DNA of 64,000 nucleotides, taken from positions 1 through 64,000 of the forward strand of contig JAGXSV010000016.1 of NCBI GenBank assembly GCA_018333605.1. Direction: 5' to 3'. Shown one piece after another: positions 1 through 64,000 of the stretch. The translations under genes and the position numbers were made by a program. The stretch's first letter is position 1, and every line of letters begins with the position of its first letter. The notes beneath the pieces were generated by a model. The model was given only the letters and a program-made list of their open reading frames with translations. It searched no databases and was not told the DNA's origin. This stretch comes from Hydrogenophaga sp. Its GTDB lineage: Bacteria > Pseudomonadota > Gammaproteobacteria > Burkholderiales > Burkholderiaceae_C.

Positions 1-22
1 GGGGGGGGGGGGGGGGGGGGGG
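1..22. other. Poly-G run at the sequence edge
   Basis: The first 22 bases are all G. This is most likely a sequencing or assembly artefact at a contig end rather than biology. Positions 23-224 hold short open frames on both strands with no recognisable product, so I make no gene call there. Confidence 0.7.
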
Positions 23-224
23 CTGGCGGCATGGGCGTTGGCGGTGCGGTGCGGAAGGCCTGGCGGTCAGCGCCGTCGCAAGAAAGCCAACGTGGAGCCC
101 AGGTCACGATGAGCCGCCAGCCGAAGTGCTGGTCAGCGTGAATGAGTGTAACGGTGCGCTCCCAGGTCGCACGGCCCGAACACCGCGACAGGGGTGGTGA
201 GCCCATCGGCAGTGTGGGGCAAAG

Positions 225-261
225 AAAAACCCGCCATGCTGGGGAGCGTGCGGGTTTTTTT
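225..261 (-). terminator. Rho-independent terminator of tRNA-Leu
   Basis: A GC hairpin (ACCCGC at 229-234 pairing with GCGGGT at 250-255, 15-nt loop) is flanked by A-rich sequence on the left and T-rich sequence on the right. Read on the minus strand it lies about 37 nt beyond the 3' end of the tRNA and ends in a T run. The flanks would let it work in both directions. Confidence 0.75.
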
Positions 262-297
262 GAGGCTTTGTGAAGCCGTCTGGCTTTGTATGTTGTC

Positions 298-382
298 TGG
301 TGCCCAGGGCCGGACTCGAACCGGCACGCCTTGCGGCGGGGGATTTTGAGTCCCCTGCGTCTACCAATTTCACCACCCGGGC
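298..382 (-). tRNA. tRNA-Leu (anticodon CAA)
   Basis: On the minus strand this reads as an 85-nt class II tRNA. The acceptor arms GCCCGGG and CCTGGGC pair with one G-U. The anticodon loop is CTCAAAA, giving anticodon CAA, which decodes UUG. A variable arm with a short stem (CGCC/GGCG) is typical of tRNA-Leu, and the T arm contains GGTTCGAGTCC. The 3' CCA is encoded (298-300). It is divergent from cysM, whose start lies 40 bp away. Confidence 0.95.
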
Positions 383-421
383 GGGATTTCGCAAGTCGCA
401 AATTATGGCACAGTGTTGAAC

Positions 422-1324
422 ATGAACTACCCGACCCTTGAAGACGCCATTGGAAAAACCCCGCTTGTGGCCTTGCAGCGCATGGGCGCAGCAGAAAACG
501 CTGCCCGAGGCAATGTGATTCTGGGCAAGCTCGAAGGCAACAACCCGGCCGGTTCGGTGAAAGACCGGCCCGCGGTGTCCATGATCCGGCGCGCCGAAGA
601 GCGGGGCGAGATCAAGCCCGGGGACACGCTGATTGAAGCCACTTCCGGCAACACCGGCATTGCGCTGGCCATGGCGGCGGCCATCAAGGGTTACCGCATG
701 GTGCTGATCATGCCGGAGGACCTGTCCATTGAGCGTGCGCAGACCATGAAGGCGTTTGGAGCCGAACTGATTCTGACGCCCAAGAGCGGCGGCATGGAGT
801 CGGCCCGCGACCTGGCCGACCGCATGCAGGCCGATGGCAAGGGCCGGGTGCTGGACCAGTTTGCCAACGCCGACAACCCGCGCATCCATTACGAGACCAC
901 CGGCCCCGAACTGTGGGAGCAAACGGCTGGGCGCATCACCCATTTCGTGAGCGCCATGGGCACCACGGGCACCATCACCGGCGTGTCGCGTTTCCTGAAA
1001 GAAAAGAACCCGGCGGTTCGCATCGTGGGCGCCCAGCCCAGTGAGGGCTCGCGCATTCCGGGCATTCGCAAATGGCCGCAGGAATACCTGCCCAAAATTT
1101 ACGATCCCAGCGCCGTGGATGATCTGGTGTATGTGAGCCAGGCCGATGCCGAAGACATGTGCCGCCGTCTGGCGCGCGAAGAAGGCATTTTTGCCGGCAT
1201 CTCGGCCGCGGGCGCCTGCTGGGTGGCGCTGCAGGTGGCGCAGCAGGTGGAAAACGCCACCATTGCCTTCATCGTGTGCGACCGCGGTGACCGCTACCTG
1301 TCCACCGGCGTGTTCCCTGCGTGA
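422..1324 (+). CDS. cysM: Cysteine synthase B (O-acetylserine sulfhydrylase)
   Basis: This PLP-dependent enzyme makes cysteine from O-acetylserine and sulfide; the CysM type can also use thiosulfate. The 300-residue protein has the CysK/CysM fold signatures: the PLP lysine in NPAGSVKDR (K47), the substrate loop TSGNTGIA, and the glycine-rich phosphate loop GTTGTITG. I prefer the ATG at 422 because MNYPTLEDAIG matches how CysM proteins begin; GTG and TTG codons at 413 and 416 are in frame. No strong Shine-Dalgarno sequence is visible. It is cytosolic and seems to be its own transcription unit. Confidence 0.93.
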   Translation: MNYPTLEDAIGKTPLVALQRMGAAENAARGNVILGKLEGNNPAGSVKDRPAVSMIRRAEERGEIKPGDTLIEATSGNTGIALAMAAAIKGYRMVLIMPEDLSIERAQTMKAFGAELILTPKSGGMESARDLADRMQADGKGRVLDQFANADNPRIHYETTGPELWEQTAGRITHFVSAMGTTGTITGVSRFLKEKNPAVRIVGAQPSEGSRIPGIRKWPQEYLPKIYDPSAVDDLVYVSQADAEDMCRRLAREEGIFAGISAAGACWVALQVAQQVENATIAFIVCDRGDRYLSTGVFPA

Positions 1325-1439
1325 ACATGCGCCCACCGCGCCGCGTCGCGTCACCCGCTGGGGCGATCCTGGCTGTCCGGCCAAGCCGGCCCGGCGGTGT
1401 CGTTAAGCCGTTGCTTCAGGCGTCAAGGGGCGGGCATTG

Positions 1440-1994
1440 ATGGCGCCATCTGCATTCCGCTTCTGCCCCTGCTGCGCGGAGTCGCTGGCCCTTATCGGGC
1501 ACATGGAGGATGGTGGTTTCACCCAGCGGCTGCGCTGCGCGGCCTGTGGCTTCACCCACTGGAACAACCCCACACCGGTGCTGGCGGCCATCGTCGAGGT
1601 GGACGGCCTGGTGCTGCTGGCGCGCAACGCCGCCTGGCAAAACCGCATGTTTGGCCTGATCACCGGGTTTATGGAAGCCGGTGAAACCCCTGAAGACGGC
1701 ATTCGCCGCGAGATTGTCGAAGAAACCAGCCTGCAGGTGAGCCAACTCAGCCTGGTGGGTGTGCACGACTTTCAGCGCATGAACCAGGTGCTCATCACCT
1801 ACCACGCGGTCGCGCACGGCAGGGTTCGGCTGTCGCCCGAACTGGTCGAATACAAGCTCATGCGCCCCGAGCAGGTGCGCTGCTGGCGCGCCGGCACCGG
1901 CTTTGCGCTGGCCGACTGGTTGCGAGGCCGGGGCGTTGAACCGGTTTTCATGGCGGCAGAGCCGTCCCGCGACGAAGACAGGCCATCAATCTGA
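1440..1994 (+). CDS. Nudix hydrolase with N-terminal zinc ribbon
   Basis: The 184-residue protein starts with a four-cysteine zinc ribbon (CPCC and CAAC, about residues 9-38) as in NudC-like NADH pyrophosphatases. A full Nudix box follows: G at the start of GFMEAGE, then REIVEE. Such enzymes hydrolyse nucleoside diphosphates linked to another group, using Mg2+ bound by the Nudix glutamates. It is shorter than NudC (about 260 residues), so the substrate is uncertain. The start is the ATG at 1440, with AAGGGGC just upstream; an in-frame TTG precedes it. Confidence 0.85.
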   Translation: MAPSAFRFCPCCAESLALIGHMEDGGFTQRLRCAACGFTHWNNPTPVLAAIVEVDGLVLLARNAAWQNRMFGLITGFMEAGETPEDGIRREIVEETSLQVSQLSLVGVHDFQRMNQVLITYHAVAHGRVRLSPELVEYKLMRPEQVRCWRAGTGFALADWLRGRGVEPVFMAAEPSRDEDRPSI

Positions 1995-2097
1995 GCGGTA
2001 CCGTGTCGTGGTTCACGCTGGCGCTGGGTGCAGCCTGTCTGCGTGCATCGCACGGCGGGGCAGCCCGCATAGAATCAACCATCCTGAGGAACTTCCC

Positions 2098-2325
2098 ATG
2101 CAAGCCGACAAAGAACTCGATGCCCGTGGCCTGAACTGCCCGTTGCCCATTTTGAAAGCCAAGAAAGCGCTCGCTGACCTGCACAGTGGCCAGACCTTGT
2201 GCGTGATTTCCACCGACGCGGGTTCTGTGCGTGACTTCCAGGCCTTTGCCAAACAGACCGGCAATGAACTGCTGGAGCAGCAGGCCGTGGGCAGTGACTA
2301 TTTCACGCTGCTGAAACGCCGTTGA
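2098..2325 (+). CDS. TusA-family sulfur carrier protein
   Basis: This 75-residue protein carries the TusA/SirA/YedF signature DARGLNCPLPILKAKKAL, with the sulfur-carrying cysteine in the CPxP motif at residue 14. TusA-like proteins bind persulfide sulfur and pass it to partners in tRNA thiolation or other sulfur trafficking. The ATG at 2098 follows GAGGA at 2086-2090 with good spacing. Which sulfur pathway it serves cannot be told from the window; cysM lies about 0.8 kb upstream. Confidence 0.85.
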   Translation: MQADKELDARGLNCPLPILKAKKALADLHSGQTLCVISTDAGSVRDFQAFAKQTGNELLEQQAVGSDYFTLLKRR

Positions 2326-2368
2326 TCGGCATTTCAGCCTCTGACTGATCACCGCGATCACACACCCC

Positions 2369-3409
2369 ATGGAAATTCTGTTGGTCGATCCTCTGGTGCC
2401 TGAAGCCCTGAGCTGGCTTCAGGCGCGCCACGACGTCAGCTACCGGCCCGAGCTCGGCGACAATCTGATCGAGCTGCGCAAGAACATGTACAAGACGCGC
2501 GCGGTCGTGCTGCCGCCGCACGTGATCGTGTCCCAGGAGTTCCTGAATTTTTCGCCCAAGTTGCAGGTGGTCGCGCGCATGCAGATCTCCAGCGACAACA
2601 CCGATCTGGATGCCTGTGCGCGCCGTCATGTCCGGGTGATTCAGGCGCGCAGTGCCACGGTGCGGTCGAACGCTGAATATGTGCTGTACGGTCTGTTCAT
2701 GCTGTACCGCAGGGGTATGGTCAGCGCGCTGCTGGGTCGCAAGATCTCAGAGGTTCGCATGGGGCGCGAGCTGGCGGGCAGCACGGTGGGTCTGCTGGGA
2801 CTGGCACCGGTGGCCCACACGCTGGCGCCCATGCTCAAATGCCTCGGTGTCCGGCTGGTAGGCTACGACCCGGCGGTGCACCACGCCGCACCAATCTGGG
2901 AAAAACTGGGTGTTGAACCTGTCACGGTGCAGGAACTGCTGTCGCATTCGGACGCGGTATCGCTGCAGATGGTGTACGCCTCGCGCTTCAAGGGCTGGAT
3001 CAACGAGCGGCTGCTCAACCACTGCAAGCCAGGGCAGTTGTGGGTGGGCGTGAGCCGAAGTGCCCTGTTTGACCCCGATGCACTGGCCTATGCCCTGACC
3101 GACGGCCGGATCGATGCGTGTCTGCTTGATGGGGCCAACCCGAGTTTTGTGGCCGAGGGTACGCTGCTGCACAACGTGCCCAATCTGCACCTGACGCCGC
3201 GCCTGGGCTCGCACACGCGTGAAGCCAAGCTGCGTGCCAGCTGGTATGTGGCGCACCGCATCCATGAAACGCTATCGCCCGTGGACGCGCGAAAAGATGG
3301 GCCGCAGGGCACGTTCTCCGTTCACGACAGCCTGGACTACGCAGACCAGGAAGATCCCCAGGCGGTGTCGCCATCACAGTGGAGCTCGCTCGACCTGCAC
3401 AGGCGCTGA
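2369..3409 (+). CDS. 2-hydroxyacid dehydrogenase-like protein with degenerate motifs
   Basis: The 346-residue protein aligns by eye with NAD-dependent D-2-hydroxyacid dehydrogenases: an N-terminal lid domain, a Rossmann segment ending GYDP near residue 168, and the substrate arginine region VSRSALFDPDAL (R230). Key positions differ. The GxGxxG nucleotide loop reads GLAPVA (144-149). The catalytic glutamate segment reads CLLDGANPS. The catalytic histidine of the TPH motif is arginine (LTPRLGSH, R278). It may have lost dehydrogenase activity or do something different. It has its own start 43 bp after the TusA-like gene and could be cotranscribed with it. Confidence 0.75.
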   Translation: MEILLVDPLVPEALSWLQARHDVSYRPELGDNLIELRKNMYKTRAVVLPPHVIVSQEFLNFSPKLQVVARMQISSDNTDLDACARRHVRVIQARSATVRSNAEYVLYGLFMLYRRGMVSALLGRKISEVRMGRELAGSTVGLLGLAPVAHTLAPMLKCLGVRLVGYDPAVHHAAPIWEKLGVEPVTVQELLSHSDAVSLQMVYASRFKGWINERLLNHCKPGQLWVGVSRSALFDPDALAYALTDGRIDACLLDGANPSFVAEGTLLHNVPNLHLTPRLGSHTREAKLRASWYVAHRIHETLSPVDARKDGPQGTFSVHDSLDYADQEDPQAVSPSQWSSLDLHRR

Positions 3410-3413
3410 AACC

Positions 3414-3436
3414 GTGCCGCCGCTCCGGTGCGGCAC
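3414..3436. terminator. Hairpin between convergent genes
   Basis: A perfect 7-bp stem, GTGCCGC (3414-3420) with GCGGCAC (3430-3436), sits in the 34-bp gap between two convergent stop codons. There is no clear T tract, so terminator function is inferred mainly from position. Confidence 0.45.
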
Positions 3437-3443
3437 GTTCTGT

Positions 3444-6350
3444 TCAGTTGCCCAGCCGGGCCAGTTGCTCGCGTACCTTGGCGAGGGTGGCGGTGAAGTC
3501 GGCCACGCGTTTCTTTTCCTGCTCAATCACGGCCGGCGGTGCTTTGGCCACGAAAGCCTCATTGCCCAATTTGGCGCCTGCCTTGGTGATTTCGCCTTCC
3601 AGGCGCGTGGCTTCCTTGCCCAGGCGCAGCTTTTCGGCCGCCACGTCAATTTCCATGAACAGGCACAGGCGGGCATCGCCCACCACGGCCACCGGCGCGG
3701 AATGCGCCGCGGTGGCCCAGGCGGCTTCGTCTTCAAACACCTTCACTTCGCCGAGCTTGGCCAGCGCTTGCAGCACCGGGCCGGCGGCTTGCATGAAGGC
3801 GGCGTCGCCCAGCACATACAGCGGCAGGCGGGTGGCGGGTGACACGTTCATTTCACCGCGCAGGGTGCGGCAGGCGTCCACCAGCCCCTTGAGTTTGCTC
3901 ACATGGGCTTCGGCCACCGGGTCGATGCGATCGGGCTGGCTCACCGGGTAAGCGGCGATGCTGACCGATGCGCCAGCGCGGCCAGCCACGGGGGCCACCT
4001 TTTGCCACAGCTCTTCGGTGATGAACGGAATCACCGGGTGCGCCAGGCGCAGAATCGTTTCCAGTGTGCGAATGAGCGTGCGGCGCGTGGCGCGCTGCTG
4101 GGCCTCGTTGCCGGTGTTGATCTGCACCTTGGCGATTTCCAGGTACCAGTCGCAAAACTCGTTCCACACAAAGTCGTAGACCGTGTTGGCCACGTTGTCC
4201 AGGCGGTATTCGGCAAAGCCCTTGGCCACCTCGGCTGCCACGCGCTGCAGGGTGGAGGTGATCCAGCGGTCGGCCTGCGAGAAGCTCAGGTAGCCGTGTG
4301 CCTTGCCACCCACGCTGCAGTCGGCCTTCGTGTGTTCCATCAGGCCGCAGTCCTGACCCTCGCAGTTCATCAGCGTGAAGCGGGTGGCGTTCCAGAGCTT
4401 GTTGCAGAAGTTGCGGTAGCCCTCGCAGCGCTTGCTGTCGAAGTTGATGCTGCGCCCCAGTGAGGCGAGTGCAGCGAAGGTGAAGCGCAGCGCATCGGCC
4501 CCGTAGGCGGGGATGCCCTCGGGGAATTCCTTTTCGGTCTGCTTGCGCACCTTGGGCGCGGTTTCGGGCTTGCGCAAGCCAGTGGTGCGCTTGTCCAGCA
4601 AGGGTGCGAGCGAAATGCCGTCGATCAGGTCCACCGGGTCGAGCACGTTGCCTTCGGACTTGCTCATCTTCTGGCCCTGTGCGTCGCGCACCAGACCGTG
4701 GATGTAGACGTGTTTGAACGGCACCCGGCCAGTGAAGTGCGTGGTCATCATGATCATCCGGGCGACCCAGAAGAAGATGATGTCGTAGCCGGTGACCAGC
4801 ACGCTGCTGGGCAAATACAGGTTGTAGTCGTCGGTGGCGCGGTTGCCTGGCTCGGGCCAGCCCATGGTGCTGAACGGTACCAGAGCGCTGGAATACCAGG
4901 TGTCGAGCACGTCTTCGTCGCGCTTGAGCACCTTGCCCGCGCCGGCCTGGGCCTGCGCTTCTTCCAGATTGCGGGCCACATACACCTGGCCCTGCTCGTC
5001 GTACCAGGCCGGGATCTGGTGGCCCCACCAGAGCTGGCGGGAAATGCACCAGTCCTGGATGTTGTTCATCCACTGGTTGTAGGTGTTGACCCAGTTTTCG
5101 GGCACGAACTTCACCTCGCCCGACTGCACGGCGGCAATCGCCTTGTCGGCAATCGACGTACCGCTGGTGTTGTGCTCATTGCCCTTGCTGGTCATGGCGA
5201 CGAACCACTGGTCGGTCAGCATCGGCTCGATCACCTGGCCGGTGCGTGCGCAGCGCGGCACCATCAGCTTGTGTTTCTTGGTTTCCACCAGCAGGCCTGC
5301 GGCTTCCAGGTCGGCCACCACCTGCTTGCGCGCGACGAAACGGTCCAGGCCGCGGTACTTCTCGGGCGCGTTGCCGTTGATGGTGGCGTTGAGCGCCAGC
5401 ACGCCGATGATGGGCAGCTGGTGGCGCTGACCCACCGCGTAGTCGTTGGCGTCGTGCGCCGGCGTGACCTTCACCACGCCGGTGCCGAAGGCGCGGTCCA
5501 CGTAGTCGTCGGCGATCACCGGGATCTCGCGCTCGCACAGCGGCAGCTTCACGTACTGGCCGATCAGCGCGCTGTAGCGCTCGTCCTCGGGGTGCACCAT
5601 CACCGCCACGTCGCCCAGCAGGGTCTCGGGCCGGGTGGTGGCCACGGTCAGGTGACCGCTGCCGTTGACCAGTGGGTAGGCGATGTGCCAGAGCGAACCG
5701 TCTTCCTCTTCGCTCTCCACTTCCAGATCCGACACGGCCGACATCAGCACCGGATCCCAGTTGACCAGGCGCTTGCCACGGTAGATCAGGCCCTGCTGGT
5801 ACAGCTGCACAAAGGTCTCGGTCACGACCTTGCTGAGTTTGGGGTCCATGGTGAAGTACTCGCGGCTCCAGTCCACGCTATCGCCCATGCGGCGCATCTG
5901 CGTGGTGATGGTGTTGCCGCTCTCTTCCTTCCATTCCCAGACCTTGGCCACAAAGTTCTTGCGCGCTTCTGCGGGGGTGGGCCCCATGTCGTGACGGCTG
6001 ATGCCTTGCGCCTGCAACTGGCGTTCCACCACGATCTGGGTGGCAATGCCGGCGTGGTCGGTGCCGGGCACCCACACCGTGTTGGCGCCGCACATGCGGT
6101 GGTAGCGCGTGAGCGAATCCATGATGGTCTGGTTGAACGCATGGCCCATGTGCAGCGTGCCGGTCACATTGGGGGGCGGTAACTGGATGGCGAACGACGG
6201 TGCGCCTTCCACCGGCACCCCGGTGCCCCGGAAGCCCGCGGCCCCGTAGCCACGCTGCTCCCATTCCGGGCCCCAGTGGGCTTCCAGCGCGGCGGGCTCG
6301 AAGGATTTGGACAGGGAGAGCAGGCCGGGTTGGTGCAAGGTGTCGGACAT
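3444..6350 (-). CDS. valS: Valine--tRNA ligase
   Basis: This is a class I aminoacyl-tRNA synthetase that charges tRNA-Val and edits misactivated threonine. The 968-residue protein has the HIGH-type motif (HMGH, residues 67-70, in [15 protein letters not shown]), the KMSKS loop (561-565), an intervening editing domain, and a C-terminal coiled-coil tail (from about residue 900, ending [13 protein letters not shown]) typical of ValRS. Length matches the family. The 5' side opens onto a 556-bp gap. A GC hairpin at 6372-6393 lies in the leader, but I see no regulatory RNA I can name. Confidence 0.97.
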
Positions 6351-6906
6351 GGGGTGGGCGCAAAAAGTGAAACGGCGCTCCGCAGGGCGCCGTCAGGGAA
6401 AGCTGGGAAGTGACCTGATTTTATTCGACCGATCCGAACCGGACGAAGCGCTCTGCGCTGAGTGGGCCGCCAACCCGGGCCGGTTGCTCAGCTGCGGTTT
6501 CAGCGGTGCCGCAGGCTGGCCGTCGACAGCATGCAATGCCCGTGTGCTTTTCGTGGCTTTCGTTCACACGAGCAAGCCTGTGGGGTGCTGGCTCGTGCCG
6601 TGGCCGAAGGTCGTTGCGGGGCTTTTGGCTTCAGCAGGGTAGGTGTTTCAACCGGTGCACGGGCTTTGGCCCAAATGCCCAGGCGGGGCAGCGCAGGAAA
6701 GACGCGAGGCCGCTTGTTCCTCGGTGTATTGATATTGCGAATTGTTATCAATTAATTGAATTGAATAGACTTTGTCAATCTGCTGCATAGCTCAGAACAA
6801 TTAGATGGATCGCTCTGGTTTGCTTAATTTCAGAGGGCCTCAACGGGTCCTGGCACCTGCCAGACGGCCCGCTGGGTCTTTCTTCAACCACGAAAAGGAG
6901 ATGCCC
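6351..6906. other. Intergenic region between valS and the rubrerythrin operon
   Basis: This 556-bp divergent intergenic region has no convincing coding frame. It contains a 7-bp-stem hairpin (6372-6393) just upstream of valS. A distinct AT-rich block at about 6723-6812 carries the likely promoter and Fur-like operator of the rubrerythrin operon. I see nothing I can name in 6400-6720. Confidence 0.6.
6731..6771 (+). promoter_or_regulatory. Candidate Fur box overlapping a sigma70-like promoter
   Basis: The 19 bases GATATTGCGAATTGTTATC (6731-6749) match the classical Fur box GATAATGATAATCATTATC at 14 of 19 positions and end in symmetric GATA/TATC arms. They overlap a possible -35 (TTGTTA, 6743-6748), which is 17 bp from a possible -10 (TAGACT, 6766-6771). 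The site is about 160 bp before the rubrerythrin start. A second possible promoter (TTGTCA 6772-6777, AACAAT 6796-6801) lies just downstream. This was matched by eye only. Confidence 0.45.
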
Positions 6907-7329
6907 ATGCCCGCATTGAAAGGCTCGAAAACCGAGCAATGCCTGAAAGACGCCTTCGCTGGCGAATCGCAGGCCAATCGCCGCTACCTGTATTTCGCGA
7001 ACAAGGCCGACGTGGAAGGCCAGAACGACGTGGCCGCGCTGTTCCGTTCCACCGCCGAAGGTGAAACCGGTCATGCACACGGTCATCTGGAGTTTCTGGA
7101 GCAGTCCGGCGACCCCGCCACCGGCTTGCCCATTGGCTCGACCCGCAACAACCTGGCGTCGGCGGTGGCGGGCGAAACCCACGAGTACACCGACATGTAC
7201 CCCGGCATGGCCAAGACCGCCCGTGAAGAAGGCTTTGACGAAGTCGCTGACTGGTTCGAAACCCTGGCCAAGGCCGAGCGCTCGCACGCCAACCGCTACC
7301 AGAAGGCCTTGAACGAGTTGGTGGACTGA
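6907..7329 (+). CDS. Rubrerythrin-type diiron protein without rubredoxin domain
   Basis: The 140-residue four-helix protein has the ferritin-like ligand motifs of rubrerythrin: ESQANRRY near residue 19, [10 protein letters not shown] in the second helix, ETHEY in the third, and EKAxxSHANRY-type spacing in the last ([11 protein letters not shown]). It lacks the C-terminal rubredoxin domain of classical rubrerythrin, so electrons for peroxide reduction must come from another protein. AAGGAG at 6895-6900 sits 6 nt from the ATG at 6907 and abuts the ATG at 6901, so 6907 is the start. It heads an apparent operon with the two genes downstream. Confidence 0.9.
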
Positions 7330-7340
7330 GGGCGCGTACC

Positions 7341-7429
7341 TCCCCCCGCGCCGCGCCCTGAGGCGCGTCACCCCCCCAGGGGGCGGCGCTGGCGGCCTGG
7401 CAAAGCCAGTTCCGCGGCGCCCTGGGTTG
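7341..7429 (+). repeat. GC-rich intergenic hairpin repeat, copy 1
   Basis: This is one copy of a family seen throughout the window. A C-rich run and a CGCG-type hairpin lead into CCCCCCAGGGGG, then GGCGGCGCTGGC, a CTGGCAAAGCCAG stem and CGGCGCCCTGGG. It lies between the rubrerythrin gene and the Fe-S protein gene. It could act as an attenuator or mRNA processing site; that is inference. Confidence 0.7.
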
Positions 7430-7520
7430 GACTGCCCTTCTACCGAAGGGCGTTTTTTAAAGCGTTTTGTCAAGCGCTTTCAAAAACCCACAAAAACCCG
7501 CACAGACGAGGAGCAGAGAC

Positions 7521-8870
7521 ATGGCCACCGAAGGCAACTTGCAAGCGCCGACCCGGCACGCGCTGGACTGGAAAAACCCCGACTTTTACGACGAAGAAAA
7601 ATGCTTCGACGAGCTGGAGCGGATTTTTGACATCTGCCACGGTTGCCGCCGCTGTGTGAGCTTGTGCGGTTCCTTCCCCACGTTGTTTGACCTGGTGGAC
7701 GAGAGCAAGACCATGGAGGTCGATGGCGTTGACAAGAAGGATTACTGGAAGGTGGTGGACCAGTGTTACATGTGCGACCTGTGCTACATGACCAAGTGCC
7801 CTTACACCCCGCCGCACGAGTGGAACCTGGACTTTCCACACACCATGCTGCGAGCCAAGGCCATCAAGTTCAAAAAAGGCGAAGTGGGCGTGGCGGAGAA
7901 GTTTCTGGCGTCTACCGATGTGCATGGCCAGTTTGCGGGCATTCCCATCGTGGTGCAGGCGGCCAACGCGCTGAACAAGACCAAGACCATGCGCAAGCTC
8001 ATGGAAAACGTGGCGGGTGTGGACAAAGACGCCTGGTTGCCTGAACTGGCGACCAAAAAATTCCGCTCCGGCACGCCCGAAGCCAAGTCCCAGGTTGTGG
8101 TGGATGGTGCCAAAACACCGGGCAAGGTGGCTATTTTTGCCACCTGCTACATCAACTACAACGAGCCCGGCATTGGCCTGGACCTGCTGAAGGTGCTGGA
8201 CCACAACGCCATTCCTTATGCGATTGTGGACAAGGAAAAGTGCTGTGGCATGCCCAAGCTGGAGCTGGGCGACCTGGAGGCGGTCCAGGCCAGCAAGGAG
8301 GCCAACATCCCGGTGCTGGCCCGGTACGCGAAAGACGGTTTTGCCATCCTGGCGGCGGTGCCCAGTTGCGCGCTCATGTTCAAGCAGGAAATCCCGCTGA
8401 TGTTCCCGGACGATCCCGACACCCAGTTGGTGAAGGAGCACATGTGGGACCCGTTTGAGTACTTCATGGCCCGCAAGCGCGACGGCTTGCTGAAAACCGA
8501 ATTTCCCCGGAAGCTGGGCAATGTGAGCTATCAGATTCCCTGTCATGGCCGGGTGCAGAACATCGGCAGGAAGACCGAGGAAATGCTGAAGATGATCCCC
8601 GACACCACGGTCAACACGATCGAGCGGTGTTCCGGCCACGCGGGCACGTTTGGCGTGAAAAAGGCCTACCACCAGACCGCCATGAAGATCGGCAAACCGG
8701 TGTTCAAGGCCATGGCCACCATGAAAGACGGCGCCAAGCCCGATTTCATCAGCTCGGACTGCCCGCTCGGTGGTCACCACATTGCACAGGGCTTCGAGGT
8801 GAACGGCCTGGGCGCGCCCGAGCTGCAGCACCCGATCAGCCTGGTGGCCAAGGCGTATGGATTGACGTGA
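7521..8870 (+). CDS. GlpC/HdrD-like Fe-S oxidoreductase subunit
   Basis: The 449-residue protein starts with two ferredoxin-type clusters: CHGCRRCVSLCGSFP, and CYMCDLCYMTKCPYTPP about 50 residues later. Two cysteine-rich CCG-type regions follow (KCCGMPKLELGD, and IPCHGRVQN with RCSGHAGTFG), as in GlpC, LldE and heterodisulfide reductase subunits. It probably relays electrons. In this operon it is the obvious candidate to feed the rubredoxin-less rubrerythrin. The start at 7521 is preceded by GAGGAG at 7508-7513. The physiological donor is unknown. Confidence 0.85.
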   Translation: MATEGNLQAPTRHALDWKNPDFYDEEKCFDELERIFDICHGCRRCVSLCGSFPTLFDLVDESKTMEVDGVDKKDYWKVVDQCYMCDLCYMTKCPYTPPHEWNLDFPHTMLRAKAIKFKKGEVGVAEKFLASTDVHGQFAGIPIVVQAANALNKTKTMRKLMENVAGVDKDAWLPELATKKFRSGTPEAKSQVVVDGAKTPGKVAIFATCYINYNEPGIGLDLLKVLDHNAIPYAIVDKEKCCGMPKLELGDLEAVQASKEANIPVLARYAKDGFAILAAVPSCALMFKQEIPLMFPDDPDTQLVKEHMWDPFEYFMARKRDGLLKTEFPRKLGNVSYQIPCHGRVQNIGRKTEEMLKMIPDTTVNTIERCSGHAGTFGVKKAYHQTAMKIGKPVFKAMATMKDGAKPDFISSDCPLGGHHIAQGFEVNGLGAPELQHPISLVAKAYGLT

Positions 8871-8934
8871 GTGACACGGCAGGCAGCCTGCGTTTTCGTG
8901 ACACCTGTTTCAGCGTTTATTTGGAGAAAAACCC

Positions 8935-9525
8935 ATGCAACTGACCGGCAACATCACCCCTGACAGTCTCATGAGCCTGGAGGCCTACACCAAGTGGCGC
9001 AAGCTTCACAAGCCCGAGATCATGGCGCACCGCAGGCTGCGCAGCGTGGTGCTGGGCGAACACATCAACCTGCAGTTTGAGAGCGAGACGACCATCCGCT
9101 ACCAGATTCAGGAGATGCTGCGCATCGAGAAAATATTTGAAGAAGAGGGTATTCAGCAAGAGATTGAGGCCTACGCGCCGCTGGTGCCCGATGGCCACAA
9201 CTGGAAGGCCACCATGATGATCGAGTACACCGACATCAATGAGCGCAAGCGTGAACTGGCCAGGCTGATCGGTGTGGAAGACCGCATGTTTGTCGAGGTG
9301 GAAGGCCATGCCCGGGTGTACGCGATTGCCGACGAAGACCTGGACCGCGAAAACGACGAAAAAACCAGTGCGGTGCACTTTGTCCGGTTCGAGCTGACGC
9401 CGTCCATGTGCGCGTCCGTCAAAGCCGGGGGCGCGGTCAAGCTCGGTTGCGACCACACACACTACCCCGCGCACATGCAAATCCCCCCTGAAACGCTGGC
9501 CAGCCTGGCGGGTGATCTGCGCTGA
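8935..9525 (+). CDS. DUF3501 family protein
   Basis: The 196-residue soluble protein matches my memory of DUF3501, an uncharacterised family found beside rubrerythrin and GlpC-like genes. It has no signal peptide or membrane segment. Visible features are charged helices (EMLRIEKIFEEEGIQQEIEAY) and a C-terminal stretch with one cysteine and three histidines (LGCDHTHYPAH) that could bind metal. The ATG at 8935 follows GGAGAAAA. It sits 64 bp after the Fe-S gene in the same operon, which suggests a role in peroxide or iron stress. Confidence 0.8.
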   Translation: MQLTGNITPDSLMSLEAYTKWRKLHKPEIMAHRRLRSVVLGEHINLQFESETTIRYQIQEMLRIEKIFEEEGIQQEIEAYAPLVPDGHNWKATMMIEYTDINERKRELARLIGVEDRMFVEVEGHARVYAIADEDLDRENDEKTSAVHFVRFELTPSMCASVKAGGAVKLGCDHTHYPAHMQIPPETLASLAGDLR

Positions 9526-9633
9526 GTGGACCGCACAAGCTGAACGGGTCGGGTCGCTCAAACCGCTCAACCAGCTCAACCAGCCCAGTGGGCAGGGCTT
9601 TCAGCCCCGCCACCCCATTGTCATCCAACGCGA

Positions 9634-12192
9634 TCAGCCGCCGCCAGCGCGGCGCGCTGCGGCCGCGACAGGCCACAGTTCGCTCAAGGCCATCAGCAGT
9701 GATGTGGCGGCAGGGCATTCCTCGTCCAGCGCCAGCAGCAAGGGCTTGCCATCGTCCTGCTGCACCCGGTCCTGCGGGTGCTGAACCGGCGCCCTGGCCG
9801 CCAGTGCACGCAGGCGCCCAAACGATCCGGTCTGCCCCGTGACTTTGTGGCCAGTGCGGGCCCAAGCGGCCAGTGACAGTTCGCACCCCTGCAAAAACCC
9901 CGCAGTCCAGGCAAACACGGCATCGGCCGAGGGACTCACCAGTTGAATCAGTTCGTCCAGCGGGGGCTTTTCTTGGTTGTGGTGGTCCATGACCTGCTGG
10001 TTCAGGTGGTTGTAGAGCCGCATGGTCGCGCTCAACGTGTCGTTCAGCGCCTTTTGAGCGGTGGCTTCGGTTCGGCTGTTGGGCATGCGGTCGTGCAGTT
10101 CCATGGCACTGCGCAACCAGGCGTTGGGCAGCAGCATCTGCGGCGACCAGGCCACCGCCTGCAACAGGCCGTGCAGGCGGGGGTAATCGGTACAGGTTTT
10201 TTTCAGCCGCTTTTCATCTTTTTCACCAAAGGCGGTGACCAGCACTTTCTTCTCGGGGGCGCCACGGGCCGCGGACTTGCGCGGGACGGCCGGTTGGCGT
10301 GCCCGGGGTGGGGAAGGCTCGGGCAGGTTCAGTTGCCTGGCCCAGGCCAGTGCGCCGCTGCGCACCCACAGGGGGCGCCAGTCCAGCCGGTGGTACCAGG
10401 CCGCGAGGGCGCCACCCAGAGCGACGCCCGGCCCCGGCTCGTCGGGCGGTGGGTCCTGCGTTTCGGGCAGCAAGGTGTTCAGGTAATGCGGGTACCTTTG
10501 GTGCGCCTCGCGCAACACCGCTTCAGCCTCGTTTTTGCGGCCCAGGCACAACAAGGCCAACGCGCGCAGGTGCTCGCTGGGTGGCATGTCGTGGGGGTAT
10601 TGCGCCATCAGATCCAGTGCGTCCTGGTAACGTCCTGTTTTCAACAGCAGTGGCGCAAGCTGCAGACGCCAGCCGTGGTTGTCGTGCGGGTTGAGCGCCA
10701 GCCCCTGGTGCAACAGGTCCATCGATCGCACATCGTCATGCGCCATGCGGGCCAACTCCACGGCCACCGCCAGGCAGCGCAGCAGCGGCCGATTGGTCGA
10801 TTCGATCCAGTGAAACTGTGCCTCACCCACGAGCAAGCGCAACACCGCCAGGGCATGATCCGCCACGCGCTGCGCGGCCTTGAGCATTGAGGTTGAGGCG
10901 TGCTCATTGCACAGTGCGTAGGCTGCGAGCAGCAGGTCGTCCAGCACTTCTGCGCTCAGCCAGGCCGCCGGGTTTTTCTCCAGAAAAGCCAGCGCTGCGG
11001 GCAGGCTGAACAGCAGCGTTTCCACGTCGGCGTCCAGCCAGGTCATGTCGGGCTTGCCCACCAGGAAGCGACGGCGCCACCGCAGGTTCAGATCGGCCAG
11101 CTTTTTCACCGGCCTGATCGACACCGTGGTGGCCTGCTGGTCCCCATCCTGAAGATCGAAGCGCTCCACCTTGTACAGCGCGTGCAAGGCTTCACGGTCG
11201 GGTGCGCGGGGCGTTGCGTCCGCCAGTGCCAGCCACGCCAGTTCAACGGTGTCGTCCTCCGCGTCATCCCTGTTGCTGTAGATCGATGCTATGCCCTCTT
11301 GCGCCATCTGCACCAGTGCGCCGGCCAGATCGTCCCTGCCCGCCTTGCGCGCCTGCGCCGCCAGCAAGGGTGCCCGCAGGCGCGCTTCTTCCTGCCGCCC
11401 CTGCGACAGCAACAGGGTCATTTCCAGGGGCCACAACTGCGGGTCGTTCGGGTTGAAACGGCTGGTTTCGTGAAACAGCTTCCACGCTTGCGCATCTTCA
11501 CCCTGATCGGCCAGCACACTCACCAGGCGGCAACGCGCCGCCGTGGCCAGCACTTTGTCGTGGTGCTGAGCCATGTGCTCGAGCAATTGCCGGCGAGCGT
11601 GGTTCTGGCCGAGTTGCTGCATGGCATCGATCAGCGCGTCCAGCGCGATCTCGTGGCGAGCGTCCAGTGCCTTGGGCGATGCAAACAGCGGGGTCAACAC
11701 GCCCAGTGTTTTGTCGGTCTGGCCGGCCAGGTTCCAGTTCATGGCGGCCATGCCCAGCGCCTGGGCCGGGACCAGCCGGATTTTTTCGGCGCTCAACATG
11801 TGGGGCTCGGCAGCATCCAGCGCCAGCGGCAGCAGCGCGTTTGTGGGCAGCGGCATGGGCGCATGCTCAAAGACCGCACAGCATTGCTTGAACTTGCGGC
11901 CCGAGCCGCAAGGGCAGACGTCGTTGCGTTCCACTTTGGGCAGGCCGCGCGCGCGCCAGCGGTTGGACGGCACCGGCATGTGCCCCCAGAGCTGACGCGC
12001 CACATGGCGCTGGTAGCGCAAGGCATCATCCAGATCAGCCGGCGGGACAGGGGATTCGGCCTGCAGGGTGGCCAGCATCTGGGCTGAAAACCAGTCGGTG
12101 AACGGCATCAGGGGCTCATCGGTCAGCAGGCGTTGCACCGCTTCGTTGAGGATGGCACCGATGTTGTTCGTGGCGGGAGGAGCGTGCTTCAT
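9634..12192 (-). CDS. SEC-C motif protein with TPR-like helical repeats
   Basis: The 852-residue cytosolic protein has a SEC-C zinc motif near its N-terminus (NDVCPCGSGRKFKQCC; C93, C95, C104, C105), as at the C-terminus of SecA and in many unrelated proteins. Most of the remainder is alpha-helical with tetratricopeptide-like stretches (for example around QEARLRAPLLAAQARKAG and the HQGLALNPHDNHGWRLQLAPLL region). SEC-C motifs often mediate protein or ribosome contacts. No catalytic domain is visible, so function is unknown. The start is the ATG at 12192; a much longer in-frame extension looks non-coding. Confidence 0.75.
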   Translation of the reverse strand: MKHAPPATNNIGAILNEAVQRLLTDEPLMPFTDWFSAQMLATLQAESPVPPADLDDALRYQRHVARQLWGHMPVPSNRWRARGLPKVERNDVCPCGSGRKFKQCCAVFEHAPMPLPTNALLPLALDAAEPHMLSAEKIRLVPAQALGMAAMNWNLAGQTDKTLGVLTPLFASPKALDARHEIALDALIDAMQQLGQNHARRQLLEHMAQHHDKVLATAARCRLVSVLADQGEDAQAWKLFHETSRFNPNDPQLWPLEMTLLLSQGRQEEARLRAPLLAAQARKAGRDDLAGALVQMAQEGIASIYSNRDDAEDDTVELAWLALADATPRAPDREALHALYKVERFDLQDGDQQATTVSIRPVKKLADLNLRWRRRFLVGKPDMTWLDADVETLLFSLPAALAFLEKNPAAWLSAEVLDDLLLAAYALCNEHASTSMLKAAQRVADHALAVLRLLVGEAQFHWIESTNRPLLRCLAVAVELARMAHDDVRSMDLLHQGLALNPHDNHGWRLQLAPLLLKTGRYQDALDLMAQYPHDMPPSEHLRALALLCLGRKNEAEAVLREAHQRYPHYLNTLLPETQDPPPDEPGPGVALGGALAAWYHRLDWRPLWVRSGALAWARQLNLPEPSPPRARQPAVPRKSAARGAPEKKVLVTAFGEKDEKRLKKTCTDYPRLHGLLQAVAWSPQMLLPNAWLRSAMELHDRMPNSRTEATAQKALNDTLSATMRLYNHLNQQVMDHHNQEKPPLDELIQLVSPSADAVFAWTAGFLQGCELSLAAWARTGHKVTGQTGSFGRLRALAARAPVQHPQDRVQQDDGKPLLLALDEECPAATSLLMALSELWPVAAAARRAGGG

Positions 12193-12238
12193 GGCGGTGT
12201 GTTGCGGTGCAAACAGGTGAGAACCGTGCAGAGTGTAT

Positions 12239-12970
12239 TCACACGGCTGGCATAGGGGCCGTGGTGTGGGGCGTGACGGACCGCAGACGCCACGCCGCCC
12301 AGTGCCCCTCGGGGTCGGCTTCCAGGTGCAACGCCCGCCCGGTCGCGGGGTGTTTGAGCGCCAGTGTGCGTGCATGCAGCCACAGGCGTTGCCAACCGAG
12401 CAGCTCGGCCAGCGCCCGGTTCAGCGGCCCCTTGCCGTGGGTCGCGTCACCCACGATGGGGTGGGCGATGTGTTTCATGTGGCGGCGCAGCTGGTGGCGC
12501 CGGCCCGTGAGCGGTTGCAGCTCGACCAGCGCGCATCGCGTGGTTTCAAAACCGCCGAGGGGCAGCGGCAGTTCGTAGCGCTCCAGGGTGCGCCAGTGCG
12601 TGTGTGCCGTCTGCAGCGCCTCGCGTTTGCTGCGCATGTCGTCGGGCATGCGCTTGAGCGGGTGGTCGGTAAAGCCTTCGCTGGCGGGCCAGCCGCGCAC
12701 CACGGCCTGGTAATTTTTCTGCAGGCCCTCGCCAGCTTCAAAAGCCTGGCCCAGGGTGCGGGCGGTCACGGCGCTCAGCGCAAACAGCAGCACGCCGCTG
12801 GTGCCTTTGTCGAGCCGGTGCACGGGCCACACCGGGCGGCCCAGCTGGTCGCGCAGCATTTGCAGGGCAAAACGCGTTTCGCCGGCGTCCAGCCCGGTGC
12901 GGTGTACCAGCAGGCCGGGCGGTTTGTTCACCGCTGCAAGATAATCGTCACGGTAAAGGATTTCCAGCAT
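12239..12970 (-). CDS. truC: tRNA pseudouridine(65) synthase
   Basis: This RluA-family pseudouridine synthase modifies U65 in the tRNA acceptor stem. The 243-residue protein begins [17 protein letters not shown], closely like E. coli TruC. It has the catalytic aspartate in HRLDKGTSG and the later family motif [11 protein letters not shown] chose the ATG at 12970 on that similarity; an in-frame TTG at 12994 would add eight residues. The start codon shares a CATG palindrome with the divergent yaaA start, so the ribosome binding site of each gene lies inside the other. Confidence 0.9.
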
Positions 12971-13745
12971 GTTGTTTGTATTGTCCCCCGCCAAGGCGCT
13001 CGACTACGAGACGCCACCGCACGTGTCCACCCACACCCAGCCGCTGTTTGTGAAACAGGCCAGCGAGTTGATTGGCGTGCTGCGCGACAAGTCGCCGCAG
13101 CAGATTGCCGAGCTCATGAAGCTGTCTGACCCGCTGTCGGGTCTGAACGTGGCGCGTTACGCCGCGTGGGCACCCCGGTTCACGGCCCGCAATTCCAAGC
13201 AGGCGGTACTGGCCTTCAACGGTGATGTGTACGAAGGTCTCGATGCCAAGTCGCTCAGCGCGCCCGATCTGGACTGGCTGCAGCAGCACCTGTGCATTTT
13301 GAGTGGCCTGTACGGCGTGTTGCGGCCGCTGGACTGGATGCAGCCCTACCGACTGGAAATGGGCACACGCCTGACCACCGGGCACGGCAAAAACCTCTAC
13401 CAGTTCTGGGGCGGCCAGATTGCCGAGTACCTGAACGAACGCGCTGGGGCCGACCTCAGCCCGGTGGTGGTCAATCTTGCCAGCGAGGAGTATTTCAAGG
13501 CGGTGGACCGCAAGACGCTCAAGCCGCGCGTGGTGACCTGCGTGTTTGAAGAGCGCAAGGGTGAGGGCTACAGGGTCATCAGCTTCATGGCCAAGCGGGC
13601 CCGCGGCCTGATGGTGCGCTACGCCGTGCAGCACCGGCTGAGCACACCCGACCAACTCAGGAGGTTTGACCTGGAGGGCTACCGTTTTGTGCCCGCCGCC
13701 TCCGAGACCGACCGCCTGGTGTTCCGCCGCGAACACAAGGCATGA
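12969..13745 (+). CDS. yaaA: Peroxide stress protein YaaA
   Basis: The 258-residue protein is a full-length DUF328/YaaA family member. Recognisable segments are the opening [13 protein letters not shown], the [12 protein letters not shown] region, NGDVYEGL, and the C-terminal [14 protein letters not shown]. coli YaaA lowers free iron and limits Fenton damage during hydrogen peroxide stress. The ATG at 12969 follows AAAGGA (12955-12960) with 8 nt spacing. It is divergent from truC with overlapping start codons. Confidence 0.93.
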
Positions 13746-13773
13746 CCGCCCTCGTGAGTCCGCAGGAGCCGAC

Positions 13774-14628
13774 ATGAGCCAGACCGTCACCCCGGAATTG
13801 CGTCGCTGGATCGTCCAGCAGGCTGTCGCCGGGCACACGCCCGAGTCGGTGCTGGACGCCATGGTGAATGCAGGGTGGACCGAAGACGTGGCGATCGCTG
13901 CGCTGGAAAGAACCCTGGAGCAGCACCTGCGCGAGCAGGCCGCTGTGCAGAAGACCGCACCCGGCGCGGGCTTGCGGGTGCCCGATCTGGATCTGAGCCG
14001 GTCGCCGCGGCAGGTGGATGCGGGTGACCGCCGTGTGGACGTGCTGGCCGTGCTGGCCCAGCCCCGGGTGGTGGTGCTGGGCAACCTGCTGAGCGCCGAG
14101 GAGTGTGATGCCCTGATCGCAGCGGCACAACCGCGCATGGCGCGCTCGCTCACCGTGCAGACGCAGACCGGGGGCGAAGAGATCAACCCCGACCGCACCA
14201 GCAGCGGCATGTTTTTCAGCCGAGGTGAAAGCGAGTTGATCCGTTGCATCGAAGCGCGTATTGCCCGGCTGGTGAACTGGCCGGTGGAGAACGGCGAGGG
14301 CATGCAGGTGCTGCATTACCAGCCGGGCGCCGAGTACAAACCGCACTACGATTATTTCGACCCCGCCGAACCCGGAACACCCACGATTCTCAAGCGCGGT
14401 GGCCAGCGCTTGGGCACAGTCGTGATGTACCTCAACGAGCCAGCCTGTGGGGGCGGAACCACCTTTCCCGACATCGGCCTGGAGGTGGCACCAAAACGCG
14501 GTCATGCTGTGTTTTTCAGCTACGACCGGCCAAGCCCCGCCACCCGGACGCTGCACGGGGGCGCACCGGTGATCGAGGGTGACAAGTGGGTGGCCACCAA
14601 GTGGCTGCGCGAGCGCGTGTTCGAATGA
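13774..14628 (+). CDS. 2-oxoglutarate/Fe(II) prolyl 4-hydroxylase-type protein
   Basis: The 284-residue protein ends in a prolyl 4-hydroxylase-type double-stranded beta-helix. The Fe(II) ligands are HYD (H191, D193) and the distal H261 in TRTLHGG; K271 (GDKWVATKW) is placed to bind 2-oxoglutarate. Residues 1-60 form a helical N-terminal domain. Family members hydroxylate prolyl residues of target proteins; bacterial targets include EF-Tu in some species, but the target here is unknown. The ATG at 13774 has CAGGAGCC upstream and lies 28 bp after yaaA. Confidence 0.88.
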   Translation: MSQTVTPELRRWIVQQAVAGHTPESVLDAMVNAGWTEDVAIAALERTLEQHLREQAAVQKTAPGAGLRVPDLDLSRSPRQVDAGDRRVDVLAVLAQPRVVVLGNLLSAEECDALIAAAQPRMARSLTVQTQTGGEEINPDRTSSGMFFSRGESELIRCIEARIARLVNWPVENGEGMQVLHYQPGAEYKPHYDYFDPAEPGTPTILKRGGQRLGTVVMYLNEPACGGGTTFPDIGLEVAPKRGHAVFFSYDRPSPATRTLHGGAPVIEGDKWVATKWLRERVFE

Positions 14629-14734
14629 CCGCGCCCGGGAAACGGCCCAGCCGCCTTGTCGGTGCCACGGCGGCCTGGCTGCTTGCACCCGCCGCTGGGC
14701 GGGTTCGGGCCGATCACCTTCTCCCGAAAGCGTC

Positions 14735-15538
14735 ATGAAGATTTTCAGCAGCGGCCTGCAGTTCGAGGTCGAGACCGCGGGCGACAAACGCGCTCCGGCG
14801 GTGTTGCTCACCATGGGCCCGGGCAGGCAACTCACCGCCGGGTCTGAGCACTTGTTGACGGCGTTGGTGAACGCCGGTTTTTGCGTGATCCGCCACGACA
14901 ACCGAGACATTGGTTTGTCCAGCCACCTGGATGTGCTGGGCATTCCGGATGCGCTGGGCGTGGCAGGCGCGCACCCGGTTGGGGTGTCCATGGGCGGCAT
15001 GATTTCGCAGCGTATCGCGGCCGCCGCGCCCGATCGCGTGCTCAGCCTCCCCAGTGTCATGCGTTCCAGCAATGCGCCGGGCCTGCACGGCTCCAGCCCC
15101 GAGGTGTCACGCGGCCTGCTCACCCGGCCCAAAAGCCAGTCGCCGCACGACGTGGTGGACCGCACACGTGACATTTTTCGCCTCATTGGCCGTCCGGCCT
15201 ATCCGCAAAAGCGGCCCATTTCTCGTCAGCACCTGCTGGACGGCGTGCACCGCAGCTACCACCGCGCCGGCGTGTCGCGCCCGTTGCTCGCCACCATGGC
15301 GGACCCCCAGCGCCACACCTTGTTGCCGCGCATTTTCTGCCCCACCCTGGTGATTCACGGCGAAGGCGACCCGCTGGTGCCCTTGGCCTGTGGCCAGGAA
15401 ACGGCGGCGCGCATTCCGGGTGCCCGTTTTGAAGCCATCGAGGGTATGGGCCACGACGGGCCGCCCGGCGTGGCTGCGCTGCGGGCCACCCCCATCGTTC
15501 CGCACTTCAAGTCCGTACCCGCAGGAATCCCAGCATGA
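14735..15538 (+). CDS. Alpha/beta hydrolase with an internal deletion
   Basis: The 267-residue protein has the serine hydrolase triad: nucleophile S85 in GVSMGG, aspartate in HGEGDPLVP, and histidine in GMGHD. Against close relatives of about 300 residues it appears to lack some 35 residues between [10 protein letters not shown] and the nucleophile elbow; relatives carry a YTLDDMA-type helix there. The deletion is in frame, so the protein may still fold, but this segment normally packs against the active site. Its stop overlaps the queF start (ATGA), so the two are probably translationally coupled. Confidence 0.75.
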
Positions 15539-16386
15539 ACCCCAACACCCCGGAACAATCCCAGCTCGGCAAGGTCTCGGCCTATATCGACCAGTACGAC
15601 GCGTCGCTGCTGTTCCCGCTGCTGCGCGACACCAAGCGCCGCGAGATCGGCATCGGCGGCAGCATCCCGTTCCTCGGCGCCGATCTCTGGACCGCGTTCG
15701 AACTCAGCTGGCTCAACCCCAGGGGCAAGCCGCAGGTGGCGCTGGCGCACATCACCATTCCCTGCGAGAGCACGCACATCGTCGAGAGCAAGTCGTTCAA
15801 GCTCTACCTCAACAGCTTCAACCACACGCGTTTCGAGAGCGCCGACGCGGTGCGCGAGCGCCTCAAGACCGATGTGAGTGCGGCCATCTGGCACGGCGGC
15901 GCGGTGATGGCCGGCGCGGGCGTGAAGCTCCTGCAGCCCGAGGCGTTTGACCGCGAGGTGGTGCGCGAGCTCCACGGCCTGTGCATCGACCGGCTCGATG
16001 TGGAATGCGACCGCTACCAGCCCGCGCCCGAGCTGCTGAGCGCCGCGCTGCACGAGCAGCCGGTGAGCGAAACCCTGATGAGCCACCTGCTCAAGAGCAA
16101 CTGCCTGGTGACCGGCCAGCCCGACTGGGGCAGTGTGCAGATCGCCTACAGCGGCCCGCAGATCGACCAGGCCGGGCTGCTGCGGTACATCGTGAGCTTT
16201 CGCAACCACAACGAATTCCACGAGCAGTGCGTCGAGCGCATTTACATGGACATCATGTCGCGCTGCAAGCCCACCAAGCTCATGGTCTACGCGCGCTACA
16301 CGCGCCGCGGCGGGCTCGACATCAACCCCTGGCGCAGCAGCCACCCGCAGCAGCCGCCGGCCAACGTGCGCACCGCGCGGCAGTGA
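15535..16386 (+). CDS. queF: NADPH-dependent 7-cyano-7-deazaguanine reductase
   Basis: QueF reduces preQ0 to preQ1 in queuosine biosynthesis. The 283-residue length and tandem T-fold layout match the bimodular (E. coli type) form. Signatures are the [13 protein letters not shown] motif, the catalytic cysteine in [15 protein letters not shown], and the [15 protein letters not shown] motif. It starts at an ATG overlapping the upstream hydrolase stop by 4 nt, which suggests coupling. No other queuosine genes are in the window. Confidence 0.95.
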
Positions 16387-16399
16387 GCGGGTCGCGCGC

Positions 16400-17179
16400 T
16401 CAGAGCATTTTTTGAATGAGCGCGCCCTGGAACAGCACTGGCCCGGTCGGGCCGCGTTCGCTGGGCACGCCGCCCAGCGGCTCCAGGCTGATCGCCAGCG
16501 CCGGCACTTCACGCACGTCGCGCTGGTCGGCCGCCAGTTGCAGCAGCCTTTCCTGACTCAGCACACCCAGTGAACGGGGTGCCGCGCCCGGTGGCAGGGC
16601 CCAGAGCTGGAGCGACTTGTCGGCCGCTTCCTGGTAGCCGCCCACGCGCTGCAGCGTCAGGCGCCCGTTCTTCGGATCGAAGGTCACCAGCATCGAGGCG
16701 CTGGCCTGCTCGTCGTTCAGCACCGCCACGTATTCGATCTGCGGCTGGGCAGACAGCTGCGCCTGCAGATCACCGATCCGGGCGCCCATTTCATCGCGCA
16801 GGCCCACCGCCGTGACCACGGCCAGCACTGTGGCCAGCGCACCGGCCGCGGTGGTGCCGCGCCACAGCGCCAGGCTGCGCAACCAGCCGCTTGGGGCGGG
16901 TTGTGCGGCGTCCGTGCGCGCAGCGGCCATGGCCACGTGCTCGCTGTCGGCGCGCACCAGGTTGTGGATGCGGGTCCACACCACCGGCGACGGTTCGGCG
17001 GGCACCTGCAGCTCGTTCATGCCGGCCACGCGGCTTTGCCAGATCAGCGCGGCCGCGCGCACCGGCGCCTGTTCACGTGCCAGTGCTTCGAAGCGGCGGC
17101 GCGCACCGCCCCGCAGCGTGCCGAGGGCGTAGGCGCTGGCCAGGCGGTCCAGCAGCTCAGGGTGTTGGCTCAATTTCAT
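16400..17179 (-). CDS. RskA-type anti-sigma factor
   Basis: The 259-residue membrane protein has an N-terminal cytoplasmic anti-sigma domain (about 1-100), one transmembrane helix (about 108-130, TTAAGALATVLAVVTAVGL) and a periplasmic RskA-type C-terminal domain ending VLFQGALIQKML. It should hold the neighbouring SigK-like sigma factor inactive until an envelope signal arrives. I do not see the HxxxCxxC zinc motif, as is usual for RskA. The start is the ATG at 17179; a TTG two codons upstream is possible. It is the last gene of a five-gene minus-strand run. Confidence 0.88.
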   Translation of the reverse strand: MKLSQHPELLDRLASAYALGTLRGGARRRFEALAREQAPVRAAALIWQSRVAGMNELQVPAEPSPVVWTRIHNLVRADSEHVAMAAARTDAAQPAPSGWLRSLALWRGTTAAGALATVLAVVTAVGLRDEMGARIGDLQAQLSAQPQIEYVAVLNDEQASASMLVTFDPKNGRLTLQRVGGYQEAADKSLQLWALPPGAAPRSLGVLSQERLLQLAADQRDVREVPALAISLEPLGGVPSERGPTGPVLFQGALIQKML

Positions 17180-17244
17180 GGACAAGCTCTCAATTCTTCA
17201 CGGCGCCGGAGCACCACCCGCACCGCACGAAAGGGTGCAAAGTC

Positions 17245-17325
17245 CAGAGGCACCGCCGGGCCGGCTCCGCCGGACGGCCAGTGCCGCCCCCCTGGAGGGG
17301 GGTGACGCGAAGCGGCGCGGGGGGT
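17245..17325 (-). repeat. GC-rich intergenic hairpin repeat, copy 2
   Basis: This is a minus-strand copy of the same repeat as at 7341, 29665 and 55118. Read on the minus strand it gives CCCCCCGCGCCGCTTCGCGTCACC, split here by function rather than length, then a C/G hairpin and CCGGCGGAGCCGGC. It lies between the sigma and anti-sigma genes and could tune their relative expression. Confidence 0.7.
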
Positions 17326-17327
17326 GT

Positions 17328-17900
17328 TCACGCGAACCCAGCCATGCAGCTGCGCAGCTGGTCCAGCCCGCGGCGGATCCAGGTCTTCACCGTGCCCAAT
17401 GGCAGCTTGAGTTGTTGCGCCAGTTCGCCGTGGCTCAGGTCGCGCAGGTAGGCCAGGCTCACCACCTCGCGCTGTTTGTTCTCCAACTGGCCCAGACACC
17501 GGTGCAGCGCCCAGGCCTGCTGGCTGGCGAGGCTGGTGTCCAGCGGGTTGGGCGAGTCGCCTTCCAGCGTGTCGGCCATGGTCTCGTCGATCTCGTCGGT
17601 CAGGTGTTCGCGCTCGGCCTTGCGGCGGCGCAGCAGGTCCAGCGAGCGGCTGCGCACGATCAGGCCCAGCCAGGCCATGGGCGGGCTCAAGGATGCGCGG
17701 TAGTCGGGTGCGGTGCGCCAGATCTGCAGAAAGCTGTCTTGCAGCGCGTCCTCGGCCCATTCGTGGCTGCGCACCACGCGCAGCGCCAGCCCGTAGAGCT
17801 TGCCCGAGGTGGTGTCGTACAGCGCCTTGAGCGCGGCCTCGTCGCCCTGGCCGATGCGGTCGATCAGGGCCATCAGCGGGGCGTCGGGTTCGTCTTTCAT
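17328..17900 (-). CDS. SigK-type ECF RNA polymerase sigma factor
   Basis: The 190-residue protein is a group 4 sigma-70 factor. Region 2 spans about residues 22-88 (ALYDTTSGKLYGLALRV, EDALQDSFLQIW). Region 4 spans about 125-180, with the helix-turn-helix LSHGELAQQLKLPLGTVKTW. Pairing with an RskA-like gene immediately downstream places it in the SigK/RskA (ECF19-like) group. I chose the ATG at 17900 because the family starts shortly before region 2; longer in-frame starts add unlikely sequence. It should direct transcription from the mirrored promoters near 20.2 kb. Confidence 0.92.
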   Translation of the reverse strand: MKDEPDAPLMALIDRIGQGDEAALKALYDTTSGKLYGLALRVVRSHEWAEDALQDSFLQIWRTAPDYRASLSPPMAWLGLIVRSRSLDLLRRRKAEREHLTDEIDETMADTLEGDSPNPLDTSLASQQAWALHRCLGQLENKQREVVSLAYLRDLSHGELAQQLKLPLGTVKTWIRRGLDQLRSCMAGFA

Positions 17901-17968
17901 GCGCGCATTGTGGAGCAAGCCCCTTGGGTTTGCCGGCCACAGGCTTTGCCAGGCCGCGTGCCAGGCCA

Positions 17969-18628
17969 TCACGGCCGCCGCCGGCGCGGCTGCACCTGCG
18001 TGGGCACGGCCAGCGCCGTCACGGGGGTGATGTTGACCGCCACCGGTGCCGCTTCAACCAGCTGGTCGGGGTGCCACACGTGCAGCCGGGCCGGGCCCTC
18101 GGGCACGTCCTGCAGCGTGGCCACGCCGGCGGCGTCGGTCTTCAGTGCCCAGGGCGTGCCGGCCACGAAGATGAAACCGCGCATGGAGCCGTGGATGTGG
18201 CAGCCCAGCGCCAGCGGGCCGCCCTGGTCCAGCGTCACGTCGGCGCTCTGGGGCTCCTTGCCTGCGGTGCGGCCGTCCAGCCGCAGTTCAAACCCGGCTT
18301 TCGGCCCCGCGTTGAGGCCGGCCAGCCCGGCGGGCAGGCCGCGCACATGGTGCTCCCAGCCGTCGAGGTTGGTGAAGCGCACCCGCGAGCCCACCGGCAG
18401 CACACTGACCGCCGGCACGAACTGCATCTTGTGTTGCTGGATGGTCGCCTGCACCGGCTCCGGTGTGCGCGCCTTGGCCGCGCTGGCGGGCTCGATCACC
18501 ACCACCGCGTCGGCCAGGGGCTGACCGTCGCGGCCGGTCACGGTCACCTGCACCGTGGCGGCTTGCGTCGCACCGGACAGCAGCGTCAGCGCCAGCGCAG
18601 CGGGGCGCAACAAAAACCGGGCACTCAT
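17969..18628 (-). CDS. Exported cupredoxin-like copper protein
   Basis: The 219-residue protein has a Sec signal peptide (about 1-23, ending ATQA). It resembles the plastocyanin-like proteins often annotated as methylamine utilization proteins. Possible type 1 copper ligands are present: H93/H94 in WEHHV, then C143, H146 and M149 in GCHIHGSM. The remainder is beta-rich with a Ig-like C-terminal part. It probably carries electrons or binds copper in the periplasm. Its ATG overlaps the stop of the upstream hemoglobin gene (ATGA), so the two are likely translated together. Confidence 0.82.
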   Translation of the reverse strand: MSARFLLRPAALALTLLSGATQAATVQVTVTGRDGQPLADAVVVIEPASAAKARTPEPVQATIQQHKMQFVPAVSVLPVGSRVRFTNLDGWEHHVRGLPAGLAGLNAGPKAGFELRLDGRTAGKEPQSADVTLDQGGPLALGCHIHGSMRGFIFVAGTPWALKTDAAGVATLQDVPEGPARLHVWHPDQLVEAAPVAVNITPVTALAVPTQVQPRRRRP

Positions 18629-19125
18629 CGCGTGTTCACCACGTCGCGGTGCATCGGCGCCAGCAGCGCCAGCAACTGGTTCTGCCGGGTGAAGGGTATG
18701 CCGCGCGCGTCCATGCTCTGCTGCAGCACCTCCACCAGCGCGTTGAAGTGGCTGCGCTTCACGTCCATGTTGGCGTGGGCTTCTTTCATGTCGGGTCCTT
18801 TGTAAACGCACGGGCCGCCCGCGAGCTGGCAGACCTGGTCGGTCAGTTGCTGGGCGAGGTGGTCGAGCTGGGTGTCCTTGAACTGCTCACCGATGCGCGC
18901 ATCGGCCTTCAGGCGGACCACGAAGTCGTCCATCAGCGCGCGGATGCCGGCCTGTTCGCCGAAGGCCTGGTACAACCCGGCGGCTGGTGCCATGGGGTAG
19001 GCGCTGGCGGGTGTCACGGCTGGCGCGGCAGGGGGCTTGGCCGCCATGGCCATGGACTGGGCAATGGCATGGCCGCTCGCCATGGCGAGCAGGGTGAGGG
19101 TGGCTGAGGTGATGAACGTTTTCAT
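18625..19125 (-). CDS. Exported group 1 truncated hemoglobin
   Basis: The 166-residue protein begins with a Sec signal peptide (MKTFITSATLTLLAMASGHA, then AQ), followed by a Pro/Ala-rich linker and a group 1 truncated globin domain from about residue 50 (LYQAFGEQAGIRALMDDF). The proximal heme histidine is probably in KEAHANM, with the conserved SHFNAL helix after it. A periplasmic location is unusual for a globin and points to a redox, NO or oxygen role outside the cytoplasm. It is tightly linked to the cupredoxin-like gene. Confidence 0.85.
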   Translation of the reverse strand: MKTFITSATLTLLAMASGHAIAQSMAMAAKPPAAPAVTPASAYPMAPAAGLYQAFGEQAGIRALMDDFVVRLKADARIGEQFKDTQLDHLAQQLTDQVCQLAGGPCVYKGPDMKEAHANMDVKRSHFNALVEVLQQSMDARGIPFTRQNQLLALLAPMHRDVVNTR

Positions 19126-19182
19126 GGTGGGGGTTCAAAAAAATGGAAGGGGTTGGCGAGCCTGGTGGTGTGCGGGCCGGGT

Positions 19183-20136
19183 TTAGAAGGCAACCTGGGC
19201 CGAGAGGTACACGCCGGTCTGCTTCTTGCCGCTGGTGGTGGCGGGCACGATGCGGCCCAGGTTCACATAGGCGGCGGTGAGCGACAGGTTCTTGCTCGGC
19301 GCCCAGGCGACGAAGAGGTCCATCCAGTCGTCGGCGCGCAGGCCGTTGCCCAGGCCGGCGGCGGCGCCCGCGCGCTGCAGCTTGTTGGGCATGGCGCGGT
19401 ATTCAAAGCCCACCGCCACGTTCTTGCTCAGCAGCCAGGCCACGCTGAGTTCGGGCATGAGCTGGTACCCGTTGTCCGCGCCGCCCAGCGTGGCACCAAA
19501 GCCCAGCAAGCCGTTCTGGTTGGCTTTGGTGGCGCGCAGCGTGCCGTTCACCAGAATGCCCTGCGCCAGGAACAGCTTGGTCGCGCTCAGGTACACATCC
19601 ACGCCGTCGCGCTTCGCGCCCAGGGCGGCCAGCGTGCCGTCGAGCCCGCTGGACTGCAGGCGCTTGGCCTGAATGCCCACGGCGAGCTGTGGCATCAGCG
19701 AGTCGCTGTCGAGCATGGCGTCACCCGCCACGCGGACCTTGGCGCCCAGGATGTTTTGCCTCAAATGCAGGCCGGGCAGTCCCAGCGCGGTGCCGGTGGC
19801 GCGGGTGTTGAAGTCCTGGTGGCCGAATGACAGCTCCACCCGGTCGTTGATGCCGACCGCCACGCCCGCGGCGCTGAGGCCGTAGTCCTGCGTCACGGCG
19901 CGGCTCAGGTAGGCGGACACGCCTGTTTCGCCTTCGGCGGCCTGGCTGCCGATCACCGCCCAGGGCGACAGGCCACCGCCGGCTGAGCCCTCCACGCTGC
20001 TCACGCCGCCGGTCAGCAGCAGCTTGCCGGTGTCGGCCTGGGCGGGAGCTGCGGCGAGCAGGGCGGTGGTGGCGGCCAGGGCCAGCAGGGTGGGCGATGG
20101 CGTCTTGCGATGGTGTGTGGGGCAGAGTTGTTTCAT
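19183..20136 (-). CDS. DUF3034 family outer-membrane protein
   Basis: The 317-residue protein has a signal peptide (about 1-34, ending APAQA) and then alternating amphipathic strands ending in aromatic-rich segments, with terminal residue F (VYLSAQVAF). That is typical of an outer-membrane beta-barrel. I recognise it as DUF3034, whose function is unknown. It is the first gene of the sigma-factor operon and lies about 70 bp from the predicted minus-strand ECF promoter. A role as a channel for substrates of the exported redox proteins is plausible but unproven. Confidence 0.8.
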   Translation of the reverse strand: MKQLCPTHHRKTPSPTLLALAATTALLAAAPAQADTGKLLLTGGVSSVEGSAGGGLSPWAVIGSQAAEGETGVSAYLSRAVTQDYGLSAAGVAVGINDRVELSFGHQDFNTRATGTALGLPGLHLRQNILGAKVRVAGDAMLDSDSLMPQLAVGIQAKRLQSSGLDGTLAALGAKRDGVDVYLSATKLFLAQGILVNGTLRATKANQNGLLGFGATLGGADNGYQLMPELSVAWLLSKNVAVGFEYRAMPNKLQRAGAAAGLGNGLRADDWMDLFVAWAPSKNLSLTAAYVNLGRIVPATTSGKKQTGVYLSAQVAF

Positions 20137-20207
20137 GGCGTGGTTCTGTTGAGGGGGTCTGTTGGTGCGTGTTGTCAGCGCTGCGTCGGCACCGCTGGCT
20201 CTCCCAC

Positions 20208-20234
20208 TACGCAACACCGCGCCGTGTGGATTCA
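20208..20234 (-). promoter_or_regulatory. Predicted ECF promoter of the DUF3034-sigma operon
   Basis: On the minus strand, TGAATCC (20234-20228) is followed after 16 bp by CGTA (20211-20208), an ECF-like -35/-10 pair. It lies about 72 bp before the DUF3034 start. The same two elements occur in mirror image on the other strand for the divergent ferritin-like gene. Confidence 0.6.
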
Positions 20235-20268
20235 GCACAGGGCATGACCCCAAAAAATGTGGGGTTTC

Positions 20269-20296
20269 TGAATCCGGCCGCCGGGTCGCCTGCGTA
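20269..20296 (+). promoter_or_regulatory. Predicted ECF promoter of the ferritin-like operon
   Basis: TGAATCC (20269-20275) is followed after 17 bp by CGTA (20293-20296), about 84 bp before the ferritin-like start. Together with the opposing promoter, the -35 regions form a perfect 8-bp inverted repeat (GGATTCAG at 20228-20235 and CTGAATCC at 20268-20275). A small ACCCC/GGGGT inverted repeat (20247-20251, 20261-20265) lies between them. Confidence 0.6.
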
Positions 20297-20379
20297 TCCG
20301 GTGTGTCGGCAGTGCAAGGTCCATCCGGCCAGCACCACCGGCTCCACGACAACCGACACACACCTCAAGGAAACCCACC

Positions 20380-20982
20380 ATGTCCCGCACCACCACTGCA
20401 TCCGCTTCTTCGCTGATCACCGCCACGCCGTCGCGCCGCTCCTTTATGGGCACCGGCGGTGCCCTTTCGACCGTCGCTGTTGCCCTGCTGGCCGGCAAAG
20501 ACGTTCTGGCCGCGGGTCACAAGGCCGACACGTCCCAGGACGTGTCCATCCTCAACGTGGCGCTCACGCTGGAGCACGAAGCCATCAACGCCTACCAGCT
20601 CGGTGCCGGCAGCGGTCTGCTGCAAAAGCCGGTGCTCGACATCGCGCTGCAGTTCCAGGGCCACCACAAGACCCACCGCGACGCGCTCATCGCCACGATC
20701 CAGAAGCTCGGCGGCAAGCCGGTGGCCGAGATGACGCTGGTGGACTACGCCAAGGCGCTCAACGCCGGTTCGCTCAAGAGCCAGGGCGATGTGCTCGACC
20801 TCGCCGCCCGCCTGGAGCTGGGCGCGACCAACGCCTACCTGAGCGTGATCCCCGCGCTGGGCGACCGCGAACTCGCCAAGGTGGCCGCCCGCCTGGCCGC
20901 TGACGAAACCATGCATTTCACGGTGCTGACCAACGCCCTGGGCCGTCCCCTGCCTGCGGGCGCGCTGTCGTTCGGCGCCTGA
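20380..20982 (+). CDS. Tat-exported ferritin-like domain protein
   Basis: The 200-residue protein starts with a twin-arginine signal (SRRSFMGTG followed by a hydrophobic segment to about residue 46). The mature part is a four-helix ferritin-like domain of the DUF4439/Dps-like kind, with carboxylate and histidine motifs LEHEAINAY, GHHKTHRD, LELGATNAY and ADETMHFT at regular spacing. It may bind a diiron centre in the periplasm. Export by Tat suggests a cofactor inserted before export. It is divergent from the DUF3034 gene and probably controlled by the same sigma factor. Confidence 0.85.
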   Translation: MSRTTTASASSLITATPSRRSFMGTGGALSTVAVALLAGKDVLAAGHKADTSQDVSILNVALTLEHEAINAYQLGAGSGLLQKPVLDIALQFQGHHKTHRDALIATIQKLGGKPVAEMTLVDYAKALNAGSLKSQGDVLDLAARLELGATNAYLSVIPALGDRELAKVAARLAADETMHFTVLTNALGRPLPAGALSFGA

Positions 20983-21067
20983 TTTTTTGTGTTTCAACGG
21001 GTCGGCCGCTGGCCGGCCCACCCCCTTTCCCGATCCGTTTTCAACAACCGCAACGAGGAGCCATTCC

Positions 21068-21616
21068 ATGTTCATCCAGATCACCCTGGCCGCCACCGCA
21101 GCCCTCGCACTCTCTGCCTGCGCCTCCAGCATGAGCGCGCCCGCCCCCATGATGTATTCGCAGGCCAGCCTGCCCGCCGCCGTGCAGGTGCCGGCCGGGC
21201 ACCGGGTGGCCATGGAAACCGTGGGTGTGGGCCAGATCACCTACGAATGCCGCGCCAAGAAAGACGCGATGGGCCACGAGTGGGTTTTCGTCGGCCCTGA
21301 CGCCAAGCTGATGGACCGCATGGGCAAGCAGGTAGGCACCTACTACGGCCCGCCCGCCACCTGGGAGAGCATGGACGGCTCCAAACTCACCGCCACGCAG
21401 CTGGCGGTGGCACCGGCCGCGGCTGGCAGCATCCCGCTGCAGCTGGTCAAGGCCAACCCAGCCATGGGCATGGGCGCGATGCAGGGCGTGAGCTACATCC
21501 AGCGCGTGGCCACGCAAGGTGGCGTGGCGCCCGTCATGCCGTGCGACGGCAGCCAGATGGGTAGCAAGCAGATCGTCAACTACCAGGCCGATTACATCTT
21601 CTGGAAAGCCGCTTGA
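21068..21616 (+). CDS. DUF3455 family lipoprotein
   Basis: The 182-residue protein has a lipoprotein signal ending LSAC at residue 18, so it is probably a membrane-anchored lipoprotein. The remainder matches DUF3455 as I remember it (GVGQITYECRAK, HEWVFVGPDA, YYGPPATWESMDGS, YQADYIFWKA). Function is unknown; the family is often found with ECF sigma or iron/redox genes. GAGGAG at 21055-21060 precedes the ATG at 21068. It follows the ferritin-like gene by 85 bp and is likely cotranscribed. Confidence 0.83.
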   Translation: MFIQITLAATAALALSACASSMSAPAPMMYSQASLPAAVQVPAGHRVAMETVGVGQITYECRAKKDAMGHEWVFVGPDAKLMDRMGKQVGTYYGPPATWESMDGSKLTATQLAVAPAAAGSIPLQLVKANPAMGMGAMQGVSYIQRVATQGGVAPVMPCDGSQMGSKQIVNYQADYIFWKAA

Positions 21617-21625
21617 TCAGGAAGC

Positions 21626-21787
21626 ACCCCCCGCGCCGCTTCGCGTGCCTTGCAGGCCGCGGCGTCGTCGGAGCCGATGCCTCTTCGTCCCGTCCAGGCC
21701 TGCGCAGGCAGGCTTGGAGCCGCGGTTCTCAGCCCCCCCGGGGGCGGCACGGGCCGTCTGGCAGAGCCAGCCCGGCGGTGCCTCTGG
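21626..21787 (+). repeat. GC-rich intergenic hairpin repeat, copy 3 (interrupted)
   Basis: The repeat starts with CCCCCCGCGCCGCTTCGCGT and ends with CCCGGGGGCGGCACGG and a CTGGCAGAGCCAG stem plus CGGTGCCTCTGGGT. About 85 extra bases sit in the middle, including the hairpin GGCCTGCGCAGGC. It lies between the convergent DUF3455 and deacetylase genes. Confidence 0.6.
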
Positions 21788-21846
21788 GTTTTCACTGCTT
21801 CTTGCGCGGGGGTCGTGCTCCGAAGTCATCCGAAACGCTGGTTCCT

Positions 21847-22908
21847 TCAGGCAGCGCGCTCAAACCCTTCCAGCAGGTTCACCGCGTTGGTGCCCACCGC
21901 GTCCACCGCGTAGCCGCCTTCAAACGTGAACACCGTGGGCAGGCCGGCGCTGGCCAGCGCCTCGCCTACGGCGAAGTAGTCGGCACTTTGCAAGGTGAAG
22001 CCAGAGATCGGGTCGCCTTCAAACGTGTCCAGGCCCATCGGCACCACCAGCGCGTCGGCCTTGAACGCCGCCACCGCGTCCAGTGCCTGGCGCAGCGCCG
22101 CGCGCCAGGTGGCAAAGTTGGTGCCGCGCGGCAGCGGCAAGTTGAGGTTGAAACCCTCGCCGGCGCCCGCACCGCGTTCGTCCGCATGGCCGAGGAAGAA
22201 CGGGTATTCGGTCGCCGGGTCGCCGTGGATCGAGAACGTGAACACGTCGGCGCGTTCGTAAAAGATGGTCTGCGTGCCGTTGCCGTGGTGGTAGTCCACG
22301 TCCAGCACCACCACGCGCTGCTTCCCGCCATCGCGCAAAGCTTGGGCTGCGATGGCGGCGTTGTTCAGGAAGCAGTAGCCGCCAAAGAAGTCCGACCCCG
22401 CGTGGTGGCCCGGCGGGCGGGTGAGGGCGAACGCGCTGCGCGCACCGCCCAGCACCTCCCGCGCGGCCGCCAGCGCACACGCCGCACCGCCGCGTGCCGC
22501 CGCCCAGGTGCCCGCCATCAGCGGCGAACCCGAGTCGAAAGAAAACAGGCCGAGGCGCGCGGCGAAGTTCTGCGGCAGGACGTCGGTGCGGAAGGCGTGG
22601 CGGTTACCCAGTGGCCAGACTGAGGGCAGGGCGTCGCGCTGCGTGTTGGCCGGGTCCATGGCCACCCAGTCATCCCACGCGCCGGCCAGGAAATCGGTGT
22701 AACGGGAGCTGTGCACTTGGGCCATCGCCGCGTCCAGTTCGGCATCGCTGATCGCGGGCGTGAGCAGTTCGCCCAGCGGTCGCCGCTGCAGCTCGGCCAC
22801 TACAAAGTCCAGCCGCGCCGGCACCTCATGGCAAGGCACCATGCGGCCGCGGAACATCTCTTCGCGCCCCTGGTGCAGGGCGTGGTGGGGGTTGTAGAAG
22901 GTTTTCAT
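21847..22908 (-). CDS. Histone deacetylase family / acetylpolyamine amidohydrolase-like
   Basis: The 353-residue zinc hydrolase has the HDAC superfamily motifs: catalytic histidines in RPPGHHAG, zinc ligands in DVDYHHGNG (D and H) with the later aspartate in GLDTFEGD, and the glycine-rich EGGYAVDAVG with the transition-state residue region. The full-length loop set, with the N-terminal MVPCHEVPARLDFV, resembles acetylpolyamine amidohydrolases. It probably removes acetyl groups from acetylpolyamines or related amides. It seems to be its own transcription unit. Confidence 0.85.
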   Translation of the reverse strand: MKTFYNPHHALHQGREEMFRGRMVPCHEVPARLDFVVAELQRRPLGELLTPAISDAELDAAMAQVHSSRYTDFLAGAWDDWVAMDPANTQRDALPSVWPLGNRHAFRTDVLPQNFAARLGLFSFDSGSPLMAGTWAAARGGAACALAAAREVLGGARSAFALTRPPGHHAGSDFFGGYCFLNNAAIAAQALRDGGKQRVVVLDVDYHHGNGTQTIFYERADVFTFSIHGDPATEYPFFLGHADERGAGAGEGFNLNLPLPRGTNFATWRAALRQALDAVAAFKADALVVPMGLDTFEGDPISGFTLQSADYFAVGEALASAGLPTVFTFEGGYAVDAVGTNAVNLLEGFERAA

Positions 22909-23535
22909 GGGCGAAGTGTCGCATCGAAGCCTGGTTGTCGCCGTTCGGCTGCGGCGTGCGGTGGTTGCGGCGGCGCGGCATCAGGCCGACGGAATCCCTC
23001 AAAGGGGCGGGGTTGCAGAAACTGGCCAGCACCTCCCCCGTTGGTGTCCGACACCGCTTGCTCAGGTTTCCGTGCCATCCATCGACTCGACCTCGGCACG
23101 ACTTCCCCCGCTGCCCTGCAGTGACAACCTGTTCGCTCGCGTCAAACGGTTCGTGTTCAACCGCTGGAGCGACCTCGCGACCCAGACCTGGCCGACCCAC
23201 CCCTGGCTTGTCGGGCGCCTTCCCTTGCGGTTCCCGGCTCATGCGATCCGTCTTTGGTCCTTCGATCCGCAGCCACTTCCAGCGCCAGCACAACCGGATC
23301 GGCGGGTGCATCGTGGACCTGAGCCACGACGCACGGGACGTGGGGCGCATGTCCCGCCCGCATCGGCACGAACGGGGTTGCCTTCAGGTCCCGGATGTGC
23401 AGAGTTCACTTTCCGGGTGCTTGCGCCGAGCAGGCCTGATGGCCGGTGCGTTCTCGGAGCGAGGAGCATCATGCCGCAGCCACCTGCACCTGCATTCCGG
23501 GTGGTCAAGACGGTGGCTTGAACCGCTGGCGCTGA
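22909..23535. other. Region without intact genes
   Basis: This 627-bp stretch has open frames on both strands, but none has a recognisable family motif or convincing start. Their codon use and frequent frame switching suggest decayed coding DNA. I see no repeat of the intergenic family and no promoter I would name. It leads directly into a frameshifted DUF5655 gene. Confidence 0.5.
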
Positions 23536-23921
23536 ATGGCCGTTGCCGTGAAGGACACCAGATGATTTTTTCGGCGACGCACCGTTGGCACGACGCCTGT
23601 TGGACGCTTTGGCAAAGGAAATCGCGCAACTCGGTGGCGTCGGTCGCCGTGTCGGCACACGTCAAGTGGCCATTCGCAGGGGGCAGACCGTCGCGGTGGT
23701 CGGGATGCCGGGCACGTGCCTGAAGCTGGCTGCCGTACCACTTGCGCTCACGCTGTCGTTGTCCAGCAGAGACGAATCACCCCGGTGGCAGCAAGTCATC
23801 CGAGGGGCGCCCAAGCGGTTTACCCTCTCATTGAGAACGGCATCCGGTGGAAGACATCAACGATGAGGTCGGGGTTGGGTTGCGTTCTGCCTGGGAAGCC
23901 GCCGCCGGAGCTGCCCAGTGA
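23536..23921 (+). pseudogene. DUF5655 domain protein, frameshifted
   Basis: Three frames together spell a small DUF5655-type protein. A start ATG at 23536 gives MAVAVKDT. After a one-base shift near 23560 comes DDFFGDAPLARRLLDAL and on to SSRDESPRWQQVIRGAPKR. After a second shift near 23830 comes VEDINDEVGVGLRSAW, ending in TGA at 23919-23921. The middle frame has a stop at 23549 and no good start of its own. Two frameshifts make a functional product unlikely. The parent domain's role is unknown. Confidence 0.7.
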
Positions 23922-24258
23922 GCGGTCAGGCCCGGTCAAACGGGATCATGCCGTTCATTTCAAAAGTCAAATGCTTGGTCGCCTCAGGCACATTTCCCTC
24001 ATGCTGCCTGCCGAATCTTCCTGGCCAACCTCGCCCCCCGTGGTTATCGATCCCGACCCGGACAACCGCCTGACCATCAGCTGGAGCCAGAGCCATGGGC
24101 GGCTGGCGGCGGCGAACCGGAGCTCGGGGCCTGGCCTCGATCGCGGTGGGCCTCGGTCCCTCTTGGCGTTGCAGCGCCGTACCTGACACACTGGCGGTTT
24201 TGCACGGCGCTTGCGCCACGCACCTCACCAGCCAACCTGTTCACCCAAGGAACGTCCC
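23922..24258. other. Gap before the phosphofructokinase gene
   Basis: No supported gene is seen in these 337 bp. A minus-strand frame ending at 23926 contains a protein-like stretch (EATKHLTFEMNGMIPFD) that I cannot assign and that lacks a convincing start, so it may be another remnant. The last 20 bases hold the AAGGA ribosome binding site of the next gene. Confidence 0.4.
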
Positions 24259-25476
24259 ATGTCATCCGGAAAGATCCTCGTCGCCCAGGGCGGCGGCCCC
24301 ACCGCCGTGATCAACCAGTCGCTCGTGGGCGTGGCGCTGGAGGCGCGGCGCTTCCAGAACGTGAAGCTGGTTTACGGTGCGCGCCACGGGGTGCGCGGCA
24401 TCGTGGACGAGAACTTCGTGGACCTCACGCAGGAGACCAGCCACAACCTCGAAGCCGTGGCGCGCACCCCGGCTTCGGCGCTGGGCTCCACGCGCGACAA
24501 GCCGGACCTGAAGTACTGCCAGGAGATCTTCAAGGTGCTCAAGGCGCACGAGGTCGAGCACTTCTTCTACATCGGCGGTAACGACTCGTCGGACACGGTC
24601 CGCATCGTGAGCGAAGAGGCGCGCAAGGCGAACTACCCGCTGCGTTCCATCCACATCCCGAAGACGATCGACAACGACCTGGTGGGCAACGACCACACGC
24701 CCGGTTTCCCGTCGGCGGCGCGTTTTGTGGCGCAGGCCTTTGCCGGCGCCAACCTGGACAACGCGTCGCTGCCCGGGGTGTACGTGGGCGTGGTGATGGG
24801 TCGGCACGCGGGCTTTCTCACGGCCGCGTCGGCGCTGGGCAAGAAGTTTCCGGACGACGGTCCGCACCTGATCTACGTGCCCGAGCGCGTGTTCGAGATC
24901 CCCAAGTTCCTGGCCGACGTGAAAGCCACGTATGAACGTTATGGCCGCTGCGTCATCGCGGTCAGCGAGGGCATCCACGACGCCTCGGGCCAGCCCATCA
25001 TCACGCAGTTGGCCAAGGACATCGAGAAGGACGCGCACGGCAACGTGCAGCTCAGCGGCACCGGCGCGCTGGCCGACCTGCTGTGCGAAGAGATCAAGGC
25101 CAGGCTGGGCATCAAGCGCGTGCGCGGCGACACCTTCGGCTACCTGCAGCGCAGCTTCATCGGCTGTGTGTCCGACGTGGATCAGCGCGAAGCGCGCGAG
25201 GTGGGCGAGAAGGCGGTGCAGTTCGCCATGTGGGGCCGGGTGGACGGCTCGGTGGCGATCAAGCGCACCGGCTTCTATTCGGCCGACTACGAACTGCTGC
25301 CGCTGGACGCCGTGGCCGGGAAGACGCGCACCATGGAAGACGAGTTCATCACCGCCAGCGGCACCGACGTGACCGACGCTTTTCGTCTCTACCTGCGCCC
25401 GCTGCTGGGCTCGGACATGCCCGACGCTTTCCGCCTGCGGTACAACCCGGTGGCCAAAGTGCTGAACCGCTCATGA
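24259..25476 (+). CDS. 6-phosphofructokinase, probably pyrophosphate-dependent
   Basis: The 405-residue PfkA-superfamily enzyme interconverts fructose 6-phosphate and fructose 1,6-bisphosphate. In place of the ATP-type GGDG it has GGND (106-109), and it has PKTIDND (K135) rather than the PGTIDND of E. coli PfkA. An acidic residue at the fourth position together with that lysine is the known mark of PPi-dependent enzymes. The catalytic base is the first aspartate of TIDND. Other conserved parts are GRHAGFLT and the YLQRS region. The ATG at 24259 follows AAGGA. PPi use would make the step reversible. Confidence 0.88.
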   Translation: MSSGKILVAQGGGPTAVINQSLVGVALEARRFQNVKLVYGARHGVRGIVDENFVDLTQETSHNLEAVARTPASALGSTRDKPDLKYCQEIFKVLKAHEVEHFFYIGGNDSSDTVRIVSEEARKANYPLRSIHIPKTIDNDLVGNDHTPGFPSAARFVAQAFAGANLDNASLPGVYVGVVMGRHAGFLTAASALGKKFPDDGPHLIYVPERVFEIPKFLADVKATYERYGRCVIAVSEGIHDASGQPIITQLAKDIEKDAHGNVQLSGTGALADLLCEEIKARLGIKRVRGDTFGYLQRSFIGCVSDVDQREAREVGEKAVQFAMWGRVDGSVAIKRTGFYSADYELLPLDAVAGKTRTMEDEFITASGTDVTDAFRLYLRPLLGSDMPDAFRLRYNPVAKVLNRS

Positions 25477-25649
25477 CCGGGGCGGCTCAAGCCGGGTTTC
25501 CGACGGGCCGACCCCGCTGGCATGACCGGCCATGGAAAACGCGCTTGCGGTGTGGACTCCGCGCTGCTAGCCTGATGGCGTGGTCCGGGCCATGAAGCCT
25601 TCTGGCTCGGGGCATCTTTCTCTTCCAGCTTCATAAAGGTGAACGTACC

Positions 25650-26234
25650 GTGAATACCCTGACCACTTTCCGGTTCCCCGAGGGCGCCTGTATTGCCCAG
25701 GCACAGCCGCACATGGGCGTACCCGTCACCTTGACATCGCCGGCGCGAGCCGTCATGACCGATCTGACCCATGTGCGCGCGGCCACCATCTCGCCGGACA
25801 CGCCATTGACCGAAGCGCGCCAGACCATGATCCACCAAGGGGTGCGCCTCCTGTTCGTGGTGAGTGAAATGCCCTGTGTGGACGGTCTCATCACCTCGAC
25901 CGACCTTGAAGGCGAGCGCCCGATGCAGGTGCTGGACCAGCGCGGCGTGAAGTACGAAGACCTCGTGGTGGTTGATGTGATGTCGCCCCTGTCGAAACTG
26001 GATGCGATCGATCTTGACGAATTGGCACACGCCGATGTGGCCAAAGTGATCGCCACGCTCAAGCAGCTCGGACGCCGGCACATGCTGGTGGTGCAGAGGG
26101 CGGGCAGCGGCCATGGCCCGCGCGTGCGCGGCGTGATTTCGCAGACGCAGATCGAGCGCCAGCTCGGTCAGCCGATCGACGTGGTGGAACGAGCCAACAA
26201 TTTCGCGGAAATCAGCGTTTCGCTGGCCGGCTGA
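25650..26234 (+). CDS. CBS-domain protein
   Basis: The 194-residue protein contains a pair of CBS motifs: VMTDLTHVRAATISPDTPLTEA through GLITSTDLEGE, then VDVMSPLSKLDAIDLDEL through GVISQTQIERQLG. CBS pairs bind adenosine nucleotides and act as energy sensors on attached or partner proteins. Here the pair stands alone with a short N-terminal extension. The start is a GTG at 25650 after AAGGTGA. It lies downstream of the phosphofructokinase gene with a 173-bp gap. Confidence 0.82.
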   Translation: MNTLTTFRFPEGACIAQAQPHMGVPVTLTSPARAVMTDLTHVRAATISPDTPLTEARQTMIHQGVRLLFVVSEMPCVDGLITSTDLEGERPMQVLDQRGVKYEDLVVVDVMSPLSKLDAIDLDELAHADVAKVIATLKQLGRRHMLVVQRAGSGHGPRVRGVISQTQIERQLGQPIDVVERANNFAEISVSLAG

Positions 26235-26307
26235 CGCTGCGCTTTGGCGCGGGGCTGGCGCGCCGTTAGACTTCCTGCCTGTCCGACCAGCCCGCTACTT
26301 GCCAACC

Positions 26308-26691
26308 ATGTTGAAGTCCACTCTGCTCTTGTTTGCGCTGACGATGTCTGCCACCGCCGGTCACGCCGCCGACAACTGTGAGCCGCTGCGCGCCAGGATT
26401 GAGGCCCAGATTGCCGGCACGGGGGTGACGGGTTTCACCGTCACCACGCTGGACGCTGCGGCTGACGTTCCCGGCAAGGTGGTGGGCAGCTGCGGCAACG
26501 GTGCGAAGAAGATCGTGTATGCCCGCGGCAGCACGGCCCCGGTTGTCCGCGCCGTGGCACCCGCCGCGCAGGCGCTCGCGCCCCCTGTGACGCCCAAGCC
26601 CCGGCTCACTAAAAAGGCCACCCGCGACGAAGACATGCTGACCGAGTGCAAGGACGGCACGGTGTCCCGAGGCGGTAGCTGCAAGCCCTAG
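26308..26691 (+). CDS. DUF1161 family secreted protein
   Basis: The 127-residue protein has a signal peptide (about 1-20, ending GHA). The mature part starts with the DUF1161-type motif DNCEPLRARIEAQI and contains GKVVGSCGNGAKKIVYAR. A Pro/Ala-rich linker follows, then a basic tail ending CKDGTVSRGGSCKP. The paired cysteines suggest disulfides in the periplasm. Function is unknown. Confidence 0.78.
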   Translation: MLKSTLLLFALTMSATAGHAADNCEPLRARIEAQIAGTGVTGFTVTTLDAAADVPGKVVGSCGNGAKKIVYARGSTAPVVRAVAPAAQALAPPVTPKPRLTKKATRDEDMLTECKDGTVSRGGSCKP

Positions 26692-26738
26692 CAGACCCTG
26701 TTCAGGGCTGGGTCAAACGGACGAAAGCCGGGTGAGGT

Positions 26739-27584
26739 TCAGCCCAGTTCCTTGAACGACTGCAAGGGCGACAGGGACGAAAAACCGCCGGCCCGTTTTT
26801 CCTTCATGGCGGTGATGGACTCGCGCACATGCGCATTGCTCCAGATCGCACCCTGCAGCCAGCCCATCTGGCGCAGGCTGTCTTCCACCGAATGGTCGCG
26901 CGCATAGGTCACGGCCTGTTTGGTGCCCCAGATGGCAATGGGCGGTTTGCTCGCAATCTCTCGCGCGCATTGCAGTGCCGCAGCCAGCATGGCGTCAGCC
27001 GTGTCAAAAACCTCGTTGACCAGCCCGTACGCCAACGCTCTGGCGGCGGGCAGGCGGCGGCCGGTGTACGCCATTTCTTTCACCACAGCAAATGGAATGA
27101 GCTTGGGCAGGCGCTGCAGCGTGCCCACGTCGGCCACCATGCCGATGTTGATTTCCTGGACGCAGAAGAAGGCGTCGGCCGTGGCGTAGCGGATGCAGGC
27201 GGCCGTGACCATGTCCACCGCACCGCCAATGCAGCCGCCCTGGATGGCGCAAATCACCGGGCAGCGCAGGTTTTCGATCTTGGTGAATGTGGCCTGCATG
27301 TCGGTGAGCAGGTCGAAGATGGCTGCGCGGCCTTCGGGGCTCTGGTCGTCCATGGCAATGGCGCCGCTGAAGGTTTCCAGCGCCATGCCGGCGCTGAAGT
27401 GTTTGCCGGTGCTGCTGATCACCAGCGCACGCGCCGTGCCTTCGGTGTGGATGTGCGTCAGCACCTCGTCCAGCTCGCGCCAAAAAGTGGGGTGCATGGT
27501 GTTCATGGCCTCGGGGCGGTTGAGCACCAGGTGGGCCACGTGGTCGTCAGTCAAGTTCAGGGAAAAGCAGGTCGGTGTGTTCAT
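26739..27584 (-). CDS. Enoyl-CoA hydratase/isomerase, dienoyl-CoA isomerase-like
   Basis: The 281-residue crotonase-fold protein has oxyanion-hole segments KHFSAGMALE and GGCIGGAVDMV. The acidic residues of GAVDMV, QEINIG and VADVGTLQRLPK match the Asp/Glu/Asp set of delta(3,5)-delta(2,4)-dienoyl-CoA isomerase (ECH1) better than hydratase. It probably takes part in breakdown of unsaturated fatty acids. The ATG at 27584 lies inside the end of dinB (38-nt overlap, same strand), so it is likely translated from the dinB message. Confidence 0.85.
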   Translation of the reverse strand: MNTPTCFSLNLTDDHVAHLVLNRPEAMNTMHPTFWRELDEVLTHIHTEGTARALVISSTGKHFSAGMALETFSGAIAMDDQSPEGRAAIFDLLTDMQATFTKIENLRCPVICAIQGGCIGGAVDMVTAACIRYATADAFFCVQEINIGMVADVGTLQRLPKLIPFAVVKEMAYTGRRLPAARALAYGLVNEVFDTADAMLAAALQCAREIASKPPIAIWGTKQAVTYARDHSVEDSLRQMGWLQGAIWSNAHVRESITAMKEKRAGGFSSLSPLQSFKELG

Positions 27585-28836
27585 CGGGGGCCTTGTCTCT
27601 CGAGGGGCGGTTGGGGTGGCCGACACTGTAGCCCGAGGTTTGGCTGCCCTCTGTCCCGGCCTTGACGAGCTTGCCCACCCGCACCCCCAGCAGACGCAAG
27701 CGCCGGCTCAGGTCCACCCGCTTCAGGCACAGCCCGGCGTGGCGCCGGATGGTGGCCGCGTCGGCGGTGAAACTGTCCAGGGTGATGTCGCGCGTGACGC
27801 TCTGAAAATTGTCGTAGCGCAGCTTGATGCCGATGGTTTTTCCCGCGTAGCCTTTGCGTTGCAGGTCGGCCGCCACCTGTTCGCACAGCCGGGTAAACAC
27901 CGCGCCCAGCTCGGCGCGGTCGCGCACGGCGTGCAGGTCGCGCTCAAAGGTGGTCTCGCGGCTCATGCTCACCGGCTCGCTCTCGGTCACCACCGGGCGC
28001 TCGTCGCGGCCCCAGCTCACGTCGTGCAGCCAGTGGCCGTAGCTCTTGCCAAAGGTTTCAAGCAGCCAGGCGCGGTCGCGGGCGGCCAGCTCGCCAATGG
28101 TGTGAATGCCGTGGCTCTTCAATTTTTCGTCGGCCTTGGGCCCCACGCCGTTGATCTTGCGGCAGGGCAGCGGCCAGATCTTGTCTTGCAGGTCGTCGCT
28201 CTGCACGATGCTGATGCCGTTGGGTTTGTTGAATTCACTCGCCATTTTGGCGATGAGCTTGTTGGGCGCCACGCCAATTGAGCAGGTGAGCCCGGTCGCT
28301 TGAAAAATGCTTTTTTGAATCAGCCGCGCCAGCACCCGCCCGCCCTCGCGCTGGCCGCCGGGCACATCGGTGAAGTCGATGTAGACCTCGTCCACACCCC
28401 GGTCCTCCACCAGCGGTGCAATCTCGGCAATGGTGCTTTTGAACAGCCGCGAAATACGGCGCACCTCGTCAAAGTCCACCGGCAACAAAATGGCCTGCGG
28501 GCACAGCTTGGCCGCTTTCATCAGCCCCATGGCCGAACCCACGCCAAACTGCCGCGCCGCATAGGTGGCGGTGGTGGCCACACCGCGCCCGGTGTAGCCC
28601 GCCAGGCGGGGGAAAAAGTCCACCGGAATGCGGTCCAGCGTGGCGCCCGACCATTCCCGTTCCGGGTAAACCTCCCGCAAGCGGGCCAGCACATCGTCTT
28701 CCTTGCGTCGCCCGCCGCCAATCACCACCGGCAAGCCCTTGAGCTGCGGGTAACGCAGCAGCTCCACCGACGCAAAAAAAGCGTCCATGTCCAGGTGGGC
28801 GATGCGGCGCTGCCGCGGTGGGGTGGATGGGGTCAC
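27547..28836 (-). CDS. dinB: DNA polymerase IV
   Basis: The 429-residue Y-family polymerase carries out error-prone translesion synthesis. Catalytic acids are D16 in HLDMDAFFASVE and D149/E150 in VDEVYID. The thumb helix-hairpin-helix (INGVGPKADEKLKSHGIHTIGEL) and the little finger domain follow. Between VVIGGG and GVATTATYAARQFGV there is an insertion of about 35 residues absent from E. coli DinB. No canonical LexA box (CTGT-N8-ACAG) is visible in the short upstream region. The 3' end overlaps the next gene. Confidence 0.95.
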   Translation of the reverse strand: MTPSTPPRQRRIAHLDMDAFFASVELLRYPQLKGLPVVIGGGRRKEDDVLARLREVYPEREWSGATLDRIPVDFFPRLAGYTGRGVATTATYAARQFGVGSAMGLMKAAKLCPQAILLPVDFDEVRRISRLFKSTIAEIAPLVEDRGVDEVYIDFTDVPGGQREGGRVLARLIQKSIFQATGLTCSIGVAPNKLIAKMASEFNKPNGISIVQSDDLQDKIWPLPCRKINGVGPKADEKLKSHGIHTIGELAARDRAWLLETFGKSYGHWLHDVSWGRDERPVVTESEPVSMSRETTFERDLHAVRDRAELGAVFTRLCEQVAADLQRKGYAGKTIGIKLRYDNFQSVTRDITLDSFTADAATIRRHAGLCLKRVDLSRRLRLLGVRVGKLVKAGTEGSQTSGYSVGHPNRPSRDKAPDEHTDLLFPELD

Positions 28837-28933
28837 GCTGCAAGCATAGCGCCGCCCGCCAGGGGTTTTGCAGGTCTAAGATGCTGGGTGCAGCCGGCAC
28901 TTTCGCCTGGCTGCTTTAGGGAGCTGAAACACC

Positions 28934-29662
28934 ATGAACAACACCGTTTCGCGTTTGATCGCAGCCCTGCTGGTGGGCGCGGGCATTGCCGTGGCCGGCT
29001 TCGCTGTCAACCAGGGGCTGGAACGCTTTCGCATGGCAGACCGCTCGGTCATTGTGAAGGGCCTGGCCGAAAAAGACGTGGAGAGCGATTTCGCCGTGTG
29101 GACCCTGTCGTTTCGCCGCGCCGGCGCCGAGTTTGGCGACGTGCAACAGGCCCTGGCCAGCGACCGCGACAAGGTGCTCGCCTTTCTGAAAACGCGCGGC
29201 TTTACAGAAGCGGAGCTGGATGCCCGCCCGCTGCAGGTGCAAGACTTGTTTGCCCGCGAATACGCCCAGGGCAACACGCCGTTGCGGTTCAACGGCACGG
29301 GCCAGGTGCTGGTCAAGTCACCCCGGGTGGCCGAGGTGGACGCTGCTGCCCGCGCGGTGGACCCGCTGATTCAGGCCGGCGTGCAACTGGGCGGTGAAAA
29401 CGAAGGCGGCCGCAGCGGCCCGCGCTTTCAGCTGCGCGGCTTCAACGACATCAAAGCGCCCCTGCTGGCCGAAGCCACCCGCAACGCCCGCGAGCAGGCC
29501 GACAAATTTGCCGCCGAAGCCGGCGCGCAGCTGGGTCCGCTGAAAAACGCCAACCAGGGCGTGATCCGCATCACGGGCGACGATGGCAACGACTTTGACG
29601 ACGGCAGTTCACGCACCAAGCGGCTGCGGGTGGTGAGCACGTTTGAATACGAGTTGAGGTAA
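28934..29662 (+). CDS. SIMPL domain (DUF541) protein
   Basis: The 242-residue protein has an N-terminal membrane anchor or signal segment (about 8-28) followed by a SIMPL domain starting RSVIVKGLAEKDVESDFAVW. The domain ends in repeats of the LLAEATRNAREQADKFA and LRVVSTFEYELR kind. Family members are envelope proteins; in E. coli the relative YggE is linked to oxidative stress. Function here is unknown. It is divergent from dinB. Confidence 0.83.
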   Translation: MNNTVSRLIAALLVGAGIAVAGFAVNQGLERFRMADRSVIVKGLAEKDVESDFAVWTLSFRRAGAEFGDVQQALASDRDKVLAFLKTRGFTEAELDARPLQVQDLFAREYAQGNTPLRFNGTGQVLVKSPRVAEVDAAARAVDPLIQAGVQLGGENEGGRSGPRFQLRGFNDIKAPLLAEATRNAREQADKFAAEAGAQLGPLKNANQGVIRITGDDGNDFDDGSSRTKRLRVVSTFEYELR

Positions 29663-29664
29663 GT

Positions 29665-29742
29665 ACCCCCCGCAGCGCTGCGCGCTACCCCCCGGGGGGC
29701 GGCACTGGCCGTCCGGCAAAGCCGGCCCGGCGGTGCCCTGGG
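29665..29742 (+). repeat. GC-rich intergenic hairpin repeat, copy 4
   Basis: CCCCCGCAGCGCTGCGCGC is followed by CCCCCCGGGGGGCGGCAC, then a GTCCGGCAAAGCCGGC stem and CGGTGCCCTGGG. It is close to copies at 17245 and 55118. It sits downstream of the SIMPL gene and could end its transcript. Confidence 0.7.
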
Positions 29743-29799
29743 CTGCTGCGTTTCATGCGTCGGGGTGGAATGCCGCGCTGCGCTTGCAATGGCGGCGCG

Positions 29800-29895
29800 C
29801 TACCGGGCCTGCAAGGCCCGTCATTGCGAGCGCAGCGCGGCAATCCATCCCTGCGGGCCCAAGCGGCCCGCGCGCCGCACATGCGCAGCGCGGGA
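29800..29895 (+). repeat. Second GC-rich intergenic repeat type
   Basis: CGGGCCTGCAAGGCCCG forms a hairpin, then CGTCATTGCGAGCGCAGCG begins a short interspersed sequence that I recall from other betaproteobacterial genomes. GCGGGCCCAAGCGGCCCGC and a GCGCGC run follow. It lies between convergent genes. Confidence 0.5.
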
Positions 29896-29901
29896 TTTAC
29901 G

Positions 29902-30447
29902 TCAAATCGACTTCTGCACCAGCCAGCCCTTGAACAACCAAGGCAGGCTGGGCGACACGCCGGTGGCCACGCCACCTTTGTTTTCGGCGCTGACGCCAAT
30001 TTCCGTCACGCCCTGCAGGTCGGATTCATTCACCGGCATCTGCAGCGTTTTGTATTTGCTCGTGACCACGCCCAGCGAGCGGGGTGGGGCATCACCGGCA
30101 ATGGCCCACACCTGCAGGCTGTCTTCGCGGCCTTCTTTCACGTCGTTGAGCCGCTGCACCAGCAAGGCGCTGTCTTTGGGGTTGTAGGTCACCAGCATGG
30201 CGGCTTGCTGGTCTTTGTCCAGCAGCACCGCCACCTGCCGAATCTGCGGCACCTCGATCAGGCGCGCCTGCGCATGCTGAATCTGGGCTTTCAGCTGCGT
30301 CATCATGCTGGCGCTGGCGGCCCAGCCAATCAGCACCACCAGCAGCAAAAAGACGGCCAGGGCGCGCCACCAGGGGCTGACGCGGCGCGAGGCCGGGGTG
30401 GACGCGGGGGTGTTGGTGTTGTCAGAGGCGGTTGCGGTGTCGGTCAT
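29902..30447 (-). CDS. Orphan RskA-like membrane protein
   Basis: The 181-residue protein has a short Thr/Ser/Pro-rich cytoplasmic N-terminus (about 1-25), one transmembrane helix (about 28-47) and a periplasmic domain like the RskA C-terminal domain. Shared features with the protein at 16400-17179 are VAVLLDKDQQAAMLVTYNPK, the LQVWAI...PPRSLGV segment, and the end LFKGWLVQKS. It lacks the cytoplasmic anti-sigma domain, so it is not a complete anti-sigma factor. It starts 7 nt after the lldD-like stop and should be cotranscribed with that gene. Confidence 0.75.
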   Translation of the reverse strand: MTDTATASDNTNTPASTPASRRVSPWWRALAVFLLLVVLIGWAASASMMTQLKAQIQHAQARLIEVPQIRQVAVLLDKDQQAAMLVTYNPKDSALLVQRLNDVKEGREDSLQVWAIAGDAPPRSLGVVTSKYKTLQMPVNESDLQGVTEIGVSAENKGGVATGVSPSLPWLFKGWLVQKSI

Positions 30448-30454
30448 GGGTCAA

Positions 30455-31606
30455 TCAGGAGGGGTAGGTACCGGGTAGGAGTATGCCTTTGTCCACGTTC
30501 TGAATATTGGTGTGGCCGCAAAACGCCATGGTCACGTCCAGCTCCTTGTGGATGATTTCCAGCGCCTTGGTCACGCCTTGTTCGCCCATGGCACCCAGGC
30601 CGTACACCATGGCGCGGCCAATCATGGTGCCGCGCGCGCCCAGCGCCCAGGCTTTCAGCACGTCCTGTCCGCTGCGAATGCCGCCGTCCATCCAAACCTC
30701 AATCTGATCACCCACCGCCGCCACGATGGCCGGCAGCGCTTCGATGCTGCTGGGCGCGCCGTCCAGCTGGCGCCCGCCGTGGTTGCTCACCACAATGGCG
30801 TCGGCCCCGCTGGCCACGGCCAGTTGCGCGTCTTCCTCGCACATGATGCCCTTCAAAATCAGCTTGCCGCCCCACTGCTTCTTCACCCACGCCACGTCTT
30901 CCCAGCTCAGCGTTGGGTCAAACTGCTCGTTGGTCCAGGAAGCCAGCGAACTCATGTCGCTCACGCCTTTTACGTGGCCCACCAGGTTGCGAAAGGTGTG
31001 GCGGCGCGTGCCCATCATGCCCAGCACCCAGCGCGGTTTGGTCGCGATGTCCACGATGTTGCCCAGCGACGGAATGACCGAGGCGCGCATCTTGTTCTTC
31101 AAGTCTTTGTGGCGCTGGCCAATCACCTGCAGGTCCAGCGTGAGCACCAGCGCGCTGCACTGGGCCACCTTGCAGCGCTCGATCATGCGGGCCATGGCTT
31201 CGCGGTCGCGCATCATGTAGAGCTGAAACCAGAACGGCGCGGTGGTGTTTTCCGCCACGTCTTCAATCGAGCAAATGCTCATGGTGGACAGCGTGAACGG
31301 AATGCCGAATTTCTCGGCCGCCTTGGCCGCCTTGATCTCGCCGTCAGCGCTTTGCATGCCGGTCAGGCCCACGGGGGCAATGCACACCGGCATCTTGGCC
31401 ACCTGGCCCACCATTTTTGTTGCGGTGCTGCGGTTTTCCATGTTCACCGCCACGCGCTGGCGCAGCTTGATCTTTTGAAACTCGTCGCTGTTGGCGCGGT
31501 AGGTGCTCTCGGTCCACGAGCCGCTGTCGGCGTAGTCGTAAAACATGCGCGGCACGCGCTTTTTGGCCAATACGCGCAGGTCTTCGACGGTGGTGATGAC
31601 GGTCAT
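30455..31606 (-). CDS. lldD: FMN-dependent alpha-hydroxy acid dehydrogenase (L-lactate dehydrogenase type)
   Basis: The 383-residue TIM-barrel flavoenzyme oxidises an L-2-hydroxy acid, most often L-lactate. The catalytic histidine and following arginine are in SNHGGRQLDGAPSS. The FMN-binding segments LILKGI (lysine) and MDGGIRSGQDVLKALG-like MDGGIRSGQDVLKAWALG are present. Close relatives include LldD and mandelate or glycolate oxidases, so the symbol is provisional. It leads a two-gene unit with the orphan RskA-like protein. Confidence 0.85.
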   Translation of the reverse strand: MTVITTVEDLRVLAKKRVPRMFYDYADSGSWTESTYRANSDEFQKIKLRQRVAVNMENRSTATKMVGQVAKMPVCIAPVGLTGMQSADGEIKAAKAAEKFGIPFTLSTMSICSIEDVAENTTAPFWFQLYMMRDREAMARMIERCKVAQCSALVLTLDLQVIGQRHKDLKNKMRASVIPSLGNIVDIATKPRWVLGMMGTRRHTFRNLVGHVKGVSDMSSLASWTNEQFDPTLSWEDVAWVKKQWGGKLILKGIMCEEDAQLAVASGADAIVVSNHGGRQLDGAPSSIEALPAIVAAVGDQIEVWMDGGIRSGQDVLKAWALGARGTMIGRAMVYGLGAMGEQGVTKALEIIHKELDVTMAFCGHTNIQNVDKGILLPGTYPS

Positions 31607-31766
31607 GGGGGTTTGTCTCCGGTGTTGTGGGTGTGCTCTGAGCGCGATGTTAGCCAGACCACCTGGAAAAGGCTTGTGAAAGCCCCTTGGCCGGATTGAA
31701 ATTTCTTGCGCCCCGTGTCCGTTTGGAGGCGGGTTCAGCAGGACGCAGCGCTGAGGCGGTCGATGA

Positions 31767-32510
31767 TCAGGCCGCCGCCGGCGCTGCTGGCTGGTGTGAA
31801 GGCCCTGCGGGCGCTTCCAGCCGGTAGCCGAGGCCGCGCACGGTCTGGATCAGTGCGACGGGGTGACCCTCGTCGATCTTGCTGCGCAGACGGCGGATGT
31901 ACACGTCCACGACATTGGTCAGCGGGTCTTCACTTTGCCCCCACACGCTGGACAAGATGCGTTCGCGACTGAACAACCGGCCAGGCGCGCCCATGAGCAA
32001 TTCCAGCAGCGCCAGCTCGCGTGCCGTCAGGTTCAGGCTGGTGCCCGCCCGGCTTGCGCGCATGCTCTCCCGATCGAGTTCAAGGTCGGCCACCGCCAGC
32101 ACGCGGGCACGGCCGGGCTGCAGGCCGTGAGAGCGCCTGGCCAGTGCCTCAAGCCGGGCCAGCAGTTCTTCAAACTCGAAGGGTTTGCACAAATAGTCGT
32201 CCGCGCCGGTGCGCAGGCCGTTCACGCGGTCGTCCAGCGAACCGAGTGCGGTCAGTATCAATATGGGCAGTTTCACGCCTTGTGCCCGCAACGTTTGGCA
32301 AATCTCCAAGCCGCCCATGCCGGGCAGCATCAGGTCCAGCACCACCACGCTTGGTGTGGTGCCGCTGGGCTGGTGCCGCGCCGCCGCCTGCACCAGCGCC
32401 AGCCCCTCAGGCCCGGTGGCGGCATGCTGCACCTGGTAGCCCTCGGCGCGCAGGCCCCGCTGCAAAAAGTCGGCAATGCGCGGATCGTCTTCAATCAGGA
32501 TGATGTTCAT
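31767..32510 (-). CDS. OmpR-family response regulator
   Basis: The 247-residue protein has an N-terminal receiver domain with the acidic pair EDD, the phospho-acceptor aspartate in VVLDLMLPG, and the conserved lysine in CKPFEFEELLARL. A winged-helix DNA-binding domain follows (LNLTARELALLELLM through VDVYIRRLRSKID and RGLGYRLE). It pairs with the histidine kinase that begins upstream and ends 10 bp away; the kinase is transcribed first. Confidence 0.93.
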   Translation of the reverse strand: MNIILIEDDPRIADFLQRGLRAEGYQVQHAATGPEGLALVQAAARHQPSGTTPSVVVLDLMLPGMGGLEICQTLRAQGVKLPILILTALGSLDDRVNGLRTGADDYLCKPFEFEELLARLEALARRSHGLQPGRARVLAVADLELDRESMRASRAGTSLNLTARELALLELLMGAPGRLFSRERILSSVWGQSEDPLTNVVDVYIRRLRSKIDEGHPVALIQTVRGLGYRLEAPAGPSHQPAAPAAA

Positions 32511-32520
32511 GGGGCAGCGC

Positions 32521-34149
32521 TTACGGTCCGGATACGGTCGGTGCAGCGGTTTTTAGCATGGGCAGGCGCAGCACCACACAAGTGCCCTTGTTGCCCGCGG
32601 CGCTGGCCGGGCTGCGCAAGCTCAGGCTGCCGCCGTGTGCCTGGGCCAGCGCTTGCGCAATCGACAGGCCAAGCCCAATGCCCCCAGCCCGGTGTACCCG
32701 CGCCGCAGCGCCCCGGAACTGCCGCTCGAACACGCGCGGCAGTTCCTCAGGTTCGATGCCAATGCCTTCGTCGCTCACATGCAGTTCGACGTGGGGGTTG
32801 GCACCGCCGGTCTCATGCACGCTCACCTTCACGAGTCCCTGCGCAAAGGAATAGCACACCGCATTGTCCAGTATCAGCAACAGCAGCTGGCGAAGGCGCT
32901 GTGCATCGCCCAGCAACCACACTGGCTTCAGCTCACCGCAAGGGCCTTCAATGCGAATCTGGTTGGCCGCTGCCAGCGCTGCGGCTTGTGTCAGCGCATC
33001 GGCCAGGGACAGCGAAAGGTCCACGGGCTGGCGCACCATGGTGAGCGAGTCCATGTCGCTGCGCGCCATGGCCAGCAGATCTTCAATCACGGCGCCGAGC
33101 TGGCGCGAGGTGTCCACAATGCGGTGCAGCGCTTGCTGGTACTCCGTGGCGCTGCGGGCTCCACCGCGCAAGGTGATCTCGGCTTCGCCGCGTATCACGG
33201 TGGTGGGTGTGCGAAGTTCGTGGCTGATGTCGGCCAGCAACTGGCGTCGACGCACGTCGGTCCTTTGCAGCGACTCATTGGCCTCGTGCAAGGCCCGGGT
33301 GCGTTCGCGCACCTCGTTTTCCAGCTCGTGGCGCTGAGCAGCTTCCCGCAAGCGGTGTTGTTCGAGTTCCTCGGCCATGGCATTCATGCTGCGCGCCACA
33401 TCCGAAAACTCGTCTTGCCCCTGGACTGCCACCCGGTGCTGCAACTTGCCCTGGCGCAAGGCCTGTGCGCCGTTCACCAGGGCGTCCAGTGGGCGGCGCA
33501 GTGCGCGGGCGAAATACACCATGGCCCCAAGCGCAACGAGCGCCAGCAGCAGCGCCATGCCGATCCACAGCGCCTGCATGCGCGCGAGTGCCTGGTCAGC
33601 GGCCATGCGCTCGCGCTCCACGGCAGCTGTTTCGCGCGTGATGCTCTGGGTGATCAGCTGCCGCAGGTCTCGGCCGTCGGTGCGTTCAAAAACCTCGGTG
33701 AGCGCGTCCCAGCCCTGGCGTGCGGGTGCGTCGGGCGGCAACACGTTCATCTGTCCAATGCTGGCCCCCAGGGCTCGCACCGTCACACCCAGCACACGCA
33801 AGGCATCCAGCCGCGCCAGGTGCTCTGCTTCGCCCGTGGTGTCCAGCCGTGTGAGGCGGGCTTCTTCGGTCAGGCGAGCCAGGTCGGCCAGCGTCGTTTT
33901 CATGTCGTGCAGCAATGCATCCCGCTCAGCCAGTTCACCGCCGGCACCAATCTTTTGCTGCGTGACCCACGAGCGCAAGCGCTGCTTGGTTGCCGACAGT
34001 TTGACAAAACCCAGGTGAATGTCGCTCGCAATACGGCCGCGCACCACCTGTCGCTCGGCTTCCCGCAGGGCAAACACCGCACCAATACCCTGCAGCGCCA
34101 GGGTGGCGGCCAGAAAGATCAGGACCAGGCTGAGGCGGCGACGGAACAT
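32521..34149 (-). CDS. Membrane sensor histidine kinase
   Basis: The 542-residue kinase has two transmembrane helices (about 7-28 and 195-217) bounding a periplasmic helical sensor domain. A HAMP domain, a coiled coil (residues about 265-300) and a HisKA domain with the phospho-acceptor in DISHELRTPTT follow. The HATPase domain has N (LDNAVCYS), G1 (DEGIGIEPEELPRVFER) and G2 (GGIGLGLSIA) boxes. It phosphorylates the adjacent OmpR-type regulator. The signal is unknown. The divergent exported protein at 34331 is a possible target. Confidence 0.92.
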   Translation of the reverse strand: MFRRRLSLVLIFLAATLALQGIGAVFALREAERQVVRGRIASDIHLGFVKLSATKQRLRSWVTQQKIGAGGELAERDALLHDMKTTLADLARLTEEARLTRLDTTGEAEHLARLDALRVLGVTVRALGASIGQMNVLPPDAPARQGWDALTEVFERTDGRDLRQLITQSITRETAAVERERMAADQALARMQALWIGMALLLALVALGAMVYFARALRRPLDALVNGAQALRQGKLQHRVAVQGQDEFSDVARSMNAMAEELEQHRLREAAQRHELENEVRERTRALHEANESLQRTDVRRRQLLADISHELRTPTTVIRGEAEITLRGGARSATEYQQALHRIVDTSRQLGAVIEDLLAMARSDMDSLTMVRQPVDLSLSLADALTQAAALAAANQIRIEGPCGELKPVWLLGDAQRLRQLLLLILDNAVCYSFAQGLVKVSVHETGGANPHVELHVSDEGIGIEPEELPRVFERQFRGAAARVHRAGGIGLGLSIAQALAQAHGGSLSLRSPASAAGNKGTCVVLRLPMLKTAAPTVSGP

Positions 34150-34330
34150 GCACCCATTGTGTACGGGTTGCCCCCCGTGCCCGGGCTTGTCATCTTCTGT
34201 TCATCTGGCCGTCAGAGGCTGGTCATGCAGGGTTCAAACCCCATTCAGCCGGTGGTATTTCAATACAGGCAGGCCCTCGCTCAAAGCCAGTACAGGTGCC
34301 TGTTCTTACAACCTCATCCGGAGCCCCGCC

Positions 34331-34885
34331 ATGAAAAACTTGCCTCTACTCGCTGCTGCACTCACCCTGGCCTCCTTGAGCACCGCTGCATCGGCCACCG
34401 TGGTCAACAGATCCATCACCGAGGCCGAAGTGCTGGCTGCACAGGCCGGCTGGTGCAAAGCGCTGGTCGACATCAGCCAGATCCACGAAAAAAGCGGTCA
34501 GGCAGCGGCCAAAGCACTGGCCGAAAAAGTCATCGACGGCGCCTACGGCTACCAGATGGGTGCCGTGCTGTTCAAGCCCACGCTCACCGTGGTGCCGCAA
34601 ACCTTTCGCACCACCCGCGCCGGCGCTTTGGCTTATTTCGTGGGCGGCGACCGCAACTTTCCAAAAGACACCGGCTTTGCCCTCAAGGGCTGGACCCAGT
34701 GCCAGGCCAAGAATGCCGCTGTTTTCATCACCGGCGATTCGGCCACCAGCATGGGCAACGTCATGATCACCAACAAGTCGGGTGCCGTGACCACGGTGGA
34801 CAAAACCTGGAAATACGTGAAAGACGATGCCGGCAACCTGCGCATCGTGGTGCACCACTCTTCGCTGCCTTACGCCGGCAACTGA
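34331..34885 (+). CDS. Conserved exported protein of unknown function
   Basis: The 184-residue protein has a signal peptide (about 1-22, ending ASA). The mature protein has an alpha+beta composition with two cysteines (GWCKALVD and WTQCQAKN) and conserved-looking blocks KVIDGAYGYQMGAVLFKPTL and FVGGDRNFPKDTGFALKGW. I recall relatives annotated as phosphoribosyl-AMP cyclohydrolase, but I see no support for that; an NTF2-like fold is a guess. It is divergent from the two-component genes, with a 181-bp shared upstream region. Confidence 0.7.
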   Translation: MKNLPLLAAALTLASLSTAASATVVNRSITEAEVLAAQAGWCKALVDISQIHEKSGQAAAKALAEKVIDGAYGYQMGAVLFKPTLTVVPQTFRTTRAGALAYFVGGDRNFPKDTGFALKGWTQCQAKNAAVFITGDSATSMGNVMITNKSGAVTTVDKTWKYVKDDAGNLRIVVHHSSLPYAGN

Positions 34886-34902
34886 TGAAAGCGGTGTGAC
34901 CT

Positions 34903-36504
34903 TCAGCCCGGCGCGGGCAGCACCTGCCCGCGCTCGGCTTCGGTCAGTGGTTCCAGCCAGCCCAGTTGCTGTTCCAGTACGGCCACCGTGGCCTCTGAGG
35001 CGTCGGTGCCGTGGGCTTGCCGCTCGGTGATGCGCTGGCGCAGCACATCCACCGGGGCTTCGCAGGCCAAGATGCGAAACGCAGCGCCCGTGCTGCGTGC
35101 CAGCGTGGCAAACGCTGCGCGCTCGTGCTGGCGCAAAAAGGCCGCGTCCACCAGCACCGTCCAGCCGTCGGTCAGCAGCCGGCGCGTGCGCTTGAGCAAC
35201 GAGGCATAGGTGTCGCCATGGGCCTGCGGGCTGTACAGCCCGGTGTTCAGCCCCGAGCCACTGGGCGCCAGCGCGCTCAGGCCGTGCAGGCGCTTGCGCT
35301 CCACGTCCGAGCGCAGGCGTATGGCGCGGCCTGTGGCCTCGGCAGCCAGCCAGCGGCTGGAAGCCCAGGTTTTGCCACTGCCCGACAGGCCGTGCGTGAT
35401 CACCAGTTGCGGCGCGGGTGGGTGGGCTATGGCCTGCGCCAGCCCGAGGTAGCGCCGGGCTTCGGCCAGACAAGCCTGGGCTTCGGGCGCCGCCAGTCCT
35501 TCGGGGACAGCGCCGCCCAGTTGCCCCAGGCGCAGCGCCGCCACCTTGGCGCGCACCCCCGCGCGGTAGCTGGCAAAAAAGCTCCACACCGTGGGGGCTG
35601 ACACATCGCCGCTGTCGTCCAGCCAGGCGCTCAGCAACACATTGGCCAGGCCGGGGCGGCCGTGGTTCAGCAGGTCCATCCAGGCAAAGGCCATGTCGTT
35701 GGCCACATCGATCCAGCGCAGCGCGTCGTTGAACTCAATGGCGTCGAACGGCAACACGTCTGGGTGGCCGTCCGCCCCCACCAGCACCAGGTTGGCCAGG
35801 TGCAAGTCGCCATGGCCTTCGCGCACGCGGCCTTTTTGACGCCGCCGCGAAAGCAGCGGTTCAATGGCGTTGAAACGCTGTTCGGTCCATTCGCTCAGTT
35901 CGCGCACCAGCGCGGCGTCAGCGGGGTCGGTCAGGGCCGTGCGCAGGGTGTTGAAGTTGTCGCGCGGCCAGCGCATGGCTGCGGCCGCATGCCCCCATTC
36001 CTGGCCATTGCCCGCCACGGCGGCCCGGGCCTGAAACATCACCATGCGCCGCGCCAGCCCGGCCATGTGCTCGGGTGTGAGCGCGCCGCGCTCACACAGG
36101 TGGTCCAGCCGGGCAGCTTCGTCAAAGCGGCGCATGCTCACCGCGTATTCAATGGCCTGTGCGTCGTCGGCCGTACCCGGCACGCCCCAGCGCGGTTGTG
36201 CGGCCGTGCCCACAAGGGGCAGCACGCCCAGATACAGCTGCGTATCGGGTCGATCGTGCTGCTGAAAGCGACGGTTCACCCGAATCTCGGTTTCGCAGGC
36301 CTGGCGGCGCAGGGCTAGGGTGCTGAAGTCCATGAACGGAAAGCGCACCGGCTTTTTGATCTTGTAGGCCAACGCGCCCGCCAGCAGCACCCAGGCGCCA
36401 TGCGTTTCCACCAGCGTCACGCGCTCCACCGCCTGCGGCTGCCGGTCGGCATACCGCGCCGGGTTCAGCAGGGCGGTGATCAGGGGCGGCAGTGCGTCGT
36501 TCAT
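34903..36504 (-). CDS. Fusion of an aminoglycoside-phosphotransferase-like kinase and a P-loop kinase
   Basis: The 533-residue protein has an N-terminal APH/choline-kinase-like domain (about 1-330). Its Brenner-type motif is HGDLHLANLVL, with the metal-binding aspartate in LPFDAIEFND. A C-terminal P-loop NTPase domain starts about residue 360, with Walker A GLSGSGKTWAS and helices typical of zeta-toxin or polynucleotide kinase-like proteins (VLVDAAFLRQHERAAF). Such fusions are widespread but have no agreed function. The start is the ATG at 36504. Confidence 0.8.
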   Translation of the reverse strand: MNDALPPLITALLNPARYADRQPQAVERVTLVETHGAWVLLAGALAYKIKKPVRFPFMDFSTLALRRQACETEIRVNRRFQQHDRPDTQLYLGVLPLVGTAAQPRWGVPGTADDAQAIEYAVSMRRFDEAARLDHLCERGALTPEHMAGLARRMVMFQARAAVAGNGQEWGHAAAAMRWPRDNFNTLRTALTDPADAALVRELSEWTEQRFNAIEPLLSRRRQKGRVREGHGDLHLANLVLVGADGHPDVLPFDAIEFNDALRWIDVANDMAFAWMDLLNHGRPGLANVLLSAWLDDSGDVSAPTVWSFFASYRAGVRAKVAALRLGQLGGAVPEGLAAPEAQACLAEARRYLGLAQAIAHPPAPQLVITHGLSGSGKTWASSRWLAAEATGRAIRLRSDVERKRLHGLSALAPSGSGLNTGLYSPQAHGDTYASLLKRTRRLLTDGWTVLVDAAFLRQHERAAFATLARSTGAAFRILACEAPVDVLRQRITERQAHGTDASEATVAVLEQQLGWLEPLTEAERGQVLPAPG

Positions 36505-36619
36505 GCGAGCCACTTTACGTGCCCACACCCTGTGGCATCCTGACACCGCCGTGCATCCACCGTCAAGCCTGTGAAAATACCGCAACAGTCACCACCAGCA
36601 ACCCACGGACACGGCACCC

Positions 36620-38155
36620 ATGAACCTGGCCCACCTGCTTGAGCGCGCCGCGCTGCAAGACCCCGCGCGCCCCGCCATTTTCAGCGGCACCCGCAGCGTG
36701 GCCACGCACGGGCAATGGGCACAGCGCGCATCCGGAGTGGGTGCTCACCTGCGCGCCGCCGGCCTGCAGCCTGGCGACCGCGTGGTGTTTTTCATGCGCA
36801 ACCACCCGCGCTACCTGGAGCTGATGTTTGGCGCCTGGTGGGCCGGGCTGGTGGTGGTGCCGGTCAACGCCAAGCTGCATATCAAGGAAGTGCAGTGGAT
36901 CGTGGACAACGCCCAGGCCCGCTGGGCCTTCGTGACGAGCGACGTGGCGCCCGACCCGGCGGCATTCACCGGGCTGGACGGCGTGATGGACGCCGACAGC
37001 GCCGCCTGCACCGCCTGGCTGGAAGGCGGCGAAGCCCTGCCGGCCATTACCGAGCGCGCGCCCACCGATACCGCCTGGCTCTTCTACACCAGCGGCACCA
37101 CCGGGCGCCCCAAGGGCGTGATGATCACGCACCGCAACCTGCTCACCATGGGGCTCACCTACTTCAACGACGTGGACCCTGTGGATGTCGGTGATGCCAT
37201 TGCCTACGCCGCACCCATGTCGCACGGCGCGGGCCTTTATGCCATCCCGCACCTCATGGCCGGCGCACGCCACGTGGTGCCCGCTTCGGGCGGGTTTGAT
37301 GCGGCCGAGTTGTTCGCGCTGGGCCGGCAGCTTGGGCCGCTGTCGCTGTTCGCCGCGCCCACCATCGTCAAACGCATCGTGGACGAAGCCGAGGCGCAAG
37401 GCCTTACGCCCGAGCAATGCGGCCAAAGCTTCAAAACCATCGTTTACGGCGGTGCGCCCATGTACGCCGCCGACATCCAGCGCGCCCTGCGCACCATGGG
37501 CCCGCGCTTTGTGCAAATCTACGGCCAGGGCGAAAGCCCCATGGTGGGCACTGCGCTCAGTCGCACCCATCTGGCCGACGCAGCTCACCCGAGGTACGCC
37601 GAGCGCCTAGCCTCTGTGGGCGTGGCGCAAACGCCCGTGCGCATCCGCGTGGCCGGGCCAGGTGGTGAGCCGGTGGCGCCGGGCGAAGTGGGTGAAGTGC
37701 TCATTCAGGGCGACAGCGTCATGGCCGGCTACTGGCAAAACCCAGAAGCCACCCAGGCGGCCATCCGGGACGGCTGGCTCTGGACTGGCGACATGGGCGC
37801 GCTCGATGCCGACGGCTTCCTGACCCTGAAAGACCGCAGCAAAGACCTCATCATCAGCGGCGGTAGCAACATTTACCCGCGCGAAGTGGAAGAAGTGCTG
37901 CTCACCACGCCCGGCGTGAGCGAGGTGGCCGTGGTGGGCGCACCCGACCCGGAGTGGGGCGAAATCGTGGTCGCTTTCGTGGTGTTGCAGCCGGGCGCAA
38001 CGCTGGATTCCAAGGCGCTCGACGCTTTTTGCCTGGAGCATATTGCGCGCTTCAAGCGGCCCAAACGCTACGAAATGGTGGACGCGCTGCCCAAGAACAA
38101 CTACGGCAAGGTGTTGAAAACGGTGTTGCGCGAGCGATTGGCTACCGGGACTTGA
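36620..38155 (+). CDS. AMP-dependent acyl-CoA synthetase
   Basis: The 511-residue ANL-superfamily ligase activates a carboxylic acid with ATP and joins it to CoA. Signatures are the P-loop YTSGTTGRPKGVM, the A5-type IYGQGESPM, TGDMGALDADGF, the hinge DRSKDLIISGGSNIYP, and the C-terminal catalytic lysine in PKNNYGKVLK. The substrate could be a fatty or aromatic acid. It is a monocistronic unit as far as visible. Confidence 0.88.
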   Translation: MNLAHLLERAALQDPARPAIFSGTRSVATHGQWAQRASGVGAHLRAAGLQPGDRVVFFMRNHPRYLELMFGAWWAGLVVVPVNAKLHIKEVQWIVDNAQARWAFVTSDVAPDPAAFTGLDGVMDADSAACTAWLEGGEALPAITERAPTDTAWLFYTSGTTGRPKGVMITHRNLLTMGLTYFNDVDPVDVGDAIAYAAPMSHGAGLYAIPHLMAGARHVVPASGGFDAAELFALGRQLGPLSLFAAPTIVKRIVDEAEAQGLTPEQCGQSFKTIVYGGAPMYAADIQRALRTMGPRFVQIYGQGESPMVGTALSRTHLADAAHPRYAERLASVGVAQTPVRIRVAGPGGEPVAPGEVGEVLIQGDSVMAGYWQNPEATQAAIRDGWLWTGDMGALDADGFLTLKDRSKDLIISGGSNIYPREVEEVLLTTPGVSEVAVVGAPDPEWGEIVVAFVVLQPGATLDSKALDAFCLEHIARFKRPKRYEMVDALPKNNYGKVLKTVLRERLATGT

Positions 38156-38189
38156 CCACCTCGGGCCGGCCACAACGCTCTACCCAGCT

Positions 38190-38282
38190 CTACCGCAGCA
38201 GGCCCGGCAACCGTTCAAACCCGCCCACGTGGTGGGTGAGCAGGGCCAGCGCTTCGCTGCGGGCCTGTGCTGCGATGGTCAG
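38190..38282 (-). pseudogene. VapC-type PIN domain remnant
   Basis: Only the last 30 or so codons survive: LTIAAQARSEALALLTHHV, then GGFERLPGLLR and stop. This matches the C-terminus of PIN-domain toxins, where a DALIAA-type helix is followed by LVTRNVRDFERIPG-like sequence. It begins exactly where the Crp/Fnr gene stops, in another frame. No antitoxin or N-terminal PIN sequence is present, so it is a leftover of a toxin-antitoxin locus. Confidence 0.6.
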
Positions 38283-39073
38283 GCCGACAAGACCGCTTCG
38301 CCGGTGGGCAACGTCACCTCCGGAATCGTGCTGGCGTCCTTGATCACCTGGCGCTGCGGCATGTAGTTGAGCAGCACGTCGGTTTCCTTCTTCACCGCGG
38401 CATAGCACTCGCAGCTCAGGGCTTCAAGTTGCGGCCGGTCCAGCACCCTGATGGAGCCGCGCTTGTACGAAATGACCCCCAGCTCCTGCAGTTTCAGCGC
38501 GGCATGGGTCACGCCCTCGCGCCGCACACCCAGCATGTTCGCAATGAATTCCTGCGTCATGGTCAGGTGGTTGTTGGACAGCCGGTCCATCGACAGCAGC
38601 AGCCAGCGGCAGAGCTGCTTGTCGATGCTGTGGTGGCGGTTGCACACGGCGGTCTGGGCCACTTGGGTGATCAGCGCCTGCGTGTAGCGCAGCATCAGCA
38701 CCAGCAGCTCGCCGTGTCGCGTGAACTCTTCCTTCACCCGGCTGCGGGGCAGGCGGTAGGCATAACCGGCGCTCTGCACCATCGAGCGGCTGGGCGTGCT
38801 CTCGCCGCCCATGTACAAGGTAATGCCCAGCAGCCCCTCGTTGCCCACCACCAAAATAGCGGCAGACGACCCGTTTTCCATCACGTATTGCAGCGAAATG
38901 ATGGCGTCGGTGGGAAAGTAGACGTGGCGCATGGGCCGGCGCGACTCGTACATGAGCGCGCGCAACGGCAGCGCAACGAGTTCCAGGTGGGGAAAAAGCC
39001 GGTCTTGAACTTCCGGCGACAAGGCGGCCAGCAGATGGTTCTGCCGGGGGTGAGGTTGGGGCTTGGTGGACAT
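38279..39073 (-). CDS. Crp/Fnr family transcription regulator
   Basis: The 264-residue protein has an N-terminal cyclic-nucleotide-binding-like beta-roll (about 15-140), a long dimerisation helix, and a winged helix-turn-helix with MTQEFIANMLGVRREGVTHAA as recognition unit. No FNR-type cysteine cluster is visible, so the signal is unclear. GGAGG 5 nt before the ATG at 39073 supports that start. The stop abuts a PIN toxin fragment, so the end of this gene may be an old recombination point. Confidence 0.87.
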   Translation of the reverse strand: MSTKPQPHPRQNHLLAALSPEVQDRLFPHLELVALPLRALMYESRRPMRHVYFPTDAIISLQYVMENGSSAAILVVGNEGLLGITLYMGGESTPSRSMVQSAGYAYRLPRSRVKEEFTRHGELLVLMLRYTQALITQVAQTAVCNRHHSIDKQLCRWLLLSMDRLSNNHLTMTQEFIANMLGVRREGVTHAALKLQELGVISYKRGSIRVLDRPQLEALSCECYAAVKKETDVLLNYMPQRQVIKDASTIPEVTLPTGEAVLSA

Positions 39074-39126
39074 GGGATCCTCCGTTGGCTGGAGCTTGGG
39101 TAGCGCCCGTTTATGGTGCGCGCAGC

Positions 39127-39459
39127 TTACATCAAGGGCCGCAAGGGCGCCGCACACCCAGCGCTGGCCCCGGCACCAACGGCGAAACCCGACGCCAGCG
39201 CCCTGAATTCTTCGGAGGAAACCCGCTTCAGGGAGATCGTTGAAGTCAAGTGGCGCCCCGCCATTTTCCAGACACCCCTCAACGCCGAGTCGTCATGAAG
39301 TGTGTCCATCACGGTGACCGGCACCTGATTGATTTTGAACTGAATGATCAGTGCTGCGTCGGCAGCACAACCGTCAAAAACCCTGAAGTAGCCGCGTGCG
39401 TCACCACGGGCTGACCATGAATCCTGCGAATAAACCACCAGCGCCGAGCCATCCGGCAT
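39127..39459 (-). CDS. Hypothetical protein
   Basis: The 110-residue frame has ordinary coding composition (MPDGSALVVYSQDSWSARG at its start) but no family I recognise. There is no signal peptide or membrane helix. No good ribosome binding site precedes the ATG at 39459, and the frame stays open for about 25 more codons upstream without another ATG. It may be a truncated gene. It lies 53 bp upstream of the Crp/Fnr gene, on the same strand. Confidence 0.45.
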   Translation of the reverse strand: MPDGSALVVYSQDSWSARGDARGYFRVFDGCAADAALIIQFKINQVPVTVMDTLHDDSALRGVWKMAGRHLTSTISLKRVSSEEFRALASGFAVGAGASAGCAAPLRPLM

Positions 39460-39589
39460 GATGGCCAGATGAACACGCTGGTGTGAAGACCGTGCGGGGT
39501 TACCGGCTGTGCGCGTTGCGCGCCGTCATACCCCCGCCCCCACTTTCGCTATGCTTGCGCCCTTGTGCAACACGAGCCGTTAATCTTTC

Positions 39590-40105
39590 ATGCCCGCTAC
39601 CCCCAACAAAATCGAATTGGCCCTGGAGAAGTTCATCTTTTCCAGCCGCTGGCTGCTGGTGCCGTTTTTCCTGGGCCTCATCGTCAGCATGGCGGTGCTG
39701 CTGCTCAAGTTCATGAAAGAAATGGGGCTGCTGATTCAGGGGGTTCTGGGCATCATCGAGCACGACACGGTGATTTCCATCTTGACGCTGGTGGACACGG
39801 CGCTGATCGCGGTGCTGTTGCTGATCATCGTGTTCAGTGCTTACGAAAACTTCGTTTCCAAGCTGAGCATTGGCGACCACGAGGACCGCCCGGCCTGGAT
39901 GGGCAAGGTGGGATTTTCAGACCTGAAGATGAAGCTGATCGGCGCCATCGTGGCGATTTCGGCGGTGGAGTTGCTCAAGGCTTTCCTGGTCAGCACCACG
40001 CTCACCAGCGAGCAGCTGAAGTGGAAGATCGCCATCCACCTGACGTTTGTGATCTCGGGCCTGCTGTTTGCCCTGGCCGACTGGATCAGCGAACAGCGCA
40101 AGTGA
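39590..40105 (+). CDS. UPF0114 (YqhA-like) membrane protein
   Basis: The 171-residue protein has the UPF0114/TIGR00645 pattern: LEKFIFSSRWLLVPFFLGL at the start, then transmembrane helices at about 17-39, 60-82, 107-127 and 140-160. The conserved loop VFSAYENFVSKL lies between. It sits in the inner membrane. Function is unknown. Confidence 0.88.
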   Translation: MPATPNKIELALEKFIFSSRWLLVPFFLGLIVSMAVLLLKFMKEMGLLIQGVLGIIEHDTVISILTLVDTALIAVLLLIIVFSAYENFVSKLSIGDHEDRPAWMGKVGFSDLKMKLIGAIVAISAVELLKAFLVSTTLTSEQLKWKIAIHLTFVISGLLFALADWISEQRK

Positions 40106-40162
40106 TCCGCCAAGGCCGGGGTGGCGCTCCCCTGCTGTTGCCTTTGGCCGGTTGAAGCCAGA

Positions 40163-40207
40163 AGCCCCTCACCCCAACCCTCGCCCGCAAGCGGGAGAGG
40201 GGGTTAA
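40163..40207. repeat. Intergenic hairpin repeat (CCCTCGCCCGC type)
   Basis: CCCTCGCCCGC (40178-40188) pairs with GCGGGAGAGGG (40191-40201) with one mismatch and a two-base centre. Flanking CCCCTCACCCCAA is typical of a short interspersed repeat I know from many proteobacteria. It lies between convergent genes and could end both transcripts. Confidence 0.6.
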
Positions 40208-40269
40208 GGCAAAACCGGGGCGAAGTTGTGCAGGCCAGCGCGGTCACCCGCGAGGCGCGCGGCTTTGTT

Positions 40270-40776
40270 TCAGCTGCAGGTGACGCTGCCGCAGCCGCTC
40301 ATGCTGGCGGGGCGCACGGTGCTGGGGTCGGCCAGCGTTTCGGTGCGGGTGTCAAAGCCCACTTCTTTCAGGTGCAGGGCCAGGCCGGCGTCCATGCTGG
40401 CGGCGTGCTGGGGAAACCATTCGGCCAGGGCTTCGGCCAGGCGGGTGATGATTTCTTGGTCGTCCTTTTCGTAGTGCTCCACCACGGCGTGCATGGTTTC
40501 CAGAATGGTGGCGTGGTGGCTGGCGTGGCAGTTGTCGGCTGAAAAGCCGGTGGCGAGCATCCAGCGCTCTTCTTGCGCAAAGTGTTCCACCGTGTGCTCC
40601 ACAAACTGGCGGTACAGCGGCAGTTGCTGGTCTTGCGGGGTGGCCAGCAGCTGGTTGAGCATGGCCACGAACTCTTCATGGGTGTCGTCCATGCGGGCGT
40701 CGCCCACGGCCAGGGCGGGTGACCAGTTGAGCGGGGCAGACGCAGCGGGGGTGATGGGGGTGGCGGTGTTTTGCAT
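40270..40776 (-). CDS. Bacteriohemerythrin-like protein
   Basis: The 168-residue protein has the hemerythrin diiron motifs in order: DDTHEEF, HTVEHFAQEERWM, CHASHHATIL and WFPQHAASMD, on four helices. Bacterial hemerythrins bind O2 and serve in oxygen delivery, sensing or iron storage. No signal peptide or membrane helix is present. The C-terminal tail is extended and has two cysteines (SGCGSVTCS). The start is the ATG at 40776. Confidence 0.88.
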   Translation of the reverse strand: MQNTATPITPAASAPLNWSPALAVGDARMDDTHEEFVAMLNQLLATPQDQQLPLYRQFVEHTVEHFAQEERWMLATGFSADNCHASHHATILETMHAVVEHYEKDDQEIITRLAEALAEWFPQHAASMDAGLALHLKEVGFDTRTETLADPSTVRPASMSGCGSVTCS

Positions 40777-40857
40777 GGGGCGCAAGCTTAGCAGCGGGGT
40801 GGCTGGGGTGGGGTTGATACAGGTCAACGGCCCGTGGTCTTCGGGTAGGTTTGGGGT

Positions 40858-43257
40858 TTATTGCAGGTGGTAGTCGGCCAGGCGGGGGCGCTGCACGGCT
40901 TTCACGTATTCGGCCGTGAAGCCGGGAAACAGCGCCACGATGCGGCCGTTGTCCATGCGGTACCAGCTGCGGCACTGGCTCCACACCGAGCCGGCCAGGC
41001 GCTGCTGCAGTTGCTGGTTGTGGGTGGCCATCACGTCGGCGCGCACGTCGATCCAGCGGTGTTGGCCCTGGCGCACGGCCTGCATGCAGCCGATGGCGTG
41101 TTCCACCTCGGGCTCGATGTAGAGCAGGGTGGAGGTGTGGCCGGTGGCGGTGTTGGGGCCGAGCATGAGAAACATATTGGGGAAGCCGGCCACGGTGATG
41201 CCCTGGTAGGCCTCGGGGCCGTTGGCCCAGGCGCTGGCCAGCGTGCGCCCGTGCAGCCCGGTCACTTTGATGCTGGACAGCAGGTGCACGGCGTCAAAGC
41301 CGGTGGCGCACACCAGCACGTCCACCGCGCGCTCGCGGCCGTCGGTGGTCACGATGCCGTGTTCGGTGATGCGTTCAATGCCGGTGGTGACCAGTTCCAC
41401 ATGGGGCTGGCTCAGCGCGGGGTAAAAGTCGTTGGAATAAATGATGCGCTTGCAGCCCAGCGGGTAGGGCGGGGTGAGCTGCTGGCGCAGAGCGGGGCTG
41501 GGCACCTGGCGCGCGCGGTGGGCGGCGGCGGTTTTGAGCATGCCTTTGCGGGCCAGGGTGCCGTCTTCAAAGCCGCGGCGGCCCCATTCGAGCACCTGCA
41601 CCCAGCTCCAGCGCACCAGGCGGTTGTAGCTGCTGAAGCCGGCCAGCCAGCGGTCGAGCGCGTGGTAGCGGCGGTCCAGCCGGGGCAGCACCCAGTTGGC
41701 GGTGCGCTGAAACACATGCAGTTGGGCGGCCTGCGCGGCCATGTGGGGCACCAGCTGCGACGCGGTGGAGCCGGTGCCAACGACGGCCACGCGCCGGCCT
41801 TGCAGCGGACACTGGGCGTCCCAGCGGGCCGAATGCAGTTTGCGGCCCTTGAAGGTTTCCAGGCCCGGAATGTCGGGCCAGCGCAGCTGGTTCAGCGGCC
41901 CGGTGCTGCAGACAAAAAAACGCGAACGCAGGGTGGTGCCTTGCTCGGTGGCAAAGCGCCACTGGCCGGTGGCTTCTTCAAACCGCGCTTCGCTCAGCCG
42001 GGTGCCAAAGCGGATGTGCGCCAGCAGCCCGTGGCGCTCGGCCAGCTGCTGCATGTAGGCCTGAATTTCAGGGGCGGAGGCAAAACGGCGCGTCCAGCCG
42101 GGGTTGGGCGCAAAGGAAAACGAATAGGCGGGCGCGGGCACGTCCACATGGGCGCCGGGGTAGGTGTTGTCCCACCAGGTGCCGCCCAGCCCGGGCTGCT
42201 TTTCCAAAATGACAAAGTTGTGCAGGCCCGCGCGCTGCAACCGAATGGCCATGCACAGGCCCGACATGCCGGCGCCCAGGATGACCACCTCGTGCGCCTG
42301 CTCGCCGTTGGGCTGGGTGTGCGGCAGGTGCGCGTGGGCAAAGCTGGCCAGGCGGGCAATGGCTTCGTCAGCGCTCTTCAGCACGCCGCCGTGCAGCTGA
42401 AACACATGCCAGCGGTGTTGCGTCACTTCCAGCCGGGCGGTCACGCCGGCTGCTTGCAGCGCGGCGTGCAGCGCCAGGGCCTGGTCGTGCAGCAGCTCGT
42501 CGGTGCCGGCCTGTATCAGCACCGGGGGCAGGCCGCCGAGGTGGCCCCGCAAGGGTGAAATGCCAGGGTCTGCGGCGCTGCGCTGCGCCCGGTAAAAGTC
42601 CACACAGGCCTGCGCCCAGCGGTGGCTGAGCATGGCTTCGCCGGGCGGTGGGGCTGGCAGTGGGTCGGGCGCCACGGCGTCGCCCAGCGGCGACAGCAGC
42701 AGCAGCGAAGCGGGCCCGGGGTCGCCGGCGTCGCGCAGGGCCATGGCCAGCGCCAAGGCCAGGCCGCCGCCGGCCGAGTCGCCGCCGACGATCACCGGGC
42801 CATCGGCCCGAAGCGCCCGAAAAGCGGCCAGCGCGTCGTGCAACGCAGCGGGGTAGGGGTGTTCGGGTGCCAGCCGGTAGTCGAGCGCAAACACGGGCAG
42901 GCCGCTGGCCAGCGCCAGCCGTGCGGTGAGCGAGCGGTGGGTGGCGGGCGAGCCAATGCAGTAGGCGCCGCCGTGCAGGTAGAGCACGGTGGCCCGGGCG
43001 TGGCCCGTGTCGGTCACGTTGTGTACCGTGCGTCGCGGGCGCAACCACTCGCCGGGCATGCCGCCCACCTGGGCGGGCGTGGCGCTGGCCGCGCGCGGCA
43101 CCGGCAGCGAAAGGCGTGCCAGCACAGCCAGCCAGCGGCGCTGGAACGCGATGGGAAAACGTGGTGAAAAAACCGGCTTGACCAGCAGCTGGAGCGACCA
43201 GCGCTGCAGACAGGCCAGCAGGCTTTCAACCGCGCTACGGGGTGTGTAGACAACCAT
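40858..43257 (-). CDS. Fusion of an HSL-type esterase and a Baeyer-Villiger-type flavin monooxygenase
   Basis: The 799-residue protein joins two enzymes. Residues about 1-310 are a hormone-sensitive-lipase family alpha/beta hydrolase: oxyanion HGG 95-97, nucleophile S161 in GDSAGG, D253 in GTDE, H284. After a short linker (311-322), residues 323-799 are a flavin monooxygenase: FAD site GAGMSG 328-333, GGTWWDNTYPG 358-368, the Baeyer-Villiger fingerprint FKGRKLHSARWD 469-480, and NADPH site GTGSTAS 494-500. The pair could oxidise a ketone to an ester and then cleave it. AGAGG precedes the ATG at 43257. The substrate is unknown. Confidence 0.9.
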   Translation of the reverse strand: MVVYTPRSAVESLLACLQRWSLQLLVKPVFSPRFPIAFQRRWLAVLARLSLPVPRAASATPAQVGGMPGEWLRPRRTVHNVTDTGHARATVLYLHGGAYCIGSPATHRSLTARLALASGLPVFALDYRLAPEHPYPAALHDALAAFRALRADGPVIVGGDSAGGGLALALAMALRDAGDPGPASLLLLSPLGDAVAPDPLPAPPPGEAMLSHRWAQACVDFYRAQRSAADPGISPLRGHLGGLPPVLIQAGTDELLHDQALALHAALQAAGVTARLEVTQHRWHVFQLHGGVLKSADEAIARLASFAHAHLPHTQPNGEQAHEVVILGAGMSGLCMAIRLQRAGLHNFVILEKQPGLGGTWWDNTYPGAHVDVPAPAYSFSFAPNPGWTRRFASAPEIQAYMQQLAERHGLLAHIRFGTRLSEARFEEATGQWRFATEQGTTLRSRFFVCSTGPLNQLRWPDIPGLETFKGRKLHSARWDAQCPLQGRRVAVVGTGSTASQLVPHMAAQAAQLHVFQRTANWVLPRLDRRYHALDRWLAGFSSYNRLVRWSWVQVLEWGRRGFEDGTLARKGMLKTAAAHRARQVPSPALRQQLTPPYPLGCKRIIYSNDFYPALSQPHVELVTTGIERITEHGIVTTDGRERAVDVLVCATGFDAVHLLSSIKVTGLHGRTLASAWANGPEAYQGITVAGFPNMFLMLGPNTATGHTSTLLYIEPEVEHAIGCMQAVRQGQHRWIDVRADVMATHNQQLQQRLAGSVWSQCRSWYRMDNGRIVALFPGFTAEYVKAVQRPRLADYHLQ

Positions 43258-43311
43258 CTTGACCTCTGACAGGGGGTAAGAGGCAGTGTAAGAGCGCCCG
43301 CAAGGGATGCG

Positions 43312-43336
43312 CCGGCGCTGGCGCGGCCAGCGCCGG
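43312..43336. terminator. Strong hairpin between the fusion gene and argH
   Basis: A perfect 10-bp stem (CCGGCGCTGG at 43312-43321 with CCAGCGCCGG at 43327-43336, 5-nt loop) lies between argH and the downstream fusion gene, both on the minus strand. No T tract follows, so it may act with Rho or as an mRNA-stabilising end. The rest of this 259-bp gap should hold the fusion gene's promoter. Confidence 0.4.
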
Positions 43337-43516
43337 CTTGGGGCCTCACGTGCGTTGCAAAGCCCACCCAGCCAAGCGGATCGCGACAACGCCGGCAACC
43401 CAGAGCAGCAAGAAGGACACAGCGGAATCCCTCAGGGGTTGAGGGCCAACGCGGCATCTGGGAATGTTTCGTGGCCTGTCGGCCCTGTGTATCGGGTCTG
43501 TGGCCGGCTCTTGGGG

Positions 43517-44968
<1,452 letters not shown>

Positions 44969-45120
44969 GGTGTTGCCAGCGGCTGGGTGAGGGGTTGAAA
45001 AGGGCTTGAAAAGGGCGGCGTGTCGCTACGGGCGGGGCAGGAGCCGGGACCAAGCGGTCGCTTGCCACGCCAGCGATGTTTTGGCCCGCCAGGCGGCTGG
45101 GCTCAGCCTATAGTGCACCC

Positions 45121-46182
45121 ATGAAAGATTCCCGAATTTTATCGAGCTTCCAGGAACTTCCCCACGCAGAAGGTGCCCGCCCGCTGGCACAGATGCCTGA
45201 ACTGGTGCGCGTGCGGGACCTGGTGTTTGATACGTGCAAAGCCGGCGTGGTGTTGCGGGCGGTGCTGTTTGTGCAGGCCATTGCCGCTGTGGCGGGGCTC
45301 TTTGGCGCCACCACGGTGTGGGGCTGGCTCACGCAAATGGCCTTGTTCACCGGCGCTGCCTTGCCCGCCACGCTGGTGTGGCTGCTGACGGTGTGTGCCC
45401 TGAAAAAGCCGCTGGACGGACTGCCCATCCCCGCGCAATGGACGGCGGGTATGGCGCTGGGTGCCCTGGCCGCCCTGTATGGCTGTGGCCTTCTGGTGTG
45501 GATGGGCCTGGCCGACCCGGCGCCCTGGCTGGGCAGTGCCGCGAGTGGCGCCCTGGTGGCCGCGGTGCTGGTGGCCGCGTTGGTGTGGCGTACCAAGGCG
45601 CGCGCGCCCGCCGGCGCCACAGCCCAGCTGGCCGAGTTGCAGGCGCGCATACGGCCCCATTTTTTGTTCAACACACTCAACACGGCGATTGCGCTGGTGC
45701 GTGAAGAGCCGGCCAAAGCCGAAAACCTGCTCGAAGATCTGAGCGAACTGTTTCGTCACGCGCTGGCGGATACCAAAGAGGCGGTGCCGCTGCGGCAAGA
45801 GCTCGAACTGGCCGAACACTACCTGGCCATTGAGCAGCTGCGCTTTGGTGAGCGCTTGAAGGTGGAGTGGAGCCTCGACGAGGCGGCGTCCAAAGCCCGG
45901 CTGCCACCGCTGATTCTTCAGCCCTTGGTGGAAAACGCGGTAAAACACGGCGTGGAGCCCAGTCCTGGAGGCGCCATGGTGCGCATCAGCACCCAACGGC
46001 GTGGCAGCGTGGTGGTGATCAAGGTCACCAACACGGTGCCAGCGGGCAGCGGGCGCCGAGGCCATGGGCTGGCGCTGGACAACGTGCGCCAGCGCCTGAC
46101 GCTGCTGCACGACGTGCAGGGGCGCTTTCAGAGCGCACTGGTCAACGGCGTGTTTCAGGTGCGCCTGGAAATCCCGATATAA
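45121..46182 (+). CDS. LytS/AlgZ-type sensor histidine kinase
   Basis: The 353-residue kinase has four predicted transmembrane helices in the N-terminal half (about 42-165). The HisKA_7TM-independent His_kinase domain follows, with the phospho-acceptor in RIRPHFLFNTLNT, and a HATPase domain (LQPLVENAVKHGVEP, GRRGHGLALDNVRQRL). This is the AlgZ/FimS type. It presumably phosphorylates the LytTR regulator 25 bp downstream. The signal is unknown. Confidence 0.88.
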   Translation: MKDSRILSSFQELPHAEGARPLAQMPELVRVRDLVFDTCKAGVVLRAVLFVQAIAAVAGLFGATTVWGWLTQMALFTGAALPATLVWLLTVCALKKPLDGLPIPAQWTAGMALGALAALYGCGLLVWMGLADPAPWLGSAASGALVAAVLVAALVWRTKARAPAGATAQLAELQARIRPHFLFNTLNTAIALVREEPAKAENLLEDLSELFRHALADTKEAVPLRQELELAEHYLAIEQLRFGERLKVEWSLDEAASKARLPPLILQPLVENAVKHGVEPSPGGAMVRISTQRRGSVVVIKVTNTVPAGSGRRGHGLALDNVRQRLTLLHDVQGRFQSALVNGVFQVRLEIPI

Positions 46183-46207
46183 GCTCACATAGGCAACGGA
46201 GCATCGC

Positions 46208-46960
46208 ATGACACTCAAGGTACTGATCGTCGACGACGAAACACTGGCGCGATCCCGGTTGCGTACATTGCTGAGTGAGTGCTTCGACCCACGGGTGGAC
46301 GTGGTGGGTGAGGCCGCCAACGCCGTGCAGGCCATGGACCAGATTCAGCGTACCCACTGCGACCTGGTGCTGCTGGACGTGCACATGCCCGGTGTGGACG
46401 GCATGACCCTGGCCGCCACACTGCGCCAGGTGGCAGTACCACCCGCGGTGGTGTTTGTCACCGCTTACGCCGAGCACGCGGTGCAGGCGTTTGAACTCGA
46501 AGCCGTGGACTACCTCACCAAACCGGTGCGCCGCGAGCGGCTGCAGCAGGCGCTGCAAAAGGTCGAACGTCTGCGCATGGCGACCGACGGTGGTCCGCAG
46601 TATGAGTCCAACAGCGCTGGCACAGAGAGCCTGATCATTCAGGAGCGCGGGCGCAGCGAGCGCGTGGCGCTGTCCGACGTGGTTTACCTCAAGGCCGAGT
46701 TGAAATACATCACCGTGCGAACAGCCGAAAAAGAACATATTTTTGATGGCGCGCTGAGCGACCTGGAGCAGCGCTACGCCCACCTGTTTGTGCGCGTTCA
46801 CCGCAATGCCTTGGTGGCGCGGCGTGCGGTGCGGGCGGTGGAAAAGCACAACGATCCGGTGGAAGGCGAAGGCTGGATGGTGCGCCTGGATGGTGTGGAA
46901 GAGCGACTGGCGGTGTCGCGCCGACAGCTGGCGGCGGTGCGTGAGGCGCTGATGAGCTAG
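46208..46960 (+). CDS. LytTR response regulator (AlgR type)
   Basis: The 250-residue protein has a receiver domain (acidic VDDE, phospho-acceptor in VLLDVHMPG, lysine in LTKPVRRERL) and a C-terminal LytTR DNA-binding domain (VVYLKAELKYITVRT, FVRVHRNALVARRAV). It resembles AlgR of Pseudomonas. In many relatives hemC follows algR; here recJ follows on the opposite strand. It is cotranscribed with the kinase. Confidence 0.9.
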   Translation: MTLKVLIVDDETLARSRLRTLLSECFDPRVDVVGEAANAVQAMDQIQRTHCDLVLLDVHMPGVDGMTLAATLRQVAVPPAVVFVTAYAEHAVQAFELEAVDYLTKPVRRERLQQALQKVERLRMATDGGPQYESNSAGTESLIIQERGRSERVALSDVVYLKAELKYITVRTAEKEHIFDGALSDLEQRYAHLFVRVHRNALVARRAVRAVEKHNDPVEGEGWMVRLDGVEERLAVSRRQLAAVREALMS

Positions 46961-46965
46961 AAAGG

Positions 46966-47011
46966 CTCCCCCCGCGCTGCCTGCGGCCTGCCTTGCAGGC
47001 CGCGCGGGGAG
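46966..47011. terminator. Bidirectional hairpin between algR-like gene and recJ
   Basis: GCGGCCTG (46983-46990) pairs with CAGGCCGC (46996-47003), and an outer TCCCC (46967-46971) pairs with GGGGA (47006-47010). It fills the 51-bp gap between convergent stop codons. The C-rich left edge resembles the GC-rich repeat family. Confidence 0.6.
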
Positions 47012-48748
47012 TCAATATTCGGCAGCCTCAATGAGAAACCGCACCCGCCGCTGACCCTGCCATTCGTCGGCGTCCAGCCGAAAGGCCAGTTTCACCCGCT
47101 CGGGCAGTGGCTCGGTGTGGCCGAACCAGATGCCGTCCACCGGCTCGCCCTGGTGTTTCATTTTCAGCGCCAGGTGTTTTTCACCCACCAGCCGCTGACT
47201 GACGATTTGCACCTCTTCGCAAAACACCGGTGGCGCAAAGCCCTGACCCCACACCTCTTTGTGCAAGGTGTCCACCAGGTCGGTGCGGCGGTACTGCTTG
47301 TCGAGCACGCCATCGGCTTCCAGCCGGCGTTGCAGGGTGGCGGCGTCCAGCCATTCGTGGGCGACCAATTGCAAGGCGGCTTCAAAGGTTTCCAGGTGTT
47401 CTTCGTCGATGGTGCAGCCCGCGGCCATGGCGTGGCCGCCAAAGCGCAGCAACACGCCGGGGTGGCGCTTGGCTACCAGGTCGAGTGCGTCGCGCAAATG
47501 GAAGCCGGGAATGGAGCGGCCCGAGCCCTTGAGCTCATTTTCTTTGCCTTCGGCGCCGCTGGCGGCAAACACGAATGTGGGGCGGTGCATCTTGTCTTTC
47601 AGCCGCGACGCCACGATACCGACCACGCCCTCGTGGAAGTCCGGGTCGAACACGATCAGCGCCGGCGGGGGATCTTCGGATTCGTCAAACATGTCTTCGG
47701 CCAGCATCAGCGCCTGGTCGCGCATGTCGCCTTCAATGGCTTTGCGTTCGCGGTTGATGCCGTCCAGCGTGCGCGCCAGTTCGTCGGCGCACAGCGCGTC
47801 GTCGGTGCTCAGGCATTCAATGCCCAGCGTCATGTCGGCCAGGCGCCCGGCGGCGTTCAGGCGCGGGCCCAGGGCAAAGCCAAAGTCGAAGCTGGTGGCG
47901 GCCTCGGGCCGGCGGGCGGCCACGTTGAACAGCGCCGCCATCCCCGGCGGCATGGCGCCGGCGCGCACGCGCTTCAGGCCTTGTGCCACCAGGCGGCGGT
48001 TGTTGGCGTCGAGCTTGACCACGTCGGCCACCGTGCCGAGCGCCACGAGCGGCAGCAGCGCATCGATTTTCGGTTGTGTCTGCGCCGTGAAAACGCCCCG
48101 CTCGCGCAGTTCGGCTCGCAAGGCGAGCAGCACATAAAACATCACGCCCACACCGGCAATCGACTTGCTCTCGAAATCGCAGCCCGGCTGGTTGGGGTTG
48201 ACGATCACGCAGTCGTCGGGCACCACCACCTCGCCGCGTTGTAGCGCAGGCAGGTGGTGGTCGGTCACGATCACCTGCAGGCCCAACTCGCGGGCGGCGC
48301 GCACACCGTCCAGGCTGGCAATGCCGTTGTCCACCGTCACCAGCACATCAGCGCCTTGCGCCTTCACGCGCTTCGCTATGGACGGGGTGAGGCCGTAGCC
48401 GTCGGTCACGCGGTCGGGCACCAGGTAGTTCACGCGGTCAAAGCCCATGGGCGCGCCCAGCAGGCGCAGGCCGCGCAGGCCAACGGCGCAGGCGGTGGCG
48501 CCGTCGCAGTCGTAGTCGGCCACGATGCAGATGGCCTGGTTAGCGGCCATGGCGTCGGCCAGGGCGCAGGCGGCCTCGGCGGCGCCTCTCATGGACGACG
48601 GCGGCAGCAGCAGCGCGAGGGCGTCGTCCAGCTGCTCTTTGGCGGTGATGCCGCGCGCGGCAAACAGGCGCGCCAGCAGCGGGTGAACGCCGCTTTGCTC
48701 CAGCGCCCAGGCGGCGCGGGGCGGTACATCGCGGGTGATGATTTTCAT
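47012..48748 (-). CDS. recJ: Single-stranded-DNA-specific exonuclease RecJ
   Basis: A 5'-3' ssDNA exonuclease for recombination and mismatch repair. The 578-residue protein has DHH motifs: VADYDCDGATA, VTVDNGIAS, TDHHLPA, and the later ALGTVADVVKL. The DHHA1 domain carries GSGRSIPGFHL and RFGGHAMAAGCTI. A C-terminal OB-like domain completes it. Its ATG overlaps the stop of the upstream gene by 4 nt. Confidence 0.96.
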   Translation of the reverse strand: MKIITRDVPPRAAWALEQSGVHPLLARLFAARGITAKEQLDDALALLLPPSSMRGAAEAACALADAMAANQAICIVADYDCDGATACAVGLRGLRLLGAPMGFDRVNYLVPDRVTDGYGLTPSIAKRVKAQGADVLVTVDNGIASLDGVRAARELGLQVIVTDHHLPALQRGEVVVPDDCVIVNPNQPGCDFESKSIAGVGVMFYVLLALRAELRERGVFTAQTQPKIDALLPLVALGTVADVVKLDANNRRLVAQGLKRVRAGAMPPGMAALFNVAARRPEAATSFDFGFALGPRLNAAGRLADMTLGIECLSTDDALCADELARTLDGINRERKAIEGDMRDQALMLAEDMFDESEDPPPALIVFDPDFHEGVVGIVASRLKDKMHRPTFVFAASGAEGKENELKGSGRSIPGFHLRDALDLVAKRHPGVLLRFGGHAMAAGCTIDEEHLETFEAALQLVAHEWLDAATLQRRLEADGVLDKQYRRTDLVDTLHKEVWGQGFAPPVFCEEVQIVSQRLVGEKHLALKMKHQGEPVDGIWFGHTEPLPERVKLAFRLDADEWQGQRRVRFLIEAAEY

Positions 48749-49740
48749 AAGGCTTCGAGAACGTTCCAGGCGGGCGCAGGGGCGCGCAGGTTTTTGAAGA
48801 AATGGCCCAGGCGGGCGCCCGCGCTGCGTGGCGCATTGACCCAGCGCTGCGCGCTGCGTTCGCCGCACAGGGTGAGGGTGACGGGCTCGCCCCGGCGGGC
48901 GGCGTCCAGCAGGGGCCTGATGGTGGTGGCGTCGAGCGCGGCCCAGGCGGCTTGCCAGGCGGCCCAGTCGGCGCGCAGCGCGGCCTGGCGCAGGGTTTCG
49001 GGCATGTCCGGCATGGGCTTTGGTGCCAGTGGCTCGGCCTGTGCGCCGGCACCGCTGATCCAGATGCCGTTGATGATGTGCAGGCCAGCGGCTTCGCGCG
49101 CATCGTTCACCGCGTGGGTGTAGAACAGCATTTGCGCCTCGCTCTGCAGCCGCTTGAGCAGCTGGGCGCCCGCCGGGTTGGCAGGGCTTTCAACCAGCCA
49201 GGCGTCCACCGGGCGGCCAATCACGCGGTCCAGGCTGGCGCAGGCAATGCCGCGCAGCGCCTCGCCGCTGGCGTGCCAGCGGGTGGCACTCTCAAAGTGC
49301 AGGGTGATGCCGTCTTCGGCGCAAAACGGCGCCAGCGCGTCAAACAGGGGCCGCGCGTGGGCATCGTCCAGGCCCAGTTGCTCGCCGGGCAGCAGGGTCA
49401 CCTGCTCCATGCCCACCTGAAAGTGGCAGGGCGTGAACCAGGCCTGCGGCGTGGCCGGGCTGTTGCTTTGCGCGGCGGCCCAGGGAATCAAGCCGTCGCC
49501 GTAAGGCGTTCCGGCGGACTGCATCAGGCCCAGTGCATGGGCCAAGGCGCGCTCGTGCGGCAGGCTCAGGCTGTGGTCGTCACCGGTGTCGGTGTGTTGC
49601 CGTGTCAGCTCGGCCAGCAGGGCGTTCAGGTGGGGTGTGGCCAGTTGCGGCCCCAAGGCCCGGCATTCGGGGGCGCTGGCACTGGCAAACGGGACGAGCA
49701 GGTGCGGGAGGGCTTCTGGGGCCGTGGGGGAGGCAGACAT
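48745..49740 (-). CDS. Conserved protein upstream of recJ
   Basis: The 331-residue cytosolic protein is rich in Ala and Leu and has no signal or membrane segment. I recall relatives in Burkholderiales annotated as phosphoglycerate mutase, always next to recJ, but I do not see the metal-binding motifs of that superfamily. Conserved-looking blocks are WFTPCHFQVGMEQVTLLPG and HIINGIWISGAG. Its stop overlaps the recJ start (ATGA), so the two are coupled. Function is unknown. Confidence 0.7.
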   Translation of the reverse strand: MSASPTAPEALPHLLVPFASASAPECRALGPQLATPHLNALLAELTRQHTDTGDDHSLSLPHERALAHALGLMQSAGTPYGDGLIPWAAAQSNSPATPQAWFTPCHFQVGMEQVTLLPGEQLGLDDAHARPLFDALAPFCAEDGITLHFESATRWHASGEALRGIACASLDRVIGRPVDAWLVESPANPAGAQLLKRLQSEAQMLFYTHAVNDAREAAGLHIINGIWISGAGAQAEPLAPKPMPDMPETLRQAALRADWAAWQAAWAALDATTIRPLLDAARRGEPVTLTLCGERSAQRWVNAPRSAGARLGHFFKNLRAPAPAWNVLEAL

Positions 49741-49785
49741 GCCTCTGATTGTCGGGGATGCCACAATCAAGCAAAGCTCTTACCC

Positions 49786-51042
49786 ATGCAAACCCCCTAC
49801 GAACTCATTCTTGGCTGGCGCTACACCCGCGCGGGCCGCGCCACACGGCGCAACGGCTTTATCTCCTTCATCTCGGGCGTGTCCATGCTGGGCATTGCGC
49901 TGGGCGTGGCCGCGCTCATCATCGTGCTCAGCGTGATGAACGGCTTTCAGAAGGAGGTGCGCGACCGCATGTTGGGCGTGCTTTCGCACATCGAGGTGTT
50001 TGAGCCTGGTGGCCAGGCCATTCCCAACCTGGCCGACACGCTGGCCGCCATAGAACGCCACCCTGAAGTGCTGGGCGCAGCGCCGTTTGTGGGCGCGCAG
50101 GCTTTGATAGCCCGCGGCGAGGACATGAAGGGTGCGCTGGTGCGGGGCATTGACCCGGCGCTGGAACCCAAGGTGACCGACCTGGTGGCCGAACTGGCCG
50201 ACACCGCGCTGCCACGGCTGGTGCCGGGGGCGTTTGGCGTGATTCTGGGTGGTGAACTGGCGCGCAGCCTGGGCGTGGCCCAGGGTGACACGGTGACGCT
50301 GATCGCGCCCAGTGGTCAGGTGACGCCCGCGGGCGTGCTGCCGCGCATTCGGCAGATGACGGTGGTGGGCGTGTTTGACTCGGGCCACTTCGAATACGAC
50401 TCGGCGCTGGCGCTGCTGCACATAGAAGACGCGGCCCGCATCTTCCGGGTGGAAGGCGCCACCGGCGTGCGGGTGAAGATCAAGGACCTGCACGCGGCGC
50501 GCGAGGTGGCCATTTCCATCGCTTCCGAGCTCGACCCTGGCCTGCTGGTGCGCGACTGGACGCGCCAGAACCGCACCTGGTTTGCGGCCGTGCAGCTGGA
50601 AAAACGCATGATGTTCATCATCCTCACGCTCATCGTGGCGGTGGCGGCGTTCAACCTGGTGTCGACGCTGGTGATGACGGTGACCGACAAGCACGCCGAC
50701 ATTGCCATCTTGCGCACGCTGGGCGCCAGCCCGCAGAGCATCATGGGCATCTTCATGGTGCAGGGCGCCATGGTGGGCATCATCGGCACTGGGCTGGGCC
50801 TACTGCTGGGCCTGGGGGTGGCGTTCAACATCGACACCCTGGTGCCTGCCCTGGAGCGCGCGCTGGGTGCCAGCTTCTTGCCGCAAGACATTTACCTCAT
50901 CAGCCGCATGCCGAGCGACCCGCAGCAAAGCGACATCTTGCCCATTGCGCTGATTTCACTGGCGCTGTCGTTTGTGGCCACCATTTACCCGAGCTGGCGT
51001 GCGAGCCGCGTGAACCCTGCCGAGGCGCTGCGCTATGAGTGA
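49786..51042 (+). CDS. lolC: Lipoprotein-releasing ABC transporter permease (LolC/E family)
   Basis: The 418-residue inner-membrane protein works with LolD to extract outer-membrane lipoproteins and hand them to LolA. It starts YELILGWRYTRAGRATRRNGFISFIS, a typical LolC/E start shown here in part. It has one N-terminal helix (about 28-50), a large periplasmic domain, and three C-terminal helices (about 275-300, 320-345, 380-400), ending RVNPAEALRYE. A single permease gene suggests a LolF-type homodimer. The lolD gene follows. Confidence 0.93.
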   Translation: MQTPYELILGWRYTRAGRATRRNGFISFISGVSMLGIALGVAALIIVLSVMNGFQKEVRDRMLGVLSHIEVFEPGGQAIPNLADTLAAIERHPEVLGAAPFVGAQALIARGEDMKGALVRGIDPALEPKVTDLVAELADTALPRLVPGAFGVILGGELARSLGVAQGDTVTLIAPSGQVTPAGVLPRIRQMTVVGVFDSGHFEYDSALALLHIEDAARIFRVEGATGVRVKIKDLHAAREVAISIASELDPGLLVRDWTRQNRTWFAAVQLEKRMMFIILTLIVAVAAFNLVSTLVMTVTDKHADIAILRTLGASPQSIMGIFMVQGAMVGIIGTGLGLLLGLGVAFNIDTLVPALERALGASFLPQDIYLISRMPSDPQQSDILPIALISLALSFVATIYPSWRASRVNPAEALRYE

Positions 51043-51043
51043 T

Positions 51044-51120
51044 GTGGCCCCCACGCTCCGCCGCTGCGCGGGTCGCTGCCCCCCGAGGGGGCGCGTTTTG
51101 CCTTGGGGCGGCCCGGCGGC
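51044..51120 (+). repeat. GC-rich intergenic repeat, second subtype, copy 1
   Basis: GCTCCGCCGCTGCGCGGGTC, CTGCCCCCCGAGGGGG and CCTTGGGGCGGCCCGGCGGC appear in the same order as at 57064-57140. It lies between lolC and lolD and may reduce read-through into lolD. Confidence 0.7.
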
Positions 51121-51165
51121 AAAACTTGCTTCTGGCTGCTGCACCACGGCACTTACTTCATCTGT

Positions 51166-51840
51166 ATGACCGACATCGTTCTCCAGGCCACCGGCCTCAC
51201 CAAACGCTTCACCGAAGGCCGGCTGGACGTGACTGTGCTCAAGGGCGTGGACCTGACCGTGCGCGCCGGCGAAACCGTTGCGATTGTGGGCGCATCCGGT
51301 TCGGGCAAGAGCACGTTGCTGCACCTGCTGGGCGGGCTGGACGCGCCCACCAGCGGCACGGTGCAGCTGATGGGGCAAACCTTGTCGGGCCTGAGCGCCA
51401 CGCAGCAAGGCCAGCTTCGCAATCAGCACCTGGGTTTTGTGTACCAGTTTCACCACCTGCTACCCGAATTCAGCGCACGCGACAACGTGGCCATGCCGCT
51501 GTGGATTCGCCGCATGCCGCGCCCGCAAGCGGGTGAGCGCGCGGCACACATACTGCAGCGCGTGGGCCTGAGCGAGCGCCTGGCCCACCGGCCCGCCGAG
51601 CTCTCAGGTGGTGAGCGCCAGCGCGTGGCCATGGCGCGCGCGCTGGTCACCCAGCCCGCCTGCGTCTTGGCAGACGAACCCACCGGCAACCTCGACCGTG
51701 CCACCGCCGACGGCGTGTTTGAACTGATGATGCAACTGGCCCGCGACCAGGGCACCGCTTTCATCGTGGTCACTCACGACGAAACCCTGGCGGCACGCTG
51801 TGGGCGGGTGATGCGGCTCACCGCTGGCGTGCTGACCTGA
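51166..51840 (+). CDS. lolD: Lipoprotein-releasing ABC transporter ATPase
   Basis: The 224-residue ATPase powers lipoprotein release by the LolC/E complex. It has Walker [11 protein letters not shown]-loop region [15 protein letters not shown], signature [15 protein letters not shown], Walker [12 protein letters not shown] and the switch histidine in VTHDE. The sequence is closer to LolD than to MacB or FtsE ([12 protein letters not shown] is characteristic). It follows lolC after a 123-bp gap holding a repeat. Confidence 0.94.
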
Positions 51841-51881
51841 ACGGCTGTTGACCAGCGGTGTGCGGCTGCGCGAACACGCTC

Positions 51882-52733
51882 ATGTGGATCGACACCCATT
51901 GCCATCTGGACGCCCCCGAATTTGGCGCGGCCCACGCACTGGCACACACGCTGCGACAGCGTGCTGCCGGCCTGGGTGTGGGGCTGTGCGTAATTCCGGC
52001 GGTGGAACGCGCCAACTTTGACACCGTGCGCCAGCTGGCCCACCACATGGGCGACGCCTATGCGCTGGGCATCCATCCGCTGTGTGTGCCGCAGGCCCTA
52101 GAGGCCGACCTGCAGGCGCTCGACGCCGCGCTGACCGCCCACCGCGACGACCCGCGCCTGGTGGCGGTGGGTGAGATCGGGCTGGACTTCTTTGTGCCCG
52201 CGTTGTGTGAGAGCGCGATGCGCGAGCGCCAGACCTGGTTTTACCGCGAGCAGCTGAAGCTGGCCCGAAAGCACGGCCTGCCGGTGATCTTGCATGTGCG
52301 CCGCAGTGCCGACGCCTTGCTCAAGCACCTGCGCGAAGTGCCCACCGGCGGCGGCATCGCCCATGCCTTCAGCGGCAGCGAGCAGCAAGCCCAGGCGTTT
52401 CTGGGCCTGGGGTTCAAGCTGGGCTTTGGCGGGGCGCTCACGTTTGAGCCCGCGCAGCGCCTGCGCCGTCTGGCCAGCACGCTGCCGCTTTCAGCGCTGG
52501 TGCTGGAAACCGACGCGCCTGACATACCGCCGCACTGGCTGTACGCCACGGCCGCCGAGCGCTTGAATGGGCGCGCGCAGGGCATCAACTCCCCAGCCGA
52601 GTTGCCGCGCATTGCCGCCGTGGCGGCGGGTTTGCGCGGCCTACCGGTGGCCGATCTGGCGCAGGCCACCACGGCCAACGCCTTGCAGGCGCTGCCCCGG
52701 CTGGCGGCTTTGCTGCCGCAGGGCCTGGCATGA
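51882..52733 (+). CDS. TatD-family metal-dependent DNase
   Basis: The 283-residue TIM-barrel hydrolase has the TatD metal ligands: DTHCHLD at the start, E in GEIGLDF, H in ILHVRRS, HAF in GIAHAFSG, and D in LETDAPD. Family members are 3'-5' exonucleases involved in DNA repair. Its stop overlaps the start of the next gene by 4 nt (ATGA), suggesting a shared DNA-repair message. Confidence 0.9.
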   Translation: MWIDTHCHLDAPEFGAAHALAHTLRQRAAGLGVGLCVIPAVERANFDTVRQLAHHMGDAYALGIHPLCVPQALEADLQALDAALTAHRDDPRLVAVGEIGLDFFVPALCESAMRERQTWFYREQLKLARKHGLPVILHVRRSADALLKHLREVPTGGGIAHAFSGSEQQAQAFLGLGFKLGFGGALTFEPAQRLRRLASTLPLSALVLETDAPDIPPHWLYATAAERLNGRAQGINSPAELPRIAAVAAGLRGLPVADLAQATTANALQALPRLAALLPQGLA

Positions 52734-53293
52734 GCGCAGCGCCGGGCCGTTCCCAAGCAAGCTCGCACCGCAGCCCGCCGGGCGAAGGTGCACCAGCTTG
52801 CCGCCTGCAAGGCTTGGCCCCGGTGGTGGGGCCCCACACACGGCTGCTGGTGCTGGGCAGTTTTCCCGGCGTGGCGTCTTTGCGGGCGCAGCAGTATTAC
52901 GGCCACCCGCAAAACCATTTCTGGAAAATTCTGGGTGCTTTGTGGGCGCTGCCGCTCATGCAGATGCCTTATGCCGAACGCCTGGTTGCGCTGCAGGCCC
53001 ACGGCGTGGGCTTGTGGGACGTGTACGGCGCTTGCGAGCGTGAGGGCAGCCTGGACGCCGACATCCGCGCTGCCGAACTCAACGACTTCGCTGCGTTGCT
53101 GCGGCAGTGTCCGCTGCTGGAGGCCATTGCGCACAACGGGGGTGAGAGTTACCGGCACGCCAGGCACACGTCGGCGTTCGGGTTGCCGGTTTACAAGTTG
53201 CCGTCCACCAGCCCGGCGAATGCGAGCTGGTCGTTTGACCGCAAGCTGGCGGCGTGGGCTGAGGTGTTGCGGCGGCATGGGGTGGCGTCGTAG
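52730..53293 (+). CDS. DNA-deoxyinosine glycosylase (uracil-DNA glycosylase superfamily)
   Basis: The 187-residue protein has superfamily motif A in LGSFPGVASL, the QYYGHPQNHFWKIL block, and the closing PSTSPANASWSF. This matches hypoxanthine-DNA (family 6) glycosylases, which remove deaminated adenine from DNA. The first 28 residues are Ser/Pro/Ala-rich and probably disordered. It is translationally coupled to tatD. Confidence 0.88.
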   Translation: MSAAPGRSQASSHRSPPGEGAPACRLQGLAPVVGPHTRLLVLGSFPGVASLRAQQYYGHPQNHFWKILGALWALPLMQMPYAERLVALQAHGVGLWDVYGACEREGSLDADIRAAELNDFAALLRQCPLLEAIAHNGGESYRHARHTSAFGLPVYKLPSTSPANASWSFDRKLAAWAEVLRRHGVAS

Positions 53294-53314
53294 GGCTGCG
53301 CAAGACCTCGCTGG

Positions 53315-53503
53315 CTTGCTGCGGTGGTGTGCTCTGCGCCGCTCGTGTCCCTCGGGCCTGCGGCCCTCCTCCTTTACTTCGCTGTGCAGAACGCACCGCC
53401 GCAGCAAGCTGGAGGCGGGTGGGCATTCCTGCGTCGGGTAGCTGTAGCCTCGTTGTCACGATGGCATCGGGTGGCTGGCGCAGCGAAGTCAAGGAGGAGG
53501 GCC
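53315..53503. repeat. Nested inverted-repeat element
   Basis: There are two interleaved inverted repeats. Arm pair 1 is 53315-53337 and 53386-53408 (CTTGCTGCGG...CTCTGC versus its complement, 3 mismatches in 23). Arm pair 2 is 53362-53384 and 53481-53503 (GGCCCTCCTCCTT and ACTTCGCTG, one mismatch in 23). No gene is seen in 53294-53640. It resembles a REP or small non-autonomous palindromic element. Confidence 0.6.
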
Positions 53504-53640
53504 GGGACGGCCCGGGGGACATTCGCGGAGTCGGCCGCGCGGCGGCAGCGTCCCAGCACCATGCAGGCCAGAACCGCGAGCCCAAAAGAAAAGCCGCCCG
53601 GGGCAAGCACCGGACGGCTCTTCGATGTCACGTCAGCGAA

Positions 53641-54192
53641 TCACACAGTGCGATGCGCCATCGGTGTTTCAGGTGCGGGGTATCCAGCCGCGCCAAAAGT
53701 CGAAACGATGGCCTTGTGTGTGTCGAAGTACACCGGCTGTCGAGCGTGAGCACGGCGGTGGCGAACAGGCCGAGCTCTTTCACCGTGCCCAGCGTGCCGC
53801 CGGCGTTGATGAAATCGCCCACTTTGTAGGGCCGCAACACCTGCGGGAAGATGCCGGCGGCAAAGTTGCCGAGCATGCCGCTCCAGGCGGCGCCAATGGC
53901 CAGGCCAGGCCAGCGCCGGCCAGCAAGGCGGCAAACGAAGTGGTCTTGATGCCGAAGATGTCCAGAATGGCCAGCACCAGAATGAGCGTCAGGCCCACCG
54001 AGATGATGGACTTGAGGTACTGGATCCGCGTGACGTCGATCTTTTTTCCGCGCTCCATGCCCCGGCCAATGAGGCCCACGGCCATGCCGATGAGCCAGCG
54101 GCCCACGATCCAGGCGGCAATGGCGCCGCGTATCTTCAGACCGTATGCGGCCTTTGAGAGGACAGAAATGTCCAGATGGCTTCCATGTTCAT
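53641..54192 (-). pseudogene. mscS: Small-conductance mechanosensitive channel, disrupted
   Basis: Fragments in three frames spell an MscS channel. ATG at 54192 gives MNMEAIWTFLS, then a shift. SKAAYGLKIRGAIAAWIVGRWL, split here in sense, runs to TTSFAALLAGAGLA. After a second shift, GMLGNFAAGIFPQVLRP (pore and TM3) continues to TAVLTLD. Then a deletion of the beta domain joins VYFDTHKAIVSTFGAAGYP and the C-terminus MAHRTV. A functional channel cannot be made. AAAGGA upstream of the ATG is preserved. Confidence 0.8.
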
Positions 54193-54332
54193 AATGATTC
54201 CTTTCGCAGATCGCAGATAAAAATGAAGTGTTCACCCGCCTCCACCCTTTTTCCTACCCCTCAGCGCCACACGCCATGCGTGTCTGTGGCATGGTTCGCG
54301 CGCCTGTTGTTCGCGGGTAGCGGAGAGGGCGC

Positions 54333-55115
54333 ATGAAGGCCGGTGCCAACGCCGCGGCCCGCAAGCGCACGGGCCAGCCACTATTGCCGGAGGTCACGAT
54401 TTCTGAAGACAGCGAGGTGCGCTTTTTGCACCTGGGCACCGAATGGATCCAGGGTTCCATGCTGCTGGACGCGCCGTTCGACATTGAGCTGGACTATGTG
54501 CAGCGCATGGTGGCCTGGCTGCTGTTTGTGGCGCCCGAGTCGGTGGGCAAGCGCCGCGCCATGCAACTGGGCCTGGGCTCGGCGGCACTGACCAAGTTTC
54601 ATTTCAAGAAACTGCGCATGGACACCACCGCCGTGGAGATCAACCCCCAGGTGCTGGCGGTGTGCCGCACCTGGTTCAAGCTGCCCGACGATGGCCCGCG
54701 CCTGCGCGTGCTGCTCGCCGACGCGGGCCAGGAAATACGCAATCCCGCACACACCGGCCGCATTGACGCTTTGCAGGTGGACCTGTACGACCACGAGGCG
54801 GCCGCCCCGGTGCTGGACAGCCCCGACTTTTACGTGGACTGCCGTTCGGTGCTGAGCGACGACGGCGTGATGACGGTGAACCTGTTTGGCCGGGACACCA
54901 GTTACGAGCGCTCGCTGCAAAGCATTTGTGCGGCTTTTGGCGAAGACGCGGTGTGGGCTTTCAAGCCCACGCGCGAGGGCAACACCATTGTGCTGGCCCA
55001 GCGCACCGCCAGCCGGCCCACCCGCATGGCGCTGCTGGCGCGCGCCGAGGTGGTGCAAGAGCGCTGGGGCTTGCCCGCGGTGAAGTGGCTGAAAATTTTC
55101 AAACCCGTGAGTTGA
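54333..55115 (+). CDS. Spermidine synthase-like protein
   Basis: The 260-residue protein has the Rossmann methyltransferase-like core of polyamine aminopropyltransferases: QLGLGSAALTKF, TAVEINPQVLAVC and ALQVDLYDHEA. The catalytic aspartate region and gatekeeper loops of true SpeE are not clear, and the N-terminal beta domain is short. No S-adenosylmethionine decarboxylase gene is nearby. It may be a SpeE-like protein of another function. The ATG at 54333 follows GGAGAGGG. Confidence 0.75.
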   Translation: MKAGANAAARKRTGQPLLPEVTISEDSEVRFLHLGTEWIQGSMLLDAPFDIELDYVQRMVAWLLFVAPESVGKRRAMQLGLGSAALTKFHFKKLRMDTTAVEINPQVLAVCRTWFKLPDDGPRLRVLLADAGQEIRNPAHTGRIDALQVDLYDHEAAAPVLDSPDFYVDCRSVLSDDGVMTVNLFGRDTSYERSLQSICAAFGEDAVWAFKPTREGNTIVLAQRTASRPTRMALLARAEVVQERWGLPAVKWLKIFKPVS

Positions 55116-55117
55116 CG

Positions 55118-55186
55118 TGGCCCCCCGCGCCGCTTCGCATCACCCCCCCCTGGGGCGGCACCAGCCGTCCGGCGGTGCCTCTGGGT
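55118..55186 (+). repeat. GC-rich intergenic hairpin repeat, copy 5
   Basis: CCCCCCGCGCCGCTTCGCAT is followed by CACCCCCCCCTGGGGCGGCACC, given here in part, then CCGTCCGGCGGTGCCTCTGGG. It lies between the SpeE-like gene and the ATPase gene. Confidence 0.7.
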
Positions 55187-55251
55187 GGCGTTGTGGCGCG
55201 CGGCACGGGTGACCTGAACACTGAACCGCCGAGTCCTGTCGAAACGAACCC

Positions 55252-57063
<1,812 letters not shown>

Positions 57064-57140
57064 TGCCGCTACGCTCCGCCGCTGCGCGGGTCGCTGCCCC
57101 CCCGAGGGGGCTGACCCGCCTTGGGGCGGCCCGGCGGCGG
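57064..57140 (+). repeat. GC-rich intergenic repeat, second subtype, copy 2
   Basis: Almost the same as the copy at 51044-51120: GCTCCGCCGCTGCGCGGGTC, CTGCCCCCCCGAGGGGG, then CCTTGGGGCGGCCCGGCGGC. It lies just after the ATPase stop. Confidence 0.7.
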
Positions 57141-57196
57141 ATCGCTCTCACGGCCGTACCTTGACCGCTGAGCCAACCAAACCCAGCGTCACCCGC

Positions 57197-57695
57197 ATGA
57201 TCCCCATCAAAACCGAGTTCGCCTGGGCGGCACCACCGAATGCCGCCACTGCGGCATTCGCGACATGGTGCTGTTTGCCGACCTGCGCGAAGAAGACTTT
57301 GAGCTGATCCATGCACCCATTGACGACCTGGCGTTTGCCGCCGGCCAGCCGCGGGTGCGCATGGGCGACGCCGCCACCTCGCTCTACACGCTGCGCGCCG
57401 GCATGATCAAACTGGTGCGCCACACGGTGGACGGGTGCCAGCGCATCGTGCGCGTGCTGCGCCCGGGCGACGTGGTGGGCCTGGAAGCGCTCTGAAAATG
57501 CGCGTCGAAGACAACCCGATCATGTCCCGCCTGTTTTTGCGCGACGACATGGGCGCCATGCTCGACCTGAAGCTGGAAACGGTGAGCCGCACGCTCTCGG
57601 CCTTCGAGCGCGAAGGGCTCATTGAGCCGCTGGACAAGCAAAGCCGCGTCTACCGCGTGGTGGACGCCGAGCGGCTGTCCGTGCCCAAGTCCTGA
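57197..57695 (+). pseudogene. Crp/Fnr regulator, frameshifted and internally deleted
   Basis: The start MIPIKTEFA is followed by a one-base shift into GGTTECRHCGIRDMVLFADL, shown as its 20 residues, and a beta-roll that ends RPGDVVGLEAL and a stop. A second frame resumes at about 57498 with the DNA-binding end: MGAMLDLKLETVSRTLSAFE, then REGLIEPLDKQSRVYRVVD. The long helix and part of the beta-roll are missing. The C..C pair at the N-terminus recalls FNR-type sensors. It is unlikely to work. Confidence 0.8.
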
Positions 57696-57735
57696 GCGAC
57701 AGGTGGGCCGGCTGCATGTGCCGATAATCGGGGCG

Positions 57736-58671
57736 ATGCCCTCCATTCCCGCACGCGCCGTGCCCCACCTCGCCACCGGCCTGCTGCTCGCCGGCGCGGG
57801 CTCCATTGCTTTTTCGGGCAAGGCCATCATCGTCAAGCTGGCCTACCGCCATGGGGTGGACGCGGTCACGCTCATCATGTACCGCATGCTGTTTGCGCTG
57901 CCACTGTTTCTGGCGCTGGCCTGGTGGGCCACGTACCGGCAAGGGGGTGGAGGCAAAGCGGCGCTCACCCGCCAAGACTGGCTGGGCATTTTGGGCCTGG
58001 GGTTCACCGGCTATTACCTGGCGAGTTTTCTGGACTTCTGGGGTTTGCAATACATCAGCGCCAGCCTGGAGCGGCTGATTCTTTACCTCAACCCCACGCT
58101 GGTGCTGGTGCTGGGCTGGGTGGTCTACAAACGGCGCATCACACGCTTGCAGGCGCTGGCCATGGCCGTGAGCTACGCCGGCGTGCTGCTGGTGTTTGGC
58201 CACGAAGCCGACTTTGCCGGGCCCAATGCCGTGCTGGGCGCCGCGCTGGTGTTTGGCAGCGCTATCAGCTACGCCATTTATCTCGTGTACAGCGGCGAAC
58301 TCGTCAAGCGCCTCGGCTCCATGCGGCTGGTGGGCCTGGCCACCAGCGTGGCCTGCGTGCTGTGCCTGCTGCAATTTGCGCTGCTGCGTCCGCTGAGCGC
58401 TGCCGTGGTGGCGCCCGAGGTGATTTGGCTGTCGGTGCTCAACGCCACGCTGTGCACGTTTGCGCCCGTCATCATGGTGATGATGGCCATTGAACGCCTG
58501 GGCGCCGGCCTGGCCGCGCAGACCGGCATGATCGGCCCCATGTCCACCATCGCCATGGGCGTGCTGATTCTGGACGAGCCCTTCAACGGCTGGATCGTGG
58601 CGGGCACCGTGCTGGTGGTGTCCGGCGTGTTTTTGGTGACGCGCTTTGGCTCGGCCAGCGCGGCGAAATAG
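57736..58671 (+). CDS. EamA/DMT-family transporter
   Basis: The 311-residue inner-membrane protein has two EamA repeats with ten predicted helices (starting at about 13, 43, 79, 102, 130 in the first half and 160, 190, 220, 250, 280 in the second). The motif YLNPTLVLVLGWVVYKRRI closes the first repeat. Such proteins export metabolites or amino acids; the substrate is unknown. It starts 41 bp after the Crp/Fnr remnant, from which it may once have been controlled. Confidence 0.87.
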   Translation: MPSIPARAVPHLATGLLLAGAGSIAFSGKAIIVKLAYRHGVDAVTLIMYRMLFALPLFLALAWWATYRQGGGGKAALTRQDWLGILGLGFTGYYLASFLDFWGLQYISASLERLILYLNPTLVLVLGWVVYKRRITRLQALAMAVSYAGVLLVFGHEADFAGPNAVLGAALVFGSAISYAIYLVYSGELVKRLGSMRLVGLATSVACVLCLLQFALLRPLSAAVVAPEVIWLSVLNATLCTFAPVIMVMMAIERLGAGLAAQTGMIGPMSTIAMGVLILDEPFNGWIVAGTVLVVSGVFLVTRFGSASAAK

Positions 58672-58692
58672 TTTTAATCAGGAGATCAACAC

Positions 58693-59490
58693 ATGGACTT
58701 GGGACTTGCAGGCAAATGGGCGCTGGTGTGCGGCGCCAGCAAAGGGCTGGGCCTGGGCTGCGCGCAGGCGCTGGCGGCCGAGGGCGTGCATGTGGTCATG
58801 GTGGCTCGCCGGGCCGATGTGCTGGACGCTTCAGCGGCTGCCCTGCGCGCCGTGTCGCCCGGTGTGCAGGTGGTCGCGGTGGCCGCTGACATCACCACGC
58901 CCGAGGGCCGCGCTGCGGCGTTCGCTGTCGCCGGTGGCCCCGGCATGGCGTTTGACATTGTGGTCACCAACGCGGGCGGCCCGCCGCCCGGCGACTTTCG
59001 CAGCTGGGACCGGAACGCCTGGATCCAGGCGATCGACGCCAACATGCTCACCCCCATCGAACTCATCAAGGCCACGGTGGATGGCATGGCGCAGCGCGGT
59101 TTCGGCCGCATCGTCAACATCACCAGCAGTGCGGTGAAGGCGCCCATCGACATCCTGGGCCTGAGCAACGGCGCGCGCAGCGGCCTCACCGGCTTTGTGG
59201 CCGGCGTGGCGCGCAGCGGCATTGCCGCGCAGGGCGTAACGATCAACAACCTGCTGCCGGGGAAGTTTGACACCGACCGCATCGCCGCCGTCATCCAGGG
59301 TGCTGCCGATAAAACCGGCCAAAGCGTGGACGACATTCGCCTGGCCCAGCAGGCCCTGATTCCGGCCCGCCGCTTTGGCAACCCGCGAGAGTTTGGCGCC
59401 ATCTGCGCGTTCCTGTGCAGCCAGCACGCGGCCTACATGACGGGGCAGAACGTGCTGGCCGATGGCGGGGCTTACGCGGGAACGTTTTGA
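58693..59490 (+). CDS. Short-chain dehydrogenase/reductase-like protein with altered active site
   Basis: The 265-residue Rossmann protein has the cofactor loop GASKGLGLG and the NAG motif VTNAGG of SDRs. The catalytic serine is present (NITSSAV), but the YxxxK pair is replaced: the matching segment reads GLSNGARSG, giving S and R at the Tyr and Lys positions. I recall a 3-oxoacyl reductase-like subgroup (GGPPPGDF motif, LPG after VTINN) with this trait. Activity is uncertain. It may be cotranscribed with the transporter upstream (21-bp gap). Confidence 0.82.
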   Translation: MDLGLAGKWALVCGASKGLGLGCAQALAAEGVHVVMVARRADVLDASAAALRAVSPGVQVVAVAADITTPEGRAAAFAVAGGPGMAFDIVVTNAGGPPPGDFRSWDRNAWIQAIDANMLTPIELIKATVDGMAQRGFGRIVNITSSAVKAPIDILGLSNGARSGLTGFVAGVARSGIAAQGVTINNLLPGKFDTDRIAAVIQGAADKTGQSVDDIRLAQQALIPARRFGNPREFGAICAFLCSQHAAYMTGQNVLADGGAYAGTF

Positions 59491-59525
59491 ATGATCTCCC
59501 CGCAACGCCGCAGGCGGGGCGGGGG

Positions 59526-60464
59526 CTACCGCCTCGAGCTCACCACAATCCCGCCCACAATGAGCGCAAACCCCGCCGCGTGGTACAGCTGGGGCATGTC
59601 ACCCAGCAGCATGGCCGACATGAGTGCGGCAAACAGCGGGGTGAGGTTGGTGAAGAAGCTGGCGATGGAGGGCCCGACGCGGCCCACACCGGCGCCCCAG
59701 CAGCGGTAGGCCAGCAGCGACGGGCCGATGGCCACGAACAGCAGGGCGCCCGCCAGCGGCCAACCCCACTGGATGTGGCTTTGCCCCGCCGGCAGGGTGG
59801 GTAACAGGCTCCATTCGGTCGCCACCATGGCGCTGGACCACACCACTCCCATGACCATTTGTGCGAGCAAAAAGGCGGCCCAGTCGGCCTTGATGGCGGC
59901 GGGTTCGGCGCCGGGTTCGGGCTTGGCGAGCAGCCAGCTGTACCAGGCCCAGACCAGTGATGCCAGCAGCATCCAGCCGTCGCCGGGCACCAGTTTCACC
60001 GCTTGCAGTTGGGCCAGGTCGCCGCGCGAGAGCACCGTGGCCACACCCGCGAGCGACAGCGCAGCACCCAGCGCCGCACGGCGGGAAACGGGCACGCCGT
60101 AACACAGGCGACCCAGCAGCAGCATCCACACCGGTGTGCTGGAAGCCACCAGCGTCACATTGAGCGGTGTGGACGTTTTCAGCGCCATGTATTGCAGCGC
60201 GTTGTACAGGCCCACACCCAGCAGGCCCAGCAGCGCAAAGCGCCGCCAGTGCGGCCACAGGGGGCTGCCGGGGCGCAGCACCCAGCCCGCCACGGGCAGC
60301 AAAATGAGCAGCGCCAGCGTCCAGCGCAGCAGGTTGAAGGTGATGGGCGGCAGGACGCCCTGCATCATCCGGCCCACCACGGCGTTGCCCGCCCACATGA
60401 GCGGTGGAATCACCAGCAGAGCGATGGTGGCGGGTGTGAGGCGTGCAGAGGCGGTGTGCGGCAT
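59526..60464 (-). CDS. EamA/DMT-family transporter
   Basis: The 312-residue protein has ten predicted transmembrane helices in two EamA repeats. Typical motifs are PPLMWAGNAVVGR in helix 1, FNLLRWTLALLILLP, and the helix-10 end GFALIVGGIVVSSRR. The substrate is unknown. It is convergent with the SDR gene and divergent from the quinone oxidoreductase. The start is the ATG at 60464, giving MPHTASARLTP. Confidence 0.87.
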   Translation of the reverse strand: MPHTASARLTPATIALLVIPPLMWAGNAVVGRMMQGVLPPITFNLLRWTLALLILLPVAGWVLRPGSPLWPHWRRFALLGLLGVGLYNALQYMALKTSTPLNVTLVASSTPVWMLLLGRLCYGVPVSRRAALGAALSLAGVATVLSRGDLAQLQAVKLVPGDGWMLLASLVWAWYSWLLAKPEPGAEPAAIKADWAAFLLAQMVMGVVWSSAMVATEWSLLPTLPAGQSHIQWGWPLAGALLFVAIGPSLLAYRCWGAGVGRVGPSIASFFTNLTPLFAALMSAMLLGDMPQLYHAAGFALIVGGIVVSSRR

Positions 60465-60613
60465 GGCCTGCACTGTAACAACCGCGCCAAGCCCGACCCC
60501 GGCATGGGGCTGCGCGGCTGTCGCGCAGGCGCGGGTGGTGTTTCGTGGCAGCATGGCAGGCCTGTTTCGTTCAGACTTTGCCTTTTCAGCCCCACAACAA
60601 CGAGGAGATACCC

Positions 60614-61606
60614 ATGACCCAGACCAGCCGCGCCGTGCGCATTCACGCCCATGGCGGGCCCGAACAGCTTGTGATCGACACCGTGGAGGTGGGCGAACCC
60701 GGGCCCGGCCAGGTGCGCATTCGCCACCACGCCATTGGCCTGAACTTCATCGACGTGTACCAGCGCACCGGCCTGTACCCCAACGCCATGCCCCTGGCAC
60801 TGGGCATGGAAGGCGCCGGCGTGGTGGAGGCTGTGGGTGAGGGCGTGACGCACCTGGCCCCTGGCGACCGCGCGGCTTACGCCGCCAACCCGCCTGGCAG
60901 CTATTGCGACGTGCGTGTGATGCCGGCCATGAACGTGTGCCAGTTGCCCGACGCGATCAGTTTCGAAACTGGTGCGGCCATGATGCTCAAAGGCCTGACC
61001 GCTCAGTATTTGCTCAAACGCTGCAAGCCGGTGGAAGGCCTGACGGCCGACGACTTTGTGCTGTTTCATGCCGCTGCCGGCGGCGTGGGCCTGATTGCCT
61101 GCCAGTGGGCCAAGGCGCTGGGCCTGCGGTTGATCGGCACGGCGGGTTCGGACGAAAAATGTGCGCTGGCCCGCGAGCACGGTGCCGAGTTCAGCATCAA
61201 CTACCGCACCGAAGACTTTGCGGCCCGGGTGAAAGAGATCACCGGTGGCAAGGGCGTGAAAGTGGTCTACGACTCGGTGGGCAAAGACACGTTTGACAAG
61301 TCGCTCGACTGCCTGATGCCGTTTGGCCTGATGGTGAGCTTTGGCAACGCCAGCGGCCCGGTGGCGCCGTTTGCGCCCGGCATCCTCGGTCCCAAGGGTT
61401 CGATTTACGTGACGCGCCAGACGCTGTTCAGCCACATCACCAGCCGCGAGCGCACCCAGGCCATGGCCGACGATTTGTTTGCCGTGGTGCAAAGCGGTGC
61501 GGTGAAGATCCGTATTGACCAGCGCTTTGCGCTGACCGATGTGCGCCAGGCCCATGAGAGCCTGGAAGCGCGGGCCACGACGGGCTGCACCGTGCTGCTG
61601 CCCTGA
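60614..61606 (+). CDS. qor: NADPH:quinone oxidoreductase (QorA type)
   Basis: The 330-residue zinc-free medium-chain dehydrogenase transfers electrons from NADPH to quinones. It has the GroES-like domain (LNFIDVYQRTGLYP, GMEGAGVVEAVG) and the NADPH Rossmann loop HAAAGGVGLIACQWAKALG, given here as 19 residues. No structural zinc cysteines are present, as in E. coli QorA. GAGGAG at 60602-60607 is 6 nt before the ATG. Confidence 0.92.
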   Translation: MTQTSRAVRIHAHGGPEQLVIDTVEVGEPGPGQVRIRHHAIGLNFIDVYQRTGLYPNAMPLALGMEGAGVVEAVGEGVTHLAPGDRAAYAANPPGSYCDVRVMPAMNVCQLPDAISFETGAAMMLKGLTAQYLLKRCKPVEGLTADDFVLFHAAAGGVGLIACQWAKALGLRLIGTAGSDEKCALAREHGAEFSINYRTEDFAARVKEITGGKGVKVVYDSVGKDTFDKSLDCLMPFGLMVSFGNASGPVAPFAPGILGPKGSIYVTRQTLFSHITSRERTQAMADDLFAVVQSGAVKIRIDQRFALTDVRQAHESLEARATTGCTVLLP

Positions 61607-61631
61607 CCGCTGGCGCCATGTTGGAAAAAAA

Positions 61632-61652
61632 AAGCCACCCGAGGGTGGCTTT
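61632..61652. terminator. Bidirectional Rho-independent terminator
   Basis: AGCCACC (61633-61639) pairs with GGTGGCT (61644-61650) around a CGAG tetraloop, flanked by an A run on the left and TTTCTT on the right. It ends the convergent qor and beta-barrel genes. Confidence 0.9.
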
Positions 61653-61669
61653 CTTCGTGGTGGGCAGGC

Positions 61670-62173
61670 TCAGAAACGGTAGCCCACGCCCACAGTGAAG
61701 CCGTCGAGCTTTTGGTCTTTGCGGTCGTAGTAGCTGGTGTAGTCGGCGTTGAGGTACACCGCCTTGTTGAGGTCGTAGCTCACGCCCGCACCGTAGGCCA
61801 GGCCCGAGTCGCTGTCTGACACGCCGTTGGCCTTCAGGCTGGTGCGCACCACGCCCAGGCGGCCATACACCTTCAGGGCGTCGGTCACGGGCGCCTGCAC
61901 CTTGCCAAACACGCCCACCATGTTGCCGACGCTGAGCTTGGTGCCCGATTCGGTGTCTGAACGGGCGCCCGCACCCACCAGGCCCTCAACGGCAAAGTTG
62001 GGCGAAATTTCGTAACCCACAATGCCGCGAACCATGCCCGGACTGGCCTTGAGGCCGGGTTCTTTGAAGTCGAGCGCGGTGTAGCCCAGCTCACCGTAAA
62101 CGGATTGCGCCTGAGCGCCGACGGCCAACACGGCGAAGCCCAAAACAGCCGAAATTTTTGCGAAGCGGGTCAT
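61670..62173 (-). CDS. Small outer-membrane beta-barrel protein
   Basis: The 167-residue protein has a signal peptide (about 1-22, ending GAQA) and about eight predicted amphipathic strands. It starts SVYGELGYTALDF and ends in the aromatic sorting signal GVGYRF. It resembles OmpA-type or OmpW-like porin-family barrels. GGAGG lies 5 nt before the ATG. Function is unknown; such barrels often protect the surface or act as small pores. Confidence 0.85.
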   Translation of the reverse strand: MTRFAKISAVLGFAVLAVGAQAQSVYGELGYTALDFKEPGLKASPGMVRGIVGYEISPNFAVEGLVGAGARSDTESGTKLSVGNMVGVFGKVQAPVTDALKVYGRLGVVRTSLKANGVSDSDSGLAYGAGVSYDLNKAVYLNADYTSYYDRKDQKLDGFTVGVGYRF

Positions 62174-62290
62174 GAGACCTCCATTTGAGATTGAGGAAAT
62201 GCGCTGGATGTCAGCACGTTTCTATCTTGGAGGCCTATGTTGGCTGGGGTGTATCGCTATCAATTCTGAAGTGTGAAGACTGTATGCGCA

Positions 62291-62317
62291 TGTTGCCTGC
62301 ACCGCCGGCAGGCAACA
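62291..62317 (-). terminator. Hairpin after the aminotransferase gene
   Basis: A perfect 10-bp stem (TGTTGCCTGC at 62291-62300, GCAGGCAACA at 62308-62317, 7-nt loop) lies about 18 nt beyond the minus-strand stop. There is no T tract, so intrinsic termination is only likely, not certain. Confidence 0.55.
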
Positions 62318-62334
62318 AACGCTTACCTGAGCGC

Positions 62335-63480
62335 TCAGGCGGGCAGGGCGGCAGGCGCTACCTCGGCCAGTGCGCGCTCCAGGTGCTGCAGGGTGGCGGG
62401 CACGTCGTGCCACTTGTCCAGCCCAAACAGGCCAATGCGGAAGGTGCGGAAGTCGGCCGGTTCGTCGCACTGCAGCGGCACGCCGGCAGCGGTTTGCAAG
62501 CCGGCGGCCAGAAACTTCTTGCTGCTCTGGATGTCCGGGTCGGTGGTGTAGCTCACCACCACGCCGGGCGCCTGGTAGCCGGGCGCCGACACGCTGGGGA
62601 AACCATGGCGCGCCAGCAGGCTGCGCACGTCGCGGCCCAGAGCCATTTGTTCCTGGCGCACGCGCTCATAGCCATAGGTTTCGGTTTCCTTCATGGTTTC
62701 GTGCAGACGCACCAAAGCGTCGGTGGGCAGTGTGGTGTGGTACGCGTGGCCACCGCCTTCGTAGGTTTCCATGATCTGCAGCCACTTTTTCAGGTCCATG
62801 GCAAAGGTGGTGCTCTGGGTCGCATCAATGGCTTTCCGTGCGCGCTCGCTCAGCATCACCATGGCGCAGCAGGGCGAGCTGCTCCAGCCTTTTTGCGGCG
62901 CTGAAATCAGGATGTCCACACCAGTGGCTTGCATGTCGACCCACATGGCGCCTGAGGCGATGCAGTCCAGCACAAACAGGCCGCCCACGGCGTGCACCGC
63001 GTCGGCCACGGCGATCAGGTAATCGTCGGGCAAGATCATGCCGGAAGAGGTTTCGACGTGTGGGGCAAACACCAGCGCTGGTTTCTCCGCAGCAATGGCG
63101 GCTTTCACTGCTTCGATGGGCGCGGGCGCCCAGGCGGCTTGCGAGCCCTCGCTGGTGCGGTGGGCTTTCAGCACGGTGTGGCTGGCGGGGATGGAGCCCA
63201 TGTCAAAAATCTGCGTCCAGCGGTAGCTGAACCAGCCATTGCGGAGCACCATGACGTGCTTGCCGTGGGCAAACTGGCGTGCCACCGACTCCATGCCAAA
63301 CGTGCCACTGCCGGGCACCAGCACCGCCGAGTGGGCGCCATACACGCGCTTGAGCATGGCCGATACGTCGGTCATCACGCCCTGAAAGCGCTTGGACATG
63401 TGGTTGAGTGCGCGGTCGGTGTACACCACCGAAAATTCAAGCAGACCGTCGGGGTCGATGTGGGGCAGCAGTCCGGGCAT
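62335..63480 (-). CDS. Class V aminotransferase (alanine--glyoxylate / serine--pyruvate type)
   Basis: The 381-residue PLP enzyme has the Schiff-base lysine in SAPQKGWSSSP and the cofactor loop VPGSGTFGMESVARQ near residue 57. The aspartate before it is in VLDCIASGAMWVD. Sequence suggests alanine-glyoxylate or serine-pyruvate transaminase of the photorespiratory or glycine/serine pathway. GGAGA precedes the ATG at 63480. It appears monocistronic. Confidence 0.88.
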   Translation of the reverse strand: MPGLLPHIDPDGLLEFSVVYTDRALNHMSKRFQGVMTDVSAMLKRVYGAHSAVLVPGSGTFGMESVARQFAHGKHVMVLRNGWFSYRWTQIFDMGSIPASHTVLKAHRTSEGSQAAWAPAPIEAVKAAIAAEKPALVFAPHVETSSGMILPDDYLIAVADAVHAVGGLFVLDCIASGAMWVDMQATGVDILISAPQKGWSSSPCCAMVMLSERARKAIDATQSTTFAMDLKKWLQIMETYEGGGHAYHTTLPTDALVRLHETMKETETYGYERVRQEQMALGRDVRSLLARHGFPSVSAPGYQAPGVVVSYTTDPDIQSSKKFLAAGLQTAAGVPLQCDEPADFRTFRIGLFGLDKWHDVPATLQHLERALAEVAPAALPA

Positions 63481-63604
63481 GTTTGTCTCCGTCAACAAGT
63501 TCGCCGGTCAGATTAGCACAGCGCCATGAAAACCGGCGTCTCGAACCGCGCGGCCTTGGATCGCCGGTCCGCGCCAACGAAGGTGCCAGCCGCAGGATGG
63601 GCCT

Positions 63605-64000
63605 TTATTTGCTCCTGCGCATGCGCAAAATTTCGTCGAGTATCAGCGAGACGGCGCCGATGCTGATGCCCGCGTCTGCCACGTTGAAGGAGGGGAAATG
63701 CCCGCCATGAAAAATGCCCGACAGGAACGACCAGTGAAAGTCGAGGAAGTCCACCACATGGCCATACAACACGCGGTCGATCACGTTGCCAATGGCGCCA
63801 CCTAGAATGCAGGCCAGCGCAAAGGCAAACAGTTTTTGCCCGGAGTGTGAGCGCAGCATCCAGACGATGAACACCGAGGCCGCAAGGCCGATGCCGGTGA
63901 AGAACCAGCGCTGCCAGCCGCCGGCCGAGGCCAGGAACGAGAAGGCAGCGCCCGGGTTGTGCGCACGCACGATGTTGAAGTAGCTCGTCACATAGGTGCT
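63605..64000 (-). CDS. lspA: Lipoprotein signal peptidase (partial, N-terminus off window)
   Basis: Signal peptidase II removes signal peptides from lipoproteins. The visible 131 codons include [32 protein letters not shown] (20 residues), and [11 protein letters not shown], with catalytic aspartates in the VIDR and NVAD motifs. Three transmembrane helices are visible. About 35 N-terminal residues lie beyond position 64000. Family length is about 165. The gene upstream is not in view; ileS is the usual neighbour. Confidence 0.94.

Follow-up and report, generated by a model that had tools for sequence, protein, structure and literature searches.

Self-regulated operons of ECF sigma factors and pairs of SigK with the anti-sigma factor RskA are already known. 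In M. tuberculosis the oxidation state of the SigK cysteines alters RskA binding, with a disulfide stabilising the complex (PMC7509140). Fasciclin genes are SigK targets in mycobacteria and, as mpt83, in Yersinia (PMC7509140, PMC9861118), and the M. kansasii fasciclin genes mpk83 and mpk70, which carry putative SigK sites, are induced by light (PMC9861118). Another described system is RpoE-ChrR (ECF11) of Rhodobacter, P. syringae and Shewanella, whose core set is listed in Table 2 of PMC5507510 and Table 1 of PMC7074977, the latter including the fasciclin gene RSP_1409; in Shewanella a periplasmic Gpx is a target of RpoE2-ChrR (PMC4336711). The factor named 'RpoE' in R. capsulatus shows 34% to SigK versus 24% to R. 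sphaeroides RpoE, is induced by singlet oxygen and adjoins Gpx and CryB genes (PMC7074977).

The locus described here lies in a 64-kb window, that is, the whole stretch of 64,000 nucleotides of Hydrogenophaga sp. DNA that was analysed, and it resembles each of these systems in part. With SigK-RskA of mycobacteria and Yersinia (ECF18/ECF19) it shares an adjacent RskA_C protein, SigK as the best solved relative of the sigma factor, both SigK cysteines and, in relatives, fasciclin targets. It differs in that the NCBIfam SigK cut-off is missed and in that the predicted regulon adds ferritin-like, DUF3034, globin, cupredoxin, DUF3455, Gpx and Cfa-operon genes; its -35 element is TGAATCC, the mycobacterial SigK motif being outside the comparison. 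With RpoE-ChrR the system shares core regulon genes, present in relatives (amine oxidase, DUF1365-type, Cfa, transporter, SDR, Gpx and fasciclin targets), and a photolyase-related neighbour, but the anti-sigma factor is of the RskA type instead of a ChrR cupin protein, and the promoter TGAATCC has one inserted base relative to TGATCC. The R. capsulatus pair is likewise SigK/RskA-like by its published description (PMC7074977) but alphaproteobacterial. Finally, sister loci in the same genus have DUF3455 cargo and an ECF gene followed by a gene for an anti-sigma-like protein, whereas their ECF factor is about 35-41% identical and their -35 element, TGCATCC, is one substitution away.

The features of the locus are listed in Table 1. 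The first-pass annotation of the window had reported the motifs TGAATCC-N16-CGTA (minus strand) and TGAATCC-N17-CGTA (plus strand) standing back to back, with -35 regions that form a perfect 8-bp inverted repeat. Both motifs were found in these positions and the repeat is exact (GGATTCAG at 20228-20235, CTGAATCC at 20268-20275). With spacers of N15-18 allowed, these are the only two exact matches in the 64-kb window, where dinucleotide shuffles give 0.01. The distance from the -10 element to the start codon is 71 nt for the DUF3034 gene and 83 nt for the ferritin-like gene.

Table 1. Coordinates of the predicted promoters and annotated genes of the locus in the window.
Feature	Position	Strand	Remarks
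Predicted ECF promoter TGAATCC-N16-CGTA	20208-20234	minus	-35 20228-20234, -10 20208-20211; heads DUF3034-globin-cupredoxin-sigma-rskA operon
Predicted ECF promoter TGAATCC-N17-CGTA	20269-20296	plus	-35 20269-20275, -10 20293-20296; serves ferritin-like and DUF3455 genes
Gap between -35 elements	20235-20268	unstranded	34 bp; A-tract and imperfect CCCC/GGGG inverted repeat
DUF3034 exported protein, first gene of operon	19183-20136	minus	PF11231, 312.6 bits
Exported bacterial-type globin (Bac_globin)	18625-19125	minus	PF01152, 52.1 bits
Exported cupredoxin-like protein	17969-18628	minus	Foldseek: NirK, amicyanin, plastocyanin, pseudoazurin
SigK-like ECF sigma factor	17328-17900	minus	Sigma70_r2/r4; upstream start at 17972 also open
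RskA-type membrane anti-sigma factor	16400-17185	minus	PF10099 RskA_C, 85 bits
Twin-arginine ferritin-like protein (Ferritin_2)	20380-20982	plus	PF13668, 87.7 bits; twin-arginine signal by eye
DUF3455 lipoprotein	21068-21616	plus	PF11937, 115.3 bits; lipobox by eye

The gene content given earlier (DUF3034, globin, cupredoxin-like protein, sigma factor and RskA on one side, ferritin-like protein and DUF3455 on the other) was recovered by domain scans and a fold search. The identity of the cupredoxin-like protein is weak from sequence alone (NirK, E 0.054) and clear from the fold: a model with a mean pLDDT of 88 had copper nitrite reductase, amicyanin, plastocyanin and pseudoazurin as best solved matches (E down to 1.6e-6), with TM-scores, normalised to the length of the small cupredoxins, mostly of 0.5-0.75. 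Its candidate type 1 copper ligands H93/H94, C143, H146 and M149 are invariant in 26 aligned sequences. For DUF3455 an eight-stranded beta fold was predicted, for which the fold search returned no solved relative better than E 5e-3. A terminator-like stem overlaps the end of the ferritin-like gene (8 such sites occur in the region vs 3.1 in shuffles), so that expression of DUF3455 may be the lower of the two. Elsewhere in the window, at 29902-30447, a second RskA_C-domain protein is encoded, which has neither an anti-sigma N-terminal domain nor an adjoining sigma gene; its neighbour at 30455-31606 resembles, by eye, an FMN-dependent alpha-hydroxy-acid dehydrogenase.

The label 'SigK-type' that had been given to the sigma factor holds as a likeness and fails as strict membership. 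The protein is a two-domain ECF factor with SigK (4nqw, E 6.4e-23) as best PDB match, versus 2.5e-16 for RpoE (2q1z), and both cysteines of the SigK sigma4 region, aligned to the SigK pair, are found in every one of 80 ortholog loci (from two sets that may share genomes). With the NCBIfam SigK model PRK09646 it scores 133.7 bits against a cut-off of 226, and PRK12514 (144.8 bits) and PRK11924.2-3 (133.8) score higher, both also below their own cut-offs. The adjacent anti-sigma factor reaches 85 bits for RskA_C (cut-off 29.4), and its N-terminus SAYALGTL resembles by eye the AS19-1 consensus quoted in PMC7406223. A ChrR cupin anti-sigma factor was not found at the locus by domain scan, RskA_C being present instead.

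We consider it probable that, as a whole, the following explanation is correct: the two sites are back-to-back promoters for the SigK/RskA-like ECF factor encoded at 17328-17900, with autoregulation, a wider regulon and an oxidative trigger. RNA polymerase carrying this factor would use both promoters. The minus-strand promoter would drive the operon that ends in the genes for the sigma factor and its RskA anti-sigma factor, giving positive autoregulation braked by RskA, which by analogy with the known family (PMC7509140) would act here as an inhibitor or modulator. The plus-strand promoter would drive the ferritin-like and DUF3455 genes, and the same promoter in relatives would serve a wider regulon in which exported proteins for redox reactions and repair are frequent. 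The trigger would be envelope oxidative damage, most likely photo-oxidative (singlet oxygen) or by organic or hydrogen peroxide; gene content suggests this signal because the target set overlaps the singlet-oxygen RpoE-ChrR regulon. The brake may be relieved through proteolysis of RskA or through the conserved cysteine pair of the sigma factor. Autoregulation together with divergent activation is strongly supported at the level of sequence comparison, a putative promoter of the sigma factor's own type being found on the operon that encodes it. The earlier proposal of a 'periplasmic stress or electron-transfer' system was narrowed on its stress side by the regulon content, and a role in electron transfer may still apply.

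For the comparison of intergenic regions, genome contigs were searched with the sigma protein, which yielded 61 relatives; identity over the matched part was at least 59% for loci L004-L053 and L055, 42% for L054 and below 30% for L056-L064. Of the 52 loci L004-L055, 41 contain an exact site at some position; in 21 it is on the strand of the sigma match and no more than 300 nt upstream of it, and 18, by manual count, hold a back-to-back pair. Where the cargo genes are lost or moved, the site lies right next to the sigma gene (as in most Polaromonas loci and in L018, L019 and L028), and in Rhodoferax (L029, L030) one site is at the sigma gene and another heads the relocated DUF3034 operon. The exact site is lacking in 11 of the 52 loci: four have TGCATCC with GCGTA instead (L024, L031, L046, L049), four have only two-mismatch sites (L036, L048, L052, L053), and in L025, L026 and L054 none was found in the places searched. 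That the site follows the sigma gene when the cargo moves speaks for the promoter reading; against it count L024, which retains the gene order but has TGCATCC, and L025, which retains it and in which an exact or near site was not found. CGTA is preceded by a G in 39 of 42 N16 sites and in 20 of 21 N17 sites, and GG, mostly also with TTT, stands before 19 of the 21 N17 sites. All fetched loci together contain 35 distinct back-to-back pairs (28 N16+N17, 7 N16/N16) and no convergent pair within 200 bp; in the genus it is usually the promoter facing the ferritin-like gene that has the N17 spacer. Between the -35 elements (20235-20268 in the window; L004-L027 compared) many relatives have A/T tracts, and L027, like some others, has a partial palindrome, CCCACAAATTTCTTGTGGG. 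These tracts and palindromes and the GG/TTT near the -35 elements are possibly the site of a further regulator or an UP element.

The association of motif and sigma factor was assessed in two genome sets. Among 60 genomes of the genus, the exact motif (N16/17) occurs in 49 and the sigma ortholog in 42 (cut-off at least 298 bits, next matches at most 125 bits). Genomes with the ortholog hold 150 sites in 184 Mb and those without it 15 in 60 Mb (0.81 vs 0.25 per Mb, p=1.8e-6; the density p values ignore relatedness of the genomes). In a family sample of 150 genomes from 115 genera, 33 have the ortholog (cut-off at least 188 bits, next scores at most 145); sites with GCGTA number 3.1 per genome with the ortholog vs 0.35 without (p=3.5e-16), and at least one site is present in 30 of 33 vs 27 of 117 genomes. 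By coordinates, 16 of the 33 ortholog genomes (G061, G065, G069, G085, G097, G102, G114, G126, G139, G146, G165, G167, G177, G191, G192 and G196) have an exact site at most 160 nt upstream of the sigma match on the same strand, and in several others a site is close to the sigma gene and points away from it. No TGAATCC site was found in the sigma-positive genomes G045 and G049. A control with the backward pattern was set aside in favour of the contrast between sigma-present and sigma-absent genomes: TGATCC, too, is more frequent than its reversed counterpart, probably because the reversed pattern contains CTAG and stop words, which are avoided. The mirrored ECF promoters that the first-pass annotation had assigned to the regulon of the locus's own sigma factor are thus supported by phylogenetic footprinting as well as by co-occurrence, and the comparative evidence says that the pair is real and belongs to the neighbouring SigK/RskA-like factor, as far as sequence can indicate.

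In order to define the predicted regulon, stretches were fetched for 80 sites or pairs of the genus, chosen mainly for a G before CGTA, and for 40 more, of which 37 came from other sigma-positive genera. Among the matches listed, 28 of 103 unpaired sites were not fetched; these are mainly sites without G before CGTA, and three of them are sigma loci already included. Downstream genes in these stretches and in loci that the searches returned automatically were tested with representative proteins, the matches of a representative in its own genome being excluded, and the target families bear Pfam names. Duplicates and sites with less than 250 bp downstream were left out of the target count, and an estimated family start was accepted from 40 nt before to 200 nt after the -10 end. 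By this measure, a recurrent family starts near 109 of 162 sites in sigma-positive genomes (60 genomes) vs 2 of 22 in sigma-negative genomes (21 genomes; a FecR gene and a DUF4331 gene), a contrast (Fisher p=1.7e-7) that is not blind because the family representatives were picked from sigma-positive sites. At the remaining 53 sites of sigma-positive genomes, no start of a recurrent family lies within 200 nt. Two genomes without an ortholog that have a more distant ECF gene beside the target (G098, G193) were kept out of both groups; there, 3 of 3 sites qualify.

Within 800 nt, families were found at 83 of 100 sites of the genus, namely ferritin-like (15), DUF3034 (15), hydrolase lipoprotein (12), Gpx (11), DUF4148 (8), fasciclin (7), sigma (5), DUF3455 (4), amine oxidase (4) and FecR (2), and at 40 of 62 sites of other genera, namely DUF3455 (6), sigma (5), ferritin-like (4), DUF3034 (4), hydrolase (4), Gpx (3), DUF1365 (3), DUF4331 (3), a di-iron-like protein (2) and six singles. 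The 17 and 22 sigma-positive sites left without a match likely include chance sites and unrecognised targets. Many of the targets are exported (ferritin-like, DUF3034-globin-cupredoxin, DUF3455, fasciclin, glutathione peroxidase and lipoprotein hydrolase), and it is in relatives that fasciclin genes have the sigma-type promoter. In the complete genome of L198 the Gpx operon comprises genes for exported Gpx, amine oxidase, DUF1365, a Cfa-type methyltransferase, a chalcone-isomerase-like protein, a GPH-type transporter, DUF3833 and a short-chain dehydrogenase (amine oxidase and DUF1365 named by likeness to scanned relatives, transporter and dehydrogenase by eye), and it is adjoined by a MerR gene with B12-binding domains and a photolyase-related DPRP gene. 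Taken together, these genes come near the RpoE-ChrR core set (PMC5507510, PMC7074977). The site is there about 300 nt upstream of Gpx, within the MerR frame; in other genomes it is about 100 nt or less from the Gpx start.

The genome-wide motif search favoured the proposed regulon in relatives; in the window's own genome, which is 62% complete, it gave no convincing site beyond the locus. There the exact motif (N15-18) was found only at the locus and at one N18 site with no gene called nearby. A search with one mismatch, whose spacing did not cover the N16 site, gave 7 matches vs 2 controls, and at the loci of its six one-mismatch matches no recurrent targets were seen by eye. Orthologs of exported Gpx and lipoprotein hydrolase were not found in this incomplete genome, only weaker relatives. 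The wider regulon therefore rests on relatives.

Several further arrangements were observed around the sites. FecR-domain genes repeatedly have TGAATCC or TGCATCC sites (L133 of G054, L116, L299, L326, L328, L333), one such genome being without the sigma ortholog. In a different genus, L290 (= L242) has a back-to-back pair flanked by exported Gpx and, on the opposite side, by a desaturase/AurF-like di-iron protein. L298 and L310 also encode this di-iron protein, and there the divergent sites of its gene and of the amine oxidase/DUF1365 region are separated by about 1.5 kb. Directly behind the motif in L281 and L297 (two genera) is a molybdopterin oxidoreductase gene (PF00174, L281 scanned) with a twin-arginine-like start; the product resembles periplasmic methionine sulfoxide reductase MsrP. 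Single targets include a cytochrome c and a small Cys-rich exported protein.

The alternative that survives best accepts the promoters and changes the signal: copper, haem or other metal stress, surface attachment or envelope stress would be sensed, and the oxidative genes would be a side branch. We regard this as possible, though the less favoured option. The operon includes a cupredoxin, the single targets just named would suit it, and some of the targets would also be compatible with metals, attachment or another stimulus. On roots, Delftia RAY209 shows raised expression of two DUF3455 genes and of a fasciclin and a ferritin-like gene whose locus tags are neighbours (PMC7725335); these genes may be linked to this sigma type. 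Photo-oxidative or peroxide stress is indicated instead by Gpx and by the Cfa/DUF1365/amine oxidase genes beside photolyase-related and MerR-B12 genes.

It is unlikely that another ECF factor reads the sites, either an RpoE/ChrR-type (ECF11) factor or the paralogous sister ECF. ECF11 promoters in P. syringae and Shewanella, TGATCC-N16-CGTA, are one base shorter (PMC5507510, PMC4336711), but the density of this motif is independent of the SigK-like ortholog (0.43 vs 0.47 per Mb, p=0.76) whereas that of the present site tracks it, and the site stands at the ortholog's own gene in many genera. Cupin_7 occurs in 39 of 60 genus genomes; at the five loci viewed, where gene calls are poor, no ECF neighbour was called. 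The sister loci bear TGCATCC-N16-GCGTA, and in G098 and G193, which have no ortholog, TGAATCC stands before a ferritin-like gene adjoining a more distant ECF gene (L317, L318; N16 with GCGTA).

The sister system itself was seen as TGCATCC-N16-GCGTA before a DUF3455 gene in seven loci (L330, L332, L335, L337, L339, L341, L345), and by coordinates a second ECF gene is located about 0.8 kb downstream of the TGCATCC site in G001, G017, G024, G029, G032, G033 and G045. Five of eight paralog ECF loci fetched in the genus (among L353-L361) have a site; in L358, L360 and L361 neither TGAATCC nor TGCATCC was found. The one sister anti-sigma-like protein scanned scores 78.1 bits with the NCBIfam antisigma model (cut-off 100), where the RskA of the window scores 72.8.

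Very improbable, in our judgement, is that the inverted repeat is the operator of a dimeric regulator and not two -35 elements. The perfect 8-bp repeat and the partial palindrome between the arms in some relatives would be in line with an operator, but single arms, with CGTA 16-17 nt further on (as the search required), are found upstream of single genes, and the gap between the arms varies from 13 to 47 bp over the 35 distinct pairs (34-37 bp in 20 and 42-47 bp in 10; a 10-bp phasing is not claimed because the loci are related). The repeat is best understood as a pair of -35 elements that face each other, because its outer C is not conserved in relatives: the search required only TGAATCC, and the eighth base is C in 22 of 42 N16 and 13 of 21 N17 sites. 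That chance or coding conservation keeps the motif is hardly credible, since, although the site upstream of Gpx is inside the divergent MerR coding frame in some genomes (e.g. L198) and sigma-negative genomes still hold 0.25 sites per Mb, unrelated families repeatedly have sites upstream, and genomes lacking the sigma factor have far fewer of them, so that the co-occurrence test disfavours it.

In the open literature searched, no paper was found in which DUF3455 or DUF3034 is connected to an ECF factor, or a SigK-type factor to the present set of targets. The promoter pair very probably read by the SigK/RskA-like factor would offer leads to the function of DUF3455, DUF3034, DUF4331 and DUF4148, and the two sister sigma systems would form a natural pair with -35 elements one base apart. 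According to PMC7509140 it is still unknown which signal releases SigK, and PMC9861118 calls the stimuli obscure; since the SigK-like pair described here occurs in an environmental genus with cultured strains, and its promoter is readable and its predicted regulon coherent, the signal can be tested directly. Tentatively, and with some doubt, we propose that in this Burkholderiaceae branch a SigK/RskA-like pair took over the ECF11 photo-oxidative regulon and that the sister pair split off with a one-base change of the -35 element. If this is true, the signal of SigK-RskA, the mycobacterial systems included, may be photo-oxidative or lipid-peroxide damage of the envelope.
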